A stretch of 54,898 nucleotides of DNA, from positions 1 to 54,898 of the forward strand of contig JACPIH010000010.1 in the NCBI GenBank assembly GCA_016188155.1, read 5' to 3'. Below, piece by piece: positions 1-54,898 of this stretch (position 1 is its first letter; the number at the start of each line of letters is the position of its first letter). The position numbers and the translations under genes are program-made. Below the pieces are notes generated by a model that saw nothing but the letters and a program-made list of their open reading frames with translations, was not told the DNA's origin and did not search any database. This DNA is from Candidatus Woesearchaeota archaeon (GTDB lineage Archaea; Nanobdellota; Nanobdellia; Woesearchaeales; UBA10216).

Positions 1-1
1 C

Positions 2-253
2 CTGGAGCCGCAAAGGTCATTTATCTTCCCAGGAGGCAACAAAGAAGCAGCCCTGCTCCACCTTGCAAGGACAGTATCCAGAAGGGCGGAAAGGCAGCTT
101 GTAAGGCTGGCAAAAACAGAGGAAGTCAACCCGTTTCTGATGAAATATGCCAATAGGCTCTCGTCGCTTTTCCACGTAATGGCAAGGGTGGAGAACAAGA
201 AGGGCAACATAAAAGAGGAAAAGCCAACTTATAAATACTATAACCGAGACTGA
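2..253 (+). CDS. PduO-type ATP:cob(I)alamin adenosyltransferase, C-terminal part
   Basis: The gene begins before the window; about 83 C-terminal residues are visible in frame 2, ending at a TGA at 251-253. The segment FPGGNKEAALLHLART, then VSRRAER, then NRLSSLFHVMAR matches the C-terminal helices of PduO/MMAB-type corrinoid adenosyltransferases, which transfer adenosyl from ATP to cob(I)alamin. The conserved RRAER and N-R-L-S segments form the ATP and cobalamin site in this family. It is followed 15 bp later by nrdR. By inference the pair fits a cell that uses an adenosylcobalamin-dependent class II ribonucleotide reductase. The Lys-rich tail after residue VENKK is not conserved. Confidence 0.8.
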   Translation: MEPQRSFIFPGGNKEAALLHLARTVSRRAERQLVRLAKTEEVNPFLMKYANRLSSLFHVMARVENKKGNIKEEKPTYKYYNRD

Positions 254-268
254 TTCTTCGAAAATACC

Positions 269-715
269 ATGAATTGCCCCTACTGCGGAAACAAAGAGCA
301 CAGGGTTGTTGACAAGCGCGAGGCAAACGAAGCAACACGGCGCAGGAGAGAGTGCCTTCGCTGCAAGAAGCGCTTTACGACTTACGAAAGAATTGAACCC
401 TTTGACCTCATTGTAGTCAAAAAGGACGGAAGAAGGGAGCCTTTCAACCGCGAGAAGCTCAGAAGCGGCATGACTAAGGCCTGCGAGAAAAGGCCCATAC
501 CGCAGGAAAAGATAGACCACGCAGTTGATGAGATAGAGGCCGAGCTGAGGAATGAGGAAAAGAAGGAAGTCAGCAGCAGCCACGTTGGCGAGCTGGTTAT
601 GAGAAAACTGAAGAAGCTCGACAAAGTCGCTTACATAAGATTTGCTTCTGTCTACAGGGAGTTTGCAGACCTAGAGAGCTTTGAAAAGGAGCTGAAGAAG
701 CTGATTAAGAAATAG
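269..715 (+). CDS. nrdR: Transcriptional repressor NrdR
   Basis: A 148-residue protein of normal family length. The N-terminus is a four-Cys zinc ribbon (CPYC at residues 3-6, CLRC about residues 30-33), followed by an ATP-cone domain (about residues 46-136) beginning FDLIVVKKDGRREPF. NrdR senses ATP/dATP through the ATP cone and represses ribonucleotide reductase genes. It is mainly bacterial and present in only some archaea, so horizontal acquisition is plausible. A TATA-like CTTATAAATA lies at 228-237, inside the end of the adenosyltransferase gene, so it may have its own promoter. No NrdR box was recognised in the window. Confidence 0.93.
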   Translation: MNCPYCGNKEHRVVDKREANEATRRRRECLRCKKRFTTYERIEPFDLIVVKKDGRREPFNREKLRSGMTKACEKRPIPQEKIDHAVDEIEAELRNEEKKEVSSSHVGELVMRKLKKLDKVAYIRFASVYREFADLESFEKELKKLIKK

Positions 716-1387
716 TTACTGTTTAATTCCGAGGCGCGCCCAAGCAGCCCTCAATTCTGAGACGGTAAGTTGCCCGGGTGCCGAGGCTCCATCAATGCTT
801 AAGGGGGCATATGTAAGGTATCCACCACGAGCTGGGCCAAGTATCCGCGTGCTTTTGCCTTCTTCACCCATGCAAAGCCCAATGATGTTCCCGCCGGCTT
901 TTGAAATACTTGCTACAAGGTCTAACATTCTTGAGCAGTCTTCTGGATTCCGAGCCATTGTAGCAATCTTTGCAATGTTTGCTCCTTTATTGACCATTTG
1001 GCTATATATTTGCAACAAGTTTTCAGGTGTTCCTCTAAAGTCGTGGTAAGAAACAATCAGCATGGTTTGCAGGTTTCTGACCAGACGGTGAAAATGATTC
1101 AGTTCTATATCAACATAGGCCGCTCCAAGCTCTATTGCCTGCCGCAAATATGCAATTCTCTCTTCTTCCGAACCTTGAAATTTACCGCCTTCAGAGATGT
1201 GACGGTTAGTGACTATCACTGGCTTTTGGGACTGTTTTATCAACTGTTCTAGGTCTGGCTTTTCACGCATGTAATCAATTCTCAGCTCTATAATATCAGC
1301 AACCAATGTGGCAGCGTCGATGTCACTCAACGCCTCTTCCATTGTAGAGGCTGTAACTGGGACTGCAATTCTCATGTCATTTGTCAT
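716..1387 (-). CDS. aroD: 3-dehydroquinate dehydratase, type I
   Basis: Type I dehydroquinase, third step of the shikimate pathway (3-dehydroquinate to 3-dehydroshikimate through a Schiff base). The catalytic His is in SYHDF (residue 115) and the Schiff-base Lys in NIAKIATM (residue 140). IELRIDY near the start and the Gly-rich region ending GQLTVSELRAAW also fit. I chose ATG at 1385-1387 because a TATA-like ATTTTAAAT is centred 26 bp upstream, which gives a leaderless mRNA. The longer frame to 1432 overlaps that box. ATG at 1375 is also possible. It is divergent from dut, with promoters back to back, and convergent with nrdR. Confidence 0.92.
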   Translation of the reverse strand: MTNDMRIAVPVTASTMEEALSDIDAATLVADIIELRIDYMREKPDLEQLIKQSQKPVIVTNRHISEGGKFQGSEEERIAYLRQAIELGAAYVDIELNHFHRLVRNLQTMLIVSYHDFRGTPENLLQIYSQMVNKGANIAKIATMARNPEDCSRMLDLVASISKAGGNIIGLCMGEEGKSTRILGPARGGYLTYAPLSIDGASAPGQLTVSELRAAWARLGIKQ

Positions 1388-1405
1388 GTTGTTTGGGTAC
1401 TGGCA

Positions 1406-1440
1406 ATAATTTAAAATGCTTTGCAACAACATTTAAAAAC
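1406..1440. promoter_or_regulatory. Divergent TATA boxes of aroD and dut
   Basis: ATTTTAAAT on the minus strand (about 1409-1417) lies 26 bp before the aroD ATG, and ATTTAAAAAC on the plus strand (1431-1440) lies about 29 bp before the dut ATG. Both spacings match leaderless archaeal transcripts. Confidence 0.65.
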
Positions 1441-1463
1441 GCAGCAAAAGCTTTCTTTCTCCC

Positions 1464-1889
1464 ATGAAAGTCAAGATAAAGCGCATAGACAAGTCACTGC
1501 CGCTGCCGACTTACCAGACTTCCGGTTCTGTGGGCTTTGACATATACTCCAGAGAAGACATGGAAATAAAGCCGCGAGAGATAGCGCTGATTCCAGGCAA
1601 CATCATAGTTGAAACCCCACCAGGATACATGCTGCTGGTTGCACTTAGGAGCTCAACGCCGCGAAAGAAGGGGCTGATTAAGCCGCACGGCATCGGAGTT
1701 ATAGACAACGACTACTGCGGCGAAGGTGACGAAGTAAAGGTGCAAGTGCTCAACAATACGGACAACATTGTCGAGGTTGAAAAGGGCGAGAGGATAGCAC
1801 AGGGAATATTTGTCAAAGTGGACAGGTTTGAGTGGGATGAAACTGACAGGATGGGAAAGACGAGGGGAGGGTTCGGGAGCACAGGATGA
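1464..1889 (+). CDS. dut: dUTP diphosphatase (trimeric dUTPase)
   Basis: A 141-residue trimeric dUTPase that hydrolyses dUTP to dUMP and PPi. All five motifs are readable in order: SVGFDIYS (1), LRSSTPRKKGL (2), GVIDNDYCGEGDEVKV (3, with the nucleotide-binding and catalytic Asp), GERIAQGIF (4) and the C-terminal RGGFGSTG lid (5). ATG at 1464 follows a TATA box by about 29 bp. It overlaps the downstream LDH gene in an ATGA arrangement, so the two are probably cotranscribed and translationally coupled. Confidence 0.95.
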   Translation: MKVKIKRIDKSLPLPTYQTSGSVGFDIYSREDMEIKPREIALIPGNIIVETPPGYMLLVALRSSTPRKKGLIKPHGIGVIDNDYCGEGDEVKVQVLNNTDNIVEVEKGERIAQGIFVKVDRFEWDETDRMGKTRGGFGSTG

Positions 1890-2830
1890 CGAGCAAAGCG
1901 GGTAAATCGCCAAAGGTTGCCATTGTGGGAGCTGGATTTGTTGGCGCAACAGCAGCCTATGCGCTGATGATTGAAGGCCTGGCTACGGAGATTGCGCTGA
2001 TAGACGTAAACAGGCAAAAGGCAGAAGGCGAGGCATTAGACCTTAAGCACGGCCTGCAGTTCGTAAACACCACCAAAATAACCTTCGGGAGCAGTTACGG
2101 CCTTTGCAAAGGGGCAGACATTGTAATAGTATGCGCAGGCCTGCACCAGGGCAAAGGCGAAACAAGGCTTGACCTTGTTGAGAAGAACACCAAGGTTTTC
2201 AGAGAAATCATCCCGAAGATAGCAAAGAACAGCCCTGACTGCATACTTCTGATAGTGACAAACCCAGTTGACATCCTGACATACGCCGCGCTAAAATACT
2301 CAGGCTTTCCAAAAAGGAGAGTGATAGGCTCTGGCACGCTGCTTGACACGGCAAGGCTCAGGTACTGGCTCAGCCACAGGTTCAAAGTCAGCCCGCAGCA
2401 CGTCCACGCTTTCGTGCTGGGGGAGCATGGCGACACCGAATTCCCCGTGTGGAGTACGGCAAACATTTCAGGAAAGCCGCTGAGAGAATTCCCGGAATAC
2501 AGCGCCAAGGCACTGCAGCAGATATTCAAGAAAACAAAAGAGTCTGCTTATGAGGTGATAGCGAAGAAAGGCGCAACCTACTATGCGATAGGGCTTGCAC
2601 TAACGCAGGTCGTAAAAGCAATACTCGCAGACAGAAACGACGTGTTCCCTGTATCGACCTTGATAAGCAACTATTACGGCGTTAACAACGTCTGCCTGAG
2701 CATACCTTGCGTCATTAACAGGAAAGGGATAGAAAGAACGATAGAACTAACGCTTAACAAGCACGAGCAGGCATTGCTGCGCAGGTCAGCAAAAACTCTG
2801 AGCCAGTATATAAGAAAAGTAAAGAAATAG
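1886..2830 (+). CDS. ldh: L-lactate dehydrogenase
   Basis: A 314-residue NAD-dependent LDH/MDH superfamily protein. The Rossmann motif is VAIVGAGFVGA (residues 11-21). The substrate loop AGLHQGKGETRLDL has Gln88 at the specificity position and Arg94, which favours pyruvate/lactate over oxaloacetate/malate. The catalytic pair is Asp154 (TLLDTARLR) and His181 (GEHGD). ATG at 1886 overlaps the dut stop. It probably regenerates NAD during fermentation, with the acetyl-CoA synthetase at 15.5 kb as the energy-yielding branch. Malate dehydrogenase is the alternative, but the Gln argues against it. Confidence 0.9.
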   Translation: MTSKAGKSPKVAIVGAGFVGATAAYALMIEGLATEIALIDVNRQKAEGEALDLKHGLQFVNTTKITFGSSYGLCKGADIVIVCAGLHQGKGETRLDLVEKNTKVFREIIPKIAKNSPDCILLIVTNPVDILTYAALKYSGFPKRRVIGSGTLLDTARLRYWLSHRFKVSPQHVHAFVLGEHGDTEFPVWSTANISGKPLREFPEYSAKALQQIFKKTKESAYEVIAKKGATYYAIGLALTQVVKAILADRNDVFPVSTLISNYYGVNNVCLSIPCVINRKGIERTIELTLNKHEQALLRRSAKTLSQYIRKVKK

Positions 2831-2848
2831 GTGAAAGCTGGTTAAACT

Positions 2849-3403
2849 TCACTTTTCTTTTATGAAAAACAGGAGAAACGTCGAAACAAAGATAATAGAG
2901 GCTGTTATGTAAAAGATTAACTTGTATCCTGCCTGCCCAACAACATAGCCACCACCCATCATCGCCAGCGCTGCCATAATCCCTACAATCGCGTGATATT
3001 TGCCAATGTCAGCGCCCCTTGTCACCTTTCTCGTTATATCACCTAGGAAAGTTACTTCCATAGTGGTCAACATCGCACTGGTAATGCCATTTGCAACCTG
3101 CAAGAGATACAAATGCGCCATGGACGTAATTAAGGTGTAAGCAAATATTACGAGTGCCAACATAAACCCGCCAAATATAAGGAACATTTTTCTTCCAAGC
3201 TTATCAGAATATTTACCTGCGAAGTAGGATGTAACTGACTGCGCAAGAACCATAAGCCCTATAGAAAACCCGAACTGCTGGATAGAGCCTCCAAAATCTT
3301 GAAGGAATATTATCCAAAACGGCATGAACAAGCCAAGTGCAAAAGATAGAGTTGAATTTGAAAGCAGAAATATCTTGTAGTTACCTAATTTTTCAAACAC
3401 CAT
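2849..3403 (-). CDS. Half-size major facilitator superfamily (MFS) protein
   Basis: A 184-residue membrane protein with six predicted membrane helices, corresponding to only the N-terminal half of an MFS transporter. The A-motif variant GKYSDKLGRK lies between helices 2 and 3. Full MFS proteins have 12 helices, so this one would have to dimerise or be a remnant. It has a good TATA box (TTTTATATAG, about 3427-3436) 28 bp before the ATG and a clean stop after a charged tail, with no visible C-terminal half downstream. I favour a real half-size gene over a pseudogene. The substrate is unknown. Confidence 0.7.
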   Translation of the reverse strand: MVFEKLGNYKIFLLSNSTLSFALGLFMPFWIIFLQDFGGSIQQFGFSIGLMVLAQSVTSYFAGKYSDKLGRKMFLIFGGFMLALVIFAYTLITSMAHLYLLQVANGITSAMLTTMEVTFLGDITRKVTRGADIGKYHAIVGIMAALAMMGGGYVVGQAGYKLIFYITASIIFVSTFLLFFIKEK

Positions 3404-3440
3404 GGGAAGAGCTTTCCCTGTCGCTGCTATATAAAATTTG

Positions 3441-4022
3441 TTACAGACTCAAAGGGTCGTCCTGCACATAATTCAGCCGCTTCTTCATGGCAATTTCAGC
3501 TTTCTGCAGCTCGCTGCCGAGATAAGCGGCATGGGACGGTATTGAGACAAGCCCCTCGCGGCAGATTGTGATGTAAATCTCCTCGGCGTTCCTGCCCTCA
3601 ATAAGGGCTGCAAGCTGGTGCTTTGCGTTGTAGTACCTGACTCTGATTACGCCTTCGTCCGGGAAGGGCTTTATCGTGAAAAATCCTTTCGGGTCCATCG
3701 CCCACTCCTTCATGCTGTCATAATGGGCAGGTATATTCCTGACCTCAATGTGCTTTTCAGGCTCAATATCAAGCATGTTTTTACCAGTTGCTTTGTCAAC
3801 AACACTAATTGCATAAGTTGGGCACACCTTGGCTGCCATGACGCTATCTTTTAAGTCACCCTCGCCAACCGAAAGGGAAACAGTATCGCTGTTGACAGCA
3901 ACGCCTCCTTTTAGCATGGCTTTGCCCGTCTCGTCCACCTTGAAAGCCTTCGGCATGAGCTTCTCGCAAAATCCGGCTCCAATGCACTTCTTCCTGTCAA
4001 CCCTTACCTCATATTCAGCCAT
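3441..4022 (-). CDS. [3Fe-4S]-type ferredoxin fused to a DUF4346-like domain
   Basis: 193 residues. The N-terminal ~75 residues are a single-cluster ferredoxin: Cys13 and Cys19 in CIGAGFC and a later VCPTYAI. Ala replaces the second ligand of the usual CxxCxxC, as in the [3Fe-4S] ferredoxins known from P450 systems. The C-terminal part (from about residue 105, WAMDPKGFF to AAYLGSELQKAEIA and YVQDD) resembles DUF4346, a domain also found at the end of archaeal pterin-related proteins. The electron-transfer partner is unknown. The TATA box CTTTAAAAGCC (4042-4052) gives a leaderless ATG at 4022. The ferredoxin call is firm; the DUF4346 call is from memory of the family. Confidence 0.8.
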   Translation of the reverse strand: MAEYEVRVDRKKCIGAGFCEKLMPKAFKVDETGKAMLKGGVAVNSDTVSLSVGEGDLKDSVMAAKVCPTYAISVVDKATGKNMLDIEPEKHIEVRNIPAHYDSMKEWAMDPKGFFTIKPFPDEGVIRVRYYNAKHQLAALIEGRNAEEIYITICREGLVSIPSHAAYLGSELQKAEIAMKKRLNYVQDDPLSL

Positions 4023-4100
4023 GCGGAGAGGGAAGTTGTATGGCTTTTAAAGTTTTGCCCGTAAGATTAATTAAGGGTAACGCCTAAGTAATGCATTACG

Positions 4101-4730
4101 ATGGCTGCTTCAAAGGTAGAAGAAATAATAGGCGTACTGAAAAAACAATACCCAAATGCCAAGTACTACCTCAATTTCTCAAACCCTCTGCAGCTAATGG
4201 TGGCCGCAATACTCTCAGCCCAGTGCAGGGACGAGGTCGTCAATGCTGTAACAGCAAAACTTTTTCAGAGGTACAAAACAGCTGCCGACTTTACAAAGCT
4301 GAAGGAAGACGACATAAAATCAATCACGTTCTTCAACAACAAGGCAAAAAACATCAGGGAATCATGTAAGATTATTATGGACAAATTTAGCAGCAAAGTG
4401 CCCGAAACAATGGAGGAATTAGTGACGCTGCCTGGCATTGGAAGGAAAACAGCCAATGCTATTCTGATAAACGCCTTTGACAAAGTTGCTGGAGTGGTTG
4501 TAGATACCCATGTGATAAGGGTTGCTTACCGGCTTGGGCTTACGAAAAATACAAATCCTGAGAAGATTGAGAAAGACCTGATGGCTGCCGTGCCAAAATC
4601 AGAGTGGAAAAGGATAACCTGGCTTCTGAAGGACCACGGCAGGGCGGTGTGCAGGGCTCCTGTGCCATTTTGCAGCAAGTGCGTTCTGGATAAGGTTTGC
4701 CCGAAGAATGGGGTTACAAAGAAGCTTTAA
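4101..4730 (+). CDS. nth: Endonuclease III (DNA glycosylase/AP lyase)
   Basis: 209 residues, normal length. The helix-hairpin-helix LPGIGRKTANAI carries the catalytic Lys116, and VDTHVIR carries Asp135. The C-terminal four-Cys [4Fe-4S] loop is present (C-x6-C-x2-C-x5-C in CRAPVPFCSKCVLDKVCP). It removes oxidised pyrimidines in base excision repair. Start ATG at 4101 with ATTAATTAAG about 28 bp upstream. The gene is followed directly by a strong hairpin block and is convergent with the FNR-like gene. Confidence 0.95.
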   Translation: MAASKVEEIIGVLKKQYPNAKYYLNFSNPLQLMVAAILSAQCRDEVVNAVTAKLFQRYKTAADFTKLKEDDIKSITFFNNKAKNIRESCKIIMDKFSSKVPETMEELVTLPGIGRKTANAILINAFDKVAGVVVDTHVIRVAYRLGLTKNTNPEKIEKDLMAAVPKSEWKRITWLLKDHGRAVCRAPVPFCSKCVLDKVCPKNGVTKKL

Positions 4731-4740
4731 CGTTTTTTGA

Positions 4741-4803
4741 TAAACCCCAAGTCGACATCTGTCGACTAGGCCCAGTCAAGCCTCGCTTGACTTGGGCTTT
4801 TTG
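4741..4803 (+). terminator. Two-hairpin (Y-shaped) 3' element and probable terminator after nth
   Basis: Starting 10 bp after the nth stop. Hairpin 1 is AGTCGAC (4750-4756), loop ATCT, GTCGACT (4761-4767). Hairpin 2 is GTCAAGC (4775-4781), loop CTC, GCTTGAC (4785-4791), extended by GCCCA/TGGGC around one bulged T and followed by a T run (4798-4802). A competing outer helix CCCAAG (4746-4751) with CTTGGG (4791-4796) would enclose both. The sequence aligns with the minus-strand element at 54385-54448, including the flank TAAACC and AAGTCGA, while stem 2 differs in both arms. It lies between convergent genes. Confidence 0.7.
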
Positions 4804-4814
4804 TTAAAAAGGTT

Positions 4815-5537
4815 TTACCACTGTTCTTTATGGATATTCTCCTTCTTGAAGCCGAGCTGCTCCAGCATCTTAACTGTGTCTGTAACCATTATCGGAGGGC
4901 CGCAGATGTAGAACTGAGCGTCCTTGCTTATTTCTGCAGCGTGCTTTGGAAAAGTTTCAGTAACCCTGCCTTTCTCCCATTGCCAGCTTTCGTTGTGGTT
5001 ACTGGTTGACACAACAAGCTGCAGATTGCTGTTTTTTTCGTAACTAAGAAGCTCTTCCTTGAACAGAAACAGCTTTGGCTCGCCAACGCTGTAAAAAAGC
5101 TGCAGCTGATGATCGTAGCCCTCCGAATAAAGTGAGCGCAGCATACTCATGAGAGGGGCAATGCCAGTGCCTCCTGCTATAAAAACAGTGCCTGGGAGGA
5201 CTGGCTGCTTAAGCTGAAATACGCCGTAAGGCCCTGTCACAACAACCTCATCACCGATGTTTTTCTGGAACAGCTTCGGGGACAGGGCGCCTGCAGGGTA
5301 GCTGACTATGCAAAGCTCCAGAAGGTCGCTTTGGGAAGGAGAGGATGCTATAGAGTAAGCTTTTGCTATTTTCCTGCCGTTGGCGTCAGCAAGGCCTGGA
5401 AGAGAGACCATTACAAACTGGCCCGGAACAAACGAAAAGCCGCTGCCTTCAGGAAGCGTGAGCCCAAAAACCCTGAGGTTTTCAGAATATGCATGAATGT
5501 CTGCTATTTTTGTTACAACTTCCTTAATGTTCAGCAT
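4815..5537 (-). CDS. FAD/NAD(P)-binding oxidoreductase, ferredoxin-NADP reductase-like
   Basis: 240 residues. The FAD domain has the AYSIASSP motif, the NAD(P) domain has IAGGTGIAPLMSML, then YICGPPIMV near the C-terminus, ending in the aromatic tail HKEQW typical of the FNR superfamily. No Fe-S Cys cluster is present, so it is a stand-alone flavoprotein and not a hydrogenase gamma subunit. It could pass electrons between NAD(P)H and the ferredoxin encoded 0.8 kb away; this is inference. A minus-strand TATA-like AACTTTTTAATCC (5560-5572) gives ATG at 5537. The palindromic insertion-like element at 5582-5723 lies directly upstream of that promoter. Confidence 0.88.
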   Translation of the reverse strand: MLNIKEVVTKIADIHAYSENLRVFGLTLPEGSGFSFVPGQFVMVSLPGLADANGRKIAKAYSIASSPSQSDLLELCIVSYPAGALSPKLFQKNIGDEVVVTGPYGVFQLKQPVLPGTVFIAGGTGIAPLMSMLRSLYSEGYDHQLQLFYSVGEPKLFLFKEELLSYEKNSNLQLVVSTSNHNESWQWEKGRVTETFPKHAAEISKDAQFYICGPPIMVTDTVKMLEQLGFKKENIHKEQW

Positions 5538-5572
5538 GTGACGGTGGAAAAATGGCTGGATTAAAAAGTTTA

Positions 5573-5732
5573 CTAGGGAACGGTAAAGTCAAGTAATGCT
5601 GGATAAGCTGCCAACCGTGCCTGAGTTTCACTCAGGTTCACTTCTCCTCCCCACGCTAAGCGTAGGGGAGAGAAGTGAAGTCTGCAGGACCACGGTTGGC
5701 TTCCTACTTAACTTGAAATTGTCCTAGGGAAC
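5573..5732. repeat. MITE-like palindromic element with 9-bp flanking direct repeats
   Basis: A 142-bp block (5582-5723) between two copies of CTAGGGAAC (5573-5581 and 5724-5732). Its ends are imperfect inverted repeats (about 10 of 16 bases, core TCAAGT 5589-5594 with ACTTGA 5711-5716). Inside is GCCAACCGTG (5610-5619) with CACGGTTGGC (5691-5700), enclosing CCTGAG-TTTCA-CTCAGG (5620-5636) and a long hairpin 5637-5679 of about 19 bp with loop TAA and two single-base bulges. The whole folds as an outer helix with two arms. No ORF is inside. The right repeat touches the stop codon of the minus-strand gene ending at 5732, so on that strand the element is in its 3' UTR. Confidence 0.7.
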
Positions 5733-6403
5733 TAGGGAGAAAGCCGCTTCCTAACCTCCTTGAGGAACTGCCTGCCGGAAGTGTCGCGAAGGACATTATG
5801 CGGGATGGTGATGTCGGCCAGCTGCTTGTATCGTATAGCCCTGTATTCCAGCAACTGCGGGTAACACCTCTTCAGTGCTTCTAAATCCGTTTCGTTCTCC
5901 TTGCAATTAAAGCTGGTTCCCCATACCACAGGCTTGGGATTGGAGATGTAGCGCTCGAAAAGGAGCTTCCTAACGTCTTCTGTAGCCTCAAGGTAGACAA
6001 TTAGCGTTTTTTGCTTAAGTTGCTGAAGAGCCTCCTGGGAAAGATAAATAACGCTGCCAGTCGTGTCAATAATAAGATTTTTTGGAACAGAATAGTCAAT
6101 TTCTGCCATCGCCTCCTCTTCAAACTTCAGGAAAAGATTCTGAGTTTCAGGATAGCGGGCTTCATACGGTTGGCCCATCCAAGCAGCAACACCGTTAACA
6201 CCCTTAAAGCCCTTGCCTTCAAGATAAGGCTGAAGCTTTGCCTCAACAAGGTCATCACCACACACCCATATAAAATTAAGGGAACTGTCGGCAATGAGAC
6301 TTTTTGCCCTCCTAGTCTTGCCTACGTTGGACATACCAACAATCGAGATGCGAAGCCTTCTGCCCTGCAACAACCCATCAAACTCGGTGGCGGATATTTT
6401 CAT
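5732..6403 (-). CDS. P-loop kinase-like protein (shikimate-kinase-like fold)
   Basis: 223 residues. The Walker A motif is GMSNVGKT near the N-terminus, followed by a small single-domain kinase layout, VCGDDLVEAKLQPYLEGKG and NLIIDTTGSVIYLS. VAAWMGQPYEARYPET is a distinctive segment I have seen only in uncharacterised kinase-like proteins. The substrate is unknown; despite the aroD gene nearby there is no evidence for shikimate. Start ATG at 6403, because the TATA-like TTAAATTTATA (about 6431-6441) lies 30 bp upstream and overlaps the longer frame that begins at 6445. It is divergent from the LAGLIDADG gene. Confidence 0.6.
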   Translation of the reverse strand: MKISATEFDGLLQGRRLRISIVGMSNVGKTRRAKSLIADSSLNFIWVCGDDLVEAKLQPYLEGKGFKGVNGVAAWMGQPYEARYPETQNLFLKFEEEAMAEIDYSVPKNLIIDTTGSVIYLSQEALQQLKQKTLIVYLEATEDVRKLLFERYISNPKPVVWGTSFNCKENETDLEALKRCYPQLLEYRAIRYKQLADITIPHNVLRDTSGRQFLKEVRKRLSP

Positions 6404-6528
6404 AACAAAGGCAGCGATGGCTGTTGCGGATATAAATTTAACCACTTAGATGACAGAGAATTGTATACGGCAGGCGGGAATTGAATTTATCTTACTTTAA
6501 CCGAAAATTTTCTGCTTTTTTTGATTCG

Positions 6529-6568
6529 TCACTGGACACTGGACAACTGCCCGGCGAGAGTATATAAA
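6529..6568 (+). promoter_or_regulatory. Promoter module: ACTGGAC tandem repeat plus TATA box
   Basis: TCACTGGACACTGGACA (6529-6545), two tandem ACTGGAC units, is followed by TGCCCGG (6548-6554) and the TATA box TATATAAA (6561-6568). The same 17 bases, followed by TGCCCGG and a TATA box, occur on the minus strand at 33565-33528 in front of the Cas4-like gene. The expected transcription start is about 6590. It looks like an activator or repressor site shared by two promoters. Confidence 0.65.
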
Positions 6569-6589
6569 CAACTTCTCAAGTAAGGCTCG

Positions 6590-6758
6590 GATGACCGCAG
6601 AGCTGCCAAATAATGCTTTTCCCCTGCAAAGCGGGGTCGGCTAGCGCCTAAAAGCAATTAGGCAGCTCCGCTCAGCGTCCTCCTCGCACTGAACGTGAGA
6701 TTTCTCAGCTAAGCGTGAGAAATCTCAACTGTTGATTGAGGTTTCAGAGGTAAAGAAA
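6590..6758 (+). promoter_or_regulatory. Long structured 5' leader of the LAGLIDADG gene
   Basis: From the predicted start to the ATG is about 170 nt, in a genome region where most mRNAs look leaderless. The Y-fold has outer helix GAGCTGCC (6600-6607) with GGCAGCTC (6661-6668), continued by TAATGCTTTT (6611-6620) with AAAAGCAATTA (6650-6660). It encloses a CCCC/GGGG hairpin (6621-6636) and GGC-TAGC-GCC (6639-6648). Then comes a perfect 12-bp hairpin TGAGATTTCTCA (6696-6707), loop GCTAAGCG, TGAGAAATCTCA (6716-6727). A Shine-Dalgarno-like AGAGGT (6746-6751) precedes ATG 6759. The gap 6404-6758 contains no other gene. Confidence 0.6.
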
Positions 6759-7604
6759 ATGAAAAGATTGTCAGAAATGTTACAACAGGAGATTGAGTTA
6801 GAAATTTTTGATGGCACCTCGCTAAATGAAATATCAAGAACGTATTCGATAGGCAAATCAACATTATATTACCACTATAAGAAGTTAAAGGGGAAGAAAA
6901 CAAAACCTATTTTGATAGATTTCAAAAGCGAAAGCGACCTTGGCGAGTTTCTTGGGATTTTTGCAGGGGATGGTTCATTCTACATGGATAAAAAGTCATA
7001 TCATTACTCAGTAAGGATTTTTATTGGAGCTTATGAGAGAGAATATGCTGATTATTTGATAGAAAGGTTTAATGCATGGTTCAACAAGCAACCTCGCATT
7101 TATAAAAGGGATTTTAATGGAAAACCATCCGTAATCATTATTGAATATTACTCAAAAGATCTGTACGCTTTATTAAAGGGGCATCTTTCTTGGAAAGGGA
7201 AAAAAAGCTATACGGTTGGGCTGAAAAAATTTGGTCTTGCCAATAAAGGATTCAACTTAGGATTTTTGAGAGGGTTATTTGATACTGACGGCTCGATATA
7301 CCGTCCTAAGAGACGAGTTTCTTTAGCGTCAGTCTCAAAGGTATTAATTGAGCAAGCTAATCAGATTTTGATACAAAATTGTGGATTGCGACCAAAAGTG
7401 TTTATTTATAAAAAAGAAGGTTGTGCTGATTTATACACCTTGACATTACATGGCACAAACGCAAAAAGATTTATAGAACTAGTAAAACCTGGCAACCCTA
7501 ACAAGCGGCAGTGGTCCAGTCTGGTTAAGACGGGAGCTTCCCAACCAGAGGAAGGAGCTCTAAACCCGGGTTCAAATCTCGGCTGCCGCACTTTTAATTC
7601 ATAA
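6759..7604 (+). CDS. LAGLIDADG homing endonuclease, reading into tRNA-Gly
   Basis: 281 residues with two LAGLIDADG helices, LGEFLGIFAGDGSFY and NLGFLRGLFDTDGSIY, about 110 residues apart, so it should act as a monomer. An N-terminal helix-turn-helix-like segment (NEISRTYSIGKSTLYYHY) precedes them. The homing fold seems to end near VKPGNPNK; the last ~33 residues are a translation of the tRNA gene at 7505-7590, with the stop after it. I chose ATG 6759 because AGAGGT lies 8 bp upstream; an in-frame TTG exists at 6732. No host ORF or intron surrounds it, so it is free-standing. AT-richer codon use than its neighbours suggests transfer. Confidence 0.9.
   Translation: MKRLSEMLQQEIELEIFDGTSLNEISRTYSIGKSTLYYHYKKLKGKKTKPILIDFKSESDLGEFLGIFAGDGSFYMDKKSYHYSVRIFIGAYEREYADYLIERFNAWFNKQPRIYKRDFNGKPSVIIIEYYSKDLYALLKGHLSWKGKKSYTVGLKKFGLANKGFNLGFLRGLFDTDGSIYRPKRRVSLASVSKVLIEQANQILIQNCGLRPKVFIYKKEGCADLYTLTLHGTNAKRFIELVKPGNPNKRQWSSLVKTGASQPEEGALNPGSNLGCRTFNS
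7505..7590 (+). tRNA. tRNA-Gly(CCC) with a 12-nt intron
   Basis: Acceptor GCGGCAG (7505-7511) pairs with CTGCCGC (7583-7589), discriminator A7590. D-stem GTC/GAC, T-stem CCGGG/CTCGG with loop TTCAAAT. Anticodon stem GGAGC (7533-7537) pairs with GCTCT (7557-7561). The 19-nt loop resolves to TTCCCAA, anticodon CCC at 7540-7542, after removal of a 12-nt intron between positions 37 and 38. CCA is not encoded. A TATA-like TTTATA (about 7470-7475), inside the LAGLIDADG coding region, is 30 bp upstream and could drive it. A class II tRNA reading gives no valid anticodon stem. Confidence 0.88.
7544..7555 (+). other. tRNA-Gly intron (bulge-helix-loop)
   Basis: TTCC (7538-7541) pairs with GGAA (7550-7553), flanked by 3-nt bulges CAA (7542-7544) and GGA (7554-7556). 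Cutting after the second base of each bulge removes 7544-7555 and restores a 7-nt anticodon loop. The distal helix of a full bulge-helix-bulge motif is absent. The processing enzyme is probably the EndA encoded at 41984-42580. Confidence 0.75.
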
Positions 7605-7901
7605 GCCAAGCGCAACCTTGGCTTCCTCGCTCATTTTGTCAGGGCTCCACAAGGGCTCCCAGACTACGTTAACTGTAACGCCTGCAACACCCACCATTTT
7701 CTTCACCGCATTTTCAACCTCTGCAATGATGTAAGGACCGACAGGGCACGCCGGGGAGGTAAGGGTCATGTCAATAACGACCATTCCCTGGTCTATCTTG
7801 ACATCATACACAAGACCCAAATCCACAATGTTGTAATGGATTTCCGGATCTTCCACTCGTTTGAGCTGGTCGAGGACGGATTCCTTGGTAGGTTCTGGCA
7901 T
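7599..7901 (-). CDS. MIP18/DUF59 family Fe-S cluster assembly protein (SufT/PaaD-like)
   Basis: 100 residues. The diagnostic segments are VEDPEIHYNIVDLGLVYDV and LTSPACPVG, the latter with the conserved Cys, followed by VWEPLWSPDKMSEEAK. Proteins of this family help deliver Fe-S clusters to target enzymes, fitting the many cluster proteins nearby. ATG at 7901 was chosen because TATA-like CTTTTTAAAG (about 7924-7933) lies 28 bp upstream. Its 3' end abuts the tRNA-Gly and overlaps the last codons of the LAGLIDADG ORF by 6 bp, convergent. Confidence 0.9.
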   Translation of the reverse strand: MPEPTKESVLDQLKRVEDPEIHYNIVDLGLVYDVKIDQGMVVIDMTLTSPACPVGPYIIAEVENAVKKMVGVAGVTVNVVWEPLWSPDKMSEEAKVALGL

Positions 7902-7923
7902 AGTGACTGTTAACACCTTTCAC

Positions 7924-7957
7924 TTTAAAAAGCTACCGAGAATAAGGTTTATATTTG
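7924..7957. promoter_or_regulatory. Divergent TATA boxes (MIP18-family gene and SWIM gene)
   Basis: Minus-strand CTTTTTAAAG (about 7924-7933) lies about 28 bp before ATG 7901; plus-strand TTTATATTT (7948-7956) is about 28 bp before ATG 7980. Both predict leaderless mRNAs. Confidence 0.6.
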
Positions 7958-7979
7958 GCAAAGTACTCCCACCGCCTTT

Positions 7980-9272
7980 ATGGACAAGGGAGTTAATGAG
8001 CTATACGAAGGGGTCACCATAATAACTGGCAGACAGAAGTACATACTGCCACCTTCTTCTTTTGCGGAAGCCCACATAGGGATGATGAAGCCTGGTGAAA
8101 TAAAGCATCAACTTGAAGGTGTAATAGAAGAGGTGATTAATGGCCGCTCTGCCGAAGCACCCGTAATAGCAGAAATTATCCGTAAAAAAGGTGGGATAAG
8201 CTATGAGGATTTGGAGGAACGTGTTAGAAAACACCATGAGGAAAGAGCTTCTCTTCTTAATATGGAGCCCATAAAGGATGAAGATGTTTCTGGGGGAGGG
8301 GTTTGGTACTTTGTTGTAAAGAGACGCGGGGATGCAAGGGGGGAAAGGGATAGGAAAGTTGTAATATCGCTTGACCAGAGGGGCAACATAGTAGATTTCT
8401 CATGCGAGTGCCCAACTTACAATAAGAACTTAGCCAAAGGAAATTTTGACTCCCTGATGAATCCGAAGGAGATTTATGGGTATTACTTAGGGGGTAACTT
8501 CGGAAATGGTGCGCTGGTACAACCACAGAGAGATGTCTCGGGCTTCCCACTTTTTACAACAAGAATTGCCTGTTATCATGTCGCTTCGGCACTTATTCAG
8601 ATAGCACAATCGCACGGCAAGTATTCCTTACCATTCGATTTCACGAATGTTGCAATCTTCGAAGCGTTGGTAATGGACAAGTTCAAAGACAGAAAGGAAG
8701 CTGACATCGATGACTACCTGATACGGCAAGGAGCGCTCACAGAAGAAACCGTGAGAAGGACAAGCGAGGGGGAACAAACACTTGAGGTTGCAAAGCATTC
8801 GACTAATTTTGATAAATACTCTCACAGGATAATACAAGGGCTAAGAAGAATGTTAGAGCAGAGGGAGTACTCATTCAGCGGATTTGCGACAGACTTCAGA
8901 GGTACTCCTTACAAAACAACAAGCGTAGTATTTACTAAAAGAGATGGGAGGAGTGTTCACATATTGTGTGACAGTAAATTTGGAGCTTACGACACACTGG
9001 TGGACTCTGAATTACCATTTATACTATCTAATGTTCCTGTATTTGTATGGACGGAAGAAGGAAAACAACAGGTCATGACCGAAATTGGCGGCAACCCAAT
9101 AGCAAACACAGGCACTCATTTCTTAAGGTTTGATGAAAGGACGCAGACAGAGGTTGTTTCTGTAATAACGAGACCGCCAAGAGAGCTTTTAACAGGCTTA
9201 GAAGCTGCTTACGGAAGAGTATACGAAACCATAATGAAAGAAATAACTCCTAAACCAGTTATAAGGCAGTAG
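7980..9272 (+). CDS. SWIM zinc-finger protein of unknown function
   Basis: 430 residues. A SWIM-type zinc-binding signature is present: CEC (in FSCECPTY, about residue 140) and, after an insert of roughly 50-60 residues, CYH (in IACYHVASAL). SWIM fingers bind DNA or proteins; the spacing here is longer than usual. The N-terminal 90 residues contain a helical segment with GGISYEDLEERVRKHH. The C-terminal half (from about residue 280) is a mixed alpha/beta region I do not recognise, with AYDTLVDSELPFILSNVPVF. It is monocistronic with its own TATA box. Function unknown. Confidence 0.7.
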   Translation: MDKGVNELYEGVTIITGRQKYILPPSSFAEAHIGMMKPGEIKHQLEGVIEEVINGRSAEAPVIAEIIRKKGGISYEDLEERVRKHHEERASLLNMEPIKDEDVSGGGVWYFVVKRRGDARGERDRKVVISLDQRGNIVDFSCECPTYNKNLAKGNFDSLMNPKEIYGYYLGGNFGNGALVQPQRDVSGFPLFTTRIACYHVASALIQIAQSHGKYSLPFDFTNVAIFEALVMDKFKDRKEADIDDYLIRQGALTEETVRRTSEGEQTLEVAKHSTNFDKYSHRIIQGLRRMLEQREYSFSGFATDFRGTPYKTTSVVFTKRDGRSVHILCDSKFGAYDTLVDSELPFILSNVPVFVWTEEGKQQVMTEIGGNPIANTGTHFLRFDERTQTEVVSVITRPPRELLTGLEAAYGRVYETIMKEITPKPVIRQ

Positions 9273-9275
9273 AAA

Positions 9276-9551
9276 TCAAACGCTAGCCGTCTCTTCTCCC
9301 GTGTAGCTGGGCATCGCCGCCTTGGAGATTATCATTACATCCCCAACTGACTTAACCAGCTGATGGGGCACAACAACGCCCTTAGCGCTGCCCAAGAGCT
9401 TGCTCAGAACAGAGTTCCTTGTGGCTTTGACACGCCAGCCTATGACCTTGGTCTGGGTCATAAGGGCTTCCTCAACATCGCCAAAGTAATCGCCAGTATC
9501 GGTAAAAACCCTCATATCATAAGTTTCCCTAACCCTTTTTGTCCTAAGCAT
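9276..9551 (-). CDS. PRC-barrel domain protein
   Basis: 91 residues, a single PRC-barrel (TYDMRVFTDTGDYFGDVEEA, then VVVPHQLVKSVGDVMIIS). Small archaeal PRC-barrel proteins are proposed adaptors for RNA processing or cell division factors; the role here is unknown. ATG 9551 follows GGAAGGTGAT, a Shine-Dalgarno-like stretch, and a TATA-like CATTTAAAGTG (about 9576-9586). A GTG at 9560 is also in frame. A second PRC-barrel gene is at 32228-32491. Confidence 0.85.
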   Translation of the reverse strand: MLRTKRVRETYDMRVFTDTGDYFGDVEEALMTQTKVIGWRVKATRNSVLSKLLGSAKGVVVPHQLVKSVGDVMIISKAAMPSYTGEETASV

Positions 9552-9612
9552 TACAATCACCTTCCAAGCACAAACACTTTAAATGAAAGACCAACAACTT
9601 TTATTCCAGCAG

Positions 9613-9695
9613 CGATATATAAATTTTGTGGAAGCACGTTTAAAGGGTTTTGTCACCGCAACAGACAAAAACCAACCCTTTTTACAAAAGGGTTG
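9613..9695 (+). promoter_or_regulatory. TraB promoter region with 10-bp leader hairpin
   Basis: GATATATAAAT (about 9614-9624) and GTTTAAAG (9638-9645) are TATA-like boxes. A perfect hairpin CAACCCTTTT (9673-9682), loop TAC, AAAAGGGTTG (9686-9695) follows just before ATG 9710. Read on the other strand, the hairpin resembles those at 12296 and 38946 (GATCAACCCTTTT against GATCGACCTTTTT). Confidence 0.5.
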
Positions 9696-9709
9696 ATCCA
9701 AAAACGAAA

Positions 9710-10399
9710 ATGAGACACGAGAACCTGATTGTGATAGGGACATCGCACATAGCCAAAGACAGCGTGAGAAAGGTAACTGAGACAATAACAGCTGAGAAGC
9801 CGGACATAGTGGCGGTTGAGCTTGACCACGCCAGGCTTCACGCGCTGCTTTCTGAACAGAAACCGAGGTTCAGCCTTGCCGCGCTGAGGGTCATGGGCCT
9901 TACAGGATTTGTTTTCTTCACAATAGGAGGGCTGCTGCAGAGAAAACTTGGCAAGCTCATCGGTGCAGTTCCAGGGGAGGAAATGAAAACAGCCGTTAAG
10001 GTTGCAAACCAAATCGGAGCGCGGGTTGCACTGATAGACCAGCCGCTCAGCATAACAATGAAGAACCTGTCAAAAATACGGTTCAGGGAAAAACTGAGGC
10101 TTGTAAAAGATGTAATCTTCGGAATTACAGGACTTGAAACGGAAAAAGTAAACATAGACCTCTCAAAGACGCCAACAGGCAGCTTTGTAGAGATGGCAAT
10201 GCGAAAGGTAAGAAGAAGGTATCCTGGGCTGTACAAGGCGCTTGTAACAGACAGGGACAATTATATGGCACATGCCCTAATGCGCATAACGAAAAGCGAG
10301 CCAGACAGCAAAATCACAGCAGTTGTTGGTGCGGGGCACGAAAAGGAGATTGCGAAACTGATAAAGACAGTTATAACAAAACAGCAACAACAGATATAA
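9710..10399 (+). CDS. TraB/PrgY/GumN-family (TIKI-like) protein
   Basis: 229 residues. The N-terminus VIGTSHIAKDS carries the GTSH motif, then VAVELDHARL, ALIDQPLS and RDNYMA, with VVGAGHEKEI near the end; these are the conserved acidic/His positions of the TraB/TIKI fold, a metalloprotease-like family. A hydrophobic segment (MGLTGFVFFTIGGLL) in the middle may insert in or bind the membrane. I chose ATG 9710; an in-frame TTG at 9650, 29 bp after a TATA box, would add 20 residues and place the hairpin in the coding region. Confidence 0.85.
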   Translation: MRHENLIVIGTSHIAKDSVRKVTETITAEKPDIVAVELDHARLHALLSEQKPRFSLAALRVMGLTGFVFFTIGGLLQRKLGKLIGAVPGEEMKTAVKVANQIGARVALIDQPLSITMKNLSKIRFREKLRLVKDVIFGITGLETEKVNIDLSKTPTGSFVEMAMRKVRRRYPGLYKALVTDRDNYMAHALMRITKSEPDSKITAVVGAGHEKEIAKLIKTVITKQQQQI

Positions 10400-10434
10400 G
10401 CATGATAACAGAATCAGCTTGACTAAGCCACAGC

Positions 10435-11010
10435 TCACTTGTGGTGGCCGTTGCTTGCAACCACTTGCGCTGCCCAAGCTCCATACTCTTGCTGCTCTTC
10501 TAATTCCTGGAGGCGCGTACCTACAGAAACCAGGGCAGGAACAGGCAACCCAACTAATTCTGAAAATTTAGAAACATCACCCACGTATCGAATAGAAGGA
10601 CCTTGCCTTGCGTTTTTTCCTGGATGGTAACCACCAAAGTGATGCCCATCATGATACCTGTCCTTCTCCCTTTTTTCTAAAGCCAACATCTCTTCACGCC
10701 TTCGGCTCTCTTCCCTGACCAGTGAAGCAAGAGAAGGACTTTCTTCAAAGCCATCCGATTCAGCCTCAGCTGTGGGGCTTTCACCATTAGAAGCTGCGTA
10801 AGTGCTGCCTATTTTCCGCGCGGTTCTTCTGCTAATAGGAAACCGCTCGCCATAAGCACCTATGAATGTAATGGTGGTTTGCTGTGGCGAAGCTTGCGCA
10901 GACCTAGCGACTGATCTAGAGTTGCCGTAGCCTAGGTGGCTTGGCATTAAATTATTCAGAGAACTTGAACCCCACAGTCTTGGGGGGCAACTTCCGTAAT
11001 AAGGCGGCAT
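10435..11010 (-). CDS. Hypothetical low-complexity protein
   Basis: 191 residues, not recognised. The N-terminus is Pro/Ser/Gly-rich and disordered, the middle is charged with a short predicted coiled coil (REESRRREEMLALEKREKD) followed by a His/Gly-rich stretch (HDGHHFGGYHPGK), and the C-terminus has a second short helix (RLQELEEQQEY) and ends in HHK. No signal peptide or membrane helix. ATG 11010 follows a minus-strand TATA-like AATATTTAAAC (about 11036-11046) by 30 bp, supporting a real leaderless gene. The His-rich segment might bind metal; this is speculative. Confidence 0.6.
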   Translation of the reverse strand: MPPYYGSCPPRLWGSSSLNNLMPSHLGYGNSRSVARSAQASPQQTTITFIGAYGERFPISRRTARKIGSTYAASNGESPTAEAESDGFEESPSLASLVREESRRREEMLALEKREKDRYHDGHHFGGYHPGKNARQGPSIRYVGDVSKFSELVGLPVPALVSVGTRLQELEEQQEYGAWAAQVVASNGHHK

Positions 11011-11162
11011 GTTAAAAACAGTTGGAATTGAAGGTTGTTTAAATATTTTACTACAATACTTTAAATGCCGAAGTTGGCTCGCTAAACATTATCGTTGCCG
11101 CCAAGCGAAGCATTTAAAAAGTTACTACTAGGATAGTAAGCTAAAAAGAGAGGGACAAAAAG

Positions 11163-11921
11163 ATGCCATCGCTATACAGCTTTTACGATTGGTTGGACCG
11201 GCTTAAAAGGTACTATGCGTTCAGCAGGAACGAGCAGATTTTTCTCCTGATATCAGTACCGGTAATGGCGTTCATAGTGGGATTCAGGTTTGAGGGAGAT
11301 AAGTTTGTCCTAGGCGTTTTCCTGAACAATTTCGCCCTAAGCCTGATAGCAGTTGCAGTTGCGGTTTTTGCGCACGAGTCAGCACACAGGATATTCGGGC
11401 TCAACATGGGGTACAAGACAGAATTCAAGCCCTTCATTTACGGGCTGCTCGCAGGGGTAATCCTCGCCTTCATGACATACGGCCACTTCATATTCCTGGC
11501 TTACAGCGGAATCCTGCTGAACATAATGGAAAAGCACAGGCTCGGCTACTTCAGGTACCAATTGGGGTACTTTGACCTTGGAAAGGTATCACTGGCTGGG
11601 CCCCTTGCAAACCTGCTTATTGCGATTATAGCCAAAAGCATGGGGTTCCTGCCGCAGCCTGTTTCTGAGAAGCTAATCCTCGTAAATGTGCTGTTCGCAA
11701 TAACCAACGTATTGCCCATACCGCCACTGGACGGGGCAAACATAATGTACGCCAGCAAAACAGCCTACCCGTTTGTTTTCGGGGCAGTAATAAGCTGCGG
11801 GATGCTGCTCCTCATCCCATGGCTAAGCACGTGGCTTACAATAGCAGCCTCTCTTGCCATAGGATTATTTACTGCAGTGCTGTATTTCAAATTCGTTGAA
11901 GGCAAGCTGTTAAGTAAGTAA
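11163..11921 (+). CDS. Site-2 protease-like M50 membrane metalloprotease
   Basis: 252 residues with five to six membrane helices. The zinc-binding HExxH is HESAH (in VFAHESAHRIFG, about residue 71-75) and the second site is NVLPIPPLDGANI, giving the Asp ligand. M50 proteases cleave membrane-embedded substrates such as anti-sigma factors or signal-peptide remnants; the substrate is unknown here. A TATA-like CATTTAAAAAG (about 11110-11120) lies upstream, followed by an inverted repeat TTACTA-N6-TAGTAA (about 11121-11138) that could be an operator. It is followed 20 bp later by a small membrane-protein gene, probably in one operon. Confidence 0.9.
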   Translation: MPSLYSFYDWLDRLKRYYAFSRNEQIFLLISVPVMAFIVGFRFEGDKFVLGVFLNNFALSLIAVAVAVFAHESAHRIFGLNMGYKTEFKPFIYGLLAGVILAFMTYGHFIFLAYSGILLNIMEKHRLGYFRYQLGYFDLGKVSLAGPLANLLIAIIAKSMGFLPQPVSEKLILVNVLFAITNVLPIPPLDGANIMYASKTAYPFVFGAVISCGMLLLIPWLSTWLTIAASLAIGLFTAVLYFKFVEGKLLSK

Positions 11922-11941
11922 GACACAAATCAAACACCAAA

Positions 11942-12277
11942 ATGAGGCGCTGGAGAAAGGGGGGTTTTGAAGCCCTGGCAAACTGGGTTGAGCTGTCATT
12001 TTTTGGCATGCTGATCGCAGGATTTGTTCTGGGAAAGGTCGTTGTTGACGCGACATTTGCGCACATCTTAGTTGCGACAGCCGGCTTAATATCCGGAAGG
12101 CTGGTTTACGTTAAAAGGCAGAATAACCCGGTGCCATTCCAGGCAATCAGCCTGGCATTCATAGTCGGCTACCTAATCGGGCACAGGATAGGGAACGGCA
12201 TTATCATAACTTTTGTGTTTGCTTCGGCAGCCGCAGCAAGCTATTACCTGCACAAAAACCTTGACTTCTTGGCATAA
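11942..12277 (+). CDS. Small polytopic membrane protein, hypothetical
   Basis: 111 residues with a basic N-terminus (MRRWRKGG) and about four hydrophobic helices (WVELSFFGMLIAGFVLG; AHILVATAGLISG; ISLAFIVGYLIG; IIITFVFASAAAASYYL). No family recognised. It is 20 bp downstream of the M50 protease and may be its partner or substrate. A T-rich hairpin (12296-12316) separates it from the Hef helicase gene. Confidence 0.7.
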   Translation: MRRWRKGGFEALANWVELSFFGMLIAGFVLGKVVVDATFAHILVATAGLISGRLVYVKRQNNPVPFQAISLAFIVGYLIGHRIGNGIIITFVFASAAAASYYLHKNLDFLA

Positions 12278-12295
12278 AAGGAAAAGTTTTTGATT

Positions 12296-12316
12296 GACCT
12301 TTTTCTTAAAAAGGTC
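12296..12316. repeat. Short palindrome GACCTTTTT-CTT-AAAAAGGTC
   Basis: A 9-bp perfect stem with a 3-nt loop immediately before the Hef ATG at 12317 and 18 bp after the previous stop. Its left flank TTTTTGATTGACC matches TTTTTGATCGACC at 38938 and TGATTGACC at 54382. It could terminate the upstream operon or occlude the Hef start. Confidence 0.6.
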
Positions 12317-13867
12317 ATGATAAAAGGATTTACCCCGAGGCTGTACCAGGAAACCATTCTGGCAACGGCAACGACCAAAAACACGCTCGTTGTTTTGCCA
12401 ACGGGGCTGGGAAAGACAAACATATTCCTCATGCTGGCAGCGCACAGGCTCAAGCTTTATCCTGACAGCAAGATACTCCTGATAGGGCCAACAAGGCCCC
12501 TCATTGACCAGTACCTGGAAGTGTTCAGAAAGAATTTTGACATTCCAGAGGGGAAGATGGCAGTGCTTACCGGGATGGTTGCTGCTGAGAAGAGGACGGA
12601 GCTGTGGAACAATGCGACACTGATATTCAGCACGCCACAGGGACTGGAGAATGACCTCTTGGCCGGGAAGATAAGCCTTGAAAACGTCACACTGCTGGGG
12701 TTTGACGAAGCACACAGGGCAGTGAAAGATTACAGCTATGTCTGGATAGCAAAGCAGTACATCAAAACTGCGAGGTTCCCAAGAATACTGGCACTAACCG
12801 CATCACCGGGAAGCGACATGGAAAAGATAACAGAGGTCTGCCAAAACCTGTTCATAGAGGACATAGAGGTAAGGACAGAGTCGGACCAGGACGTGAAGCC
12901 CTATGTTCAGGAGATGGAGATAGACTGGGTAAAGGTCAATCTTCCGCCAGAGCTCTTGGAGATAAAAAAGCTTCTGGAGCTGTCCTTGAGGTCTAAGCTT
13001 GAAGTAGTCAAAAAAATGGGTTTCCTCAGCGGAATAACTGGAGTCACCAAAGGCGACATCCTAAAGCTTCAGGCAAGGCTGCATGCAGGGATGGCAAGCG
13101 ACAAGAAGCATTTCCCGCTGCTCATGGCTGTTTCAGCCCTGTCAGAGGCAATGAAAGTTGGGCATGCGCTGGAGCTAATAGAAACGCAGGGCGTTACGGC
13201 ACTTTACAAATACGTTGAAAGGCTAAAGGAAGACGCAAAGGCAGCAAAGACAAAGGCCGTCAAGAGGCTTTTTACTGACAACAATTTTCTGGCCGCAATT
13301 GAAAAAACATGGCAGCTTTACGAGAAAAAAGCCGAGCATCCAAAGCTGGACGAGCTTAAGAGGATAATAAAAGAGAACGTTGCTGATGTCAAAGGGGCAA
13401 AGGCAATAGTGTTCAACCAGTACAGGGATTCGGCACAGAAACTGCAGCAGGAGCTCAATAAAGTGGAAGGGGTCAGGGCCAGCATCTTCGTGGGGCAGAT
13501 GAAAAAAGGCGATACAGGGCTATCGCAAAAGGAGCAAAAAGAGCTTCTAAAGAGGTTTGCAGAGGGCGAGTTCAACGCCATAATTGCCACTTCAATCGGA
13601 GAGGAAGGTCTTGACATTCCAAAGGTTGACCTTGTCGTGTTCTACGAACCAATACCATCAGCAATAAGGCAGATTCAGCGCAGAGGGAGAACAGGAAGGC
13701 AGGAAAAAGGCAAGGTCATAATACTCGTGACAAGGGACACCAGAGACGAAGCATTCAGGTGGGTTGCCCACCACAGGGAAAAGAGGATGCACAGCATACT
13801 GAAAACACTGAAAAGCAGGCTCAAGCTAACGCCAATAGCACAAAGGCAGCTTGACAAATTTGCATAG
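12317..13867 (+). CDS. hef: Hef-type superfamily 2 helicase (helicase half of Hef)
   Basis: 516 residues, an SF2 helicase related to archaeal Hef and eukaryotic FANCM. Walker A is VLPTGLGKT, Walker B is DEAH (GFDEAHRAVKD), motif III LALTASPG, and motif VI QRRGRTGRQ. The insertion domain between the RecA lobes (about residues 210-330) fits Hef. Full-length Hef carries an ERCC4 nuclease at its C-terminus; here the protein stops after the helicase and the nuclease is the next gene, 11 bp away. The pair should process stalled forks. ATG 12317 was chosen over 12290, which would put the hairpin inside the protein. Confidence 0.93.
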   Translation: MIKGFTPRLYQETILATATTKNTLVVLPTGLGKTNIFLMLAAHRLKLYPDSKILLIGPTRPLIDQYLEVFRKNFDIPEGKMAVLTGMVAAEKRTELWNNATLIFSTPQGLENDLLAGKISLENVTLLGFDEAHRAVKDYSYVWIAKQYIKTARFPRILALTASPGSDMEKITEVCQNLFIEDIEVRTESDQDVKPYVQEMEIDWVKVNLPPELLEIKKLLELSLRSKLEVVKKMGFLSGITGVTKGDILKLQARLHAGMASDKKHFPLLMAVSALSEAMKVGHALELIETQGVTALYKYVERLKEDAKAAKTKAVKRLFTDNNFLAAIEKTWQLYEKKAEHPKLDELKRIIKENVADVKGAKAIVFNQYRDSAQKLQQELNKVEGVRASIFVGQMKKGDTGLSQKEQKELLKRFAEGEFNAIIATSIGEEGLDIPKVDLVVFYEPIPSAIRQIQRRGRTGRQEKGKVIILVTRDTRDEAFRWVAHHREKRMHSILKTLKSRLKLTPIAQRQLDKFA

Positions 13868-13878
13868 TTGCCAAAAAA

Positions 13879-14532
13879 ATGGAAGGAAAAATAAGGATAT
13901 TCGCGGATGTAAGGGAGAAGCATTCCGGAGTTGTAAAAGCCCTCTATGACGAAGGTGCGCTTGTAGAACTCAAAGCCCTGCCTGTAGGAGATTTCCTGTG
14001 CAGCAGCAGGGCTGCTGTTGAGCTGAAACGCTCTTCAGACTTTGTTAATTCAATCATAGACGGAAGGCTGTTGCGGCAGCTGAAGGAAATGAAGGAAAGC
14101 TTCGAGAGGCCCGTATTGATGATAGAAGGGGCAGACGAGCAGGACCTTTACTCGATCAGGAATGTGCACCCAAACGCGATAAGGGGCATGCTGGCTGCAA
14201 TAGCAGTAAGCTACGGGATACCAATACTCCACTCAAGAAATCAAAGAGACACTGCAGGATTAATCGTGGCAATTGCAAAAAGAGAGATGGAAAATAATGT
14301 GCCGCAGCCAGCCATGCACTCCAAAAAGCCCGCGACGCTAAAGGAGCAGCAGGAGTATGTGATTACCTCCCTGCCGGGGATAGAGCTGAAACTGGCAAGG
14401 GCGCTCCTGGAAAAATTCGGGTCCGTAGCCGAAATAATCAATGCAAGCGAGGAGCAGCTGCAAAAGGTTGAGCTGATAGGGCCGAAGAAGGCAGCAGACA
14501 TAAAGAAAGTGGTTGATTCTGCACACAGATAA
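13879..14532 (+). CDS. ERCC4-family nuclease with HhH domain (nuclease half of Hef/XPF)
   Basis: 217 residues. The ERCC4 nuclease domain (about 1-135) shows IFADVREKHSG, PVGDFLCSSRAAVELKRSSDF (the GDx-ERKxxxD motif with Leu in place of Arg) and IDGRLLRQLKEM. Two helix-hairpin-helix motifs follow (SLPGIELKLARALLEKFGS and LIGPKKAADIKKVV). It is equivalent to the C-terminal half of Hef or to XPF, cutting branched DNA. It lies 11 bp after the helicase gene, likely cotranscribed, so the two proteins probably form one complex. Confidence 0.93.
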   Translation: MEGKIRIFADVREKHSGVVKALYDEGALVELKALPVGDFLCSSRAAVELKRSSDFVNSIIDGRLLRQLKEMKESFERPVLMIEGADEQDLYSIRNVHPNAIRGMLAAIAVSYGIPILHSRNQRDTAGLIVAIAKREMENNVPQPAMHSKKPATLKEQQEYVITSLPGIELKLARALLEKFGSVAEIINASEEQLQKVELIGPKKAADIKKVVDSAHR

Positions 14533-14546
14533 ATGGGAAGATTGGT

Positions 14547-15368
14547 TTATGCGCGTCTCGCTACTTCAATCCCAGGCTTCATGCTTTTCCAGGCAACCTC
14601 AAATAGGTTCTCTAGCGCGGCAGCGAAGAATGGCGTGTTCACCCAGATGCCCACGTCATAGGTTGGGTGGACGTCCTTGTCGTCCATTACCATGAACATC
14701 ATTTCCTTGCCGTCAATAACGCAGAACCTTCCTTTTGCTTCGGTGTGCCTTACCTCTGCAATGTCGGTGATTGTGTCTACAGCGTGCTTGTTTTCCTTTG
14801 AGATAGGCACTGCGATTCTGATTTTTACCCCCCTCTTCTTGGCCTTTTCCATTGCCATCTTCAGGCCTTCCACCTTTCTGAGGAAGTCCTGGGATGTTGT
14901 CAGTATTGTAACGGTTTTTTCGGCGTTCTTTATCATGAGGTCAAGGTGGTTGTAGAGGTTGTGCCTACCCTTCAGGCTGCCTGAAAGGTCTGCTGGCTCT
15001 ACAAGCTCTATCCCCTGCTGGTGCAGCATCTTGAGCTCATCAACAATCTCAGTGTTTTTGACTTCGTCAAGCCTCTTGAGCCTTTTTTCGGACTCCTCCT
15101 TCATGTGCTTCTTTACCCTTTCAACTACCTCTACTGGCTGCACTGCGAGGTACTTTATCGGCTTGCCAAACTTCATTATGACAAAGCCCTTCTTTTCCAA
15201 ACTCTCTAAAACATCATAACTCCTACTTCTTGGGACATTAGCAATGTCAGAAAGCTCACCGGCTGTTGCGACTCCTCTTGATAGCAACGCCGTCCATATT
15301 TTGACTTCGTAAAGGTTTAGTGAGAAATAGGTCCTGAGTTTACTAAGGAATTCTTCTTTAATAATCAT
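14547..15368 (-). CDS. TrmB-family transcriptional regulator (copy 1)
   Basis: 273 residues. The N-terminal winged helix is LNLYEVKIWTALLSRGVATAGELSDI then PRSRSYDVLESLEKKGFVI. A C-terminal effector-type domain follows with a phospholipase-D-like repeat unit (VTILTTSQDFLRKV, KRGVKIRIAVP). TrmB proteins respond to sugars in other archaea; the ligand here is unknown. ATG 15368 follows GGAGGG by 7 bp. GTAACA-N12-TGTTAC (15404-15427) spans its promoter. It is divergent from the acetyl-CoA synthetase gene, a plausible target. An 81-nt stretch (15183-15263) is 80/81 identical to the second TrmB gene. Confidence 0.9.
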   Translation of the reverse strand: MIIKEEFLSKLRTYFSLNLYEVKIWTALLSRGVATAGELSDIANVPRSRSYDVLESLEKKGFVIMKFGKPIKYLAVQPVEVVERVKKHMKEESEKRLKRLDEVKNTEIVDELKMLHQQGIELVEPADLSGSLKGRHNLYNHLDLMIKNAEKTVTILTTSQDFLRKVEGLKMAMEKAKKRGVKIRIAVPISKENKHAVDTITDIAEVRHTEAKGRFCVIDGKEMMFMVMDDKDVHPTYDVGIWVNTPFFAAALENLFEVAWKSMKPGIEVARRA

Positions 15369-15403
15369 TTGAAACCCTCCAACAATTAATAAGGGGTGAA
15401 TTG

Positions 15404-15504
15404 GTAACACTACTATTAATATGTTACGTTTTTTTACTGCACCCCAGTAAATGAACCTTGCTGACTGCTTAAGAACTACTATTTAAGCTTTGCCCCGCAA
15501 AGCT
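15404..15504. promoter_or_regulatory. Inverted repeats between trmB copy 1 and the acetyl-CoA synthetase gene
   Basis: Three inverted repeats lie in the 194-bp divergent region: GTAACA-N12-TGTTAC (15404-15409 and 15422-15427, with a TATA-like ATATTAATA between the arms), TTACTG-N5-CAGTAA (15434-15450), and AAGCTTTG-CCCCG-CAAAGCTT (15485-15504). GCTTAA/TTAAGC (15467-15488) overlaps the last. The first is positioned as an autoregulatory operator for TrmB. Confidence 0.5.
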
Positions 15505-15562
15505 TGCCTGTTTTATGGTTTGATAAATAGTTTTAAATAATTTGGCGTCGGTTTGCAACAGA

Positions 15563-17764
15563 ATGGCACAAAAAAGCTCGGCACGGCCTCTTGCCTTTTC
15601 AGAAGCTGTTAATCTGCTGGTAAGGTCTGGCATACCATTTTCCTCAACAGTTTTTTTGGAAAAGGCTGATGAAACCTCTTACCTTTCAGCCGCAGAAAAG
15701 CTTGGTTTCCCTGTGTTTCTTAAGATTGTTTCATCTCCAACAGAGGGTGGTGCAATTCACAAGGCGAAGCAGGGGTTGGTTGCCAGAGTTGAGAGTGCTC
15801 AATCTTTCGCTACTGCTTACAAGAGGCTAGTGGCTGCCCATTCAAAGCTTGCCTCCAAAAAGTTAGTAGAGAAAAGGCTTGTGCTTGCTGTTCAGAAAGA
15901 GGCTTCGGGGCTTGAGTGCATTATTGGCGCAAAGCGTGACGCCTCCTTCGGTCCTGTTATCGTGTTTGGCTCTGGCGGCATCCTGGCTGAGGAGCTGGGT
16001 GACGTTGTTGTAAGGCTGGGCCCGGTAACGGCTGAGGAAGCTTCGGTCATGATTAAAGGCACAAGGTTTTACAGCATGCTTCAGAATTTAAAGGGCGGCG
16101 GTATCGCGCTGCAGAACCTGGCGGCTGTTATTGTCAAGGTCTCAAATCTTATGGTGAATCACCAGGAAATACTGGAGCTTGACATAAATCCTGTTTTTGT
16201 TGCGATGGATTCCGGTGATGTTATGGCAGTTGATGTGAGGACTGTTATCCAAAAAGCTGCAGCGAAAATCGCAAAATCTGCAGGCGTTGGCTGGAAGCCT
16301 GCCGCTGTTTCAAGGTTCTTCAGCCCTGCCTCTGTAGCAGTTATTGGTGCTTCCAGGCATGCTGAATCTGTTGGCCAGTCCATAATGCGCAACCTTACCC
16401 TTGGCTGTGTTCACCGCTGCGAGTACTGCAGGCCTTTCCTGGGCAAGCTTTTCCCTGTTAACCCTTTTGCCACGGAGATTCTCGGGTTTAAGTGCCACCC
16501 TTCTGTCTTGAGCATACCAGAGGATGTCGGCATGGCCATTGTTGCTGTTCCTCATGATATCGTGATGAAGTCTGTTGACGACTGCATTAAGAAAAAGGTG
16601 AAATCTGTCATAATAATCAGCGCTGGATTTGGGGAGTTCAATGGGGAAGGCAGAAGGCTTCAGGCAAAAATGGCTGATAAGCTCGAGAAGGCAAGAATTC
16701 CCATGCTGGGCCCCAATTGCCTCGGCATAATAAGGCCTGCGCATAACCTCAATGCCAGCTTTGGGCCGAGCATGCCTCCAAAAGGGTCAGTTGCCTTCGT
16801 TAGCCAGTCCGGAGCCCTTGCAGACAGCATAATTGACTGGTCCATACAGGCCAGATACGGCTTTAGCGCAATTGTCAGCTACGGCAACAAGGCAATGCTT
16901 GACTGCTATGACTTCTTTGATTTCTTCGCTAACGATGGGGAAACACGGTCTGTTGCTATTTACCTTGAAGGTGTTGACAACGGCAGGGACTTTTTTGAAA
17001 AGCTAAGGCAGCTTGTTACCAAAAAGCCGGTCGTTGTATTAAAAGGCGGGAGAACATCTTCAGGCACAAGTGCAGCAGCAACCCACACAGCCTCTTTGGC
17101 AGGCGATGCCAAGGTGTTCGAGGCGGCAGTCAGGCAAACCGGCGCAGTTATTGCAGATACTGTTGAGGAGCTTTTTGATTTGGCAAAGGTGCTTGCAGAG
17201 CAGCCTGTGTGCAGTGGCAATGGAATCGGGATAGTTACGAATGGCGGCGGATGCGGCGTCATCTGCTCTGACTACTGCGATGAGCTTGGGGTGAAACTCC
17301 CCCAGTTAAGCAAGGACGTGCTGAAAGCCTTTGACAAGAGCGGCATAATGCACCCTGCCTATTCAAGAAGGAATCCCCTAGACATTGTTGGCGATGCAAT
17401 GGCCGACAGGTATGAGCTTGCCATAAACGCGCTGCTGAAAGAGCCTTACATTCACGGCCTTATCATCATACAGACGCTTCAGGCAATGACAAACCCTGTC
17501 CTTGACGCGAAGGCTGTTGTGGAAGCCCATAAGCTCTTTCCAGGCAAGCCCATCATAAGCTGTTTCATGGGCGGGAGGTTCAGCAGGAAGGGCATGCACT
17601 ACCTTGACAACATGCACATACCAGACTTTAATGACATCCGCAAGGCTGTTGTTGCAATGAAAGCCCTTATCGACAGGGGCGGGTTTCTTGCAGGATTGGA
17701 CTTGGATACTTCAGCAACAACCACAGCAAAAGGTGCAAAACCAATAAAAACAAAAAAACGATAA
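15563..17764 (+). CDS. ADP-forming acyl/acetyl-CoA synthetase, fused beta-alpha
   Basis: 733 residues. It converts acyl-CoA, ADP and Pi to acid, CoA and ATP, the main substrate-level phosphorylation step of fermentative archaea. Order: ATP-grasp beta domain (about 10-230, ending LELDINPVFVAMDSG), then the CoA-binding domain (FFSPASVAVIGASRH, about 255), then ligase domains (VAFVSQSGAL; THTASLAGD with the phospho-His at residue 511; VTNGGGCGVI). The beta-first order is the reverse of the common alpha-beta fusion. ATG 15563 lies 28 bp after TTTTAAATAA; the frame from 15542 overlaps that box. Divergent from trmB. Confidence 0.93.
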   Translation: MAQKSSARPLAFSEAVNLLVRSGIPFSSTVFLEKADETSYLSAAEKLGFPVFLKIVSSPTEGGAIHKAKQGLVARVESAQSFATAYKRLVAAHSKLASKKLVEKRLVLAVQKEASGLECIIGAKRDASFGPVIVFGSGGILAEELGDVVVRLGPVTAEEASVMIKGTRFYSMLQNLKGGGIALQNLAAVIVKVSNLMVNHQEILELDINPVFVAMDSGDVMAVDVRTVIQKAAAKIAKSAGVGWKPAAVSRFFSPASVAVIGASRHAESVGQSIMRNLTLGCVHRCEYCRPFLGKLFPVNPFATEILGFKCHPSVLSIPEDVGMAIVAVPHDIVMKSVDDCIKKKVKSVIIISAGFGEFNGEGRRLQAKMADKLEKARIPMLGPNCLGIIRPAHNLNASFGPSMPPKGSVAFVSQSGALADSIIDWSIQARYGFSAIVSYGNKAMLDCYDFFDFFANDGETRSVAIYLEGVDNGRDFFEKLRQLVTKKPVVVLKGGRTSSGTSAAATHTASLAGDAKVFEAAVRQTGAVIADTVEELFDLAKVLAEQPVCSGNGIGIVTNGGGCGVICSDYCDELGVKLPQLSKDVLKAFDKSGIMHPAYSRRNPLDIVGDAMADRYELAINALLKEPYIHGLIIIQTLQAMTNPVLDAKAVVEAHKLFPGKPIISCFMGGRFSRKGMHYLDNMHIPDFNDIRKAVVAMKALIDRGGFLAGLDLDTSATTTAKGAKPIKTKKR

Positions 17765-17780
17765 AAAAGAAATTAAGCTG

Positions 17781-18800
17781 CTACATCTTATATCTCAAAA
17801 TAGCGGCCATTCCGCCAAGCGCGTCAAGCTTCTGCCCTGCCTGGTTTTCTGAGTTTATTATGAAGACTTTCCCTCCGGTGTCTTCGACTTTTTTCATCAG
17901 CGCTTCTGTTTCAGGGTTATTGTATACCCTGACGTCTGTAACAAGCAGTTTTTCAACTGCGGCAGCGCCTATGGCTTCCCCGACCTCTTTTTTACCGTAG
18001 GCAACCTTTCCGTCCTTTGCAATCTCGGTCATTAACTCATCAACGAGCCTCAGCTCCTTTGAAGCCATTGCATTAGCCAAAACAGTGTCCATTTCCGGCC
18101 TTTTCAGCACTTCATCAATGGCGTTTTCGCTCACGCTGCTGCACGTTGCGATGGCAACTTTTTTCCTGATGGGGTCACTTTTAAGCTCATTAGCTAGCTC
18201 TTCTTTCCAGAATGCAGGGCTTGCCAGTATTATTTTGTCCGGGTTATTCCTCTCATCATACTCCTTAATGGCAGCGATGATTTCCTTGTAAAAATTGGTG
18301 GCTGTTGTAGCAGCATAATCCTTTTTCCTGACCTTTCCTTTCAGCTCTGCCACCACTTCGTAACCCCTGCTTTTGAGCCTTGCGAGGAGGCAGCTTTCCC
18401 TGTCAAACACAACGATGAGGGCTTTCAGCTGTTCCTGCGTTGCCTGCTGGAGCCTGTCCAGCTGGTATTTCTGCCAGCGCGCCTTGGTTATTGTCAGGAC
18501 TTCGCCAGGCTCTGCCGTTATAGTGTGGTGCGCCCCCTTTGGTATGTCTTCGTGCTGCTCTGTTGTTGCACCCCTTATCCTCAGGCACTGGTCCTTGAAT
18601 TCAGAATCCTCAACGGCAAGGGAGAGCGTATACGTCTTTTTCACGGCTTCCTCGGCCGAGCCAAGCCTTACCTTGCGCGTTGTTTTGCCACTTACGGTGT
18701 CTCCTTTAAGCACAACCTGGCTGAGGCACCAGAGGTCGTCAAGGCTTTGTGCCTGGACAACCACCTTTCCATGCTTCAAATCCTTCTTTAGTATTTTCAT
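17781..18800 (-). CDS. pelA: aPelota, mRNA surveillance protein
   Basis: 339 residues, normal length for archaeal Pelota (Dom34). The N-terminal Lsm-like domain starts MKILKKDLKHGKVVVQAQSLDDLW, the middle domain has VVFDRESCLLARL, and the C-terminal eL30-like domain has KLLVTDVRVY and VFIINSENQAGQKLDALGGMAAILRY. It recognises stalled ribosomes with aABCE1 and aEF1-alpha. The gene is convergent with the acetyl-CoA synthetase, with a 16-bp gap, and divergent from the following membrane-protein gene. Confidence 0.96.
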   Translation of the reverse strand: MKILKKDLKHGKVVVQAQSLDDLWCLSQVVLKGDTVSGKTTRKVRLGSAEEAVKKTYTLSLAVEDSEFKDQCLRIRGATTEQHEDIPKGAHHTITAEPGEVLTITKARWQKYQLDRLQQATQEQLKALIVVFDRESCLLARLKSRGYEVVAELKGKVRKKDYAATTATNFYKEIIAAIKEYDERNNPDKIILASPAFWKEELANELKSDPIRKKVAIATCSSVSENAIDEVLKRPEMDTVLANAMASKELRLVDELMTEIAKDGKVAYGKKEVGEAIGAAAVEKLLVTDVRVYNNPETEALMKKVEDTGGKVFIINSENQAGQKLDALGGMAAILRYKM

Positions 18801-18925
18801 TTTTGCCTTCCCTGCTCACGCAACAGCCGCACTGACGATAAAACCGCCAACGCAGTTGCCAAAACCGGCAAATACCTGTTGTGCATGGAAAAACATTTAT
18901 ATATCTAACTACTGAGGAAGAGTGC

Positions 18926-20122
18926 ATGAGGCATTTTGGTAAAAAAGGGCAGGGTCCTTCAGGAGGCAATGCTGCTGTTCTTGTATTCGTGATTGGCGCT
19001 TTTATCCTGATTTACATCCTGTTCCTGCCGAAGGGCGAGCGGGACAGAATTCTTGAACAGGACACATCCGGCAGCGGGGCTGCTGCGCTTGCCGTTGTCC
19101 CAGGCTCTGTTTTGCTCGATGAATCACCGGGCACCCTTACCAAGGTTAAGGAAACAGACTTTGACCATAAGCTTCCCTCGTTCAACCTTTTTACGAAGAA
19201 GGAGGATACGGTTTTGAAAAGCGTTGACTCTGTTTACGTGGAAGCTGCAAGGGGCTCTGATAAGAGAAGGTCTGTTATTTTGACTGTCAAGGACAAGGTT
19301 GAGAATGCAAAGCTTAGCTTCAGTGTGGCCAGCCACGGTGGAAACCTTATAATAACCCAAAATGATGATGAGATTTTCGAGGGGGAGGTTGACAGCTTTA
19401 CCGAGCCGTTAAGCATTAATCTCGGCGAGGAAAACCTGTTTGAGTTTTCCACAGAGCCTGTTCCCTGGTATAAGCCCTTTTCAAAGAACTTCTACGACCT
19501 GAGGGATGTCAAGATAACCGGCACTGTTGAGCGGATTGACAACAAGGAAGCGGTCCAGACAGTGATAATAGGGCAGGAGGAGGCAGAGCTGCTTGATGAA
19601 GCAAGCCTGAGCTATTTTGTTGATTGCAACGTGAAGGACGTAGGCAAGCTTTTGGCTTATGTTAATGGCAAGCTTTTGGCTTCAAAGGTGCCTGACTGCG
19701 GAAGCCCGGAGAAGCTGCAGATTGACCCGAAGGACATAGTTTCCGGGAAGAACGAGTTCAGGTTTGTTGCCGAGAAGGGAACTTACCTGCTTGACAGGCT
19801 GCTCCTAAGGACAAAGCTCAAAGAGCCGATTTTCCCGCTGTACTTCTTCAGCATAAACAGCTCCACTTTCAGGAGGATTGAGAATAACACAGTGAACTCT
19901 ACGCTTGCGATAATGTTTGTTGATGATAAGGAGAGAAAGGCCGCGAATCTTGAGATTAACAGCCAGAAGACAAGAATCGACACCAAATCCGCGAATTACT
20001 CCAAGAACATTGATTCCTTCCTGGTTGCAGGCACAAACTTCCTCAGGCTGGTTCCTGAAACCACCCTCAACATAGTTGAGCTCAAGCTCAAGCTGGACTG
20101 CAGGAAAGCCGAGGAGTGTTAG
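18926..20122 (+). CDS. Membrane-anchored extracytoplasmic protein, hypothetical
   Basis: 398 residues. A basic, Gly-rich N-terminus (MRHFGKKGQGPSGGN) precedes one membrane helix (AAVLVFVIGAFILIYILFL), and the rest (about 365 residues) should lie outside the cell. The exterior has beta-rich repeats, a segment FFSINSSTFRRIENNTVNSTL with possible N-glycosylation sites (NSS, NNT, NST), and ends with two Cys (CRKAEEC). No family recognised. ATG 18926 is about 30 bp after CATTTATATATC (18891-18902), so the upstream in-frame ATG at 18881 is unlikely. First gene of a surface-protein block. Confidence 0.8.
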   Translation: MRHFGKKGQGPSGGNAAVLVFVIGAFILIYILFLPKGERDRILEQDTSGSGAAALAVVPGSVLLDESPGTLTKVKETDFDHKLPSFNLFTKKEDTVLKSVDSVYVEAARGSDKRRSVILTVKDKVENAKLSFSVASHGGNLIITQNDDEIFEGEVDSFTEPLSINLGEENLFEFSTEPVPWYKPFSKNFYDLRDVKITGTVERIDNKEAVQTVIIGQEEAELLDEASLSYFVDCNVKDVGKLLAYVNGKLLASKVPDCGSPEKLQIDPKDIVSGKNEFRFVAEKGTYLLDRLLLRTKLKEPIFPLYFFSINSSTFRRIENNTVNSTLAIMFVDDKERKAANLEINSQKTRIDTKSANYSKNIDSFLVAGTNFLRLVPETTLNIVELKLKLDCRKAEEC

Positions 20123-20155
20123 CTTATTCTTAATCACCCCACCCAATAAACAAAA

Positions 20156-20184
20156 CTTATTTAAATAAGTAAGACTAAACTTAC
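20156..20184. promoter_or_regulatory. Palindromic operator-promoter of the MazE-like/MazF-like pair
   Basis: CTTATTTAAATAAG (20156-20169) is a perfect 14-bp palindrome containing the TATA box, followed by GTAAG-ACTAAA-CTTAC (20169-20184), just before ATG 20188. AbrB-fold antitoxins usually bind such repeats for autoregulation; the binding is inferred. Confidence 0.55.
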
Positions 20185-20187
20185 CAT

Positions 20188-20442
20188 ATGACAACTGAGA
20201 TAAGCATGGCAACTGTAAGTTCGAAAGGGCAGATAGTACTGCCTGAAAGATTTAGAGAAGCGATGAAAATGGGGAAAGGCACGCGTTTACTAATAATAAA
20301 AGAAGCCGATGTTCTTATACTGAAGAAGGAGGCTGCGATGAAGGATGACTTTAAGGACTTGACAAAGATGGCTGAGGAGTCTATTAAAGACCTTTGGGAC
20401 AGAAAAGAAGAAGATGTTTGGAACAAGTACTTAGAGGAATAA
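20188..20442 (+). CDS. AbrB/MazE-family antitoxin
   Basis: 84 residues. The SpoVT-AbrB swapped-hairpin DNA-binding domain occupies residues 5-50 (ATVSSKGQIVLPERFREAM, then GTRLLIIKEADVLILKK), and a charged C-terminal tail (EESIKDLWDRKEEDVWNKYLEE) would bind the toxin. The stop is 2 bp before the toxin ATG, the usual arrangement for cotranslated toxin-antitoxin pairs. It would neutralise the downstream toxin and repress its own promoter. Confidence 0.9.
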   Translation: MTTEISMATVSSKGQIVLPERFREAMKMGKGTRLLIIKEADVLILKKEAAMKDDFKDLTKMAEESIKDLWDRKEEDVWNKYLEE

Positions 20443-20444
20443 AA

Positions 20445-20786
20445 ATGGCAAGCCAACGGGACCTTATTCTTTTATCTTATCCTTTTAGCGATTTAGAAGC
20501 TGCAAGGGTGAGGCCTTCCATAGTCATATCGAATGATGCATACAATATGGAGTTTCAAGATATGATAGTTGTGCCGTTAACGACTAATCTAAGCTTTAGG
20601 CGGTACGCAATAACCTTAACAAATGATGAGCTAGATAAAGGGTATCTGATAAAAGAAAGCAAAATAAAGGTTGATAGGGTGTTAAGCGTAAAACAAGCTT
20701 TGGTTAGAAAAGTCATTGGAAAGGTCAAGAAGGAAGTTTTAACTAAAATAACAAAAGCTTTGTTAGAAATTGTTAAGCAAGCTTGA
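20445..20786 (+). CDS. MazF/PemK-like toxin
   Basis: 113 residues. RDLILLSYPFSDLEAARVRPSIVIS is the MazF/PemK signature (beta-barrel with the R-P loop), followed by MIVVPLTTNL. Members are usually sequence-specific RNA endonucleases. ATG 20445 sits 2 bp after the antitoxin stop; a longer frame from 20394 would overlap the antitoxin and is unlikely. The chromosomal copy lies in the surface-protein block. Confidence 0.85.
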   Translation: MASQRDLILLSYPFSDLEAARVRPSIVISNDAYNMEFQDMIVVPLTTNLSFRRYAITLTNDELDKGYLIKESKIKVDRVLSVKQALVRKVIGKVKKEVLTKITKALLEIVKQA

Positions 20787-20855
20787 CATAAGAAAAGGTT
20801 TAAAACCCGCCAAGGCAATTGCAATGGCGTGATTGTCAAAAATGAGGTGTGAATA

Positions 20856-22772
20856 GTGGTTTCACTGGGCGGCATTGGCAGGATTGGCCAAGGGCTCAAC
20901 CTTGGAAATGCACCTGCTATTGATGCGGCAAAAACCGCCATCAAAGCATCTCCGCAGGCTGTTGGCGGCTTTGTTCAGGGGGCTGCACTTAGCGCAGGGC
21001 ATCGTGCTATGGGCATTCCCGGGAAGATTTTTGGCTTTTTCTGGGACACGCTTATTGCCAATAATAACGAGTACGACTTGTTCATAAAAATAGCGGCCGT
21101 GATGTATTTTGCAGATTTTATCCACGGCTTTAACCAGAACATAACACTTGCCGTGCACCTGGTTTTTGCCCTAGTTGCCTTTATCCTCATAGGCGAGAGG
21201 GACGCCAACATAAGCAGATGGAATTATATCTGGGTGACAATCATTTTCCTGAATGTATGGCAAGTCTTCCTGCAAGGCCCAATGTACGTTGTGCGAGCTA
21301 CTGGCGGGCTGGCTCTGCTGGCGCTTGCCTTCGTTATGTACCTCAGGAGCAATGTCCCGATGCCACTCAGAGGCATTCCATACGTTGCAGCAATAGACGT
21401 GCTTGTTATGAATGTTTTCAGGGTGCCGCTGCTCCAGTATGCTGAAAATGCGGGCTTTGCTTTCGTTGCCATTAGCTATTTGATGAACAGGCTGCTTAAC
21501 CCCATCATGCTATTCTATGGCCTGATATACATGAAGAAAGAAAGCCCTGTAGTGGCCGGAAGGCTTTTCGGGATTGTCTTTATCATCTACTTGCTTGCAG
21601 CCGCAACACCCATCCTTGCGGATACGATAACGCGTTATAGAGAAAGCAATACACAGCTAACTTCTGAAGAGGGCCAGCAAGCCGGCAATGTCCTAACCAC
21701 TTCCTTCAAAAACTTTGTTAACCTCGTTACCCTTAAGTTTGTCAACCCCTCGGTTGCCTACGCCTATGAGAAAGCCGAGGAAACCTTCGGCTTTGGTGAG
21801 CCCAAGAAGGAGCCAAAGATGGGTCTGCAGCTTTTTGATGACCCAACAATGCTAAGCGAGTTTAAAAAGAGTCGCGGGCCTGCTCCCAGCTTTCTCATAA
21901 AAGTGCTGAACCCTTTCCCCCCAGATTTCAAGAAGAAGTACCTTGAAGTGATAGGGATTGAGTGCATTGATAAAACCGAAACTGACACGCCACTCAAGCT
22001 TCATAAAGCAGTTGATGAGTTTAATGCCGGGGCTTCTGAAGCGAAGCCTCTTGAGGTTTACTATACTGGCGGCAGGGGCGGCACGACTATTACCTGCTCG
22101 CAATGCAGTGATGTTGCCGGGGATGTGTCGTGCTGGGAAAGCGGAAAGAGCTACACAATGGAGGCAACAATCAAGTACAGGGTGGACGCTGATGCTTACC
22201 TGAGCACTTCTTTTATGAAAGCTGCTGAGCTTAGAAATCTTAGAAAAGGCGGGAAGGACCCCGCTGATCCCGCTGTTGAAGGCACCCCAATAGAGAAAGC
22301 AGAGTACAGCAACGTGCCCGTATCATTAACATGGGGCCCGATTGGGCTGGTTACATCCCCTGCACCGGTTGATTTCATAACAGGGCAAACCCCGGGGCAA
22401 AGCGGTCTTGAAATAAAAATTTACGTTGCAAAAAATCCGACTTGGGGGGAAGGAAAAGACAGCGAAATAGACAGCATAAAAGGACTTAATCTTACAGTGC
22501 CTGAGGGCGTTGAGCTTGATGAGAAAAGTGATGCGTGCGCATTTGAAGCCATAAAAGATAAACCTAACAAGTATCGGTTAAAAAGCGAGTGGACCGACAA
22601 CTTCATCGGTGAAGGAGATCGTTTTGACTGCGGGTTAATTGTGAAACCTGCCGTGTTGCACGGCGCTGACTGGGCTGCGGCCAGGTTTGATGTAGAGGGT
22701 GTTTTCATACTTTCAGTGAAGAAGGAGGGCATAAAATTCACTGTGACAGATTCGCCTGCTGCAAAGTCATAA
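20856..22772 (+). CDS. Polytopic membrane protein with large extracellular domain, hypothetical
   Basis: 638 residues. An N-terminal Gly/Ala-rich amphipathic region (about 1-65) is followed by seven or eight membrane helices (about 70-265, for example IAAVMYFADFIHGF and RLFGIVFIIYLLAAATPIL). A roughly 370-residue C-terminal region follows, with a Cys pair motif CSQCSDVAGDVSC and a beta-rich domain. GTG 20856 follows GAGGTG by about 6 bp, a good Shine-Dalgarno; other starts are far downstream. No family recognised. It is followed 15 bp later by a lipoprotein gene, so the two are probably cotranscribed and may form one envelope complex. Confidence 0.75.
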   Translation: MVSLGGIGRIGQGLNLGNAPAIDAAKTAIKASPQAVGGFVQGAALSAGHRAMGIPGKIFGFFWDTLIANNNEYDLFIKIAAVMYFADFIHGFNQNITLAVHLVFALVAFILIGERDANISRWNYIWVTIIFLNVWQVFLQGPMYVVRATGGLALLALAFVMYLRSNVPMPLRGIPYVAAIDVLVMNVFRVPLLQYAENAGFAFVAISYLMNRLLNPIMLFYGLIYMKKESPVVAGRLFGIVFIIYLLAAATPILADTITRYRESNTQLTSEEGQQAGNVLTTSFKNFVNLVTLKFVNPSVAYAYEKAEETFGFGEPKKEPKMGLQLFDDPTMLSEFKKSRGPAPSFLIKVLNPFPPDFKKKYLEVIGIECIDKTETDTPLKLHKAVDEFNAGASEAKPLEVYYTGGRGGTTITCSQCSDVAGDVSCWESGKSYTMEATIKYRVDADAYLSTSFMKAAELRNLRKGGKDPADPAVEGTPIEKAEYSNVPVSLTWGPIGLVTSPAPVDFITGQTPGQSGLEIKIYVAKNPTWGEGKDSEIDSIKGLNLTVPEGVELDEKSDACAFEAIKDKPNKYRLKSEWTDNFIGEGDRFDCGLIVKPAVLHGADWAAARFDVEGVFILSVKKEGIKFTVTDSPAAKS

Positions 22773-22787
22773 ATGGCAAACTAAAAA

Positions 22788-23798
22788 ATGATAAAAATGC
22801 CACATTTTAAAAAATACTTTAAGAATGCCAGGTTTTTATTGCCTGTGACGGCAGTTTTGGTAGTTCTACTAGTCTCTGGCTGCGGGCAGCTTGGGGCCAA
22901 AACCAACAAAGGCATAGACCTGCCAGAGATTTATGTTGGAACAGAAGGCGTTGATGCACAGTTTGCCCCTGATACCATCCCAAAGGCCACAACAGAGGGC
23001 AGCGTTCATTATGCCTTGCTTATTGTTTCCAATAAGGGCGCTGCCGGGGTTGACCCGAAGGCCCTCACAATTTTAGCAAGGGACGACGGGGCTGCGTTTA
23101 AGTTTGAACCCGCAGTCATTGACTCCGGCAATATTGGAATTGCAACCCTTCCTGGCAAGGAAACAAATCCCTCAGGTTATCTGGACTCAATTAAGGTCAA
23201 GGCCACTGCCAATGACCTTGGAGGGAAAGGCGCCGAAACAAACCTTTTGGCTACGGTTTGTTATCCTTATAGGACAAATCTTACTGCTAATGTTTGCATT
23301 GACACGACCCTTGGCACCCCAAGCTTCCAGAAGGTAAGGAAGCCGTGCGATGCTGAGAAGCCTTTGGTGTTCAGAAGCCAGGGCGCGCCTGTGGCAATAA
23401 CAAAAATAGAGCCTAGGCAGGCAAGCGGCGATGGCTATGTTGTTCCCAAGTTTAAGATTTTCATAACAAATGTGGGAAAGGGCAGGATTATTGATAAAAG
23501 AGGCATAGCAACGGCCTGCACAGATGACTCGAAAAATGCCGATAAGGAAAAGAGTGGAGTTGTGAGCGTTGACATTGTTGGTCTTAAAGATGAAAATCTC
23601 AAGTGCACAGAAACCGAGAAAACCATCACAGAAACCTCTGCTGATGATTATATCCTTTGCGAATACACCGGCACTGACCTTAACAAGGACCTTGGTGTGT
23701 TTGTTACTCCTTTAAGCATTGGGCTCAGCTACGGCTACAAGTCAACAAGTGCGCCAGTTCATGTAAGCGTTGAGAAAGGGGTTATCCAACAATCTTAA
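22788..23798 (+). CDS. Secreted lipoprotein, paralogue A
   Basis: 336 residues. The signal peptide ends in a lipobox, VLLVSGCGQ, with Cys at about residue 32. After a linker, EIYVGTEGVDAQFAPDTIP begins a domain shared with the lipoprotein at 26656. Both contain a pair CYPYRTN...VCI / CYTYQTK...MCI and an S-(Q/G)-GAPV segment before a second beta domain (KFKIFITNVGKGRII here), suggesting disulphides. The function is unknown. It lies in an operon with the 638-residue membrane protein and convergent with the 888-residue secreted protein. Confidence 0.8.
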   Translation: MIKMPHFKKYFKNARFLLPVTAVLVVLLVSGCGQLGAKTNKGIDLPEIYVGTEGVDAQFAPDTIPKATTEGSVHYALLIVSNKGAAGVDPKALTILARDDGAAFKFEPAVIDSGNIGIATLPGKETNPSGYLDSIKVKATANDLGGKGAETNLLATVCYPYRTNLTANVCIDTTLGTPSFQKVRKPCDAEKPLVFRSQGAPVAITKIEPRQASGDGYVVPKFKIFITNVGKGRIIDKRGIATACTDDSKNADKEKSGVVSVDIVGLKDENLKCTETEKTITETSADDYILCEYTGTDLNKDLGVFVTPLSIGLSYGYKSTSAPVHVSVEKGVIQQS

Positions 23799-23830
23799 GT
23801 ATCTCGTTTTCTTCTCTTAGCCATTAACTG

Positions 23831-26497
23831 CTACTTCCAAATAATCTCCTCTATTATTCGCTTCTTTTTCTCTGCGCTGACACACTTCTTTTCCGGGCAC
23901 GGCTGTGTCGGCTGGGGCTGTGTCATGCAGATGCATAAATCCGTTACACACTCAAAGTTGTGGATGCACGGATCGCCAGCTACTTTCTGCGTCACCGAAG
24001 TTCCGGTGAAGCTGCAATATGCACCAGCTTGCCTTGAGCCAAGTGGTGAGCACTGTTGCGGGCCTTTAAGCTGGAATGTTTGCTTGTTGTCGTTCTCGTT
24101 TGATTCTGTAAAAACGCCTTTGGAAGTGCCTACCTGAAAATTGTCAACGTCAACAACTGCCCAGTAGTTTGCATCTTTGTCTTCAAGCACGCATTGCCCT
24201 CCGCCTAGCGAGCTTACCCGAACTGAGCTCAGCTTTACCTCACCGGGCTTAATCCCTGTTTCAAGTGGTTCAAGCAATTCACCTTTGCACACTTCAGTAT
24301 CTTTTTTCAGTATGGACACCTTGAGCGGGAGGATTTTGTCAGACACAAACCCCCCGCCAACGTACTGTTCAGGCACTGCTATCCTTCCGCCGGTGTTTTT
24401 GACTGCCACTTTGACGTATGAAACCGTGACAGGGAAGATTTCCAACGGCGGCGAGGCTTCTGCTCCTGTTGGCACAAGGTTAGCCAGGCTGGACGCCAGC
24501 ACCTTTAATCCAGCTTTTTCTACCCCATTTTCATCTTTAAACAAGGCTTCGGCTTCGTTGTCGTTTTCCCGGGCCACAACGTAGAACTGCTCAGCGTCCA
24601 CTACGGCAGTTATGAAGAGGTCGCCGGAAAAGCCTTCAGGTATTTTCACAGTCTTCCTTAACACTTCAAGGCTTTCTCCGGAATTTATCGCTTTGCCTTT
24701 GTGCTTAGTTGTTACAGATGAAAAAGTGTCCCCAATAAAAGTCCCTACTGCCGCAGATACCCGCGGCATTACTTCGGAACCGTACTTATCGCCTTCCCTG
24801 AATGACACCGAAGTGCCGAATGTACTGCCGCAGTTGAGGTTGATAACGCCAGCAACAGGGCATTTGCCCCTAACGTCAGGGTGGTTGGTGCTTTTTGTTC
24901 CTGTATTTTTGACTTTGAGGACAACTACAATCTCATCGCCGCCCTTGACGCCGGCAGGGGCTGTCACTTTGAGTTCAGGCACGAGTTTGACGCCTTCTGT
25001 TAGAGGCTGACTTGTTTGGCTTGATTCTGGGGGTTCTTGAGATTTGCTGCACTGGGCTGATTCCAAACACCTGTTTTCGGTTTCACAAGACGACCCTCCC
25101 GTACAACTCTTTGACTGGGGCACTTTGCCAGAGGGACATCCCTGCTCGCCACATCCTCCGCTTGTTTGCCAGTCACCACAAGTGCATCCCTGCGGAAGCT
25201 GCTGTTCGGGCTGTGAAGACGAAGGGCACTTGACTTGGCAGTTGACGGAGCTGTAACATTTACCGTTCGATACGCACTTCCAGCTTGTCGGAGATGCACA
25301 GGGCTCTTTTTGCTCACATTTTGGGGAAGCTGATCCAACCGCTTCTGTTTGGCTTGATTCAGGTTTAACCGCTTCTGTTGATGGTGGAGCACATGACATG
25401 CCGCTGGGACTACAGCCATTCGGGCAGTTCTTTTCTTCAGAATCAACCTCGTTCTTCGCGTTGCAGAAATAATCAGTCAACACCTTCCTCACTGAGGAAC
25501 ACGTGTCACGGGTTGAGTCTGAGCCACGGGTTACTACCCCATCCTTATCAGAACACACAACCACTCCTGCTTGTCCTGTCGCGGTATCCTTTATCGTAAC
25601 TTGAGTATCTGTAGCTGCAGCGGTATCTTTTACAGTAATTCGAGTGTCTGTAGCTGCAGCGGTATCTTTTATCGTAACTGGCATGCCTGACCCGGTGTTA
25701 ACCACTTCTGTCGGTGACGAAGCGGGTTGCGTTGCCTGGCCTGGCTGAGCCTTCTGCACCATCTCACCGTAAAGCGTGCATTGGCCTTCAAGCTCCACTC
25801 TTATGACTTGGCCAATGTAAGACTTGGGAATGTTATTATCTTTCAATGTATTTTCCTTAGGGCTTCTTTCCTTGCCTGTGCGGAGGTAAATCACCATACT
25901 TTTGAGGTCGCAGCCGTAGTCTGCAAATATTTCGTTGAGCGGCCTTCCTGTCAATGCGGAAGTTACACCAATATGAGCGCCGGAAGTTATGAAAAGTGGT
26001 GGCTGCTGATACTGTTCATTGCTTTGAATGAGATAACACGTGTCTGAGTAACCAGGATATTTTCCAATCCAGAACAGCCTTTTTTTAAGTTTAACATCAA
26101 ATCGCATTGCTCTTCCCAGCATAGACTCTGGAATTTTTTCAGACATATAGGATGAGCCTTCTAATGTGCCAATGTTGTCAAAACCGCGGCAGTCAGAGCT
26201 TTCGGCAATTTGGCTTCCTGTTTTCCCTATCATGCCCGGCGTTACTGCAACGTAGTTGTCTCCCTCATAGAGAATTATTTTGCCCATTAATGGAACGATT
26301 GACGTTTTCTGTATCGTTAGTGCTGTGTCTGTGAGCGCTTGAGACGTATCTTTCAGCGTAATTGGCGTGCTCGTGCCTGCAGAGTCCTCAGGTATTTGTA
26401 TTTGATATCCAGTCACGGCAGGGCCCGGGAACAATCCGATGTTGTCAGAAAGCCATAATGCCCCGAAGAGGGCCACCAGCGCCACAGCTACTTTCAC
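23831..26497 (-). CDS. Large Cys-rich secreted protein with tandem repeats
   Basis: 888 residues. An uncleaved-looking N-terminal hydrophobic segment (VAVALVALFGALWLSDNIG) precedes a secreted body. It contains a region with repeats of TIKDTAAATDT (about residues 272-310), then a Cys-rich Pro/Ser linker region with roughly 20 Cys (about 320-510), then CARDB-like beta domains (ELKVTAPAGVKGGDEIVVVLKVKNTGT), and a final Cys-rich EGF-like tail. The GTG start at 26497 is the first in frame before the hydrophobic segment. It could be an adhesin. It lies between the two paralogous lipoproteins, convergent with the first and divergent from the second. Confidence 0.75.
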   Translation of the reverse strand: MKVAVALVALFGALWLSDNIGLFPGPAVTGYQIQIPEDSAGTSTPITLKDTSQALTDTALTIQKTSIVPLMGKIILYEGDNYVAVTPGMIGKTGSQIAESSDCRGFDNIGTLEGSSYMSEKIPESMLGRAMRFDVKLKKRLFWIGKYPGYSDTCYLIQSNEQYQQPPLFITSGAHIGVTSALTGRPLNEIFADYGCDLKSMVIYLRTGKERSPKENTLKDNNIPKSYIGQVIRVELEGQCTLYGEMVQKAQPGQATQPASSPTEVVNTGSGMPVTIKDTAAATDTRITVKDTAAATDTQVTIKDTATGQAGVVVCSDKDGVVTRGSDSTRDTCSSVRKVLTDYFCNAKNEVDSEEKNCPNGCSPSGMSCAPPSTEAVKPESSQTEAVGSASPKCEQKEPCASPTSWKCVSNGKCYSSVNCQVKCPSSSQPEQQLPQGCTCGDWQTSGGCGEQGCPSGKVPQSKSCTGGSSCETENRCLESAQCSKSQEPPESSQTSQPLTEGVKLVPELKVTAPAGVKGGDEIVVVLKVKNTGTKSTNHPDVRGKCPVAGVINLNCGSTFGTSVSFREGDKYGSEVMPRVSAAVGTFIGDTFSSVTTKHKGKAINSGESLEVLRKTVKIPEGFSGDLFITAVVDAEQFYVVARENDNEAEALFKDENGVEKAGLKVLASSLANLVPTGAEASPPLEIFPVTVSYVKVAVKNTGGRIAVPEQYVGGGFVSDKILPLKVSILKKDTEVCKGELLEPLETGIKPGEVKLSSVRVSSLGGGQCVLEDKDANYWAVVDVDNFQVGTSKGVFTESNENDNKQTFQLKGPQQCSPLGSRQAGAYCSFTGTSVTQKVAGDPCIHNFECVTDLCICMTQPQPTQPCPEKKCVSAEKKKRIIEEIIWK
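25581..25697. repeat. Tandem 39-bp repeat inside the large secreted protein gene
   Basis: Three units start at 25581, 25620 and 25659 (period 39 bp, 13 residues). Units one and two share GTCTGTAGCTGCAG-like ends and all start GCGGTATC; the third diverges after about 20 bp. In protein they read TIKDTAAATDT(R/Q). A related degenerate unit occurs near the N-terminus (TLKDTSQALTDTALT). Such repeats can change copy number by slippage. Confidence 0.75.
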
Positions 26498-26655
26498 GTT
26501 TATCAGATTATCAGAATATCCTCGAATTCAGCACACCTCTAATGTTTTTATGGGAATTATGCGAATTATCTTATTGCGGGTATTTAAGTGTTTTTATTTT
26601 GGGGCATAGAAACATTTAAATACGCCTTTCCTCAGTTTTGCTAATTTGATTTAAA

Positions 26656-27678
26656 ATGAAAAAGAGCGTTATTTCAGTTCTATTTGTGGCTTTGATAGTC
26701 GTTCTTGCCGGCTGCAGTGGTGGCAATAAAGGCCCTGTTTCATCTTCTTCTACTCCTTTTATTGGGGGGACTGAGGGCTTGACTGCGAAGTTTGCAGAGA
26801 ATTCACCTCCCCCAGAGGTTACAGACGCCCAGAAGAGTACTCCAGCAGCTACTTCACCAACGCCTACGTTTCCTTTTGATATTGTTGTGCTCCTCGAAAA
26901 CATTGGCGAGTCCGATGTTCTGAAAGGGAATGCGATTGTAACCATTAGCGGCTTGTCGGCGAGTGATTTCCTTAAGAGTGGAAAGAATACCAAGGGTGCT
27001 GCTGTTTCTCTAATAGGTGTAAACCCAACCGAAAACTTGAATGGGGTTAAAAAGGACCCTGATGGCAACAAGATACCTGGCGGGACTACTGATGTCTGGT
27101 TTAGGCAGTTGGCTTACCAGAAGGAGCTTCAGGGCAACAATCCTTTCCCGGTGCAGGCAGATATCTGCTACACTTATCAGACAAAGGCACAGACCGAAAT
27201 GTGCATTCGAAAGGACCTGACTAAAAGCGTATCAGGCGTGTGCCAGATAGCTACGCAGAAGCAGGTGTTTAACTCTGGCGCGCCTGTTCATGTAACAACA
27301 GTGAAGGAAAGCATTGCCGGCAGGAACAAGGTTTTGCTCACATTTAACGTGAAAAGCATTTCCTCAGGAAGCGTTTTTAAGTTTACTGATGCGGTGGGCT
27401 GCGAGAGGGGCGACTTCAATACAATTGACCAGGTTTATGTTGATGTTAAAACCGGTTTGAGTGATCTTAAGTGCAATGGCTTGTCTGAAGGCGAACAAGT
27501 GGCGGGTGTTAATGGCGGATTTACCGGTTACTTAAGGCTTAGCAACGGTGAAGGAACGTTCTCCTGCATACAGCCGACTCCTGAAGAGGACTCGGTAAAG
27601 AAGATTGACATCGAGTTAACATACAATTACCTGATTTCAAGGAGCACAAGCATTCTTGTGAAGCACCTTCTTTCTTGA
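26656..27678 (+). CDS. Secreted lipoprotein, paralogue B
   Basis: 340 residues. The lipobox is VLAGCSGG with Cys at residue 20. A Ser/Pro/Thr linker is followed by IGGTEGLTAKFAENSPPP, paralogous to the lipoprotein at 22788, and by CYTYQTKAQTEMCI and FNSGAPVHVTTV. TATA-like CATTTAAATACG (about 26611-26622) lies 34 bp upstream of ATG 26656. It is divergent from the 888-residue secreted protein. By position and paralogy the two lipoproteins probably play alternative or paired roles in a surface complex with the large secreted protein. Confidence 0.8.
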   Translation: MKKSVISVLFVALIVVLAGCSGGNKGPVSSSSTPFIGGTEGLTAKFAENSPPPEVTDAQKSTPAATSPTPTFPFDIVVLLENIGESDVLKGNAIVTISGLSASDFLKSGKNTKGAAVSLIGVNPTENLNGVKKDPDGNKIPGGTTDVWFRQLAYQKELQGNNPFPVQADICYTYQTKAQTEMCIRKDLTKSVSGVCQIATQKQVFNSGAPVHVTTVKESIAGRNKVLLTFNVKSISSGSVFKFTDAVGCERGDFNTIDQVYVDVKTGLSDLKCNGLSEGEQVAGVNGGFTGYLRLSNGEGTFSCIQPTPEEDSVKKIDIELTYNYLISRSTSILVKHLLS

Positions 27679-27777
27679 TTTTCGTTCTGCTCAAAACAGC
27701 AAGGTTTTAAGCCACACCGCTAAAATAGCCGAACATTTAAATATAAGTTTACGATTACTAGCTTTTGTTTACGTTAA

Positions 27778-28095
27778 GTGGTGGTTAAGGTGTACGAGAA
27801 TGTTGCTGCGCGGGTTCCGGAGTCTGTTGTTAAAGACATAGACTTCGTTGCTGAGGAAGAGGGCACTGACAAGTCTAAAGTAATAAGGGAGCTGCTTTCT
27901 GGCGCAGTGAAGGAAAAGCTTGCCGAGTTGGCGCTTGAAAAGTACTCAAAAAGGCTTGTTTCTGTTGGAAGAGCTGCTGAATTGGCGAAAATGCCTTTGG
28001 CAGATTTCTTGCTGGCGGCTGCGAAAAGGAAAATACCGCTAAACTATTCGTTGGACTCTCTCGAAAAGGATTTTAAATCGGCGTTAAAGGCGTAA
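27778..28095 (+). CDS. UPF0175-family antitoxin with ribbon-helix-helix N-terminus
   Basis: 105 residues. The N-terminal segment ARVPESVVKDIDFVAEEEGTDKSKVIRELL looks like a ribbon-helix-helix DNA-binding unit, and SVGRAAELAKMPLADFLLAAAKRKIPLNYSLDSL is the UPF0175 signature. It is paired 8 bp later with a DUF3368 PIN-like gene, the standard partner. GTG at 27778 is the likely start; the TATA-like CATTTAAATATAAG is at 27734-27747. GTG 27781 is an alternative. Confidence 0.85.
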   Translation: MVVKVYENVAARVPESVVKDIDFVAEEEGTDKSKVIRELLSGAVKEKLAELALEKYSKRLVSVGRAAELAKMPLADFLLAAAKRKIPLNYSLDSLEKDFKSALKA

Positions 28096-28103
28096 AGGCA
28101 AAA

Positions 28104-28589
28104 ATGATAGTTTCTAACTCTTCGCCGCTTATTGTTCTGGGAAAGCAGGGAATTCTGAGCCTTCTAAAAAGATGTTTTGGAAAGGTTCTTATCCCGAGAA
28201 GCGTTTACGACGAAGTAGCTGGTAAAAAAGACGGCCATGAGGTTGCGGCTCTGGACAAGGCGATTGGGGAGGGATGGGTTGCTGTTGAAAATGCGGCCAT
28301 TAACAGACTGCTGCTCACTGAAAAAATGGGGCAAGGTGAGAAAGAGGCCATATCACTAGCTGCCAAACACAAAACCGTTTTGCTGATAGATAATGACTCT
28401 GCAAAATCGTACGCCTCCATATTAGGGGTGGAAGCTCACGGAGCTCTTTACGTCCTTTTTCTGGCTTGCTCCCGAAAGTTTATTGCAAAAGAGGAAGCAA
28501 TGGACATTTTTGACGGGATGGTTGCAAATGGTTTTTACATCTCCACAGAACTTTATTCGAGATTTGCCGCTTTGTTAAAGTCGTTGTGA
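28104..28589 (+). CDS. DUF3368 PIN-like toxin
   Basis: 161 residues. IVSNSSPLIVLGK at the N-terminus, KVLIPRSVYDEVAG, and LLIDNDSAKSYASILGV are the DUF3368 landmarks; the acidic residues fit a PIN-domain ribonuclease core, although the first Asp of a classic PIN is replaced by Asn (VSNSSP) as usual in this family. It is the presumed toxin of the UPF0175 pair. A 8-bp gap and the same strand indicate one operon. Confidence 0.85.
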   Translation: MIVSNSSPLIVLGKQGILSLLKRCFGKVLIPRSVYDEVAGKKDGHEVAALDKAIGEGWVAVENAAINRLLLTEKMGQGEKEAISLAAKHKTVLLIDNDSAKSYASILGVEAHGALYVLFLACSRKFIAKEEAMDIFDGMVANGFYISTELYSRFAALLKSL

Positions 28590-28608
28590 ATGAAAAGAAG
28601 AATAGCAT

Positions 28609-31152
28609 TCACTTCTTAACGCCGCTCAGAACCTTCTCAATATTCTGCCTTGAATAGCCGGAAGTCAGTAATGATTCCCTAATCTGATTAATGGAATCAC
28701 CATGCTGAAGACCTACCTCAACGATTGATTTTATTTCCTCAAGCTCAGAATAGCCGCCCAGCTCTGTGAACAGTTCCTGCTCAGAATGCCCGGCAGCTTC
28801 CCTTGCGCCTATAGGCATTTCATTAACTGTTGATTGCCCTGTTTTTTTAGGCAGCTGCTTGACCATGGGTTTGACTGTTGCGGTTTTTTGCTGTTTTGCA
28901 GCTATGATAACAGCTTTCTTTCCTTTTGCCATTTTAACAGCTAATTTCACCGCCGCTTTTGGTTTGAGCTTGGCTTGCTTCATCTTTTTTTGTTGCGGCT
29001 TTATGCTCCCGAAGCCTGCATCCTCTGCTGCCTCTTCCGGAAGCTCCTCTTCAACTGTTCTTCCTCCAATCATAGTTTCTGAAGGATTTTGCGGCTTGGC
29101 CTGGTCTTCTTCCTGCGCCTCTTCAACCGTTGACTGCAGCTCAGCTCCCGATCTTGGCGTTTGCGTGAAGAAACTGTCTTCTGATGCCCTTGTAGCTTCG
29201 GTAGCTTCGGCAGGCTGCTGAATTCCCTGCTGCGGCTGTTCGAATGCGCTTATCTGAGCAAGCTTTTGCCGTATGTACTGCCTTGACCTTCCTATTTCAA
29301 CACCGGCGCTGCCGAGTATTTCCAGCTCTTTGGCAAGCGCTTCCTGCCCATTTAGAAGCAGCTGCTCCTTTCTTCCTATGCCAGCTTCCCTCTCTTTTAG
29401 CTCTGCTATTTTTGTTTCTGCTGATGCAAGCAGCTGTTTGAGCTCTTCTTCTTTGCCAGCAAGATACTTCTCTTTTTCAAGCAGCTCGGCAATGTCAAGC
29501 CCTGCTGAACTGACCGCTCCTGCACCTTGGAGCTTTAGCAGCTGCTGCGACGTCACAGTAAATGTTTGCAGGGTTTCCTTAATCCGGGTTTCCCTCTCCT
29601 TCATAAGGGCTGTTTCGTGCTGCAGCTTTGCGCGTTCCCCTTCCAGGGCTGTTTTTAATGATGATTCTTTCTGTGATGACTCCTGCAAAAGCGACTTTAT
29701 CCTAGTGTCGTGCTGCTCCCTGAGCCGGGCTATAAGCTCTTCGTAGGCCTTTTCGCTTTCAAAGTATATGCGCTGCCTTTCCTCGAGCCGTTTTCGCAGG
29801 AGGGCTGCCTGCTCCTTAAGCTTTGTAACCTCCTCTGCCATGAACTTTGACGATTCTTCCTTGACTTGAATCTCGGATTTAAGCTCGTTGAGCTCGCGGT
29901 GAAGATGAGTCTCTGGCTTTTTAATTGCAGATTGCCTAAAATGGCGCAGCTGCTCTTCCTTTGCCGCCAGGTTATTCTCAAAAGCTGTTTCGAGGTTGCG
30001 CACGGTTTTTTCCTTCTCTATCAGGAGCGCTTTAAGCTCTTCCAGCTGGCTGTTTTTTTGTGAAAGCTGTTCCTTTAGCCGCGCTTGCACGGATTTGCCA
30101 AGCCGCTGATCTTCAAGCAGAACCTCTTCCAGTCTTCTGATTTCGCTGCCGCTCTGTTCCAGTTCTTGTTCAAGCTTTTCTATCCGTTCGTGGCCCTTGC
30201 CCACCTCTGAACCCATGAAGCTGGCGCTGCCGGGCTTTTTGGAGAGCTGCTCGTTAAGCGAGCTTATTTCCCCATTTTTGTGCTTAAGCTCTTTCTGCAG
30301 CTTTTCAATAAATTTCTCAGTCTCGTAAAAACGGGAGCTTGGCTCAGGCGCTGCTGCTTTGGCCTTGTGCGTTCCCCTCTCAAGCTCTAAGAATTTCTTC
30401 TCAATCGCGGACTCAAGCTGCGCTATTGTGCTGTCTTTTCCAACCAGGAGCGTTTTGAGCTCTTCAACATGCCGCTGTGTTTCGGCGAGTTGCTGCCTGA
30501 ACCTGTGCCCTGCTTCCTTGGCAAGCCTTTGCTCTTCCAGCAGCAGCTTCTCTGTGTTTTTAGTTTCTTTTTTCCTTCGCTCAAGCTCTTTCATGAGCAG
30601 CTCAAGCTGCGGGGAGCTCGACCCTTGCCGGGAAATTTCCGCATTCTCTGCCGCCGCTTTCTCCAGCAGGTGTTTCCTGAGCAAGGCAATGTCTGAGTTT
30701 TTTCTTTCAAGCTGGGCGCTGAGGTTGTCGATAAGCTGCTTGGTCTCTGCCTCTTTTTTGACAAGGATAGCTTTTATTTTTTCGGCGTGCTCCCTTTGGG
30801 AAACAATGTTGGTTTCAAGCAATGCTGAAAGCTTCCTGTTTTCTGCCTCTTTTTTTGCGTAAATGGAAGCAACCCTGCTTATCTCCTCATCCTTAATGGC
30901 GAGCTGTTTTGTCAGCTCTTGAATAAGCCCTTTTTCGCCTTCTTCAAGCTGCGTCACATAATCCCGCAGCCTTTCAAGGTCTACGTTCTTTTGCAGAAGC
31001 TGGACTGAAAGCTGCTTGAGCTTTAATTCGTATGAGGAGTCGTACCCATTTTGTGGCTGCCCAGAAGGGGTGTAAACTTTGTAAACCAAACCGGATTCCT
31101 CTGGCTTTCCGGAACTGTCTTTTCTGACCTCTTTTTCTTTTCTGAATCCCAT
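28609..31152 (-). CDS. Long coiled-coil protein with basic tail and helical C-terminal domain
   Basis: 847 residues. From about residue 40 to 590 it is almost entirely coiled coil, with repeated LEELKALLxxKE-type heptads. A Lys/Ala-rich, histone H1-like stretch follows (QKKMKQAKLKPKAAVKLAV, about 715-780). The last 50 residues form a small helical domain (IKSIVEVGLQHGDSINQIRE, GYSRQNIEKVLS) that I have seen at the C-terminus of other archaeal proteins. It has no Walker motifs, so it is not SMC or Rad50. The basic tail suggests nucleic-acid binding. An 18-bp near-palindrome abuts the start codon. Confidence 0.75.
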   Translation of the reverse strand: MGFRKEKEVRKDSSGKPEESGLVYKVYTPSGQPQNGYDSSYELKLKQLSVQLLQKNVDLERLRDYVTQLEEGEKGLIQELTKQLAIKDEEISRVASIYAKKEAENRKLSALLETNIVSQREHAEKIKAILVKKEAETKQLIDNLSAQLERKNSDIALLRKHLLEKAAAENAEISRQGSSSPQLELLMKELERRKKETKNTEKLLLEEQRLAKEAGHRFRQQLAETQRHVEELKTLLVGKDSTIAQLESAIEKKFLELERGTHKAKAAAPEPSSRFYETEKFIEKLQKELKHKNGEISSLNEQLSKKPGSASFMGSEVGKGHERIEKLEQELEQSGSEIRRLEEVLLEDQRLGKSVQARLKEQLSQKNSQLEELKALLIEKEKTVRNLETAFENNLAAKEEQLRHFRQSAIKKPETHLHRELNELKSEIQVKEESSKFMAEEVTKLKEQAALLRKRLEERQRIYFESEKAYEELIARLREQHDTRIKSLLQESSQKESSLKTALEGERAKLQHETALMKERETRIKETLQTFTVTSQQLLKLQGAGAVSSAGLDIAELLEKEKYLAGKEEELKQLLASAETKIAELKEREAGIGRKEQLLLNGQEALAKELEILGSAGVEIGRSRQYIRQKLAQISAFEQPQQGIQQPAEATEATRASEDSFFTQTPRSGAELQSTVEEAQEEDQAKPQNPSETMIGGRTVEEELPEEAAEDAGFGSIKPQQKKMKQAKLKPKAAVKLAVKMAKGKKAVIIAAKQQKTATVKPMVKQLPKKTGQSTVNEMPIGAREAAGHSEQELFTELGGYSELEEIKSIVEVGLQHGDSINQIRESLLTSGYSRQNIEKVLSGVKK

Positions 31153-31153
31153 T

Positions 31154-31171
31154 TTGCCGGTTAACTGGCAA
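31154..31171. promoter_or_regulatory. Near-palindrome at the start of the coiled-coil gene
   Basis: TTGCCGGTTAACTGGCAA reads as its own reverse complement except at one symmetric pair. It begins 2 bp from the ATG (31150-31152, minus strand) with GATTAAATACC as a TATA-like element further upstream (about 31187-31197). It is positioned in the 5' leader as a repressor site or RNA hairpin. Confidence 0.4.
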
Positions 31172-31217
31172 TTATTGGCTTAGACGGGTATTTAATCTTT
31201 ACTAAATTGGCAAATCC

Positions 31218-32177
31218 CTACTCTTTTAACCCGGCGAGCGCGATTTGGCTCAGCAGGGCTTCAAGCTGCACGAACTCGTCAGCTCCTTCGCTCATCCTGA
31301 ACTCTATTTCCCCGCATTTTTCGATCAGCATCAGCTTCTTTTTGGGCTCTATGGCGCTGTCGAGCACCTCTTTCTGCAGCTGCTTGATAATGTCCAGTCC
31401 GGACAGGCCGTGGGCAAGCATTGTTTCCAGAAGCTTGTCCCTTGCCTTTTGAAAGTTATTGGAGAGTGCCAGTTCTATTACTTCCTTCACCTCTTTTGGC
31501 CTGGCAACGCTGGCTATTGTGTAAATCAGGTCCTCTGTTATTGCGGAGGACATTACTGCACAGCTTTGCAGCACGTTCTCAAGCTTCCTGCAGTCGCCTT
31601 CTGAGACTTCAATCAGGGCTTTTCTTGCCCTTTCGCCAACAACAAGGTTTTCTGCTGCAGCCACCCTTTCAATTATCTTAATGATCTCAGGATCAGAAAG
31701 CGGCTTGAACCTGAACACCGCACACCTGCTCTGGATTGGCTCGATTATTTTAGAGGAGTAATTGGCCAGCAGGACGAACCTGCATGTTGACGTGTAGTTT
31801 TCCATTGTTCTGCGCAGGGCCTGCTGCGCCTCCCTCGTCAGCGAGTCTGATTCGTCAAGGATGCACATCTTGAAGGGCACTTGCCCGATTGATTTGGTGC
31901 GGGCAAAGTCCTTAACCTTGGTCCTGATAATGTCTATGCCCCTTTCATCAGATGCGTTAAGCTCAATAATGTTCTGGCGCCAGTCGCCCCTGTACAGCTG
32001 TTTTGCTATTACCAGTGCCATTGAGGTTTTGCCAACCCCCGGCGGCCCTGCAAAAAGAAGGTGCGGCAGGTTCTGGTGCTTTACAAACGCCTCCAGCCTT
32101 TTAACTATGTCTTCCTGGCCTATTATGTCCTTAAAACTGGAAGGCCTGTATTTCTCCGCCCACAACGCGCTGTCCAT
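31218..32177 (-). CDS. rfcS: Replication factor C small subunit
   Basis: 319 residues. The clamp-loader AAA+ motifs are in order: WAEKYRPSSFKDIIGQ, Walker A AGPPGVGKT, ASDERGIDIIR, Walker B ILDESDSL (a variant of DEAD/DEAE), sensor 1 LANYSSKIIEPIQSRC with the Ser-Arg-Cys arginine finger, and a C-terminal collar helix region. It loads PCNA onto primed DNA. No intein is present. ATG 32177 follows CCTTTATATTG (about 32199-32209). RfcL was not seen in this window. Confidence 0.96.
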   Translation of the reverse strand: MDSALWAEKYRPSSFKDIIGQEDIVKRLEAFVKHQNLPHLLFAGPPGVGKTSMALVIAKQLYRGDWRQNIIELNASDERGIDIIRTKVKDFARTKSIGQVPFKMCILDESDSLTREAQQALRRTMENYTSTCRFVLLANYSSKIIEPIQSRCAVFRFKPLSDPEIIKIIERVAAAENLVVGERARKALIEVSEGDCRKLENVLQSCAVMSSAITEDLIYTIASVARPKEVKEVIELALSNNFQKARDKLLETMLAHGLSGLDIIKQLQKEVLDSAIEPKKKLMLIEKCGEIEFRMSEGADEFVQLEALLSQIALAGLKE

Positions 32178-32227
32178 ACCTTTTGCGGAAGCAAGAATTC
32201 AATATAAAGGTTTCTAAGAAAAAGAGG

Positions 32228-32491
32228 TCATACAATGTCTTCTTCAGAAATCACCAGGAAGTCACCCATCGCCATTACTGCGCTGAAGGGGATAAGTATG
32301 TTGCCTTCGCCATCCCTTTCCAGTTCAAGCTTCTGGATGTACGGTGTCGGGTTTGCTAGGACAAGGTGTATCAGCTCTCCTGTTTTAGTTTCAAACACTA
32401 TATCTGCAACTTCGCCAAACCTTTTGCCTGACTTGCTTACGACAATCTTGCCGATAACCTGCCTGGAGAACTTCTTATCCTCATCTGCCAT
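32228..32491 (-). CDS. PRC-barrel domain protein
   Basis: 87 residues, a single PRC-barrel (QVIGKIVVSKSGKRFGEVADIVFE then IPFSAVMAMGDFLVISEEDIV). Same general family as 9276-9551 but clearly different sequence. The stop codon TGA overlaps TGACCTCTTTTTCTTA (32230 to 32215 on the minus strand), which matches TGACCTTTTTCTTA at 12295 and TGACCTCTTTGC at 54456. Role unknown. Confidence 0.85.
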   Translation of the reverse strand: MADEDKKFSRQVIGKIVVSKSGKRFGEVADIVFETKTGELIHLVLANPTPYIQKLELERDGEGNILIPFSAVMAMGDFLVISEEDIV

Positions 32492-32644
32492 TAAAAAACA
32501 CCCTGCAACCCACGAATGCCGCGAATGATGATTCAGTTACTATTCTGTAATGCTAATGAAATGATGTTTTTCTGGGCAGAGCTTATATTTAAATGTTGTG
32601 GAATTGTGCTGAAAAGCATAAAAATGGTTGCAGAGGGCTCTTGG
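32492..32644. other. Gap with an isolated TATA-like element
   Basis: 153 bp between two minus-strand genes. It contains GCTTATATTTAAATG (32581-32595), which is TATA-like on both strands, and could serve the PRC-barrel gene with a leader of about 70 nt. I saw no RNA gene or ORF of substance. Confidence 0.35.
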
Positions 32645-33493
32645 CTATCGCGTGCAATTGCAGTTTACCCTTCCGCAGGGTTTTGGTTCTGTATTCCCCT
32701 GCAGAAGCCGAACGACCTTCTCCGTGAGTTCCTTCACTTCCAGTTCCATGTAGGGGTTTAGCACCACAGTCTTGCTGCTGTTGTGGTCAAGGTACCTTAC
32801 AACAGCTTTTGTAACTGCGGTATTGAACTTTTCCTGCAGAAGCATCATATAAGCCGCAGCCTGCACCCTATGGGAGGGCCAGACTCCATCAGAGGGCATC
32901 TTTCCTGTTTTTAGCTCTATCGGTAGGATAGTGTTTGGGTGTATTTCAACCCTGTCAACAGTGCCTTTTAGCCTCAACATTGGCGATTTCACTTTCAGCT
33001 CCGAAAGTATTTTTGGCGAGAGCATCTGCCAGAGCTCTTTGCCAAACACGCTGCTCTTTGCGGCAAAGCTGTAAACATTTTCAGCCCTTTCGCCGGCTTC
33101 GGCGGCAGCTATCGGCTGGAGTTTTGCAACAACCTCCTCCGGGGCTATATCAAACAGAGCCAGGGAATTGCTGTGGCTAGCAACAACGTGCCGCAGAAGG
33201 TTTTGGTATGATTTTGAATATGCCTCCAATATTATTTCCCGTGAGGTTTCTGGCAGGTGAACCACAAGGGCTTCTTCGTATTTGTTGGTGAGGTCGTAGA
33301 ACTTGTGCCTTATGCCCCCAAGCACCATTGCGGGATTAAGTTTTTCCTCATAGCCGAGAACCTTCTGCTGAAACAGGAGCCTGGGGCAATACATGTATGA
33401 TGTAAGGTCGGTTACTGAAATCATAGCACTGGCTGCGGCGGCATCGGTTTCCACGGTAGCTACAGATTCTTCCTTTTTTCCCAGTCCTTCCAT
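32645..33493 (-). CDS. Cas4-like PD-(D/E)XK nuclease with Fe-S Cys cluster
   Basis: 282 residues. RecB-family nuclease landmarks are GGIRHKFYD (His), LKGTVDRVEI (Asp), PIELKTGK (Glu, Lys), and HRVQAAAYMMLL (QxxxY). One Cys near the N-terminus (SYMYCPRLLF) and three at the end (CGRVNCNC) would bind a [4Fe-4S] cluster as in Cas4 and AddB. There is no CRISPR array or other cas gene in the window, so a repair or end-processing role is more likely. ATG 33493 was chosen; the longer frame to 33832 runs through a palindrome. TATA-like ATATTTAAA is at 33528-33536. Confidence 0.85.
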   Translation of the reverse strand: MEGLGKKEESVATVETDAAAASAMISVTDLTSYMYCPRLLFQQKVLGYEEKLNPAMVLGGIRHKFYDLTNKYEEALVVHLPETSREIILEAYSKSYQNLLRHVVASHSNSLALFDIAPEEVVAKLQPIAAAEAGERAENVYSFAAKSSVFGKELWQMLSPKILSELKVKSPMLRLKGTVDRVEIHPNTILPIELKTGKMPSDGVWPSHRVQAAAYMMLLQEKFNTAVTKAVVRYLDHNSSKTVVLNPYMELEVKELTEKVVRLLQGNTEPKPCGRVNCNCTR

Positions 33494-33527
33494 TTTTGCA
33501 GTCAGGGGCAAGAAATCGTTGTTTGTG

Positions 33528-33565
33528 TTTAAATATGTTGCCCGGGCATGTCCAGTGTCCAGTGA
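33528..33565 (-). promoter_or_regulatory. Promoter module of the Cas4-like gene (second ACTGGAC module)
   Basis: On the minus strand TCACTGGACACTGGACA (33565-33549), then TGCCCGGG (33548-33541), then the TATA box ATATTTAAA (33536-33528). The order and spacing match the module at 6529-6568. The TATA box is about 38 bp before ATG 33493. Confidence 0.65.
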
Positions 33566-33569
33566 AACC

Positions 33570-33636
33570 TTCTTTGGCAAGCACAAGCCGACAGTAGTCG
33601 GCTGTGCAGTCCTGCCAAAGCAGGACTTGCAAAGAA
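33570..33636. repeat. Y-shaped palindromic element between Cas4-like and tyrS genes
   Basis: Outer helix TTCTTTG (33570-33576) with CAAAGAA (33630-33636), extended by GCAA/TTG pairs around one bulge. Inside, hairpin 1 is AGCCGAC (33586-33592), loop AGTA, GTCGGCT (33597-33603), lengthened by CAC/GTG around a bulged A. Hairpin 2 is AGTCCTGC (33608-33615), loop CAAA, GCAGGACT (33620-33627). It sits 4 bp from the promoter module of the Cas4-like gene and about 80 bp from the tyrS TATA box. Confidence 0.7.
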
Positions 33637-33712
33637 GCTTTACCAAGAAATCCACAATGTCAGAACGCACTTCTTGCGGAATTTTCGGAATTGTTGCGGC
33701 AAAAACAAAAAG

Positions 33713-33721
33713 ATTTATATC
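33713..33721 (+). promoter_or_regulatory. TATA box of tyrS
   Basis: ATTTATATC is centred 27 bp before ATG 33744, predicting a leaderless mRNA. Confidence 0.6.
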
Positions 33722-33743
33722 GTTTGGTTCGGCAGCGGCTACC

Positions 33744-34820
33744 ATGGATATTGAGGAAAGGCTGTCTTTAATTAAAGAAGTTGGTGAGGAAATAATCACT
33801 GTTGATGAGCTTAGGCACCTTCTTGAGACCAAGCCTCATCCGGTGGCTTATGATGGCTTCGAGCCCAGTGGGGAGATGCACATAGCACAGGGAATTCTTC
33901 GTTCTATTAATGTCAACAAGATGATTAAGGCAGGTGTGAGTTTCAAGATGCTTGTTGCCGACTGGTTTGCCTGGATGAACAACAAGCTTGGCGGCGACCT
34001 GGAGAAAATCAGAGTAACTGGCGAGTATTTCATCGAAATGTGGAAAGCCTGCGGCATGGACATTGATGGTGTAGAGTTCATCTGGTCAAAAGATTTGGTG
34101 AGGCAGGAAGGCCACTGGAAAACAACAATTGACATAGCAAGGGCATCTACTGTTCAAAGGATTTTGAGAACAAGCCAGATTATGGGGCGAAAGAGCACAG
34201 AAACGTTAAGCGCTGCACAGGTTATTTACCCTTGTATGCAGGCTGCGGATATTTTTCACTTGAAATGCGATATTTGCCAGCTTGGCATGGACCAGCGCAA
34301 GGTCAACATCCTTGCGAGGGAGGTGGGGCCAAAGCTCGGCTTCTGGAAGCCTGTTATAGTAAGCCACCATATGATACTCGGCTTATTGGAACCAAAAACA
34401 GCCTATACAGACACTGACGATCGTTTGCTTGATTTAAAAATGTCAAAGTCCAAGCCAGATTCGGCAATTTTCATGACAGACAGCGAAGCGGATGTCAAGC
34501 GAAAGATAAGCAAGGCATACTGCCCTGAGAAAAAAGTTGAGGAAAACCCAATCCTTGAATACTGCAAATATATCATTTTTGAAAAGTTTGATGTGGTGGA
34601 AATAAAGAGGCCTGAGAAGTTTGGCGGAGACTTGAGTGTTGAGAGCTACAGTGACTTGGAGAAGTCGTATGTTGCCGGGAAAATTCACCCGGCAGACTTG
34701 AAAGCGGCTGTTGCCGAGAAGCTGAACGAGCTGATTGAGCCTGTCAGGAAGCATTTTGCTACCAACGCGAAAGCAAAGAGGCTTCTTGAGCAAGTAAGGA
34801 GCTTTGAAGTGACGAGATAA
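33744..34820 (+). CDS. tyrS: Tyrosyl-tRNA synthetase, archaeal type
   Basis: 358 residues, class I synthetase of the archaeal/eukaryal TyrRS type. The HIGH-type motif is MHIAQG (about residue 47) and the KMSKS motif is KMSKSKPDSAIF (about residue 232). VAYDGFEPSGEMH and MQAADIFHLKCDICQLGMDQRKVN are typical TyrRS active-site segments. ATG 33744 is the only start that places the TATA box upstream; the frame open from 33393 runs through the palindrome and promoter of the divergent gene. Confidence 0.95.
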   Translation: MDIEERLSLIKEVGEEIITVDELRHLLETKPHPVAYDGFEPSGEMHIAQGILRSINVNKMIKAGVSFKMLVADWFAWMNNKLGGDLEKIRVTGEYFIEMWKACGMDIDGVEFIWSKDLVRQEGHWKTTIDIARASTVQRILRTSQIMGRKSTETLSAAQVIYPCMQAADIFHLKCDICQLGMDQRKVNILAREVGPKLGFWKPVIVSHHMILGLLEPKTAYTDTDDRLLDLKMSKSKPDSAIFMTDSEADVKRKISKAYCPEKKVEENPILEYCKYIIFEKFDVVEIKRPEKFGGDLSVESYSDLEKSYVAGKIHPADLKAAVAEKLNELIEPVRKHFATNAKAKRLLEQVRSFEVTR

Positions 34821-34907
34821 AGTGTGACGGAAATTTCTTTCTGATAAAATTTATATACAGGCTGTGCTGTGTGAGTTAAGTTTTTGTTTATTTCGGGGGA
34901 TTTTTTT

Positions 34908-36359
34908 ATGCCTGCTAAATCTGCTGTTAAGTTTGAAGATGCTTTTGACCTTGACATTGCACATTCGGCCATTGAGCATGCGAGAAAGATTGGAGCGAGC
35001 TATGCTGATGCCAGGCTGGAGGCGACGTCAGTGAACGGCTTTGTCCTGAAGAACGGCGTGCCTCAGGTTGCAGGCTTTGACAGGGTCTCAGGCATCGGCA
35101 TCAGGGTTGTTATGAATGGCACTTTGGGCTTTGCATCAACCAACGACATTTCGAAGGAGAATGTGAGAAATGTTATTGAGAAGGCCGCAAGGATAACTGC
35201 TGCCGCCTCCGCAATAGGCGAGAAGGTAAAATTCAGCCACGAGAAGGCCGAGGTTGCCAGTTATGAGGTAAAGCAGAAGGTGAAGCTGGATGATTTAAGC
35301 CCTAAGGAAAAGCTGAAGGTGCTTTTTGATGCTGAAAAAGCCATAAAATCAACAAAGGCCAATGCCACAGGCAGGTTCTTTTCAATGTCAGATTTTTACA
35401 CAGAAAGGTATTTTGCCAACAGCGAGGGCAGCCGCGTCCTTTCAAAAATTCCGAGGACTGACTTCTGGTATTTTATCACGGTTGAGGAAGCAGGAAGGAC
35501 TGCCCAGAGATACTGGCAGTACGGCGCGGCCGGTGGCTTTGAAAAGATTTACGGCTATAACTTCCCAGCAGTGCTTGCTGGCGAGGTAAAGGCAACTCAT
35601 GCCAACCTAAAAAAAGCTGTGGCCCCTCCGAAGGGCAAGGTTGACCTGGTGGTTGCACCCCAGATCACCGGCATCATGGTTCACGAGAGCGTCGGCCACC
35701 CTTATGAAGCTGACAGGGTTTTGGGAAGGGAGGCAGCACAGGCAGGAGAGTCTTTCATTTCAACAAAGATGATTGGAACAAGGATTGGTTCCGCTGCAGT
35801 CAACATTGTGGATGACCCCACTATTCCCGGTAGCTTCGGCTATTACTTGTACGATGACGAAGGTGTGAAGGCGGGAGAGCGCTGGCTTATTAAAAAAGGA
35901 ATCATAACAGGGCTTCTTCACAACCGCGAGACAGCAGCAGTCCTTAATTGCAAGAGCAATGGCTCAGCCAGGGCAACAGGTTACGACAGGGAACCGATTG
36001 TAAGAATGGCAAATTCCATTGTCAAGCCCGGGGATTACAATGAGGGAGAGCTGATTGAGTCTGTTAAGCATGGGGTTTTCCTGAAAAATTTCATGGAGTG
36101 GAACATCGATGACAAGCGCCTGAACGCCAAGTATACGGGCGCAGAGGCATACATGATAAGGAACGGGAAGCTAGCCGAACCTGTATGGAGGCCCACTATA
36201 GAAATCTCTACGCCAAAGCTCTGGAGCTCTGTTGATGCGGCAGCAGGCAATATGGAGTACCATGCCGGAACATGCGGGAAGGCAGAGCCGATGCAGGCAA
36301 TACCTGTCTGGTTTGGAGGCCCGAGCATGCGGATAAGGAACGTGAGGCTGAGCTTTTAA
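34908..36359 (+). CDS. tldD: TldD, zinc metalloprotease subunit
   Basis: 483 residues. The HExxxH motif is HESVGH (in GIMVHESVGHPYEADRVLG), characteristic of TldD. With TldE it forms a heterodimeric protease that degrades or matures peptides. The downstream Cys/His region near DDPTIPGSFGYYLYDDEG is also typical. ATG 34908 follows GGGGGA by 8 bp and a TATA-like AAATTTATATAC (about 34846-34857), so a leader of about 25 nt with a Shine-Dalgarno is expected; this differs from the leaderless norm here. It overlaps tldE by TAATG. Confidence 0.95.
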   Translation: MPAKSAVKFEDAFDLDIAHSAIEHARKIGASYADARLEATSVNGFVLKNGVPQVAGFDRVSGIGIRVVMNGTLGFASTNDISKENVRNVIEKAARITAAASAIGEKVKFSHEKAEVASYEVKQKVKLDDLSPKEKLKVLFDAEKAIKSTKANATGRFFSMSDFYTERYFANSEGSRVLSKIPRTDFWYFITVEEAGRTAQRYWQYGAAGGFEKIYGYNFPAVLAGEVKATHANLKKAVAPPKGKVDLVVAPQITGIMVHESVGHPYEADRVLGREAAQAGESFISTKMIGTRIGSAAVNIVDDPTIPGSFGYYLYDDEGVKAGERWLIKKGIITGLLHNRETAAVLNCKSNGSARATGYDREPIVRMANSIVKPGDYNEGELIESVKHGVFLKNFMEWNIDDKRLNAKYTGAEAYMIRNGKLAEPVWRPTIEISTPKLWSSVDAAAGNMEYHAGTCGKAEPMQAIPVWFGGPSMRIRNVRLSF

Positions 36360-37717
36360 TGAAAAAAATGTCTGGAAAAATTAATGACGCACACTCAATA
36401 GCTGCTTATTTGGTAAAGCAGCTGAAGAAGAAAGGCACTGATGACGTTGTGGTTTCTGCCGTGAGCGAGGAGGCCACTCAGCTGAAGTTTGCCAACAGCA
36501 TGATAAGCACCACACAGATGTGGCATTCTGACAAGCTGAACATATTCTTGGCCATTGACAAAAAGCTCATAGGCACAAGCATAAGGGACCTTTCAACAAA
36601 AGCTGCTGATGACGCTGTCAGCAGGATGCTCAAGTTTGCTGCTGCCGCTCTTCCGAATCAGGAGTATATGGGCATTGCTGAGGGGCCTTTCCGCTATGCA
36701 GGCATTCCAGAAACTTACGACAAAAACATAGTTGAGCTCGGTGAGACTGCCATTGACCTCCTTAAAGGGGCCATAAGCGTTGCCCACAAGAACGGCGCAA
36801 AGCGCACAGCGGGGGTTTTTGAGACGACTTTTTTCAACACTTACATGCTCACTTCAAACGGTGTCGAGGCCGAGGATAAGGGCACGAAGGCTTATTTTTC
36901 TGTAAGGGCTTTTGTTGACAAGTACGCCTCTGGCCACCACATATGCAACGCAAGGGTGCTCAGGAAGTTCACGCCTGAAGCGAGCGCTGAAAGGGCTGCC
37001 GTAATTGCCAAGCAGGCCGTTAACCCGCTGCCTAGCATTCCTGGAACATACGACGTGGTTTTTTCGCCATTGCCTTTCGCGAACATTTTGGAAAGCGTCG
37101 GAAAGGCCGCCTCAATATTTAATGTTGAGTCAAAGCTTTCCTGCTTCTCAGGCAAGCTTGGCAAGAAGGTTGGCAGCGACAATGTAACTTTGGTTGATGA
37201 TGGAACCCTGCCAAATGGCTTTGACAGCATGAGGTTTGACGAGGAAGGAACCCCAACAAGGAAAAATACCATTATTGAAAAGGGTGTTTTGAAGACTTAC
37301 CTTCACAACACTTCAACCGCGAAGAGGCACAAGGTAAAAACTACGGCAAATGCCGGCCTTGTAACCCCGCTTCCGTTCAACCTTATTTTGCAGAATGGAA
37401 AATTTAATAAGGAGGAAATGATACGGCAGGTAAAGCGCGGGCTGATTATCACAAATGTCTGGTATACAAGGTTCCAGAACTACGAGACAGGGGATTTTTC
37501 AACAATACCACGGGATGGCATGTTCCTAGTAGAGAACGGGAAGGTCACCGGCCCTGTCAAGGAGCTAAGGATAAATGACAACCTGATAAGGATTTTGAAG
37601 AACGTTTCCGCGGTTGGCTCAGAGCCAGAGCCTGTTTTTGGGTGGGAGGTTGAAATCCCGACCATTACGCCTGCCGTGCTGGTCAGGGATGTTAAGATGA
37701 CAAAGTCAGTGGAGTAA
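36359..37717 (+). CDS. tldE: TldE/PmbA, partner subunit
   Basis: 452 residues, the PmbA/TldE paralogue of TldD lacking the HExxxH zinc motif, so it is the non-catalytic partner. It retains the shared fold (LVDDGTLPNGFDSMRFDEEGTPT; LHNTSTAKRH). ATG 36359 shares one base with the TldD stop (TAATG), so it is probably translated by coupled re-initiation. The longer frame starting at 36272 lies within tldD. Confidence 0.94.
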   Translation: MKKMSGKINDAHSIAAYLVKQLKKKGTDDVVVSAVSEEATQLKFANSMISTTQMWHSDKLNIFLAIDKKLIGTSIRDLSTKAADDAVSRMLKFAAAALPNQEYMGIAEGPFRYAGIPETYDKNIVELGETAIDLLKGAISVAHKNGAKRTAGVFETTFFNTYMLTSNGVEAEDKGTKAYFSVRAFVDKYASGHHICNARVLRKFTPEASAERAAVIAKQAVNPLPSIPGTYDVVFSPLPFANILESVGKAASIFNVESKLSCFSGKLGKKVGSDNVTLVDDGTLPNGFDSMRFDEEGTPTRKNTIIEKGVLKTYLHNTSTAKRHKVKTTANAGLVTPLPFNLILQNGKFNKEEMIRQVKRGLIITNVWYTRFQNYETGDFSTIPRDGMFLVENGKVTGPVKELRINDNLIRILKNVSAVGSEPEPVFGWEVEIPTITPAVLVRDVKMTKSVE

Positions 37718-37757
37718 GCGGCAGCATCAAAATCGATTCGTTAAAAATGCAAAAAGG

Positions 37758-38918
37758 GTGTGCTTGATAGTTACTGAAGGCAGTGTTGAAAATGAAGGGG
37801 GAAGGCTTTCTGATGTTGTTTATGACCACACAATAAGCCTTCTTGAAGAGGAAAACGCGCTTCTCAGGAAAACAGTAAGCCAGCTCAAGGATGATGTGGA
37901 CAGGCTTAAGCGCTCTCCCCTTATGGTTTGCGAGGTTGTAACGGCAAAAGGCGGCAATGCTGTGATAAAGATGCCTAACGGCAACAGGTTCTTCGTTGAC
38001 ATTCTTTCGGGCTGCGGCAAGCTAAGGCCTGGCGAGCTTGTTTTTGTTGAGCAGAAAAACCTTTCTGTCGTGAAAAAAGCTAGCGTTTCAAAAAGGTATG
38101 GTGTTGAAAAGTTCGTGATTGTTGAGAAGCCAAACGTGCTTTGGGGTGAAATCGGAGGGCTTGAGGAGCAGATAAGGGAGATTCGCGAGATTGTTGAGCT
38201 GCCCCTTAACAAGCCTGAGCTGTTTGAAAAGGTCGGCATTGAGCCACCTAAGGGCGTTCTCCTTCACGGCCCACCAGGAACCGGGAAAACGCTCCTTGCA
38301 AAGGCCGTGGCAACCGCCACAAATTCAACGTTTATAGAAATTGTCGGCTCTGAGCTCGTCCAGAAATTCATTGGGGAAGGCGCCAAGCTCGTTAAGGAAA
38401 TCTTCAACATGGCCAGGCAGAAAGCCCCTTCCATTATTTTCATAGACGAGCTGGACGCATTGGCCGCCAAAAGGATGGATGTTGGCACCTCTGGCGAAAG
38501 GGAAGTCCAAAGGACGTTTATGCAGCTTCTGGCCGAGATTGACGGGTTTAAAGGCCTGGGTAATGTCAAGATTATCGGCTGCACCAACCGGAAGGACATA
38601 CTCGACCCGGCAATACTGAGGTCTGGCAGACTGGAAAGACACATCTTTTTCCCGCTGCCGGCAAAAGATGCCAGGAAGGAGATACTCAGGATTCATGCCA
38701 AGGCCATGAATTCAAGCGACATCGACATGGACAGAGTCATAGGCCTTACAGAGAACTTTACCGGTGCCGAGATAAGGGCTGTCTGCACCGAGGCAGGCTA
38801 CTTCGCAATAAGGGAATCCCGCTCATCAGTTGACACAACCGACTTCATTAACGCAGTTGCAAAGGTAAAGAGCAAGGAAGAAGCTGAAAGCACAGAATAC
38901 GTGAAGATGTTTGGTTAA
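37758..38918 (+). CDS. pan: Proteasome-activating nucleotidase (PAN)
   Basis: 386 residues. An N-terminal coiled coil (about 18-52: SLLEEENALLRKTVSQLKDD), an OB domain (about 55-110), then the AAA+ domain with Walker A HGPPGTGKT, Walker B IIFIDELDAL, and the arginine-finger region RSGRLERHIFFPLP. It unfolds substrates for the 20S proteasome. The C-terminus is VKMFG; the usual HbYX gate-opening motif has Tyr in the penultimate position, here Phe. GTG at 37758 is the likely start. A six-codon frame ATG 37747 to TGA overlaps that start. Confidence 0.94.
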   Translation: MCLIVTEGSVENEGGRLSDVVYDHTISLLEEENALLRKTVSQLKDDVDRLKRSPLMVCEVVTAKGGNAVIKMPNGNRFFVDILSGCGKLRPGELVFVEQKNLSVVKKASVSKRYGVEKFVIVEKPNVLWGEIGGLEEQIREIREIVELPLNKPELFEKVGIEPPKGVLLHGPPGTGKTLLAKAVATATNSTFIEIVGSELVQKFIGEGAKLVKEIFNMARQKAPSIIFIDELDALAAKRMDVGTSGEREVQRTFMQLLAEIDGFKGLGNVKIIGCTNRKDILDPAILRSGRLERHIFFPLPAKDARKEILRIHAKAMNSSDIDMDRVIGLTENFTGAEIRAVCTEAGYFAIRESRSSVDTTDFINAVAKVKSKEEAESTEYVKMFG

Positions 38919-38925
38919 GTTCTAA

Positions 38926-39044
38926 TGAGTTTCGAGTTTTTGATCGACCTTTTTAGTAAAAAGGTCGCGTGCTCTCCAGTTACTCCCGTTCTTCATAGCC
39001 CGCTTTCGCGAAACTCAGAGGGTGTTCACGCGATCATTGCACGC
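38926..39044. terminator. Palindromic block between pan and trm5 (convergent)
   Basis: Outer TGAGTTTCG (38926-38934) with CGAAACTCA (39009-39017) encloses the T-rich hairpin GACCTTTTT (38946-38954), loop AGT, AAAAAGGTC (38958-38966). Competing long-range pairs are TGATCG (38941-38946) with CGATCA (39031-39036), and CGCGTG (38966-38971) with CACGCG (39027-39032). A second internal arm is not obvious. It is placed to end both convergent transcripts, and its left part matches the palindromes at 12296 and 54381. Confidence 0.55.
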
Positions 39045-39092
39045 ATTGAAAGGGAGTGAAAAGGTGTTTATAAACCTTCGCTGCTGTTGCAG

Positions 39093-39899
39093 TCAGAGAA
39101 CCTTGAAATCAACACATACCCTGTAAGCCCTTGGAGCCAGCTGACCGCATTTCACGACATTTAGGATTTTAATTTTCCTTTTTGCTGCTGCGGCAGCTTT
39201 TATGACTTTTTCTTTTGCCTTTTTTGGAATATCTTCTTCCTTTTCAAAATCGTAAAAATGGATTATGGTGCCTTTTTTTGCTGCTGCGAAAGCAACGCCC
39301 AGAAAAGCCTCGGCACCTTTTGGCAGTGGCATCGTTATGCGGTCAAACTTCAGCTTGAGCTTGGGCACTATTTTACGCACGTCACCGCAGAATAGTTTGA
39401 CTTTGGCCTCGATTTTGTTCAATTTCACGTTTTCTGTGGCGTATTTGTGGGCAATTTTGTTCAGTTCAACCCCATAAACCGATGCTGCCGCCGTATTTTT
39501 TGCTATTTCAATCACAAACGGCCCCACCCCTGAGAACATCACAAGCACTTTTTCCGGCTTTTTAATCTGCAAGAAGACCCTTTTCCTTTCTGTTGCCTGC
39601 CTTGGCGAAAAGTATGTTTTGACAATATCAAGATTCAGCAAAACCTGGTTCTCTTTGTGGATAGTAACAGTTCTTTTTTCGCCGTAAATGTGCTTTAGCT
39701 TCTGTATCCGCAGCTTACCTTCGTGCCCTCCAATGCGCTTATACACTGCCCTGACATTTTTCTGTCGTGCCACTATTCTTCCGGCAATTGCTTTATCCCT
39801 GTTTTTCACCCTATTTGGTATTTCTACTATGGCGATGTCTCCAATAATGTCAAATGCTCTGATGCTTTTCAAGCGAGCGGCTTCAGCCAAAGAACTCAC
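39093..39899 (-). CDS. trm5: tRNA (guanine37-N1)-methyltransferase, Trm5 family
   Basis: 268 residues. Class I SAM methyltransferase with motif I MFSGVGPFVIEIAK, GVELNKIAHKYATEN, and MPLPKGAEAFL, the Trm5-type catalytic loop; DIIGDIAIVEIP at the N-terminus is the Trm5 D1/D2 start. It makes m1G37 in tRNA and prevents frameshifting. GTG at 39899 overlaps the fen1 stop (39883) by 17 bp, consistent with translational coupling. A further in-frame ATG at 40004 lies inside fen1 and would add non-conserved residues. Confidence 0.92.
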   Translation of the reverse strand: MSSLAEAARLKSIRAFDIIGDIAIVEIPNRVKNRDKAIAGRIVARQKNVRAVYKRIGGHEGKLRIQKLKHIYGEKRTVTIHKENQVLLNLDIVKTYFSPRQATERKRVFLQIKKPEKVLVMFSGVGPFVIEIAKNTAAASVYGVELNKIAHKYATENVKLNKIEAKVKLFCGDVRKIVPKLKLKFDRITMPLPKGAEAFLGVAFAAAKKGTIIHFYDFEKEEDIPKKAKEKVIKAAAAAKRKIKILNVVKCGQLAPRAYRVCVDFKVL

Positions 39900-40917
39900 C
39901 GAGGCCTTTTTGCTTTTTGGCTGTATTTGATTGCTCAAGCTCTTCAATCTGCTTCTCCACCCTTTGCTGTGAGAAGTCGTGCTTTTCGCACAGTATTTTG
40001 ACAAGCTTTGCCGTGTTTATCTGGCGGAATTCCAGTTTGTAACCGTCGGTAACTTTCGGGTGCTCAAAAAGCTCCAGGACTTCCTGCCAAGGGTAGCTGA
40101 AGTGCTTGCCCCAATCAACAGCAGCAAATATCTTGGCTGGCGTTTTATGTTCCTTTACTGTCTTCAGGGCTGTTTTTGGGCCTATGCCTTTTATGCCTCC
40201 TGTGTTGTAGTCTGTGCCGACGAGCATTGCAAGGCAGATTAGCTGCTGCTGCGTGATGCCTAATGAGGAAAGCACTTCCTCGAGCAGGATAAGCTCAGGT
40301 TCTACGCGGCTGTAGCCAAGCGCCCCCGCCTGCTTCCTTCTGCCTTCAATTGAAAGGTTCCTTACAACTCTTGTGGCGCTGAAAAGAAGGCTGTCAGCAT
40401 CCTGCGAGGCTATCGCGTAGGCGTCTTTCCTTGCAACAATGCGCGCAGCTTGTGCTTCGCCCTCGCTTAAGCCCTGAACCACGGGCAAGCCCAGGGCTTC
40501 AATGACCTCTTTTGCGTCTGCAATCATTTCCTTTGTGAGCCTTGTTGACCTGGCGGCATAGCGCTTCATTTCCTCAATGTCACCTTTCTTCTCGGCTTCA
40601 GTGTACTTCTCAGCTGCCGCTTCCTTTGCCTCCGCCCTTCTTTTTATTTCAAGCTTTTTCAGCTTTGGCACTTCACCATCAAAAACGTAAGCAGGCTTTA
40701 CCCCCAGCTTCATCAGGTGTGTTGTCCTCGTAAACAGGCCGATCAGGTGAGAAGTTACATTGCCTTTTGAATCAGTGAAAAAAGCGCCATCCGGAGCCCT
40801 TATTGAGGTCAGGAACTGGTAAAGGTGGTTGGCCGCGTCTACAGCAACCACTTTGTTGCTGAAGTCTTCCAGCTTGGCTTCTTTTTTAGGCAGCAGCTCT
40901 GTTATTTGTACTCCCAT
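39883..40917 (-). CDS. fen1: Flap endonuclease 1
   Basis: 344 residues, full-length FEN1. N-domain VAVDAANHLYQFL and VFDG acidic residues, I-domain SEGEAQAARIVARK, QDADSLL, GTDYN and H3TH GIKGIGPKTALK. The last residues QKGLGEFFG form a PCNA-binding PIP box. It removes 5' flaps in lagging-strand replication and repair. Upstream neighbour is the wHTH protein, with a 26-bp gap; downstream trm5 overlaps by 17 bp, so the three may form one transcript. Confidence 0.97.
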   Translation of the reverse strand: MGVQITELLPKKEAKLEDFSNKVVAVDAANHLYQFLTSIRAPDGAFFTDSKGNVTSHLIGLFTRTTHLMKLGVKPAYVFDGEVPKLKKLEIKRRAEAKEAAAEKYTEAEKKGDIEEMKRYAARSTRLTKEMIADAKEVIEALGLPVVQGLSEGEAQAARIVARKDAYAIASQDADSLLFSATRVVRNLSIEGRRKQAGALGYSRVEPELILLEEVLSSLGITQQQLICLAMLVGTDYNTGGIKGIGPKTALKTVKEHKTPAKIFAAVDWGKHFSYPWQEVLELFEHPKVTDGYKLEFRQINTAKLVKILCEKHDFSQQRVEKQIEELEQSNTAKKQKGLGEFFG

Positions 40918-40943
40918 GCCAGAATGGGCTGTTGCCTTGTTTT

Positions 40944-41936
40944 TTAAATCTTCTTCACAACGATGGCCCCGATTTCCTTTGACAGGAGCTCATGCGCTTT
41001 TTTTGACAGCTCGCCCTTTGCCAGAAGAAGGACTGGGAGTTTCTTTAGCTGGCCTTGCACTATTGCCGAGCTTATGTCTGCGTCGGTGCACGTTTTTTTG
41101 TTCTTGGCAACGCAGTAGTACCTAAGCTTCCCGACAGGGCTTGGGAGCAGGACAACATACTGGGCTTCTGATTTGCTTGCTGATACCTGTAATTCTATTT
41201 CTATGCTGCTCTTGGCAAAGAATTCGTTGATTGTTTTTGCAAATTCAGACTCTGATGCAGCGATTTGGGTTTTTTGGCTTGCGGGTTTTTTGCCGCGCGG
41301 CTTTGGGATTTCGCTGCTTGGCATAAGAACTGTTTGTTGCTGCTGTTGTGTGGTTTGCACAATGAGGGGCTTTGCTTCCTGCGCTGACGTTCCAACCACA
41401 GCCTCTATTCTCGCAGTGGCAAATGCTTCCTGTAATGGCTGCTGAAGCTGCGGTGCCTGTTGCGTTTGCGGCTGCTTCTCTTCAACAATTCCCATTAGTT
41501 TTTTAATGGATGTTTCAGCATCTTCGTTTGCGAGCAGGTACCATTTCCAGAAGATTTCTGTTTCCCCGTTAATGTTTGCCTCAAGCGGCTTTGCAAAGTC
41601 CTTAATCTGGCGAAGCGCAAACCTTGTTGCAGGCTCCATGCTGCGGTCTCTTAGCACGCCATTAGCCTTCAGCTGCTCAAGTGCCTCTTTTTCCTTCTGC
41701 TGCAGGCTGGCAGTGTAATTCTGGAGCTTTGGCTCCTGCCCCACCACATAGTAAAGGGGTGTTCCTCCAAATTTGACGCTGGAAATCTTCACGTCATTCT
41801 TGGAAGCCAGCTCAGAAAGTATTGCGGAAGCCATTAAGATGTTTGTGCCTATCTCCTTCGAAATCTGAGAGGGAATAACCGGCCCGCGCATTCGCACAAG
41901 CTGCTTTACCCTGTCAGTTATGAGGTTGGCCGCCAT
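40944..41936 (-). CDS. Winged-helix protein with a possible nuclease-like C-terminal domain
   Basis: 330 residues. A winged helix is likely at residues 8-75 (VKQLVRMRGPVIPSQISKEIG; MASAILSELAS; GTPLYYVVG). A Gln-rich linker (about 165-225) leads to a C-terminal alpha/beta domain (LRYYCVAKNKKTCTDADIS, LPVLLLAKGELSKKA) that resembles a restriction-endonuclease-like core but without a clear catalytic set. It sits between fen1 and endA. ATG 41936 follows TTTAAATAA (about 41960-41968), which gives a leaderless mRNA; a longer frame to 41999 overlaps endA. Confidence 0.65.
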   Translation of the reverse strand: MAANLITDRVKQLVRMRGPVIPSQISKEIGTNILMASAILSELASKNDVKISSVKFGGTPLYYVVGQEPKLQNYTASLQQKEKEALEQLKANGVLRDRSMEPATRFALRQIKDFAKPLEANINGETEIFWKWYLLANEDAETSIKKLMGIVEEKQPQTQQAPQLQQPLQEAFATARIEAVVGTSAQEAKPLIVQTTQQQQQTVLMPSSEIPKPRGKKPASQKTQIAASESEFAKTINEFFAKSSIEIELQVSASKSEAQYVVLLPSPVGKLRYYCVAKNKKTCTDADISSAIVQGQLKKLPVLLLAKGELSKKAHELLSKEIGAIVVKKI

Positions 41937-41983
41937 GGCAAAAGCGGGGGGCTGCAGGTTTAAATAATTTGTCAGAAAGCTTC

Positions 41984-42580
41984 TTAGGGCCTCATCCACC
42001 TGACTTCCCAGTATGAGACGTCAGCTTCCTCGTCAACAACCCCAATGAGGAGCCTTTTCTTGGTGCTGTGGGCCACCCTGTTCTTGGCAGAGAACTCATG
42101 CCATGTAAGCGTATCCCCCTCATGGACGGGGTAGAGTATCCAGCGGGCATGGTCTTCCCCAGGTTTTACGCCGCGGTCATAAATCCTGAAGTCTGCCCCA
42201 AACTTTAGGGCTGTTTTGATTATGTAGCCCCTATCCCTTATGTCCTTGAAAACAGAGTATTTTACCCAGAAGTTCTGCTGGGTTTTTGATGCTTTTTTCA
42301 TGAATTGCTCTGGGCTTACTTCTTTTTTCCCTCGAGAATCGGCAACGGCTATTTTGCCTCTTTCAAGCAAGTACATGGCTTCTGTCAGGGCAAGCTGAAC
42401 CCTTCCGTCAGGGAGCAGTTTTCCGTATCTGCTCTGGTTGTAGAGCTCCCTGGCAGCGTCTGTGTTTTCGGTCAGCACCCTTTCTTTCAGGAGAAATGCC
42501 TTTACCTGCTCCTTTGATTTCTTCTGGTCTCCCTTTGGCTCATTGCCCTTCTCTTTCAGTTCAGGTATTGCCGCTTCCAT
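41984..42580 (-). CDS. endA: tRNA-intron splicing endonuclease EndA
   Basis: 198 residues, the single-unit size of homotetrameric (alpha4) archaeal EndA. The catalytic triad is Tyr (DFRIYDRGV), His (DHARWILYPV) and Lys (HSTKKRLLIGV). It cuts bulge-helix-bulge introns; the tRNA-Gly(CCC) intron at 7544-7555 is a likely substrate. ATG 42580 has GCTTTTAAGC (about 42603-42612) 28 bp upstream. The N-terminal 40 residues are charged and not conserved. Confidence 0.95.
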   Translation of the reverse strand: MEAAIPELKEKGNEPKGDQKKSKEQVKAFLLKERVLTENTDAARELYNQSRYGKLLPDGRVQLALTEAMYLLERGKIAVADSRGKKEVSPEQFMKKASKTQQNFWVKYSVFKDIRDRGYIIKTALKFGADFRIYDRGVKPGEDHARWILYPVHEGDTLTWHEFSAKNRVAHSTKKRLLIGVVDEEADVSYWEVRWMRP

Positions 42581-42679
42581 AAGCTTTTGTGTTCAAGGAT
42601 TGCTTAAAAGCTTTTGCTTCTCAGTAATGGAAAGAAGGCCAGCGCAACACTTAAATAGAGTGCGGGCTGCCAAGGCTTT

Positions 42680-43579
42680 ATGGAAATCGTGTTTTTGGGA
42701 ACAAGCTCAATGGTGCCCACAAAGGAGAGAAACCAATCTGCAGTTTTTATTAGCCACGGCTCTGAGGGCATCCTGGTTGACTGCGGGGAGGGCACGCAGA
42801 GGCAGTTTAAAATCACTGGTATTCCTCTGACAAAGATAACGAGGATTCTGGTAAGCCACTGGCACGGTGACCATGTCTTGGGCCTGCCTGGTGTTATCCA
42901 GACTTTGAACAGCTCAACAACAGGGCACAGGCTGCAGGTATTTGGGCCAAAGGGCACAAGGGCACAGTTTGAGCACATGGGCAAGACATTTCTCATGGAG
43001 TATGGCGATGGCAGGCTTAAGCTCGAGGTTAATGATATTGAAGAAGGCATGGTCTTTGAAAATGATGACTTTTACATTGAATCCAAGAAGCTGCAGCACT
43101 CTGTGCCTTGCCTCGGCTACAGCATCGTGCAAAAAGACCGCGTTCACATTAATCTGGCAGCTGTGAAGAAGCTGGGTTTGCCAGAGGGGCCTTTGCTGGG
43201 GCAGCTGCAGGCAGGGAAAACAGTAACTTGGAAGGGCAAAATTGTGAAGCCTTCAGAGGTCACTTACGCAACTAAGGGGAAAAAAGTGACTGTAATAATG
43301 GACACAGAGCTTTGCAACAGCGCAATAGAACTTGCGGAAGGCGCGGATGTGCTGATTTGCGAGGCAACCTATGCTGATGAGTTGGAAGGCAAGGCTGGCG
43401 AATACAAGCACCTCACGGCAGGCCAGGCCGCCACTATTGCAAACAAGGCGGGGGCAGGCAAGCTGGTGTTAACTCACTTCTCGCAAAGGTACAAAACAAC
43501 GCAGCAGGTGGAAGAAGATGCCAGAACAACCTTTGACAACGTCATCTGTGCAAAGGATTTTATGCGGCTGGAAGTCTGA
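42680..43579 (+). CDS. rnz: Ribonuclease Z
   Basis: 299 residues, a metallo-beta-lactamase of the RNase Z group. FLGTSSMVPTKERNQSA, the zinc motif SHWHGDHVLGLPG, and the later KLVLTHFSQRY are diagnostic. It cleaves the 3' trailer of pre-tRNA before CCA addition, which fits the tRNA-Gly gene lacking an encoded CCA. Divergent from endA with about 100 bp between; the next gene hjc follows 3 bp later. Confidence 0.95.
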   Translation: MEIVFLGTSSMVPTKERNQSAVFISHGSEGILVDCGEGTQRQFKITGIPLTKITRILVSHWHGDHVLGLPGVIQTLNSSTTGHRLQVFGPKGTRAQFEHMGKTFLMEYGDGRLKLEVNDIEEGMVFENDDFYIESKKLQHSVPCLGYSIVQKDRVHINLAAVKKLGLPEGPLLGQLQAGKTVTWKGKIVKPSEVTYATKGKKVTVIMDTELCNSAIELAEGADVLICEATYADELEGKAGEYKHLTAGQAATIANKAGAGKLVLTHFSQRYKTTQQVEEDARTTFDNVICAKDFMRLEV

Positions 43580-43582
43580 CAC

Positions 43583-43975
43583 ATGAATGCAAAAGCCAAA
43601 GGCAGTAATGCTGAACGAGAACTTATTGGCCTTTTCTGGGCTAATAAATGGTCGGCAGTCAGAGTTGCAGGTAGTGGTTCATCCCATTACCCTAGCCCCG
43701 ACATCCTCGCTTCAAACGCTACAAGGATATTAGCCATTGAGTGCAAGTCATCAGGGGAGCTCAACAGGCATCTGCAGAAAGAGCAGATAGAGGACCTTGT
43801 TTACTTCGCAAAGCTTTTCGGCGCAGAGCCGTGGATTGGCGCTCGTTTCAATGACATGAAATGGGCTTTTTTCACGCCAGAAGACTTAAAGAGAACAGGT
43901 ACCGGGTTTTCTGTGTCGGTAAAGATGGTGAAGGAAAAGGGCCTGACCTTCGAGCAGCTTTTGGGCGTGTTTTAG
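43583..43975 (+). CDS. hjc: Holliday junction resolvase Hjc
   Basis: 130 residues, the usual Hjc size. KGSNAERELIGLFW, VRVAGSGSSHYPSPDI and ILAIECKSSGEL carry the PD-(D/E)XK nuclease residues of the archaeal resolvase. It cleaves four-way junctions. The ATG is 3 bp after the rnz stop; cotranscription is likely. Four-way structures from the palindromic elements in this genome would be natural substrates if they extrude as cruciforms; this is inference. Confidence 0.95.
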   Translation: MNAKAKGSNAERELIGLFWANKWSAVRVAGSGSSHYPSPDILASNATRILAIECKSSGELNRHLQKEQIEDLVYFAKLFGAEPWIGARFNDMKWAFFTPEDLKRTGTGFSVSVKMVKEKGLTFEQLLGVF

Positions 43976-44000
43976 CTGATTACTTGCGTATTCTAAAGAT

Positions 44001-44008
44001 TTTTATAT
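44001..44008 (+). promoter_or_regulatory. TATA box of the TFE transcript
   Basis: TTTTATAT is centred 27 bp before the first ATG of a short upstream frame (44032), not before the TFE ATG at 44061, which is 56 bp away. Confidence 0.6.
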
Positions 44009-44031
44009 GTTCAAAAAAGGCTTTTGGTGTT

Positions 44032-44058
44032 ATGATGGGAATGGCTATTAAGGCATAA
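44032..44058 (+). CDS. Leader peptide-like upstream ORF of TFE
   Basis: ATG ATG GGA ATG GCT ATT AAG GCA TAA encodes MMGMAIKA and stops 2 bp before the TFE ATG. Its first ATG is at the expected transcription start, so it would be translated leaderless, and ribosomes ending there could re-initiate on TFE. No Shine-Dalgarno for TFE is seen. It could be a chance frame. Confidence 0.4.
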   Translation: MMGMAIKA

Positions 44059-44060
44059 AG

Positions 44061-44684
44061 ATGAAAAAATATTTGGTTGGTGACTTGCTGAGGGAGTATT
44101 TTGGGGATGAGGTCTTTAACTTAATCGGGGAGCTTAGCAAGAAAAGGGACTATTCTGAATTCAAGCTTGCCGAAGCATTAAAAATGGAAGTCAATGAAAC
44201 AAGAAATCTTTTGTACAGGCTGCACAGCCTGAACCTTGCCTCGTTTGCCAGGAAGAAGGACAACAAAATAGGGTGGTATATCTATTACTGGACTTTCCAT
44301 GATGACCTTATTAACGACTTCCTTTTAAGGTATAAAAAAAGCCAGCTTGAGTCTTTAAGGGAACGCTTTTTGAAAGAGGGTAAAAGCGATTTCTATTCGT
44401 GCTTGAATAAGTGCGTTCGCCTTGATTTTGACAAGGCGTGTGATTTTTCATTTCATTGCCCGGAGTGTGGTGAGCTTTTGGGCCGGGAAGCTGAGGGTGA
44501 TGAAAAAAGGCTTGGTTCTGAAATGATAAAAATCAATGCGGAAATCGGGTTTTTGGAAGGGCTGCAGAAAAAGGCGGCAATCACTCAGAACCCCCCAGCA
44601 ACAGGTGGGAAAAGTGCTGATGCCAGTGGCAATGCCAACAAAGTTAAAAAGGAAAGAAAAGACAAGAACGGCAACCTGTTTTAG
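44061..44684 (+). CDS. tfe: Transcription initiation factor TFE alpha
   Basis: 207 residues. The N-terminal winged helix (about 1-90) includes VFNLIGELSKKRDYSEFKLAEALK and NETRNLLYRL. A zinc ribbon follows with CLNKC (about residue 114-118) and CPECG (about 133-137). The C-terminal ~40 residues are a disordered basic tail (NKVKKERKDKNGNLF). It helps open the promoter in archaeal transcription. The stop overlaps the stop of the convergent small membrane-protein gene by 4 bp. Confidence 0.93.
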   Translation: MKKYLVGDLLREYFGDEVFNLIGELSKKRDYSEFKLAEALKMEVNETRNLLYRLHSLNLASFARKKDNKIGWYIYYWTFHDDLINDFLLRYKKSQLESLRERFLKEGKSDFYSCLNKCVRLDFDKACDFSFHCPECGELLGREAEGDEKRLGSEMIKINAEIGFLEGLQKKAAITQNPPATGGKSADASGNANKVKKERKDKNGNLF

Positions 44685-44899
44685 CGCTTCCTTCTCCTCA
44701 ACGATGACTCTATTTTCTTCTCTTCCCGCTCTATCTTGATTTCCTCAAGGGCTATCCTTTTGGTGATTGCAAAAAGGTTTTCGTCTATCCTTGCAATCCT
44801 TCTCTCCATAAGGACAAGGATCCTGAGGGAGTACACAATTGCTGCAAGAGTTCCGATAATTACTGCAAGAATGACAATTTGAACGTTTCCTTCTGGCAT
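44681..44899 (-). CDS. Small single-pass membrane protein
   Basis: 72 residues. One membrane helix (VQIVILAVIIGTLAAIVYSL) near the N-terminus and a charged, probably coiled, C-terminal half (MERRIARIDENLFAITKRI ... REEKKIESSLRRRKR). Similar small membrane proteins flank TFE in other archaea only in my general recollection, so I give no function. ATG 44899 follows GAGGTTGATGAG, and the TATA-like CTATAAAAG (44914-44922) is only about 20 bp upstream. A perfect inverted repeat lies directly before that TATA box. Confidence 0.65.
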   Translation of the reverse strand: MPEGNVQIVILAVIIGTLAAIVYSLRILVLMERRIARIDENLFAITKRIALEEIKIEREEKKIESSLRRRKR

Positions 44900-44923
44900 T
44901 TCTCATCAACCTCTTTTATAGCA

Positions 44924-44941
44924 GCAGTATTCTGCTGCCAT
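44924..44941. promoter_or_regulatory. Inverted repeat upstream of the small membrane-protein TATA box
   Basis: GCAGCAG-TATT-CTGCTGC, a perfect 7-bp inverted repeat with a 4-nt spacer, abuts the TATA-like box on its upstream side (minus strand), overlapping where the B recognition element would be. It is in a good position for a transcription regulator. Confidence 0.45.
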
Positions 44942-44989
44942 ATTTAAAAAGCTTTTTGTTTTGGATGTTCTATAGGTTGGCGAAAAGAA

Positions 44990-45790
44990 TCAAAAAACCT
45001 GCTTGAGCGTTGGCCAGGCTGCCTCAAACATCTTCTCAAAGGTTGAGGCGAAGAACTTAGACCTTACCCAGATGCCAACATCAGAAGCAGGGCTTGTGAG
45101 CTCATCATCAAGAGGCATAAGCACAACTTCCTTCCCATCAACAACACAAAACCTTGCAGGGGTGTTTGCCTGCCTTAGCTCAACAAGGCCCCCCAGATCT
45201 TCGATCTGGGACCGGACATCAGTTGTAATGTTGGCGGCAATCTTAATTTTTACCCGCTTTTCCTTTGCCTTCTTAAAGGCCGCGCTTAAGGCACTCTTTT
45301 TTCTCAAAATGCCAGATGACGTAGTCATTATTATGATACTCTTCTCAGCATTTTTAATCATCCTGTCAAGGTGATGGTAAAGGTTTTTCCTGCCCCGTAT
45401 ACTACCTGTGAGCTCAAGCGGGTCTATCTCCCTTATACCGCTTTTATAAACACTTTTCAGTTCGTCAATAAGCGGGCTTTGCTCAATCTTACTCAAAAAC
45501 TTATCATGGGTATCAGCATCCTCTATCAATTTCTTCCTGACAGTCTCAATGACGTGGTCAGGCTGCACCGCTATGTACTTTATCGGCTTGCCAATCTTCA
45601 GGATTATAAAGCCCTTCTTTTCCAAACTCTCCAAAACATCATAACTCCTACTTCTTGGGACATTAGCAATGTCAGAAAGCTCACCGGCAGCAGCAATCCC
45701 TTTGGACAGCAACGCAAGCCAAAGCTTGGATTCGTAGCTGTTCAATCCAATATCTTTCAGTTGGTTGATTATTTCGTTCTGCATCAACAT
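44990..45790 (-). CDS. TrmB-family transcriptional regulator (copy 2)
   Basis: 266 residues, paralogue of the regulator at 14547-15368. The winged helix is LNSYESKLWLALLSKGIAAAGELSDI and PRSRSYDVLESLEKKGFII. The effector domain has SIIIMTTSSGILRKKSALS and VKIKIAANI. It contains 81 nt (45608-45688) 80/81 identical to copy 1, in the DNA-contacting helix region, while the rest is far more diverged. ATG 45790 is preceded by TTTAAATATA (about 45811-45820), giving a leaderless start. A hairpin CCCAGATC-TTC-GATCTGGG in its coding region (about 45191-45210) is also seen. Confidence 0.9.
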   Translation of the reverse strand: MLMQNEIINQLKDIGLNSYESKLWLALLSKGIAAAGELSDIANVPRSRSYDVLESLEKKGFIILKIGKPIKYIAVQPDHVIETVRKKLIEDADTHDKFLSKIEQSPLIDELKSVYKSGIREIDPLELTGSIRGRKNLYHHLDRMIKNAEKSIIIMTTSSGILRKKSALSAAFKKAKEKRVKIKIAANITTDVRSQIEDLGGLVELRQANTPARFCVVDGKEVVLMPLDDELTSPASDVGIWVRSKFFASTFEKMFEAAWPTLKQVF

Positions 45791-45844
45791 GGGAGGTGGG
45801 AACGAAGCGTTATATTTAAACCTTTCCTTTTTTATTATTCTCAA

Positions 45845-46050
45845 GTAACAAAAAAACCACCACCCCGTTGTTTCTGATGGAAATGATGCCTACACCAATT
45901 ACAAGTTTTAATAATTCAATATAGAAACAACACTGCACTAGGATTTTTTCGTCGAAACAAAATAATGTTGTTTTTGGTTGTGTAGTTTCCACCAACATAA
46001 TTTTTATTAATAAGGTTCTTTGCTTTTCCATAGGAAATGGTGGTGGGATT
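45845..46050. other. Candidate replication origin with ORB-like inverted repeats
   Basis: AT-rich 200-bp region just before orc1/cdc6. A minus-strand ORB-like site reads TTTCCATCAGAAACAACGGG (with GTGGTGG after it; plus coordinates 45857-45883) and a plus-strand site reads TTTTCCATAGGAAATGGTGG (46025-46044). They face each other around the AT-rich core (AATTACAAGTTTTAATAATT; ATAATTTTTATTAATAAGG). Further GAAACAAC copies are at 45924 and 45954. Origins next to orc1/cdc6 with TTCCA-GAAAC-G-rich repeats are typical of archaea. Confidence 0.6.
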
Positions 46051-47259
46051 GTGTTGAAGGAAAAAAACCTCGATATTTTTTTTCAAAACTACCTTAAAAA
46101 AGAGTCTATATTCGTTAATAAACAAACGCTTCAGGTTGCTTTCGTTCCTGATGAAATTGTTCACCGAGATGACCAGGTGCGGCAGATTGCCTCTGTGATT
46201 GCGCCGGCTTTGCGGCTTGAAAGGCCCTCTAACCTTTTTATTTATGGGAAAACCGGCACAGGCAAGACCCTTACAGTAAAACACACCACAGATAAGCTTG
46301 TTTCTGTTGCCCAAAAAGAGTCTGTTTCATTGCAAAAGATTTATGTCAACTGCAAGCTCAAGAATGTCGCAGATACTGAATACAGGCTTATTGCAAGCCT
46401 TGCAAGGCAGCTAGGCAAGCCCCTTCCATCCACAGGACTTCCTACTGAAGATATTTATAAGGCTTTTTTTTCAACTGTCGACTCTGAGAAGCAGCTTGTT
46501 ATTCTTATCTTGGATGAGATTGATCAGCTTGTGAAAAAGGCCGGTGATGACGTCTTATACAACCTCACAAGAATAAATGAAGAACTTAAAAACTCACAAA
46601 TTTCGTTAATAGGAATTTCCAATGATTTGCTGTTTGTTGATAATCTCGACCCGAGGGTGAAATCCTCCCTTTCTGAAGAGGAACTTTTGTTCCCCCCATA
46701 TAATGCCATTCAGCTGCAGGATCTTCTGCTTAACCGTTCCGCAATTGCTTTCAGGAAAGGGGCTGTCGAGTCTGGTGTGGTAGAGAAGTGTGCCGCCTTT
46801 GCTGCGAGGGAGCACGGTGATGCCCGCAGGGCACTTGAGTTGTTAAGGGTGGCTGGGGAGTTGGCTGACAGGAAAGGCGCCGCTACAGTGGGGGTCTCTG
46901 ACGTTGATGCTGCGGAGGAAAAGATTGAGAAGGATAAAATAGTTGATTTGGTTACGACACAGCCCAGGCAGGCCCAGCTGGTTTTGTACTCTGTTGTCTC
47001 TATCAGCAATGGCTCTAATAAGTTTATTTTTACTGGCGAGGTTTACGAGATGTACAAGAAGTATTGCACTGTGGTTGGTTTAAGGCCTCTCACCCAGCGC
47101 CGCCTATCTGATATTTTGTCTGAGTTTGATATGCTTGGCATTATTACGGCAAGGGTCATCTCTAAAGGCAGGTATGGCCGTACAAGGGAGATTATGCTTG
47201 CCCAGCAGGCAACAACACCTGCTGTTAAGAGAATCTTGGAAGAGTCTTTAAACCTTTGA
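46051..47259 (+). CDS. orc1: Orc1/Cdc6 replication initiator
   Basis: 402 residues. AAA+ initiator with the N-terminal VPDEIVHRDDQVRQIASVI, Walker A YGKTGTGKT, Walker B VILILDEIDQL, sensor 1 IGISNDLLFVDNLDPRVKSSL, and a C-terminal winged helix that binds origin repeats (FTGEVYEMYKKYC; LTQRRLSDILSEFDMLGII). GTG 46051 directly follows the ORB-like site. It loads MCM at the origin. It is the first gene of orc1-DP1-DP2, as in other euryarchaeal-type genomes. Confidence 0.95.
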   Translation: MLKEKNLDIFFQNYLKKESIFVNKQTLQVAFVPDEIVHRDDQVRQIASVIAPALRLERPSNLFIYGKTGTGKTLTVKHTTDKLVSVAQKESVSLQKIYVNCKLKNVADTEYRLIASLARQLGKPLPSTGLPTEDIYKAFFSTVDSEKQLVILILDEIDQLVKKAGDDVLYNLTRINEELKNSQISLIGISNDLLFVDNLDPRVKSSLSEEELLFPPYNAIQLQDLLLNRSAIAFRKGAVESGVVEKCAAFAAREHGDARRALELLRVAGELADRKGAATVGVSDVDAAEEKIEKDKIVDLVTTQPRQAQLVLYSVVSISNGSNKFIFTGEVYEMYKKYCTVVGLRPLTQRRLSDILSEFDMLGIITARVISKGRYGRTREIMLAQQATTPAVKRILEESLNL

Positions 47260-47286
47260 TTTACCTAACGTGATGGGGCTAGCGGC

Positions 47287-48879
47287 TTGGCAATTGACAA
47301 GAAGCGGAGTGGTGTAGACGAACTGCTTAGGCAGAATATCCTTGTCAGCCCTGATTTTTTGGATGTGATTGAGCAGGCAAGCCCGCTTGATATTCAAGGC
47401 CTTGTCAATAGCACTGCGGGCAGCTTTCTGGTTGTTAACAAAGATGTTGACCTTCTTTTGAAGAGGAACGAGCCTGATGTTAACTGGCTTGAGCTTGAGC
47501 GTTACAGGGTTCTTTCAGAAAAGCAGCAGAAGCCCGAAGCGTATGCTGCGTTTCTAGGAACACTTTTTTCTCAGAATAAGGGGGGCCCAAGAAAAGCGCC
47601 CAGAGCTTCAGCAATGGATGATTCGCCGGTCAAGGTTGTGTTTTCTTATACGGCCTCACCTTCGAAAAGAGAGGTCGGTGATTTTGTCGGCTATTACTCT
47701 GCCCGTTATAAGGCAATCCGGGGCATTTTGTCTCAGAGGCCTGAGCTTGCAAACCTTGTACAAATCGGCCGCCTTAAGAATGGGGGGGTTGCCGAGTCCA
47801 TTGCAATTATAGGCATGGTGAAGGACAAGCAGCAGACGAAGCAGGGCCACCAGATTGTTGTGCTTGAGGACCCTACAGGAGTCATCACTGTTATTGTTAA
47901 CAAGACGCGCCGCGAGATTTTTAACCTTGCCAATGACCTTGTGTTTGATGAAGTCATAGCGATCGCTGGCAATTTCCGTAACGGAGTGCTTTTTGCGTCA
48001 AACATTGTCCTGCCCGATGTTCCTCTGAGGGAGCAAAAACATTCTCCCAATGAGGGCTACGCTGTTTTTATGTCGGACCTTCATTTTGGCTCTTCGCAGT
48101 TTCTTGAGGAAGATTTTAGGAAATTTTTGAAGTGGATTAATGGAGGCTTAGGCAATTCCGTTCAGAAAGAGATTGCAAGCAAGGTAAAATATGTGCTTAT
48201 TGCCGGTGATGTTGTTGATGGCGTTGGCGTTTACCAGGACCAGTATGATGAGCTCGCAGTTAAGGATGTTACAGAGCAGTACAGGATGTGTGCTGATTTT
48301 CTTTCAGAGATACCAAAGCATATCAAAATAATCATCTCTCCCGGCAATCATGATGCTGTTAGGGCGGCCGAGCCCCAGGCAGCTTTTTACGGCGATTTTG
48401 CAGCCCCCCTGCTCAAGCTGCCAAACGCTGTTCTCGTTTCAAATCCCGCCATTGTCAACATCGATGCTTCAGAAAATTTTTCCGGCTTTGACGTGCTGCT
48501 TTACCACGGCTACAGCTTTGATTATTATGTTGCCAATGTTGACTCCATAAGGCGCCAGGGAGGGTATGAGCGTGCTGACCTTATTATGCAATTTCTGCTG
48601 CAGCGGAGGCACCTCGCGCCAGCCCACACTTCCACACTGATACTTCCTGACCGTGCATCTGACCCGCTGTTTATTGGAATCGTTCCCGACATATTCGCTA
48701 CCGGCCACATACACCGCACATCCGTATCGGATTACAGGGGCATTACTCTTATTAACAGCTCCTGCTGGCAGGGCAAGACAAAGTTTCAGGAGCGCCTTGG
48801 GCACAACCCGCAGCCGTCAAGGCTGCCTGTATTTAATTTGAAAACAAGAGCCACAAAGATCATTAATTTTGGCAAGTAG
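47287..48879 (+). CDS. polB: DNA polymerase D small subunit (DP1)
   Basis: 530 residues. The C-terminal phosphoesterase, which supplies the 3'-5' exonuclease, shows SDLHFGSS, AGDVVDGVG, SPGNHDAVR, LYHGYSFD and ATGHIHRTSV; metal ligands are intact. An OB-fold (HQIVVLEDPTGVITVIV) precedes it. TTG at 47287 is the best in-frame start, 27 bp after the orc1 stop; no ATG is near. Next is DP2, about 15 bp downstream. It forms PolD with DP2. Confidence 0.95.
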   Translation: MAIDKKRSGVDELLRQNILVSPDFLDVIEQASPLDIQGLVNSTAGSFLVVNKDVDLLLKRNEPDVNWLELERYRVLSEKQQKPEAYAAFLGTLFSQNKGGPRKAPRASAMDDSPVKVVFSYTASPSKREVGDFVGYYSARYKAIRGILSQRPELANLVQIGRLKNGGVAESIAIIGMVKDKQQTKQGHQIVVLEDPTGVITVIVNKTRREIFNLANDLVFDEVIAIAGNFRNGVLFASNIVLPDVPLREQKHSPNEGYAVFMSDLHFGSSQFLEEDFRKFLKWINGGLGNSVQKEIASKVKYVLIAGDVVDGVGVYQDQYDELAVKDVTEQYRMCADFLSEIPKHIKIIISPGNHDAVRAAEPQAAFYGDFAAPLLKLPNAVLVSNPAIVNIDASENFSGFDVLLYHGYSFDYYVANVDSIRRQGGYERADLIMQFLLQRRHLAPAHTSTLILPDRASDPLFIGIVPDIFATGHIHRTSVSDYRGITLINSSCWQGKTKFQERLGHNPQPSRLPVFNLKTRATKIINFGK

Positions 48880-48894
48880 GCACCAGTGATTGGC

Positions 48895-51800
48895 ATGAAA
48901 AGCGAAATAAAAGGCACAAGCCCTGAAATTGATGAGTACTTTCTGGAGATTGATGAAAAGCTTAAGCGTTGTTACGCTGTTGCGAAAGGTGCGAGGTCAA
49001 AAGGGCACGATCCTGAGCCTGTTATTGATATCCCTCTTGCATCAAACCTTGCCGAGAGGGTCGTTGGCCTTGTATCTGCCATAGCTCCGGCCCTTGCCGG
49101 GGCTGGCGTTGCTGAAAGGATTCAGGAGCTGGAAAGGCAGTACGGCGCACTTGCCTGGGAAGTCGCGTTGACTATCGCAGCCGAGGTTGCAGATGGCAAA
49201 TTCTGTTCGTTTAAGGACAAGCGCGAAGCATTGGAAACAGGCATTAGGGTTGGATTTGCCTATCATACGACTGGCGTTGTTTCAGCGCCTCTTGAGGGCT
49301 TTATTGAGCTTAAGATTAAGAAGCGAAAGGATGGCAAGGATTACTTTGCCGCTGTTTTTGCAGGGCCGATAAGGGGAGCAGGCGGCACCGCAGCCGCTTT
49401 TTGCCTTGTTATAGCTGATTTTCTCAGAAGGAGGGCAGGCTTCGAGGCTTACGATCCTGACGAGCTTGAGGCCAGGCGTTTTGTTTCAGAGCTTGATGAT
49501 TACCATGAGCGCATTACAAACCTCCAGTACAAGGCGAGCGAGGACGAGATTGAGTTTTTGGTTAAAAACTGCCCAATTGAGGTCGATGGCGATCCTACTG
49601 AGAAGTTTGAGGTCAGCAATTACAAGGACCTTCCAAGGGTAAGCACCAACAGGATTAGGGGAGGGGTATGCCTTGTTGTTTCAATGCTTGCCTTTAAGGC
49701 ACCCAAACTTTGGAAGGAGCTGAAGCGCATCCAGTCAAAAGGCGGTTTTGATATTGACTGGTCTTTTCTTGAGAAGTTTATCGCCTTGCAGAAGAAAAAG
49801 AAAAGCATGAGCAAGGAGAAGAGTGACGATTCCAAGAAACTCGCTCCGGATTACACTTTTATTTCAGACCTTGTTGCAGGCAGGCCTGTCATTACACACC
49901 CTCTCAGGCACGGCGGTTTTAGGCTGAGGTACGGCAAGACTCGCGCAAGCGGCTATTCTGCCGCAGGCATCAGCCCTGCGACCATGATTGTGCTCGACAG
50001 GTTTGTTGCCACGGGAACCCAGCTTAAGGTTGAACGCCCGGGCAAAGCCGCGGCAATAACCCCCTGTGATTCAATAGATGGCCCTATTGTTCGCTTGATG
50101 GATGGCTCTGTTGCCAGGCTTGACTCCGAAAGCGCTGCCCGCGCGCAAGCACCACTTGTCTCTGAGATTCTTTACCTAGGCGACCTTCTTATTTCGTACG
50201 GTGATTTTTTTGACCGCGCCCACATGCTTGTGCCACCGGGGTACTGTGAAGAGTGGTTTGCCGAAGAAGCCAAAAAGTCAGTGCTTGATAAGTCCGGGGC
50301 TTTTACGTTTGCTTTTGCTGCAAATGCGCTTTTGCTGCCAGAGCCTGAAGTTCGGGCGTTGCTTTCCCCGCCTTTTGAAAAGCCTTCTGCCGAAGCAGCG
50401 ATCCGCTTTTGTGAAGCCCTTGCCGTTCCAATCCACCCGTTTTACACTTATTTTTGGTCAGCACTGGATAGCGAGCAGTTTGTTGCCATGCTTAACCTTC
50501 TTGCAAAGGCGCGGCTTATTTTTGAGGCTGGAAAGGTTAAGCTCGTAGTTTCTGCCGGGTCTTCCCCGCAGGATAAAACTGGCAAAAGAGCCCTCGAGCT
50601 TTTAGGCCTTCCTCACCTTTTTGTTAACAACGAGTTCGTTGTTGTAGCCCACAACGATGTCGTAATGCTCCTGCTCCAGTTGGGAATTGATGTTAGAACC
50701 CTCCTCTTTTCAACTGAAACATCTGCATCGTTTTCTGATGTCGTTAGGGGGAAAGCAGAGGTTATAGCCGCAGCCATTTTTTCATCACAGCCGCCGCCAC
50801 CCCAACCGCAAACCGGCTTGGACCTTGTGAGAAAGCTTTCAATTTTTCAGGTGAGGGACAAGGGGGGCACTTTTATCGGTGCAAGGATGGGCAGGCCCGA
50901 GAAGGCAAAGATGCGAAAGCTTACAGGAAGCCCACACGTTCTTTTTCCTGTTGGCGATGAAGGCGGCCGCCTTCGCTCTTTTCAGGAAGCTATCGTTGCA
51001 GGGAAAGTGACAGCCGATTTCCCGATTGCCGTCTGCCCAAGCTGCAGTTCCCAGACAATATACCCTGTTTGCGAGAACTGCGGTAGTGGAACAAAAAGGT
51101 TGCTTTTCTGCGATAAGTGCGGCGTTATTGAAAAATGCCCGCATGATAGCAAAACTTACTCAACGAGACCTCTGCAAATAAAGCATTTTTTTGACGCAGC
51201 CCTAAAGACTCTTGCCGAAACAACCCATTCTGACCTCATCAAGGGAGTCAGGGGCACATCAAACAAAAACCATACCCCGGAAAACCTTGCGAAAGGGGTG
51301 CTTAGGGCCAAGCACGAGCTGTGCGTCAACAAAGACGGCACTGTCCGTTATGATATGAGCGAGCTTCCCCTGACTCATTTTACGCCAGCCGAAGTCAGAA
51401 CACCAGTCCAGAAGCTTTTGGGCCTCGGCTACGGTAAGGACATTCACGGCAACCCCCTCACAGGAGAGCATCAGGTGCTTGAGCTGAAGCCCCAGGATGT
51501 CATTCTTCCTTCCAGCCCAGACTCAACTGACGAAAGCTCTGACGCTGTTCTCTTCAGGATTTCCAGGTTTGTTGACGAGCTTCTTACGAAATTTTACAAG
51601 GAAGAGCCGTTTTACAGGCTTAATTCCAAAGAGGATCTTGTAGGGCATCTTGTAATAGGGCTTGCCCCGCACATATCTGCGGGAATTGTTGGCAGGATTG
51701 TGGGTTTTTCAAGCACACAAGCCTTTTTTGCCCATCCTCTTTTCCACGCCGCCATGAGGAGGGATGCTGATGGCGATGAGGCGTGTGTTATCCTCCTGCT

Positions 51801-52518
51801 TGACGCGCTTATTAACTTCTCAAGGCAGTTCCTTCCTGATTCAAGGGGGGCGAAGACAATGGATAGCCCCCTTGTCCTGACTTCGAGGCTTATCCCTGCA
51901 GAAGTCGACGACATGGCCCACAGGTTTGACGTTGCCTGGCACTATCCTCTTGAGCTGTATGAGGCGGCAATGCAGTGGAAGCAGCCCCAGGATGTTAAGG
52001 TTGAGCTGCTTGGCTCCCGCCTTAACACGCCCAAGCAATATGAAGGCATCGGCTTTACGCATGCCCTTTCAAGCATTAATATCGGGGTAACATGCTCTGC
52101 CTACAAAACCATCCCTTCAATGGAGGAGAAGCTTAAGGGGCAAATGGCACTGGCTGAAAAAATCAGGGCTGTTGACGCACAGGACGTTGCCAGGCTGGTC
52201 ATAGAAAAGCACCTTCTTAAGGACGTTCGCGGCAATTTAAGGAAGTTTTCAACGCAGCAGTTCCGCTGCCTTAAGTGCAATACGAAGTTCAGGCGGCCCC
52301 CCCTTGTCGGCATCTGCGACCAGTGCGGAGGCAAAATCCTTTTTACAATCTCCGAAGGCTCTATCATAAAGTACCTTGAGCCTGCCATAAGCCTTGCCAG
52401 CAAGTACGCTGTTTCACCATATCTCTTGCAGGTTCTCGACCTCACAAAGAAAAGGGTGGAAGCAGTCTTCGGCCGCGAGAAGGAAAAGCAGGAAGGGCTT
52501 GGAAAGTGGTTTGGGTGA
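48895..52518 (+). CDS. polC: DNA polymerase D large subunit (DP2)
   Basis: About 1207 residues, full length and without inteins. The polymerase core includes the catalytic Asp motif RRDADGDEACVILLLDALIN (canonical NCDGDED) and PLVLT. Two zinc ribbons are seen: CPSCSSQTIYPVCENCGSG with CDKCGVIEKC, and CLKCNTKFRRP with CDQCGGK. The C-terminus QEGLGKWFG is a PIP box for PCNA. A GTG at 48886 is an alternative start three residues upstream of the ATG. It is the replicative polymerase of this lineage. Confidence 0.95.
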   Translation: MKSEIKGTSPEIDEYFLEIDEKLKRCYAVAKGARSKGHDPEPVIDIPLASNLAERVVGLVSAIAPALAGAGVAERIQELERQYGALAWEVALTIAAEVADGKFCSFKDKREALETGIRVGFAYHTTGVVSAPLEGFIELKIKKRKDGKDYFAAVFAGPIRGAGGTAAAFCLVIADFLRRRAGFEAYDPDELEARRFVSELDDYHERITNLQYKASEDEIEFLVKNCPIEVDGDPTEKFEVSNYKDLPRVSTNRIRGGVCLVVSMLAFKAPKLWKELKRIQSKGGFDIDWSFLEKFIALQKKKKSMSKEKSDDSKKLAPDYTFISDLVAGRPVITHPLRHGGFRLRYGKTRASGYSAAGISPATMIVLDRFVATGTQLKVERPGKAAAITPCDSIDGPIVRLMDGSVARLDSESAARAQAPLVSEILYLGDLLISYGDFFDRAHMLVPPGYCEEWFAEEAKKSVLDKSGAFTFAFAANALLLPEPEVRALLSPPFEKPSAEAAIRFCEALAVPIHPFYTYFWSALDSEQFVAMLNLLAKARLIFEAGKVKLVVSAGSSPQDKTGKRALELLGLPHLFVNNEFVVVAHNDVVMLLLQLGIDVRTLLFSTETSASFSDVVRGKAEVIAAAIFSSQPPPPQPQTGLDLVRKLSIFQVRDKGGTFIGARMGRPEKAKMRKLTGSPHVLFPVGDEGGRLRSFQEAIVAGKVTADFPIAVCPSCSSQTIYPVCENCGSGTKRLLFCDKCGVIEKCPHDSKTYSTRPLQIKHFFDAALKTLAETTHSDLIKGVRGTSNKNHTPENLAKGVLRAKHELCVNKDGTVRYDMSELPLTHFTPAEVRTPVQKLLGLGYGKDIHGNPLTGEHQVLELKPQDVILPSSPDSTDESSDAVLFRISRFVDELLTKFYKEEPFYRLNSKEDLVGHLVIGLAPHISAGIVGRIVGFSSTQAFFAHPLFHAAMRRDADGDEACVILLLDALINFSRQFLPDSRGAKTMDSPLVLTSRLIPAEVDDMAHRFDVAWHYPLELYEAAMQWKQPQDVKVELLGSRLNTPKQYEGIGFTHALSSINIGVTCSAYKTIPSMEEKLKGQMALAEKIRAVDAQDVARLVIEKHLLKDVRGNLRKFSTQQFRCLKCNTKFRRPPLVGICDQCGGKILFTISEGSIIKYLEPAISLASKYAVSPYLLQVLDLTKKRVEAVFGREKEKQEGLGKWFG

Positions 52519-52526
52519 TGTAAGGG

Positions 52527-52901
52527 CTAGGCATTGAACCACATAATTATCCGGACGTTGTTATCGCCGTATTTCTCAGCTTCTTTTTTTATTTTTTCAA
52601 ACAGAGCAATCCAATCAGGGCTAACCTGAGCAAGGATTTTTTTGGCAGTTGGCCCATTCAAAATCTCTTCCAATTCCTTGGGAGAAAGCCACGTTTGGCA
52701 GCGAAAATCACCCCCAGAAAAGTACGAAGTGCGTATGGGCAGTCTTTTCTTGAAATCTTCCGGCAGGCCCTTCCCCTCTGTCCAGTCTCGAGTCAGCAGA
52801 GGCCATAGGATTAGATTTCTTCTTAGTTTACATAGGTCGGCAATTTGCATCCATTCGCCGTCTTTTTTCACTTCCACAAGTCCGTAAATATCAGTTCCCA
52901 T
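52527..52901 (-). CDS. Hypothetical protein, MGTDIYGLVEV family
   Basis: 124 residues, starting MGTDIYGLVEVKKDGEWMQI and containing LILWPLLTRDW and FRCQTWLSPKELEEIL. The N-terminal layout resembles small uncharacterised bacterial and phage proteins that begin MG(C/T)DIH; this is from memory and unproven. Aromatic-rich, no membrane helix. A Shine-Dalgarno-like AGGTGG is 5 bp before ATG 52901, and the DUF424 stop is 7 bp upstream, so it is the last gene of the eIF2-beta operon. It may be an acquired gene. Confidence 0.55.
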   Translation of the reverse strand: MGTDIYGLVEVKKDGEWMQIADLCKLRRNLILWPLLTRDWTEGKGLPEDFKKRLPIRTSYFSGGDFRCQTWLSPKELEEILNGPTAKKILAQVSPDWIALFEKIKKEAEKYGDNNVRIIMWFNA

Positions 52902-52908
52902 AATCCAC

Positions 52909-53205
52909 CTACATCATCAAAACCTGCACGTGCGGCACTCCCGCAATCGTCTTGATGTCTTCTTTCGCTGCCAGGCCGAGCTTGACTGCAACCGCAACTG
53001 AGTTTTTCCCTGCAGCGTTGATTGTATAAGACCTGAGCATCAGCTTCTCAACAGCCTCTTCGTCTTTCTCTTCTCCACTGTAAAACTTTGAGCCAAGGTC
53101 AAGGATGGCATCGCCCTCCTCATATTTTCTGCTGTGTACTTCCTTGTCGCAGACAGCGAGGATGAGCCTTCCTTCCGAATTATGTTGTGCAACGATGAAA
53201 GTCAT
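52909..53205 (-). CDS. DUF424 protein
   Basis: 98 residues, the archaeal DUF424 family: MTFIVAQHNSEGRLILAVCD, then FYSGEEKDEEAVEKL, ending VAGVPHVQVLM-type segment (IAGVPHVQVLMM). The family is widespread in archaea and commonly next to translation genes, function unknown. ATG 53205 shares one base with the eIF2-beta stop (TAATG), so translation is probably coupled. The longer frame to 53250 lies in eIF2-beta. Confidence 0.88.
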   Translation of the reverse strand: MTFIVAQHNSEGRLILAVCDKEVHSRKYEEGDAILDLGSKFYSGEEKDEEAVEKLMLRSYTINAAGKNSVAVAVKLGLAAKEDIKTIAGVPHVQVLMM

Positions 53206-53621
53206 TATATCCTGACCTTTACGGCGTGCCTTGCCCCGCAGGCAGAGCACTTTATGAATGTCACGTTGTCTTCCTTTTCCAGCTTTGTGTCAGGTCTCTT
53301 GCATTCCGGGCATATGACAAAGTCCTTCAGGTACTGCTGGACTTTATCGTTTATTCTGGAAGCAGGCACTTTTGTGCCGAGAATCAGCGCTGTTTTAGTG
53401 AGCTCTCCTGATGTTGCGAGCTCCTTTAGCATGTATTTCAGGAAATGGTCCAGAGGCCTCCCTATTACGCCAGCTATGTTGTGGAAATTGCTCACTACTG
53501 TCCTGTTCCCCTGTATGTGGCCGAGCACCTTTGGCACTTCAAGCCTTTCCGTTGCCAGCGTTTTCTGCGGCAGCAGCTCCTGTGCCCTTTTCAGCAGCCC
53601 TTCATAAGCTTGTGCAGTCAT
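53205..53621 (-). CDS. eif2b: Translation initiation factor 2 beta subunit (aIF2-beta)
   Basis: 138 residues, normal archaeal size. The N-terminal helix, central GNRTVVSNFHNIAGVIGRPL domain, and C-terminal zinc ribbon (CPECKRPDTKL ... CSACGARH) are all clear. It is part of the aIF2 complex that carries initiator tRNA. TATA-like CTTTAAAATAG (about 53644-53654) is 29 bp before ATG 53621. Overlaps DUF424 by one base. Confidence 0.96.
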   Translation of the reverse strand: MTAQAYEGLLKRAQELLPQKTLATERLEVPKVLGHIQGNRTVVSNFHNIAGVIGRPLDHFLKYMLKELATSGELTKTALILGTKVPASRINDKVQQYLKDFVICPECKRPDTKLEKEDNVTFIKCSACGARHAVKVRI

Positions 53622-53664
53622 GAGGCAACTGAGAACTTTGCGCTATTTTAAAGCTTATGCCTTA

Positions 53665-54354
53665 TTATTCCAGAACCTTGAGCTTCCCAGGCACTATCTC
53701 AAAGAGGTCTCCAGCCAGTAGCATCTCTTTTATCAGCTGCTCGGAATTTTCGCTTGCCGCTTTTGCCACTACTTCCATCATGTCAGCCCCTCTGCCAGCA
53801 TCAAGCTCCTTTATCATCCTGTAAATCTCCTGTTTGCCCCTGCTTACAAAATCAGCATCATTTTTGCCTGTGTTTTTCTGGCTTCCTCTGTTTTGTATCT
53901 CTTCTGCTGCCCCGTTGTTTTCTTTTGCGCCTTCCAATGTGGCGATTGCGTGCAATGCCTGGAGCTCCAGCTTTCTCACTTCAGCCCACTTGACATCCTT
54001 TAGCGGCTTTATTATCTCCGGTGCAATGTAGCTTTCGCTGCCGTAGCTTCTTGGCTTTCCTACTATTAGCGCAAAATCCCCTATTTCCGCTTTTTCGAAA
54101 AGCCATGGCTCATTATCGAAGAACCTGAGCCTTATCTGTGCTGTTCCGTCGTCAATCACTGCGCTTTTGTAAGCTTGGTCTTCCTGGCCGCTTTTGTCGA
54201 CTACTGTTGCAAGTATGCTAACCCTTCTTGCCTGTTTGCCATTTATGAGCAAGGTGCGGCTGCCTTCCTCATTTTCAGCAAACTCCCCTCTAAGAATGTC
54301 AGCCACGCCCGCTTTTCTGGCAACTTCCCTTTTGAACTGGTTTTCCTGCAGCAT
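53665..54354 (-). CDS. RPA-associated OB-fold protein with winged-helix C-terminus
   Basis: 229 residues. The OB-fold (about 25-115) has RRVSILATVVDKSGQE and AVIDDGTAQIRLRFFDNEPW, as in archaeal RPA32-like proteins. A disordered linker (about 140-165, rich in Asn/Gln) leads to a C-terminal winged helix (EIYRMIKELDAGRGADMMEVV and AGDLFEIVPGKLKVLE). It probably binds single-stranded DNA with an RPA large subunit that is outside the window. The start has no clear TATA box; the gene lies 99 bp after MCM and may be read from the same transcript through the palindrome at 54385-54455. Confidence 0.85.
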   Translation of the reverse strand: MLQENQFKREVARKAGVADILRGEFAENEEGSRTLLINGKQARRVSILATVVDKSGQEDQAYKSAVIDDGTAQIRLRFFDNEPWLFEKAEIGDFALIVGKPRSYGSESYIAPEIIKPLKDVKWAEVRKLELQALHAIATLEGAKENNGAAEEIQNRGSQKNTGKNDADFVSRGKQEIYRMIKELDAGRGADMMEVVAKAASENSEQLIKEMLLAGDLFEIVPGKLKVLE

Positions 54355-54384
54355 GACCCTTTTCGTTGAAACCGTTTTCTGATT

Positions 54385-54455
54385 GACCTCTCCACGTCGT
54401 CCAATAGACGACGGGACCAGTCGAGCGCATCTCGACTTGGTTTAGCAAAGAGGTC
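54385..54455 (-). repeat. Y-shaped palindromic element between mcm and the RPA-like gene
   Basis: Outer GACCTCT (54385-54391) with AGAGGTC (54449-54455). Inner hairpins are CGTCGTC (54395-54401)-CAATA-GACGACG (54407-54413), with TCC/GGA below a bulged A, and AGTCGAG (54419-54425)-CGCAT-CTCGACT (54431-54437), with CC/GG below a bulged T. The right end includes the mcm stop codon. On the minus strand it reads TAAACC-AAGTCGA, aligning with the element at 4741. The flank TGATTGACCT matches the short palindromes at 12291 and 38941. Confidence 0.7.
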
Positions 54456-54897
54456 ACACTCTGGACAGGAAGCCGTATCTCGGCTCGTAAACGTCGCCTA
54501 CTCTCTTGAGCCTTTCTATTATTTCATCCACTTCTGCCTTGCTTAGGCCTTTTTCAACAGCAATCCTTGCAACGTCCTCTACAGGGATAGTTTTCCCTAG
54601 TTCTTTTTCAAGGTCATCCAGTATTTGCTTTATCAGGAACATCTTCTCTCTTTGCGATGCTGGTATGCCTGTGGCTATCCTGTCTATGTCGATCTGGCCT
54701 GTTTCTTTCTCCCTTCCTACTTCCATCAGGCAGTACATCAACAGCTCGATTGCCCTCTTAGCATCTTCCCTTGTTACCTTGTCTGACAGCCTTACCTTTG
54801 CCGATGCTTCGCTCATCCTGACCAGGGCTTCAAGCTGCCTTGCTGATATTGGTATTGCCCTCGCCGCCCTTTCGTCGCTGACCGCCCTGTTTCTAAG
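54454..54897 (-). CDS. mcm: MCM replicative helicase, C-terminal part
   Basis: About 147 C-terminal residues; the gene runs out of the window at its 5' end. The first visible residues are LRNRAVSDERAARAIPIS and then ARQLEALVRMSEASAKVRLS, the sensor-2 and lid region of the MCM AAA+ domain, followed by a C-terminal winged helix (EDVARIAVEKGLSKAEVDEII, then GDVYEPRYGFLSRV). It is the replicative helicase, loaded by the Orc1 of this window. It ends in a palindromic block and is followed by the RPA-like gene on the same strand. Confidence 0.93.
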   Translation of the reverse strand, partial: LRNRAVSDERAARAIPISARQLEALVRMSEASAKVRLSDKVTREDAKRAIELLMYCLMEVGREKETGQIDIDRIATGIPASQREKMFLIKQILDDLEKELGKTIPVEDVARIAVEKGLSKAEVDEIIERLKRVGDVYEPRYGFLSRV

Positions 54898-54898
54898 C

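Follow-up and report, generated by a model that had tools for sequence, protein, structure and literature searches.

At either end of the 54,898-nt stretch of Woesearchaeota DNA analysed here (the window), one behind nth and one behind mcm, lie two hairpin-forming blocks that align with each other on opposite strands. What kind of element leaves similar folded structures behind these two genes? An initial annotation took them to be a structure-conserving pair of two-hairpin elements, selected for their folded form and not just a terminator. I find that they very probably arose as two insertions from a system of mobile, non-autonomous palindromic elements specific to one genus of Woesearchaeota, apparently an undescribed, tiny mobile DNA element with dozens of copies. 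High copy number, genus restriction, compensatory change, presence and absence at homologous sites, exact boundaries, nesting and in-frame gene insertion are all observed for these elements. They insert into gene gaps, into their own kind and, in frame, into essential genes, and they keep their fold while their letters change.

Anatomy of the nth and mcm blocks

The family is built in three nested layers: a frame hairpin of about 33 bp and two classes, I and II, of double-hairpin element (DHE) of about 48 bp. The nth site is a frame with a class I DHE in it, and the mcm site is a frame with a close variant DHE (Table 1). Two hairpins are indeed present in each block, as annotated, and both blocks fold far better than dinucleotide shuffles (z = -6.0 for nth and -4.9 for mcm), but the annotation had missed the outer stem, which turns each block into a three- or four-way junction. 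This stem is TGACCTC/GAGGTCA at mcm and AAACC/GGTTT plus TTTTT/AAAAA at nth. The two DHEs also belong to different subtypes (class I CCC..GGG at nth, TCC..GGA/CC..GG at mcm), so the blocks are no simple duplicates, and what had looked like a conserved pair is better described as two members of a dispersed family. The mcm subtype recurs at L250:4832, L348:2049, L290:15982, L319:5359 and L327:4091.

The blocks align on opposite strands because a double hairpin approximates its own reverse complement, hairpin 2 resembling the reverse complement of hairpin 1 (dyad symmetry). Both frames point to the plus strand, which is sense to nth and antisense to mcm. The annotated position, directly after a stop codon, was roughly right but inexact: the nth stop codon occupies 4728-4730, the frame begins at 4732 and the aligned TAAACC block at 4741, and the TGA stop of mcm (54454-54456, minus strand) lies within the outer stem and doubles as its end.

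Table 1. Frame elements and double-hairpin elements (DHEs) of the window.
Feature	Position	Strand	Description
Frame element, 3' end of nth	4732..4815	+	GTTTTTTGATAAACC ... CTTTTTGTTAAAAAGGTTT; outer stem AAACC/GGTTT, inner stem TTTTT/AAAAA; from sequence, fold, frame family and the bare frame at the G007 site
Class I DHE, 51 bp, inside nth frame	4746..4796	+	Hairpin 1 4746-4770, hairpin 2 4771-4796; R2 match at 4746-4770; missing from the orthologous G007 site
Divergent frame	9669..9707	-	GTTTTTGGATCAACCCTTTTGTAAAAAGGGTTG; frame-model E 2.4e-6
Bare frame	12283..12321	+	GTTTTTGATTGACCTTTTTCTTAAAAAGGTCA; without double hairpin
Class II DHE, core 33584-33629	33582..33631		2-bp duplication CA (33582-33583, 33630-33631), centre TG; inside PD-(D/E)XK/Cas4-like nuclease gene (32645-33745, minus)
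Bare frame	38933..38971	+	GTTTTTGATCGACCTTTTTAGTAAAAAGGTCG; nn = CG, compensated; without double hairpin
Frame element after mcm, antisense to mcm	54373..54456	+	GTTTTCTGATTGACCTC ... TTTAGCAAAGAGGTCA; final three bases are the mcm stop codon (minus strand)
DHE, TCCAC..GGGA/CCAG..TTGG subtype, inside mcm frame	54391..54440	+	Structure-only search

Rfam covariance models hold no family for the hairpin blocks, and their only match in the window above the gathering score is one tRNA (7505-7590, 47.5 bits), which ARAGORN missed and which perhaps has an intron or an unusual arm. The window also contains three tandem 39-nt repeats (25576-25692) within a long minus-strand reading frame, and a 218-nt repeat (15094-15311 and 45519-45736, 80% identity) whose two copies, both in minus-strand reading frames, are likely paralogous genes.

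A family confined to one genus

The initial annotation had proposed a covariance-model search of the genome and its relatives. Run with one model for the frame (R1) and one for the hairpin (R2), it returned far more than two copies: both models match all eight genomes of the genus, R2 with 12-113 matches each (113 in G001, 108 in G007, 84 in G004, 77 in G000 and 13 in G002). G000 is the organism's own genome, 1.075 Mb long and containing the window; there the hairpin pattern AAGTCGAN{3,10}TCGACT occurs 17 times, against 0 in the reversed control, and the worry that the two blocks might have no further copies in the genome falls away. Among 288 genomes of the order, R2 matches only two outside the genus, weakly and once or twice each. 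Within the family but in a different genus, one genome has 2 weak R2 matches, and R1 and R2 matches are few elsewhere in the order.

Frame hairpins have the consensus GTTTTTTGATnnACCTTTTT..AAAAAGGTn'n'. The left-half outer-stem pattern TTTTTGATNNACC is found 30 times in G000 and 0 times when read backwards, and the frame model gives 87 matches there at E<=1, some of them opposite-strand matches of the same copies. The exact bare-frame pattern also matches Oscillospiraceae/Clostridia MAGs, Methanosarcinales, Altiarchaeota, Micrarchaeota and Aenigmatarchaeota (L049-L127); these may be chance matches or terminators.

In 2.2 Mb of DNA taken from four genomes of the genus, a structure-only search, using double-hairpin geometry and Watson-Crick pairs with no sequence requirement, recovered 125 DHEs, against 0 in first-order shuffles. 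The DHEs run from 44 to 52 bp in length, clustering at 48 bp (57 copies) and 51 bp (25 copies), and they fall into two classes. Class I has the consensus CNCA(A)RTCG..CGAYTGN'G followed by CMCARTCG..CGAYTTGM'G, with one bulged base per hairpin, and obeys the scheme L-CAA..TG-rc(L)rc(R)-CA..TTG-R (L = CN, R = NG) perfectly in 60 of 64 copies; in 60/64 the centre is the reverse complement of the flank. Class II follows T-CAA..TG-rc(T)-CA..TTG-T, where T is CG, CA or TG, and 43 of the 47 copies are perfect with these three. Here the centre is complementary to the left flank in 45/47, as compared with 16 on average, and 28 at most, in 10,000 permutations. Because T differs among copies of the same core type, it is not simply a fixed property of each sublineage.

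Are the matched differences between the arms of the two blocks true covariation? They are compensated, as annotated, and the signal extends across the family far above control. In 33 aligned single hairpins, 99.7% of cells are paired and 39 cells are double-sided (shuffled mean 11, with 0 of 500 shuffles reaching 39), and one unpaired A is always retained. In 20 aligned bare frames, 24 columns are invariant and the two variable stem positions (outer pairs) covary in all 20. This covariation could stem from selection on the ability to fold or, partly, from quasipalindrome correction.

Empty sites, nesting and copies inside genes

By the initial annotation's own standard, relatives without any hairpin at the same place count against it, and most relatives have no element at nth and mcm. 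At nth, the full element is present in G000 and a bare frame in G007, where the nn change is compensated (AA/TT against GA/TC); G005, G001 and G002 have no element, the convergent gene almost adjoining nth, and G004 and G006 have other sequence. At mcm, G000 and G007 carry different double hairpins, G001 has a bare frame, and G003, G006, G002 and G005 have no element. Because the element varies or is missing among relatives, a conserved terminator or riboregulator at these two loci is unlikely. The claim of selection on a folded form thus survives as a statement about a multi-copy, covarying family that is not just a terminator, but finds no support as one about a structure conserved at nth and mcm. 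An assembly artefact is unlikely, since the assemblies are independent and come from different studies.

Along roughly 343 kb of aligned DNA of G000 and G007 (mean 85% identity in the stretches compared), 12 of the element sites of G000 that could be mapped have an element nearby in G007 and 19 do not, and the alignments contain clean insertions of 48, 48, 48 and 51 bp. I removed the element from its flanks and compared the result systematically with homologous sites, some of which, especially the nested ones, are paralogous copies of the host hairpin and not orthologous loci. With that qualification, 19 of 24 class I empty sites lose exactly four further flank bases (net -4, no duplication), and 14 of 23 class II empty sites lose exactly one of the two copies of T (net -2, a 2-bp duplication). 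Clear non-nested cases are L335:6748 and L327:5673 for class II and L252:4146 and L256:11988 for class I. The class II element of the window has an empty paralogous site in L248 with a single CA. L303:17818 was discarded as a case of 2-bp duplication, which is only apparent there (the empty site lies in a TG run, net 0).

The layers also insert into one another. Class I DHEs sit inside the frame at ACC^TTTTT at L281:2867 and L338:3287, in each case with another frame copy (L279 and L214, respectively) that is bare; the nth block has the same architecture. Class II DHEs occur within class I hairpins, often at GTC^G. Taken together, relatives without the element, clean empty sites, nesting and in-frame copies in genes indicate a mobile DNA element. 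No within-species insertion was caught among the genomes compared, which are about 85% identical or less, and the dispersed copies may have spread via gene conversion or recombination. Hairpin-in-hairpin nesting reaches several levels within one intergenic region at L262:15349, L263:3492, L357:106 and L349:8304.

Inside predicted genes lie 36 of the 125 DHEs, as judged from the gene calls of a home-made script whose individual borders may be off. Their length is divisible by three in 32 of 36 cases, whereas among intergenic DHEs this holds for 50 of 82 (Fisher p = 0.002). Host genes encode AspRS, an IleRS-like synthetase, D-aminoacyl-tRNA deacylase, a GatA-type amidase, an Elp3-like radical SAM protein and a Toprim (DnaG-like) protein; for the AspRS and deacylase copies, alignments with element-free relatives are independent of the gene calls. 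In G007, two near-identical double hairpins (L275:9673-9721 and L277:8757-8805) split stretches resembling the 3' half of a tRNA in the T-arm (GGGTTCAAAT ... CCCGGCGGGCTCG), which suggests tRNA introns carrying the element; ARAGORN calls no tRNA at either place.

How the elements may move

Could the blocks instead be functional RNA at gene ends, such as an intrinsic terminator, an attenuator or a 3'-end protection element? The window copies at 4732, 12283 and 38933 begin no more than about 20 nt from a same-strand stop codon, TTTTT follows the second nth hairpin, and the RNA folding energies of both blocks are strong. However, frames in tandem gene gaps are antisense 41 times and sense 23 times, divergent genes flank 27 of the 106 intergenic frames, and the nearest gene boundary is a start about as often as an end (55:51). 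These numbers, together with the 36 copies within genes, the relatives lacking the element at nth and mcm and the restriction to one genus, make a functional RNA very improbable. An intrinsic terminator in particular was rejected on the lack of a consistent gene-sense orientation downstream of stops and on the presence and absence in relatives.

If the elements are mobile, then what moves them? In IS200/IS605 elements, a guide pairs with the cleavage site, and the pairing of centre and flank here (45/47 in class II, 60/64 in class I) could be a formal analogue; the Y1 transposase TnpA (PF01797), however, is missing in six of the eight genomes. The same absence bears on the idea that these are REP/REPIN-type elements moved by a RAYT (Y1 HUH) transposase acting on bulged single-stranded hairpins. 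REP, BIME and REPIN sequences (PMC2817692, PMC3116915) have much the same look, being short bulged palindromes in inverted pairs, at high copy number, scattered in mostly extragenic DNA of one lineage, and the resemblance to guide pairing adds to the case. Yet both features of REP/REPIN-RAYT membership that were tested fail: a cognate PF01797 protein is present only in G004 and G002, which have 84 and 13 hairpin matches, and absent from G001, G007 and G000 with 113, 108 and 77; and in the flank tables by subtype, neither GTAG nor CGTC appears as a tag at the foot of the hairpin. The 2-bp duplication and in-frame gene insertions are likewise foreign to REP, and I consider this explanation unlikely. 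Movement via an RNA copy by reverse transcription, as proposed for the double-hairpin elements of Allomyces mitochondria, is less likely still. The insertion of class I without target duplication invites the same argument as in Allomyces, whose copies reportedly have no target duplications (PMC2800124), but class II duplicates 2 bp, and a PF00078 (RVT_1) protein occurs only in G006, G002 and G003, and not in G000, G001, G004, G005 and G007, the genomes with most copies. Three of the four genomes richest in elements, G000, G001 and G007, have neither a Y1 transposase nor a reverse transcriptase, neither distribution tracks element copy number, and the search, which covered these two families, found no mobilising enzyme; no autonomous relative sharing the ends of the elements was noticed. 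A viral carrier was dropped, since the strict class I pattern does not occur in IMG/VR (0 matches).

A further alternative concerns the fold and not the mobility: the covariation may be a by-product of quasipalindrome correction, i.e. template switching between arms, with no selection on the fold. Stems that are nearly perfect (99.7-100% of cells paired) are what arm-to-arm copying would produce, and template switching at insertion is one possible reading of the T-rc(T)-T rule of class II. Nevertheless, the single bulged base of the outer arm survives uncorrected in almost all 125 copies, and the near-invariant TC/GA and CAA/TTG positions imply recognition of sequence. I regard this alternative as rather unlikely, though the least implausible of the four.

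With which known systems can the elements be compared? In the way they work, they come closest to mitochondrial double-hairpin elements, GC clusters of yeast and Rickettsia palindromic elements. Fungal mitochondria, those of Allomyces among them, contain double-hairpin elements (Paquin, Laforest and Lang 2000, as cited by both PMC5910586 and PMC7218506), and sponges have repetitive hairpin elements (PMC2800124). All are short, dispersed, optional between relatives and have no known enzyme; the Allomyces elements share two adjacent hairpins with those described here, which are two adjacent stem-loops forming one optional, mobile unit (125 units, 0 in shuffles), and, like class I, reportedly lack a target duplication. 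The likeness is one of structure, between organelle genomes on the one hand and the chromosome of an archaeon on the other. The archaeal family stands apart in its strict rules for the bulge and for CAA/TTG, in having two classes of insertion and three layers of nesting, and in the 2-bp duplication of class II, to which the element's centre is complementary. Yeast mitochondrial GC clusters (GC42) make AG/ACT duplications (PMC4478555), but these repeats are fixed, whereas here they are CG, CA or TG with a matching centre, and genome and sequence differ. Rickettsia palindromic elements (PMC10969869) are likewise palindromic mini-elements inserted in frame in unrelated genes, but they are bacterial and about 150 bp long, unlike the 44-52 bp, double, nested and mostly intergenic DHEs. 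Compared with MITEs, the ends here are hairpins, and the duplication is 2 bp in 14 of 23 class II empty sites and none in class I. In the literature searched, in which coverage of subscription papers was thin, I found no paper on such elements in DPANN archaea.

In the mobile element system that I favour, frame hairpins and DHEs would spread through genomes and insert into one another. A trans-acting enzyme would recognise the element as folded single-stranded DNA by its bulged CAA/TTG hairpins, and pairing would be retained because foldable copies alone move; the 48- or 51-bp length would account for tolerance within genes. The central dinucleotide of class II would either base-pair with the target, as a guide of the IS200/IS605 kind, or be copied from the target at insertion. 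That class II thus chooses or copies its target via its own centre is a tentative proposal, more doubtful than mobility itself, and stems from the dinucleotide between the hairpins being the complement of the duplicated YR target.

The movement of the smallest hairpin elements (mitochondrial double-hairpin elements, GC clusters and Rickettsia palindromic elements) is unexplained, as neither an enzyme nor a target rule has been available. The eight related genomes compared here supply empty homologous sites by the dozen, exact boundaries for two classes of insertion and a rule linking centre and target, in an archaeon whose aminoacyl-tRNA synthetases and other core proteins bear mobile insertions of 16-17 residues. 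If the proposal for class II is true, it would be a minimal (~46-nt) non-coding transposon that specifies its target by base pairing, depends on an as yet uncharacterised archaeal enzyme for its movement and can also build nested hairpin-in-hairpin structures.
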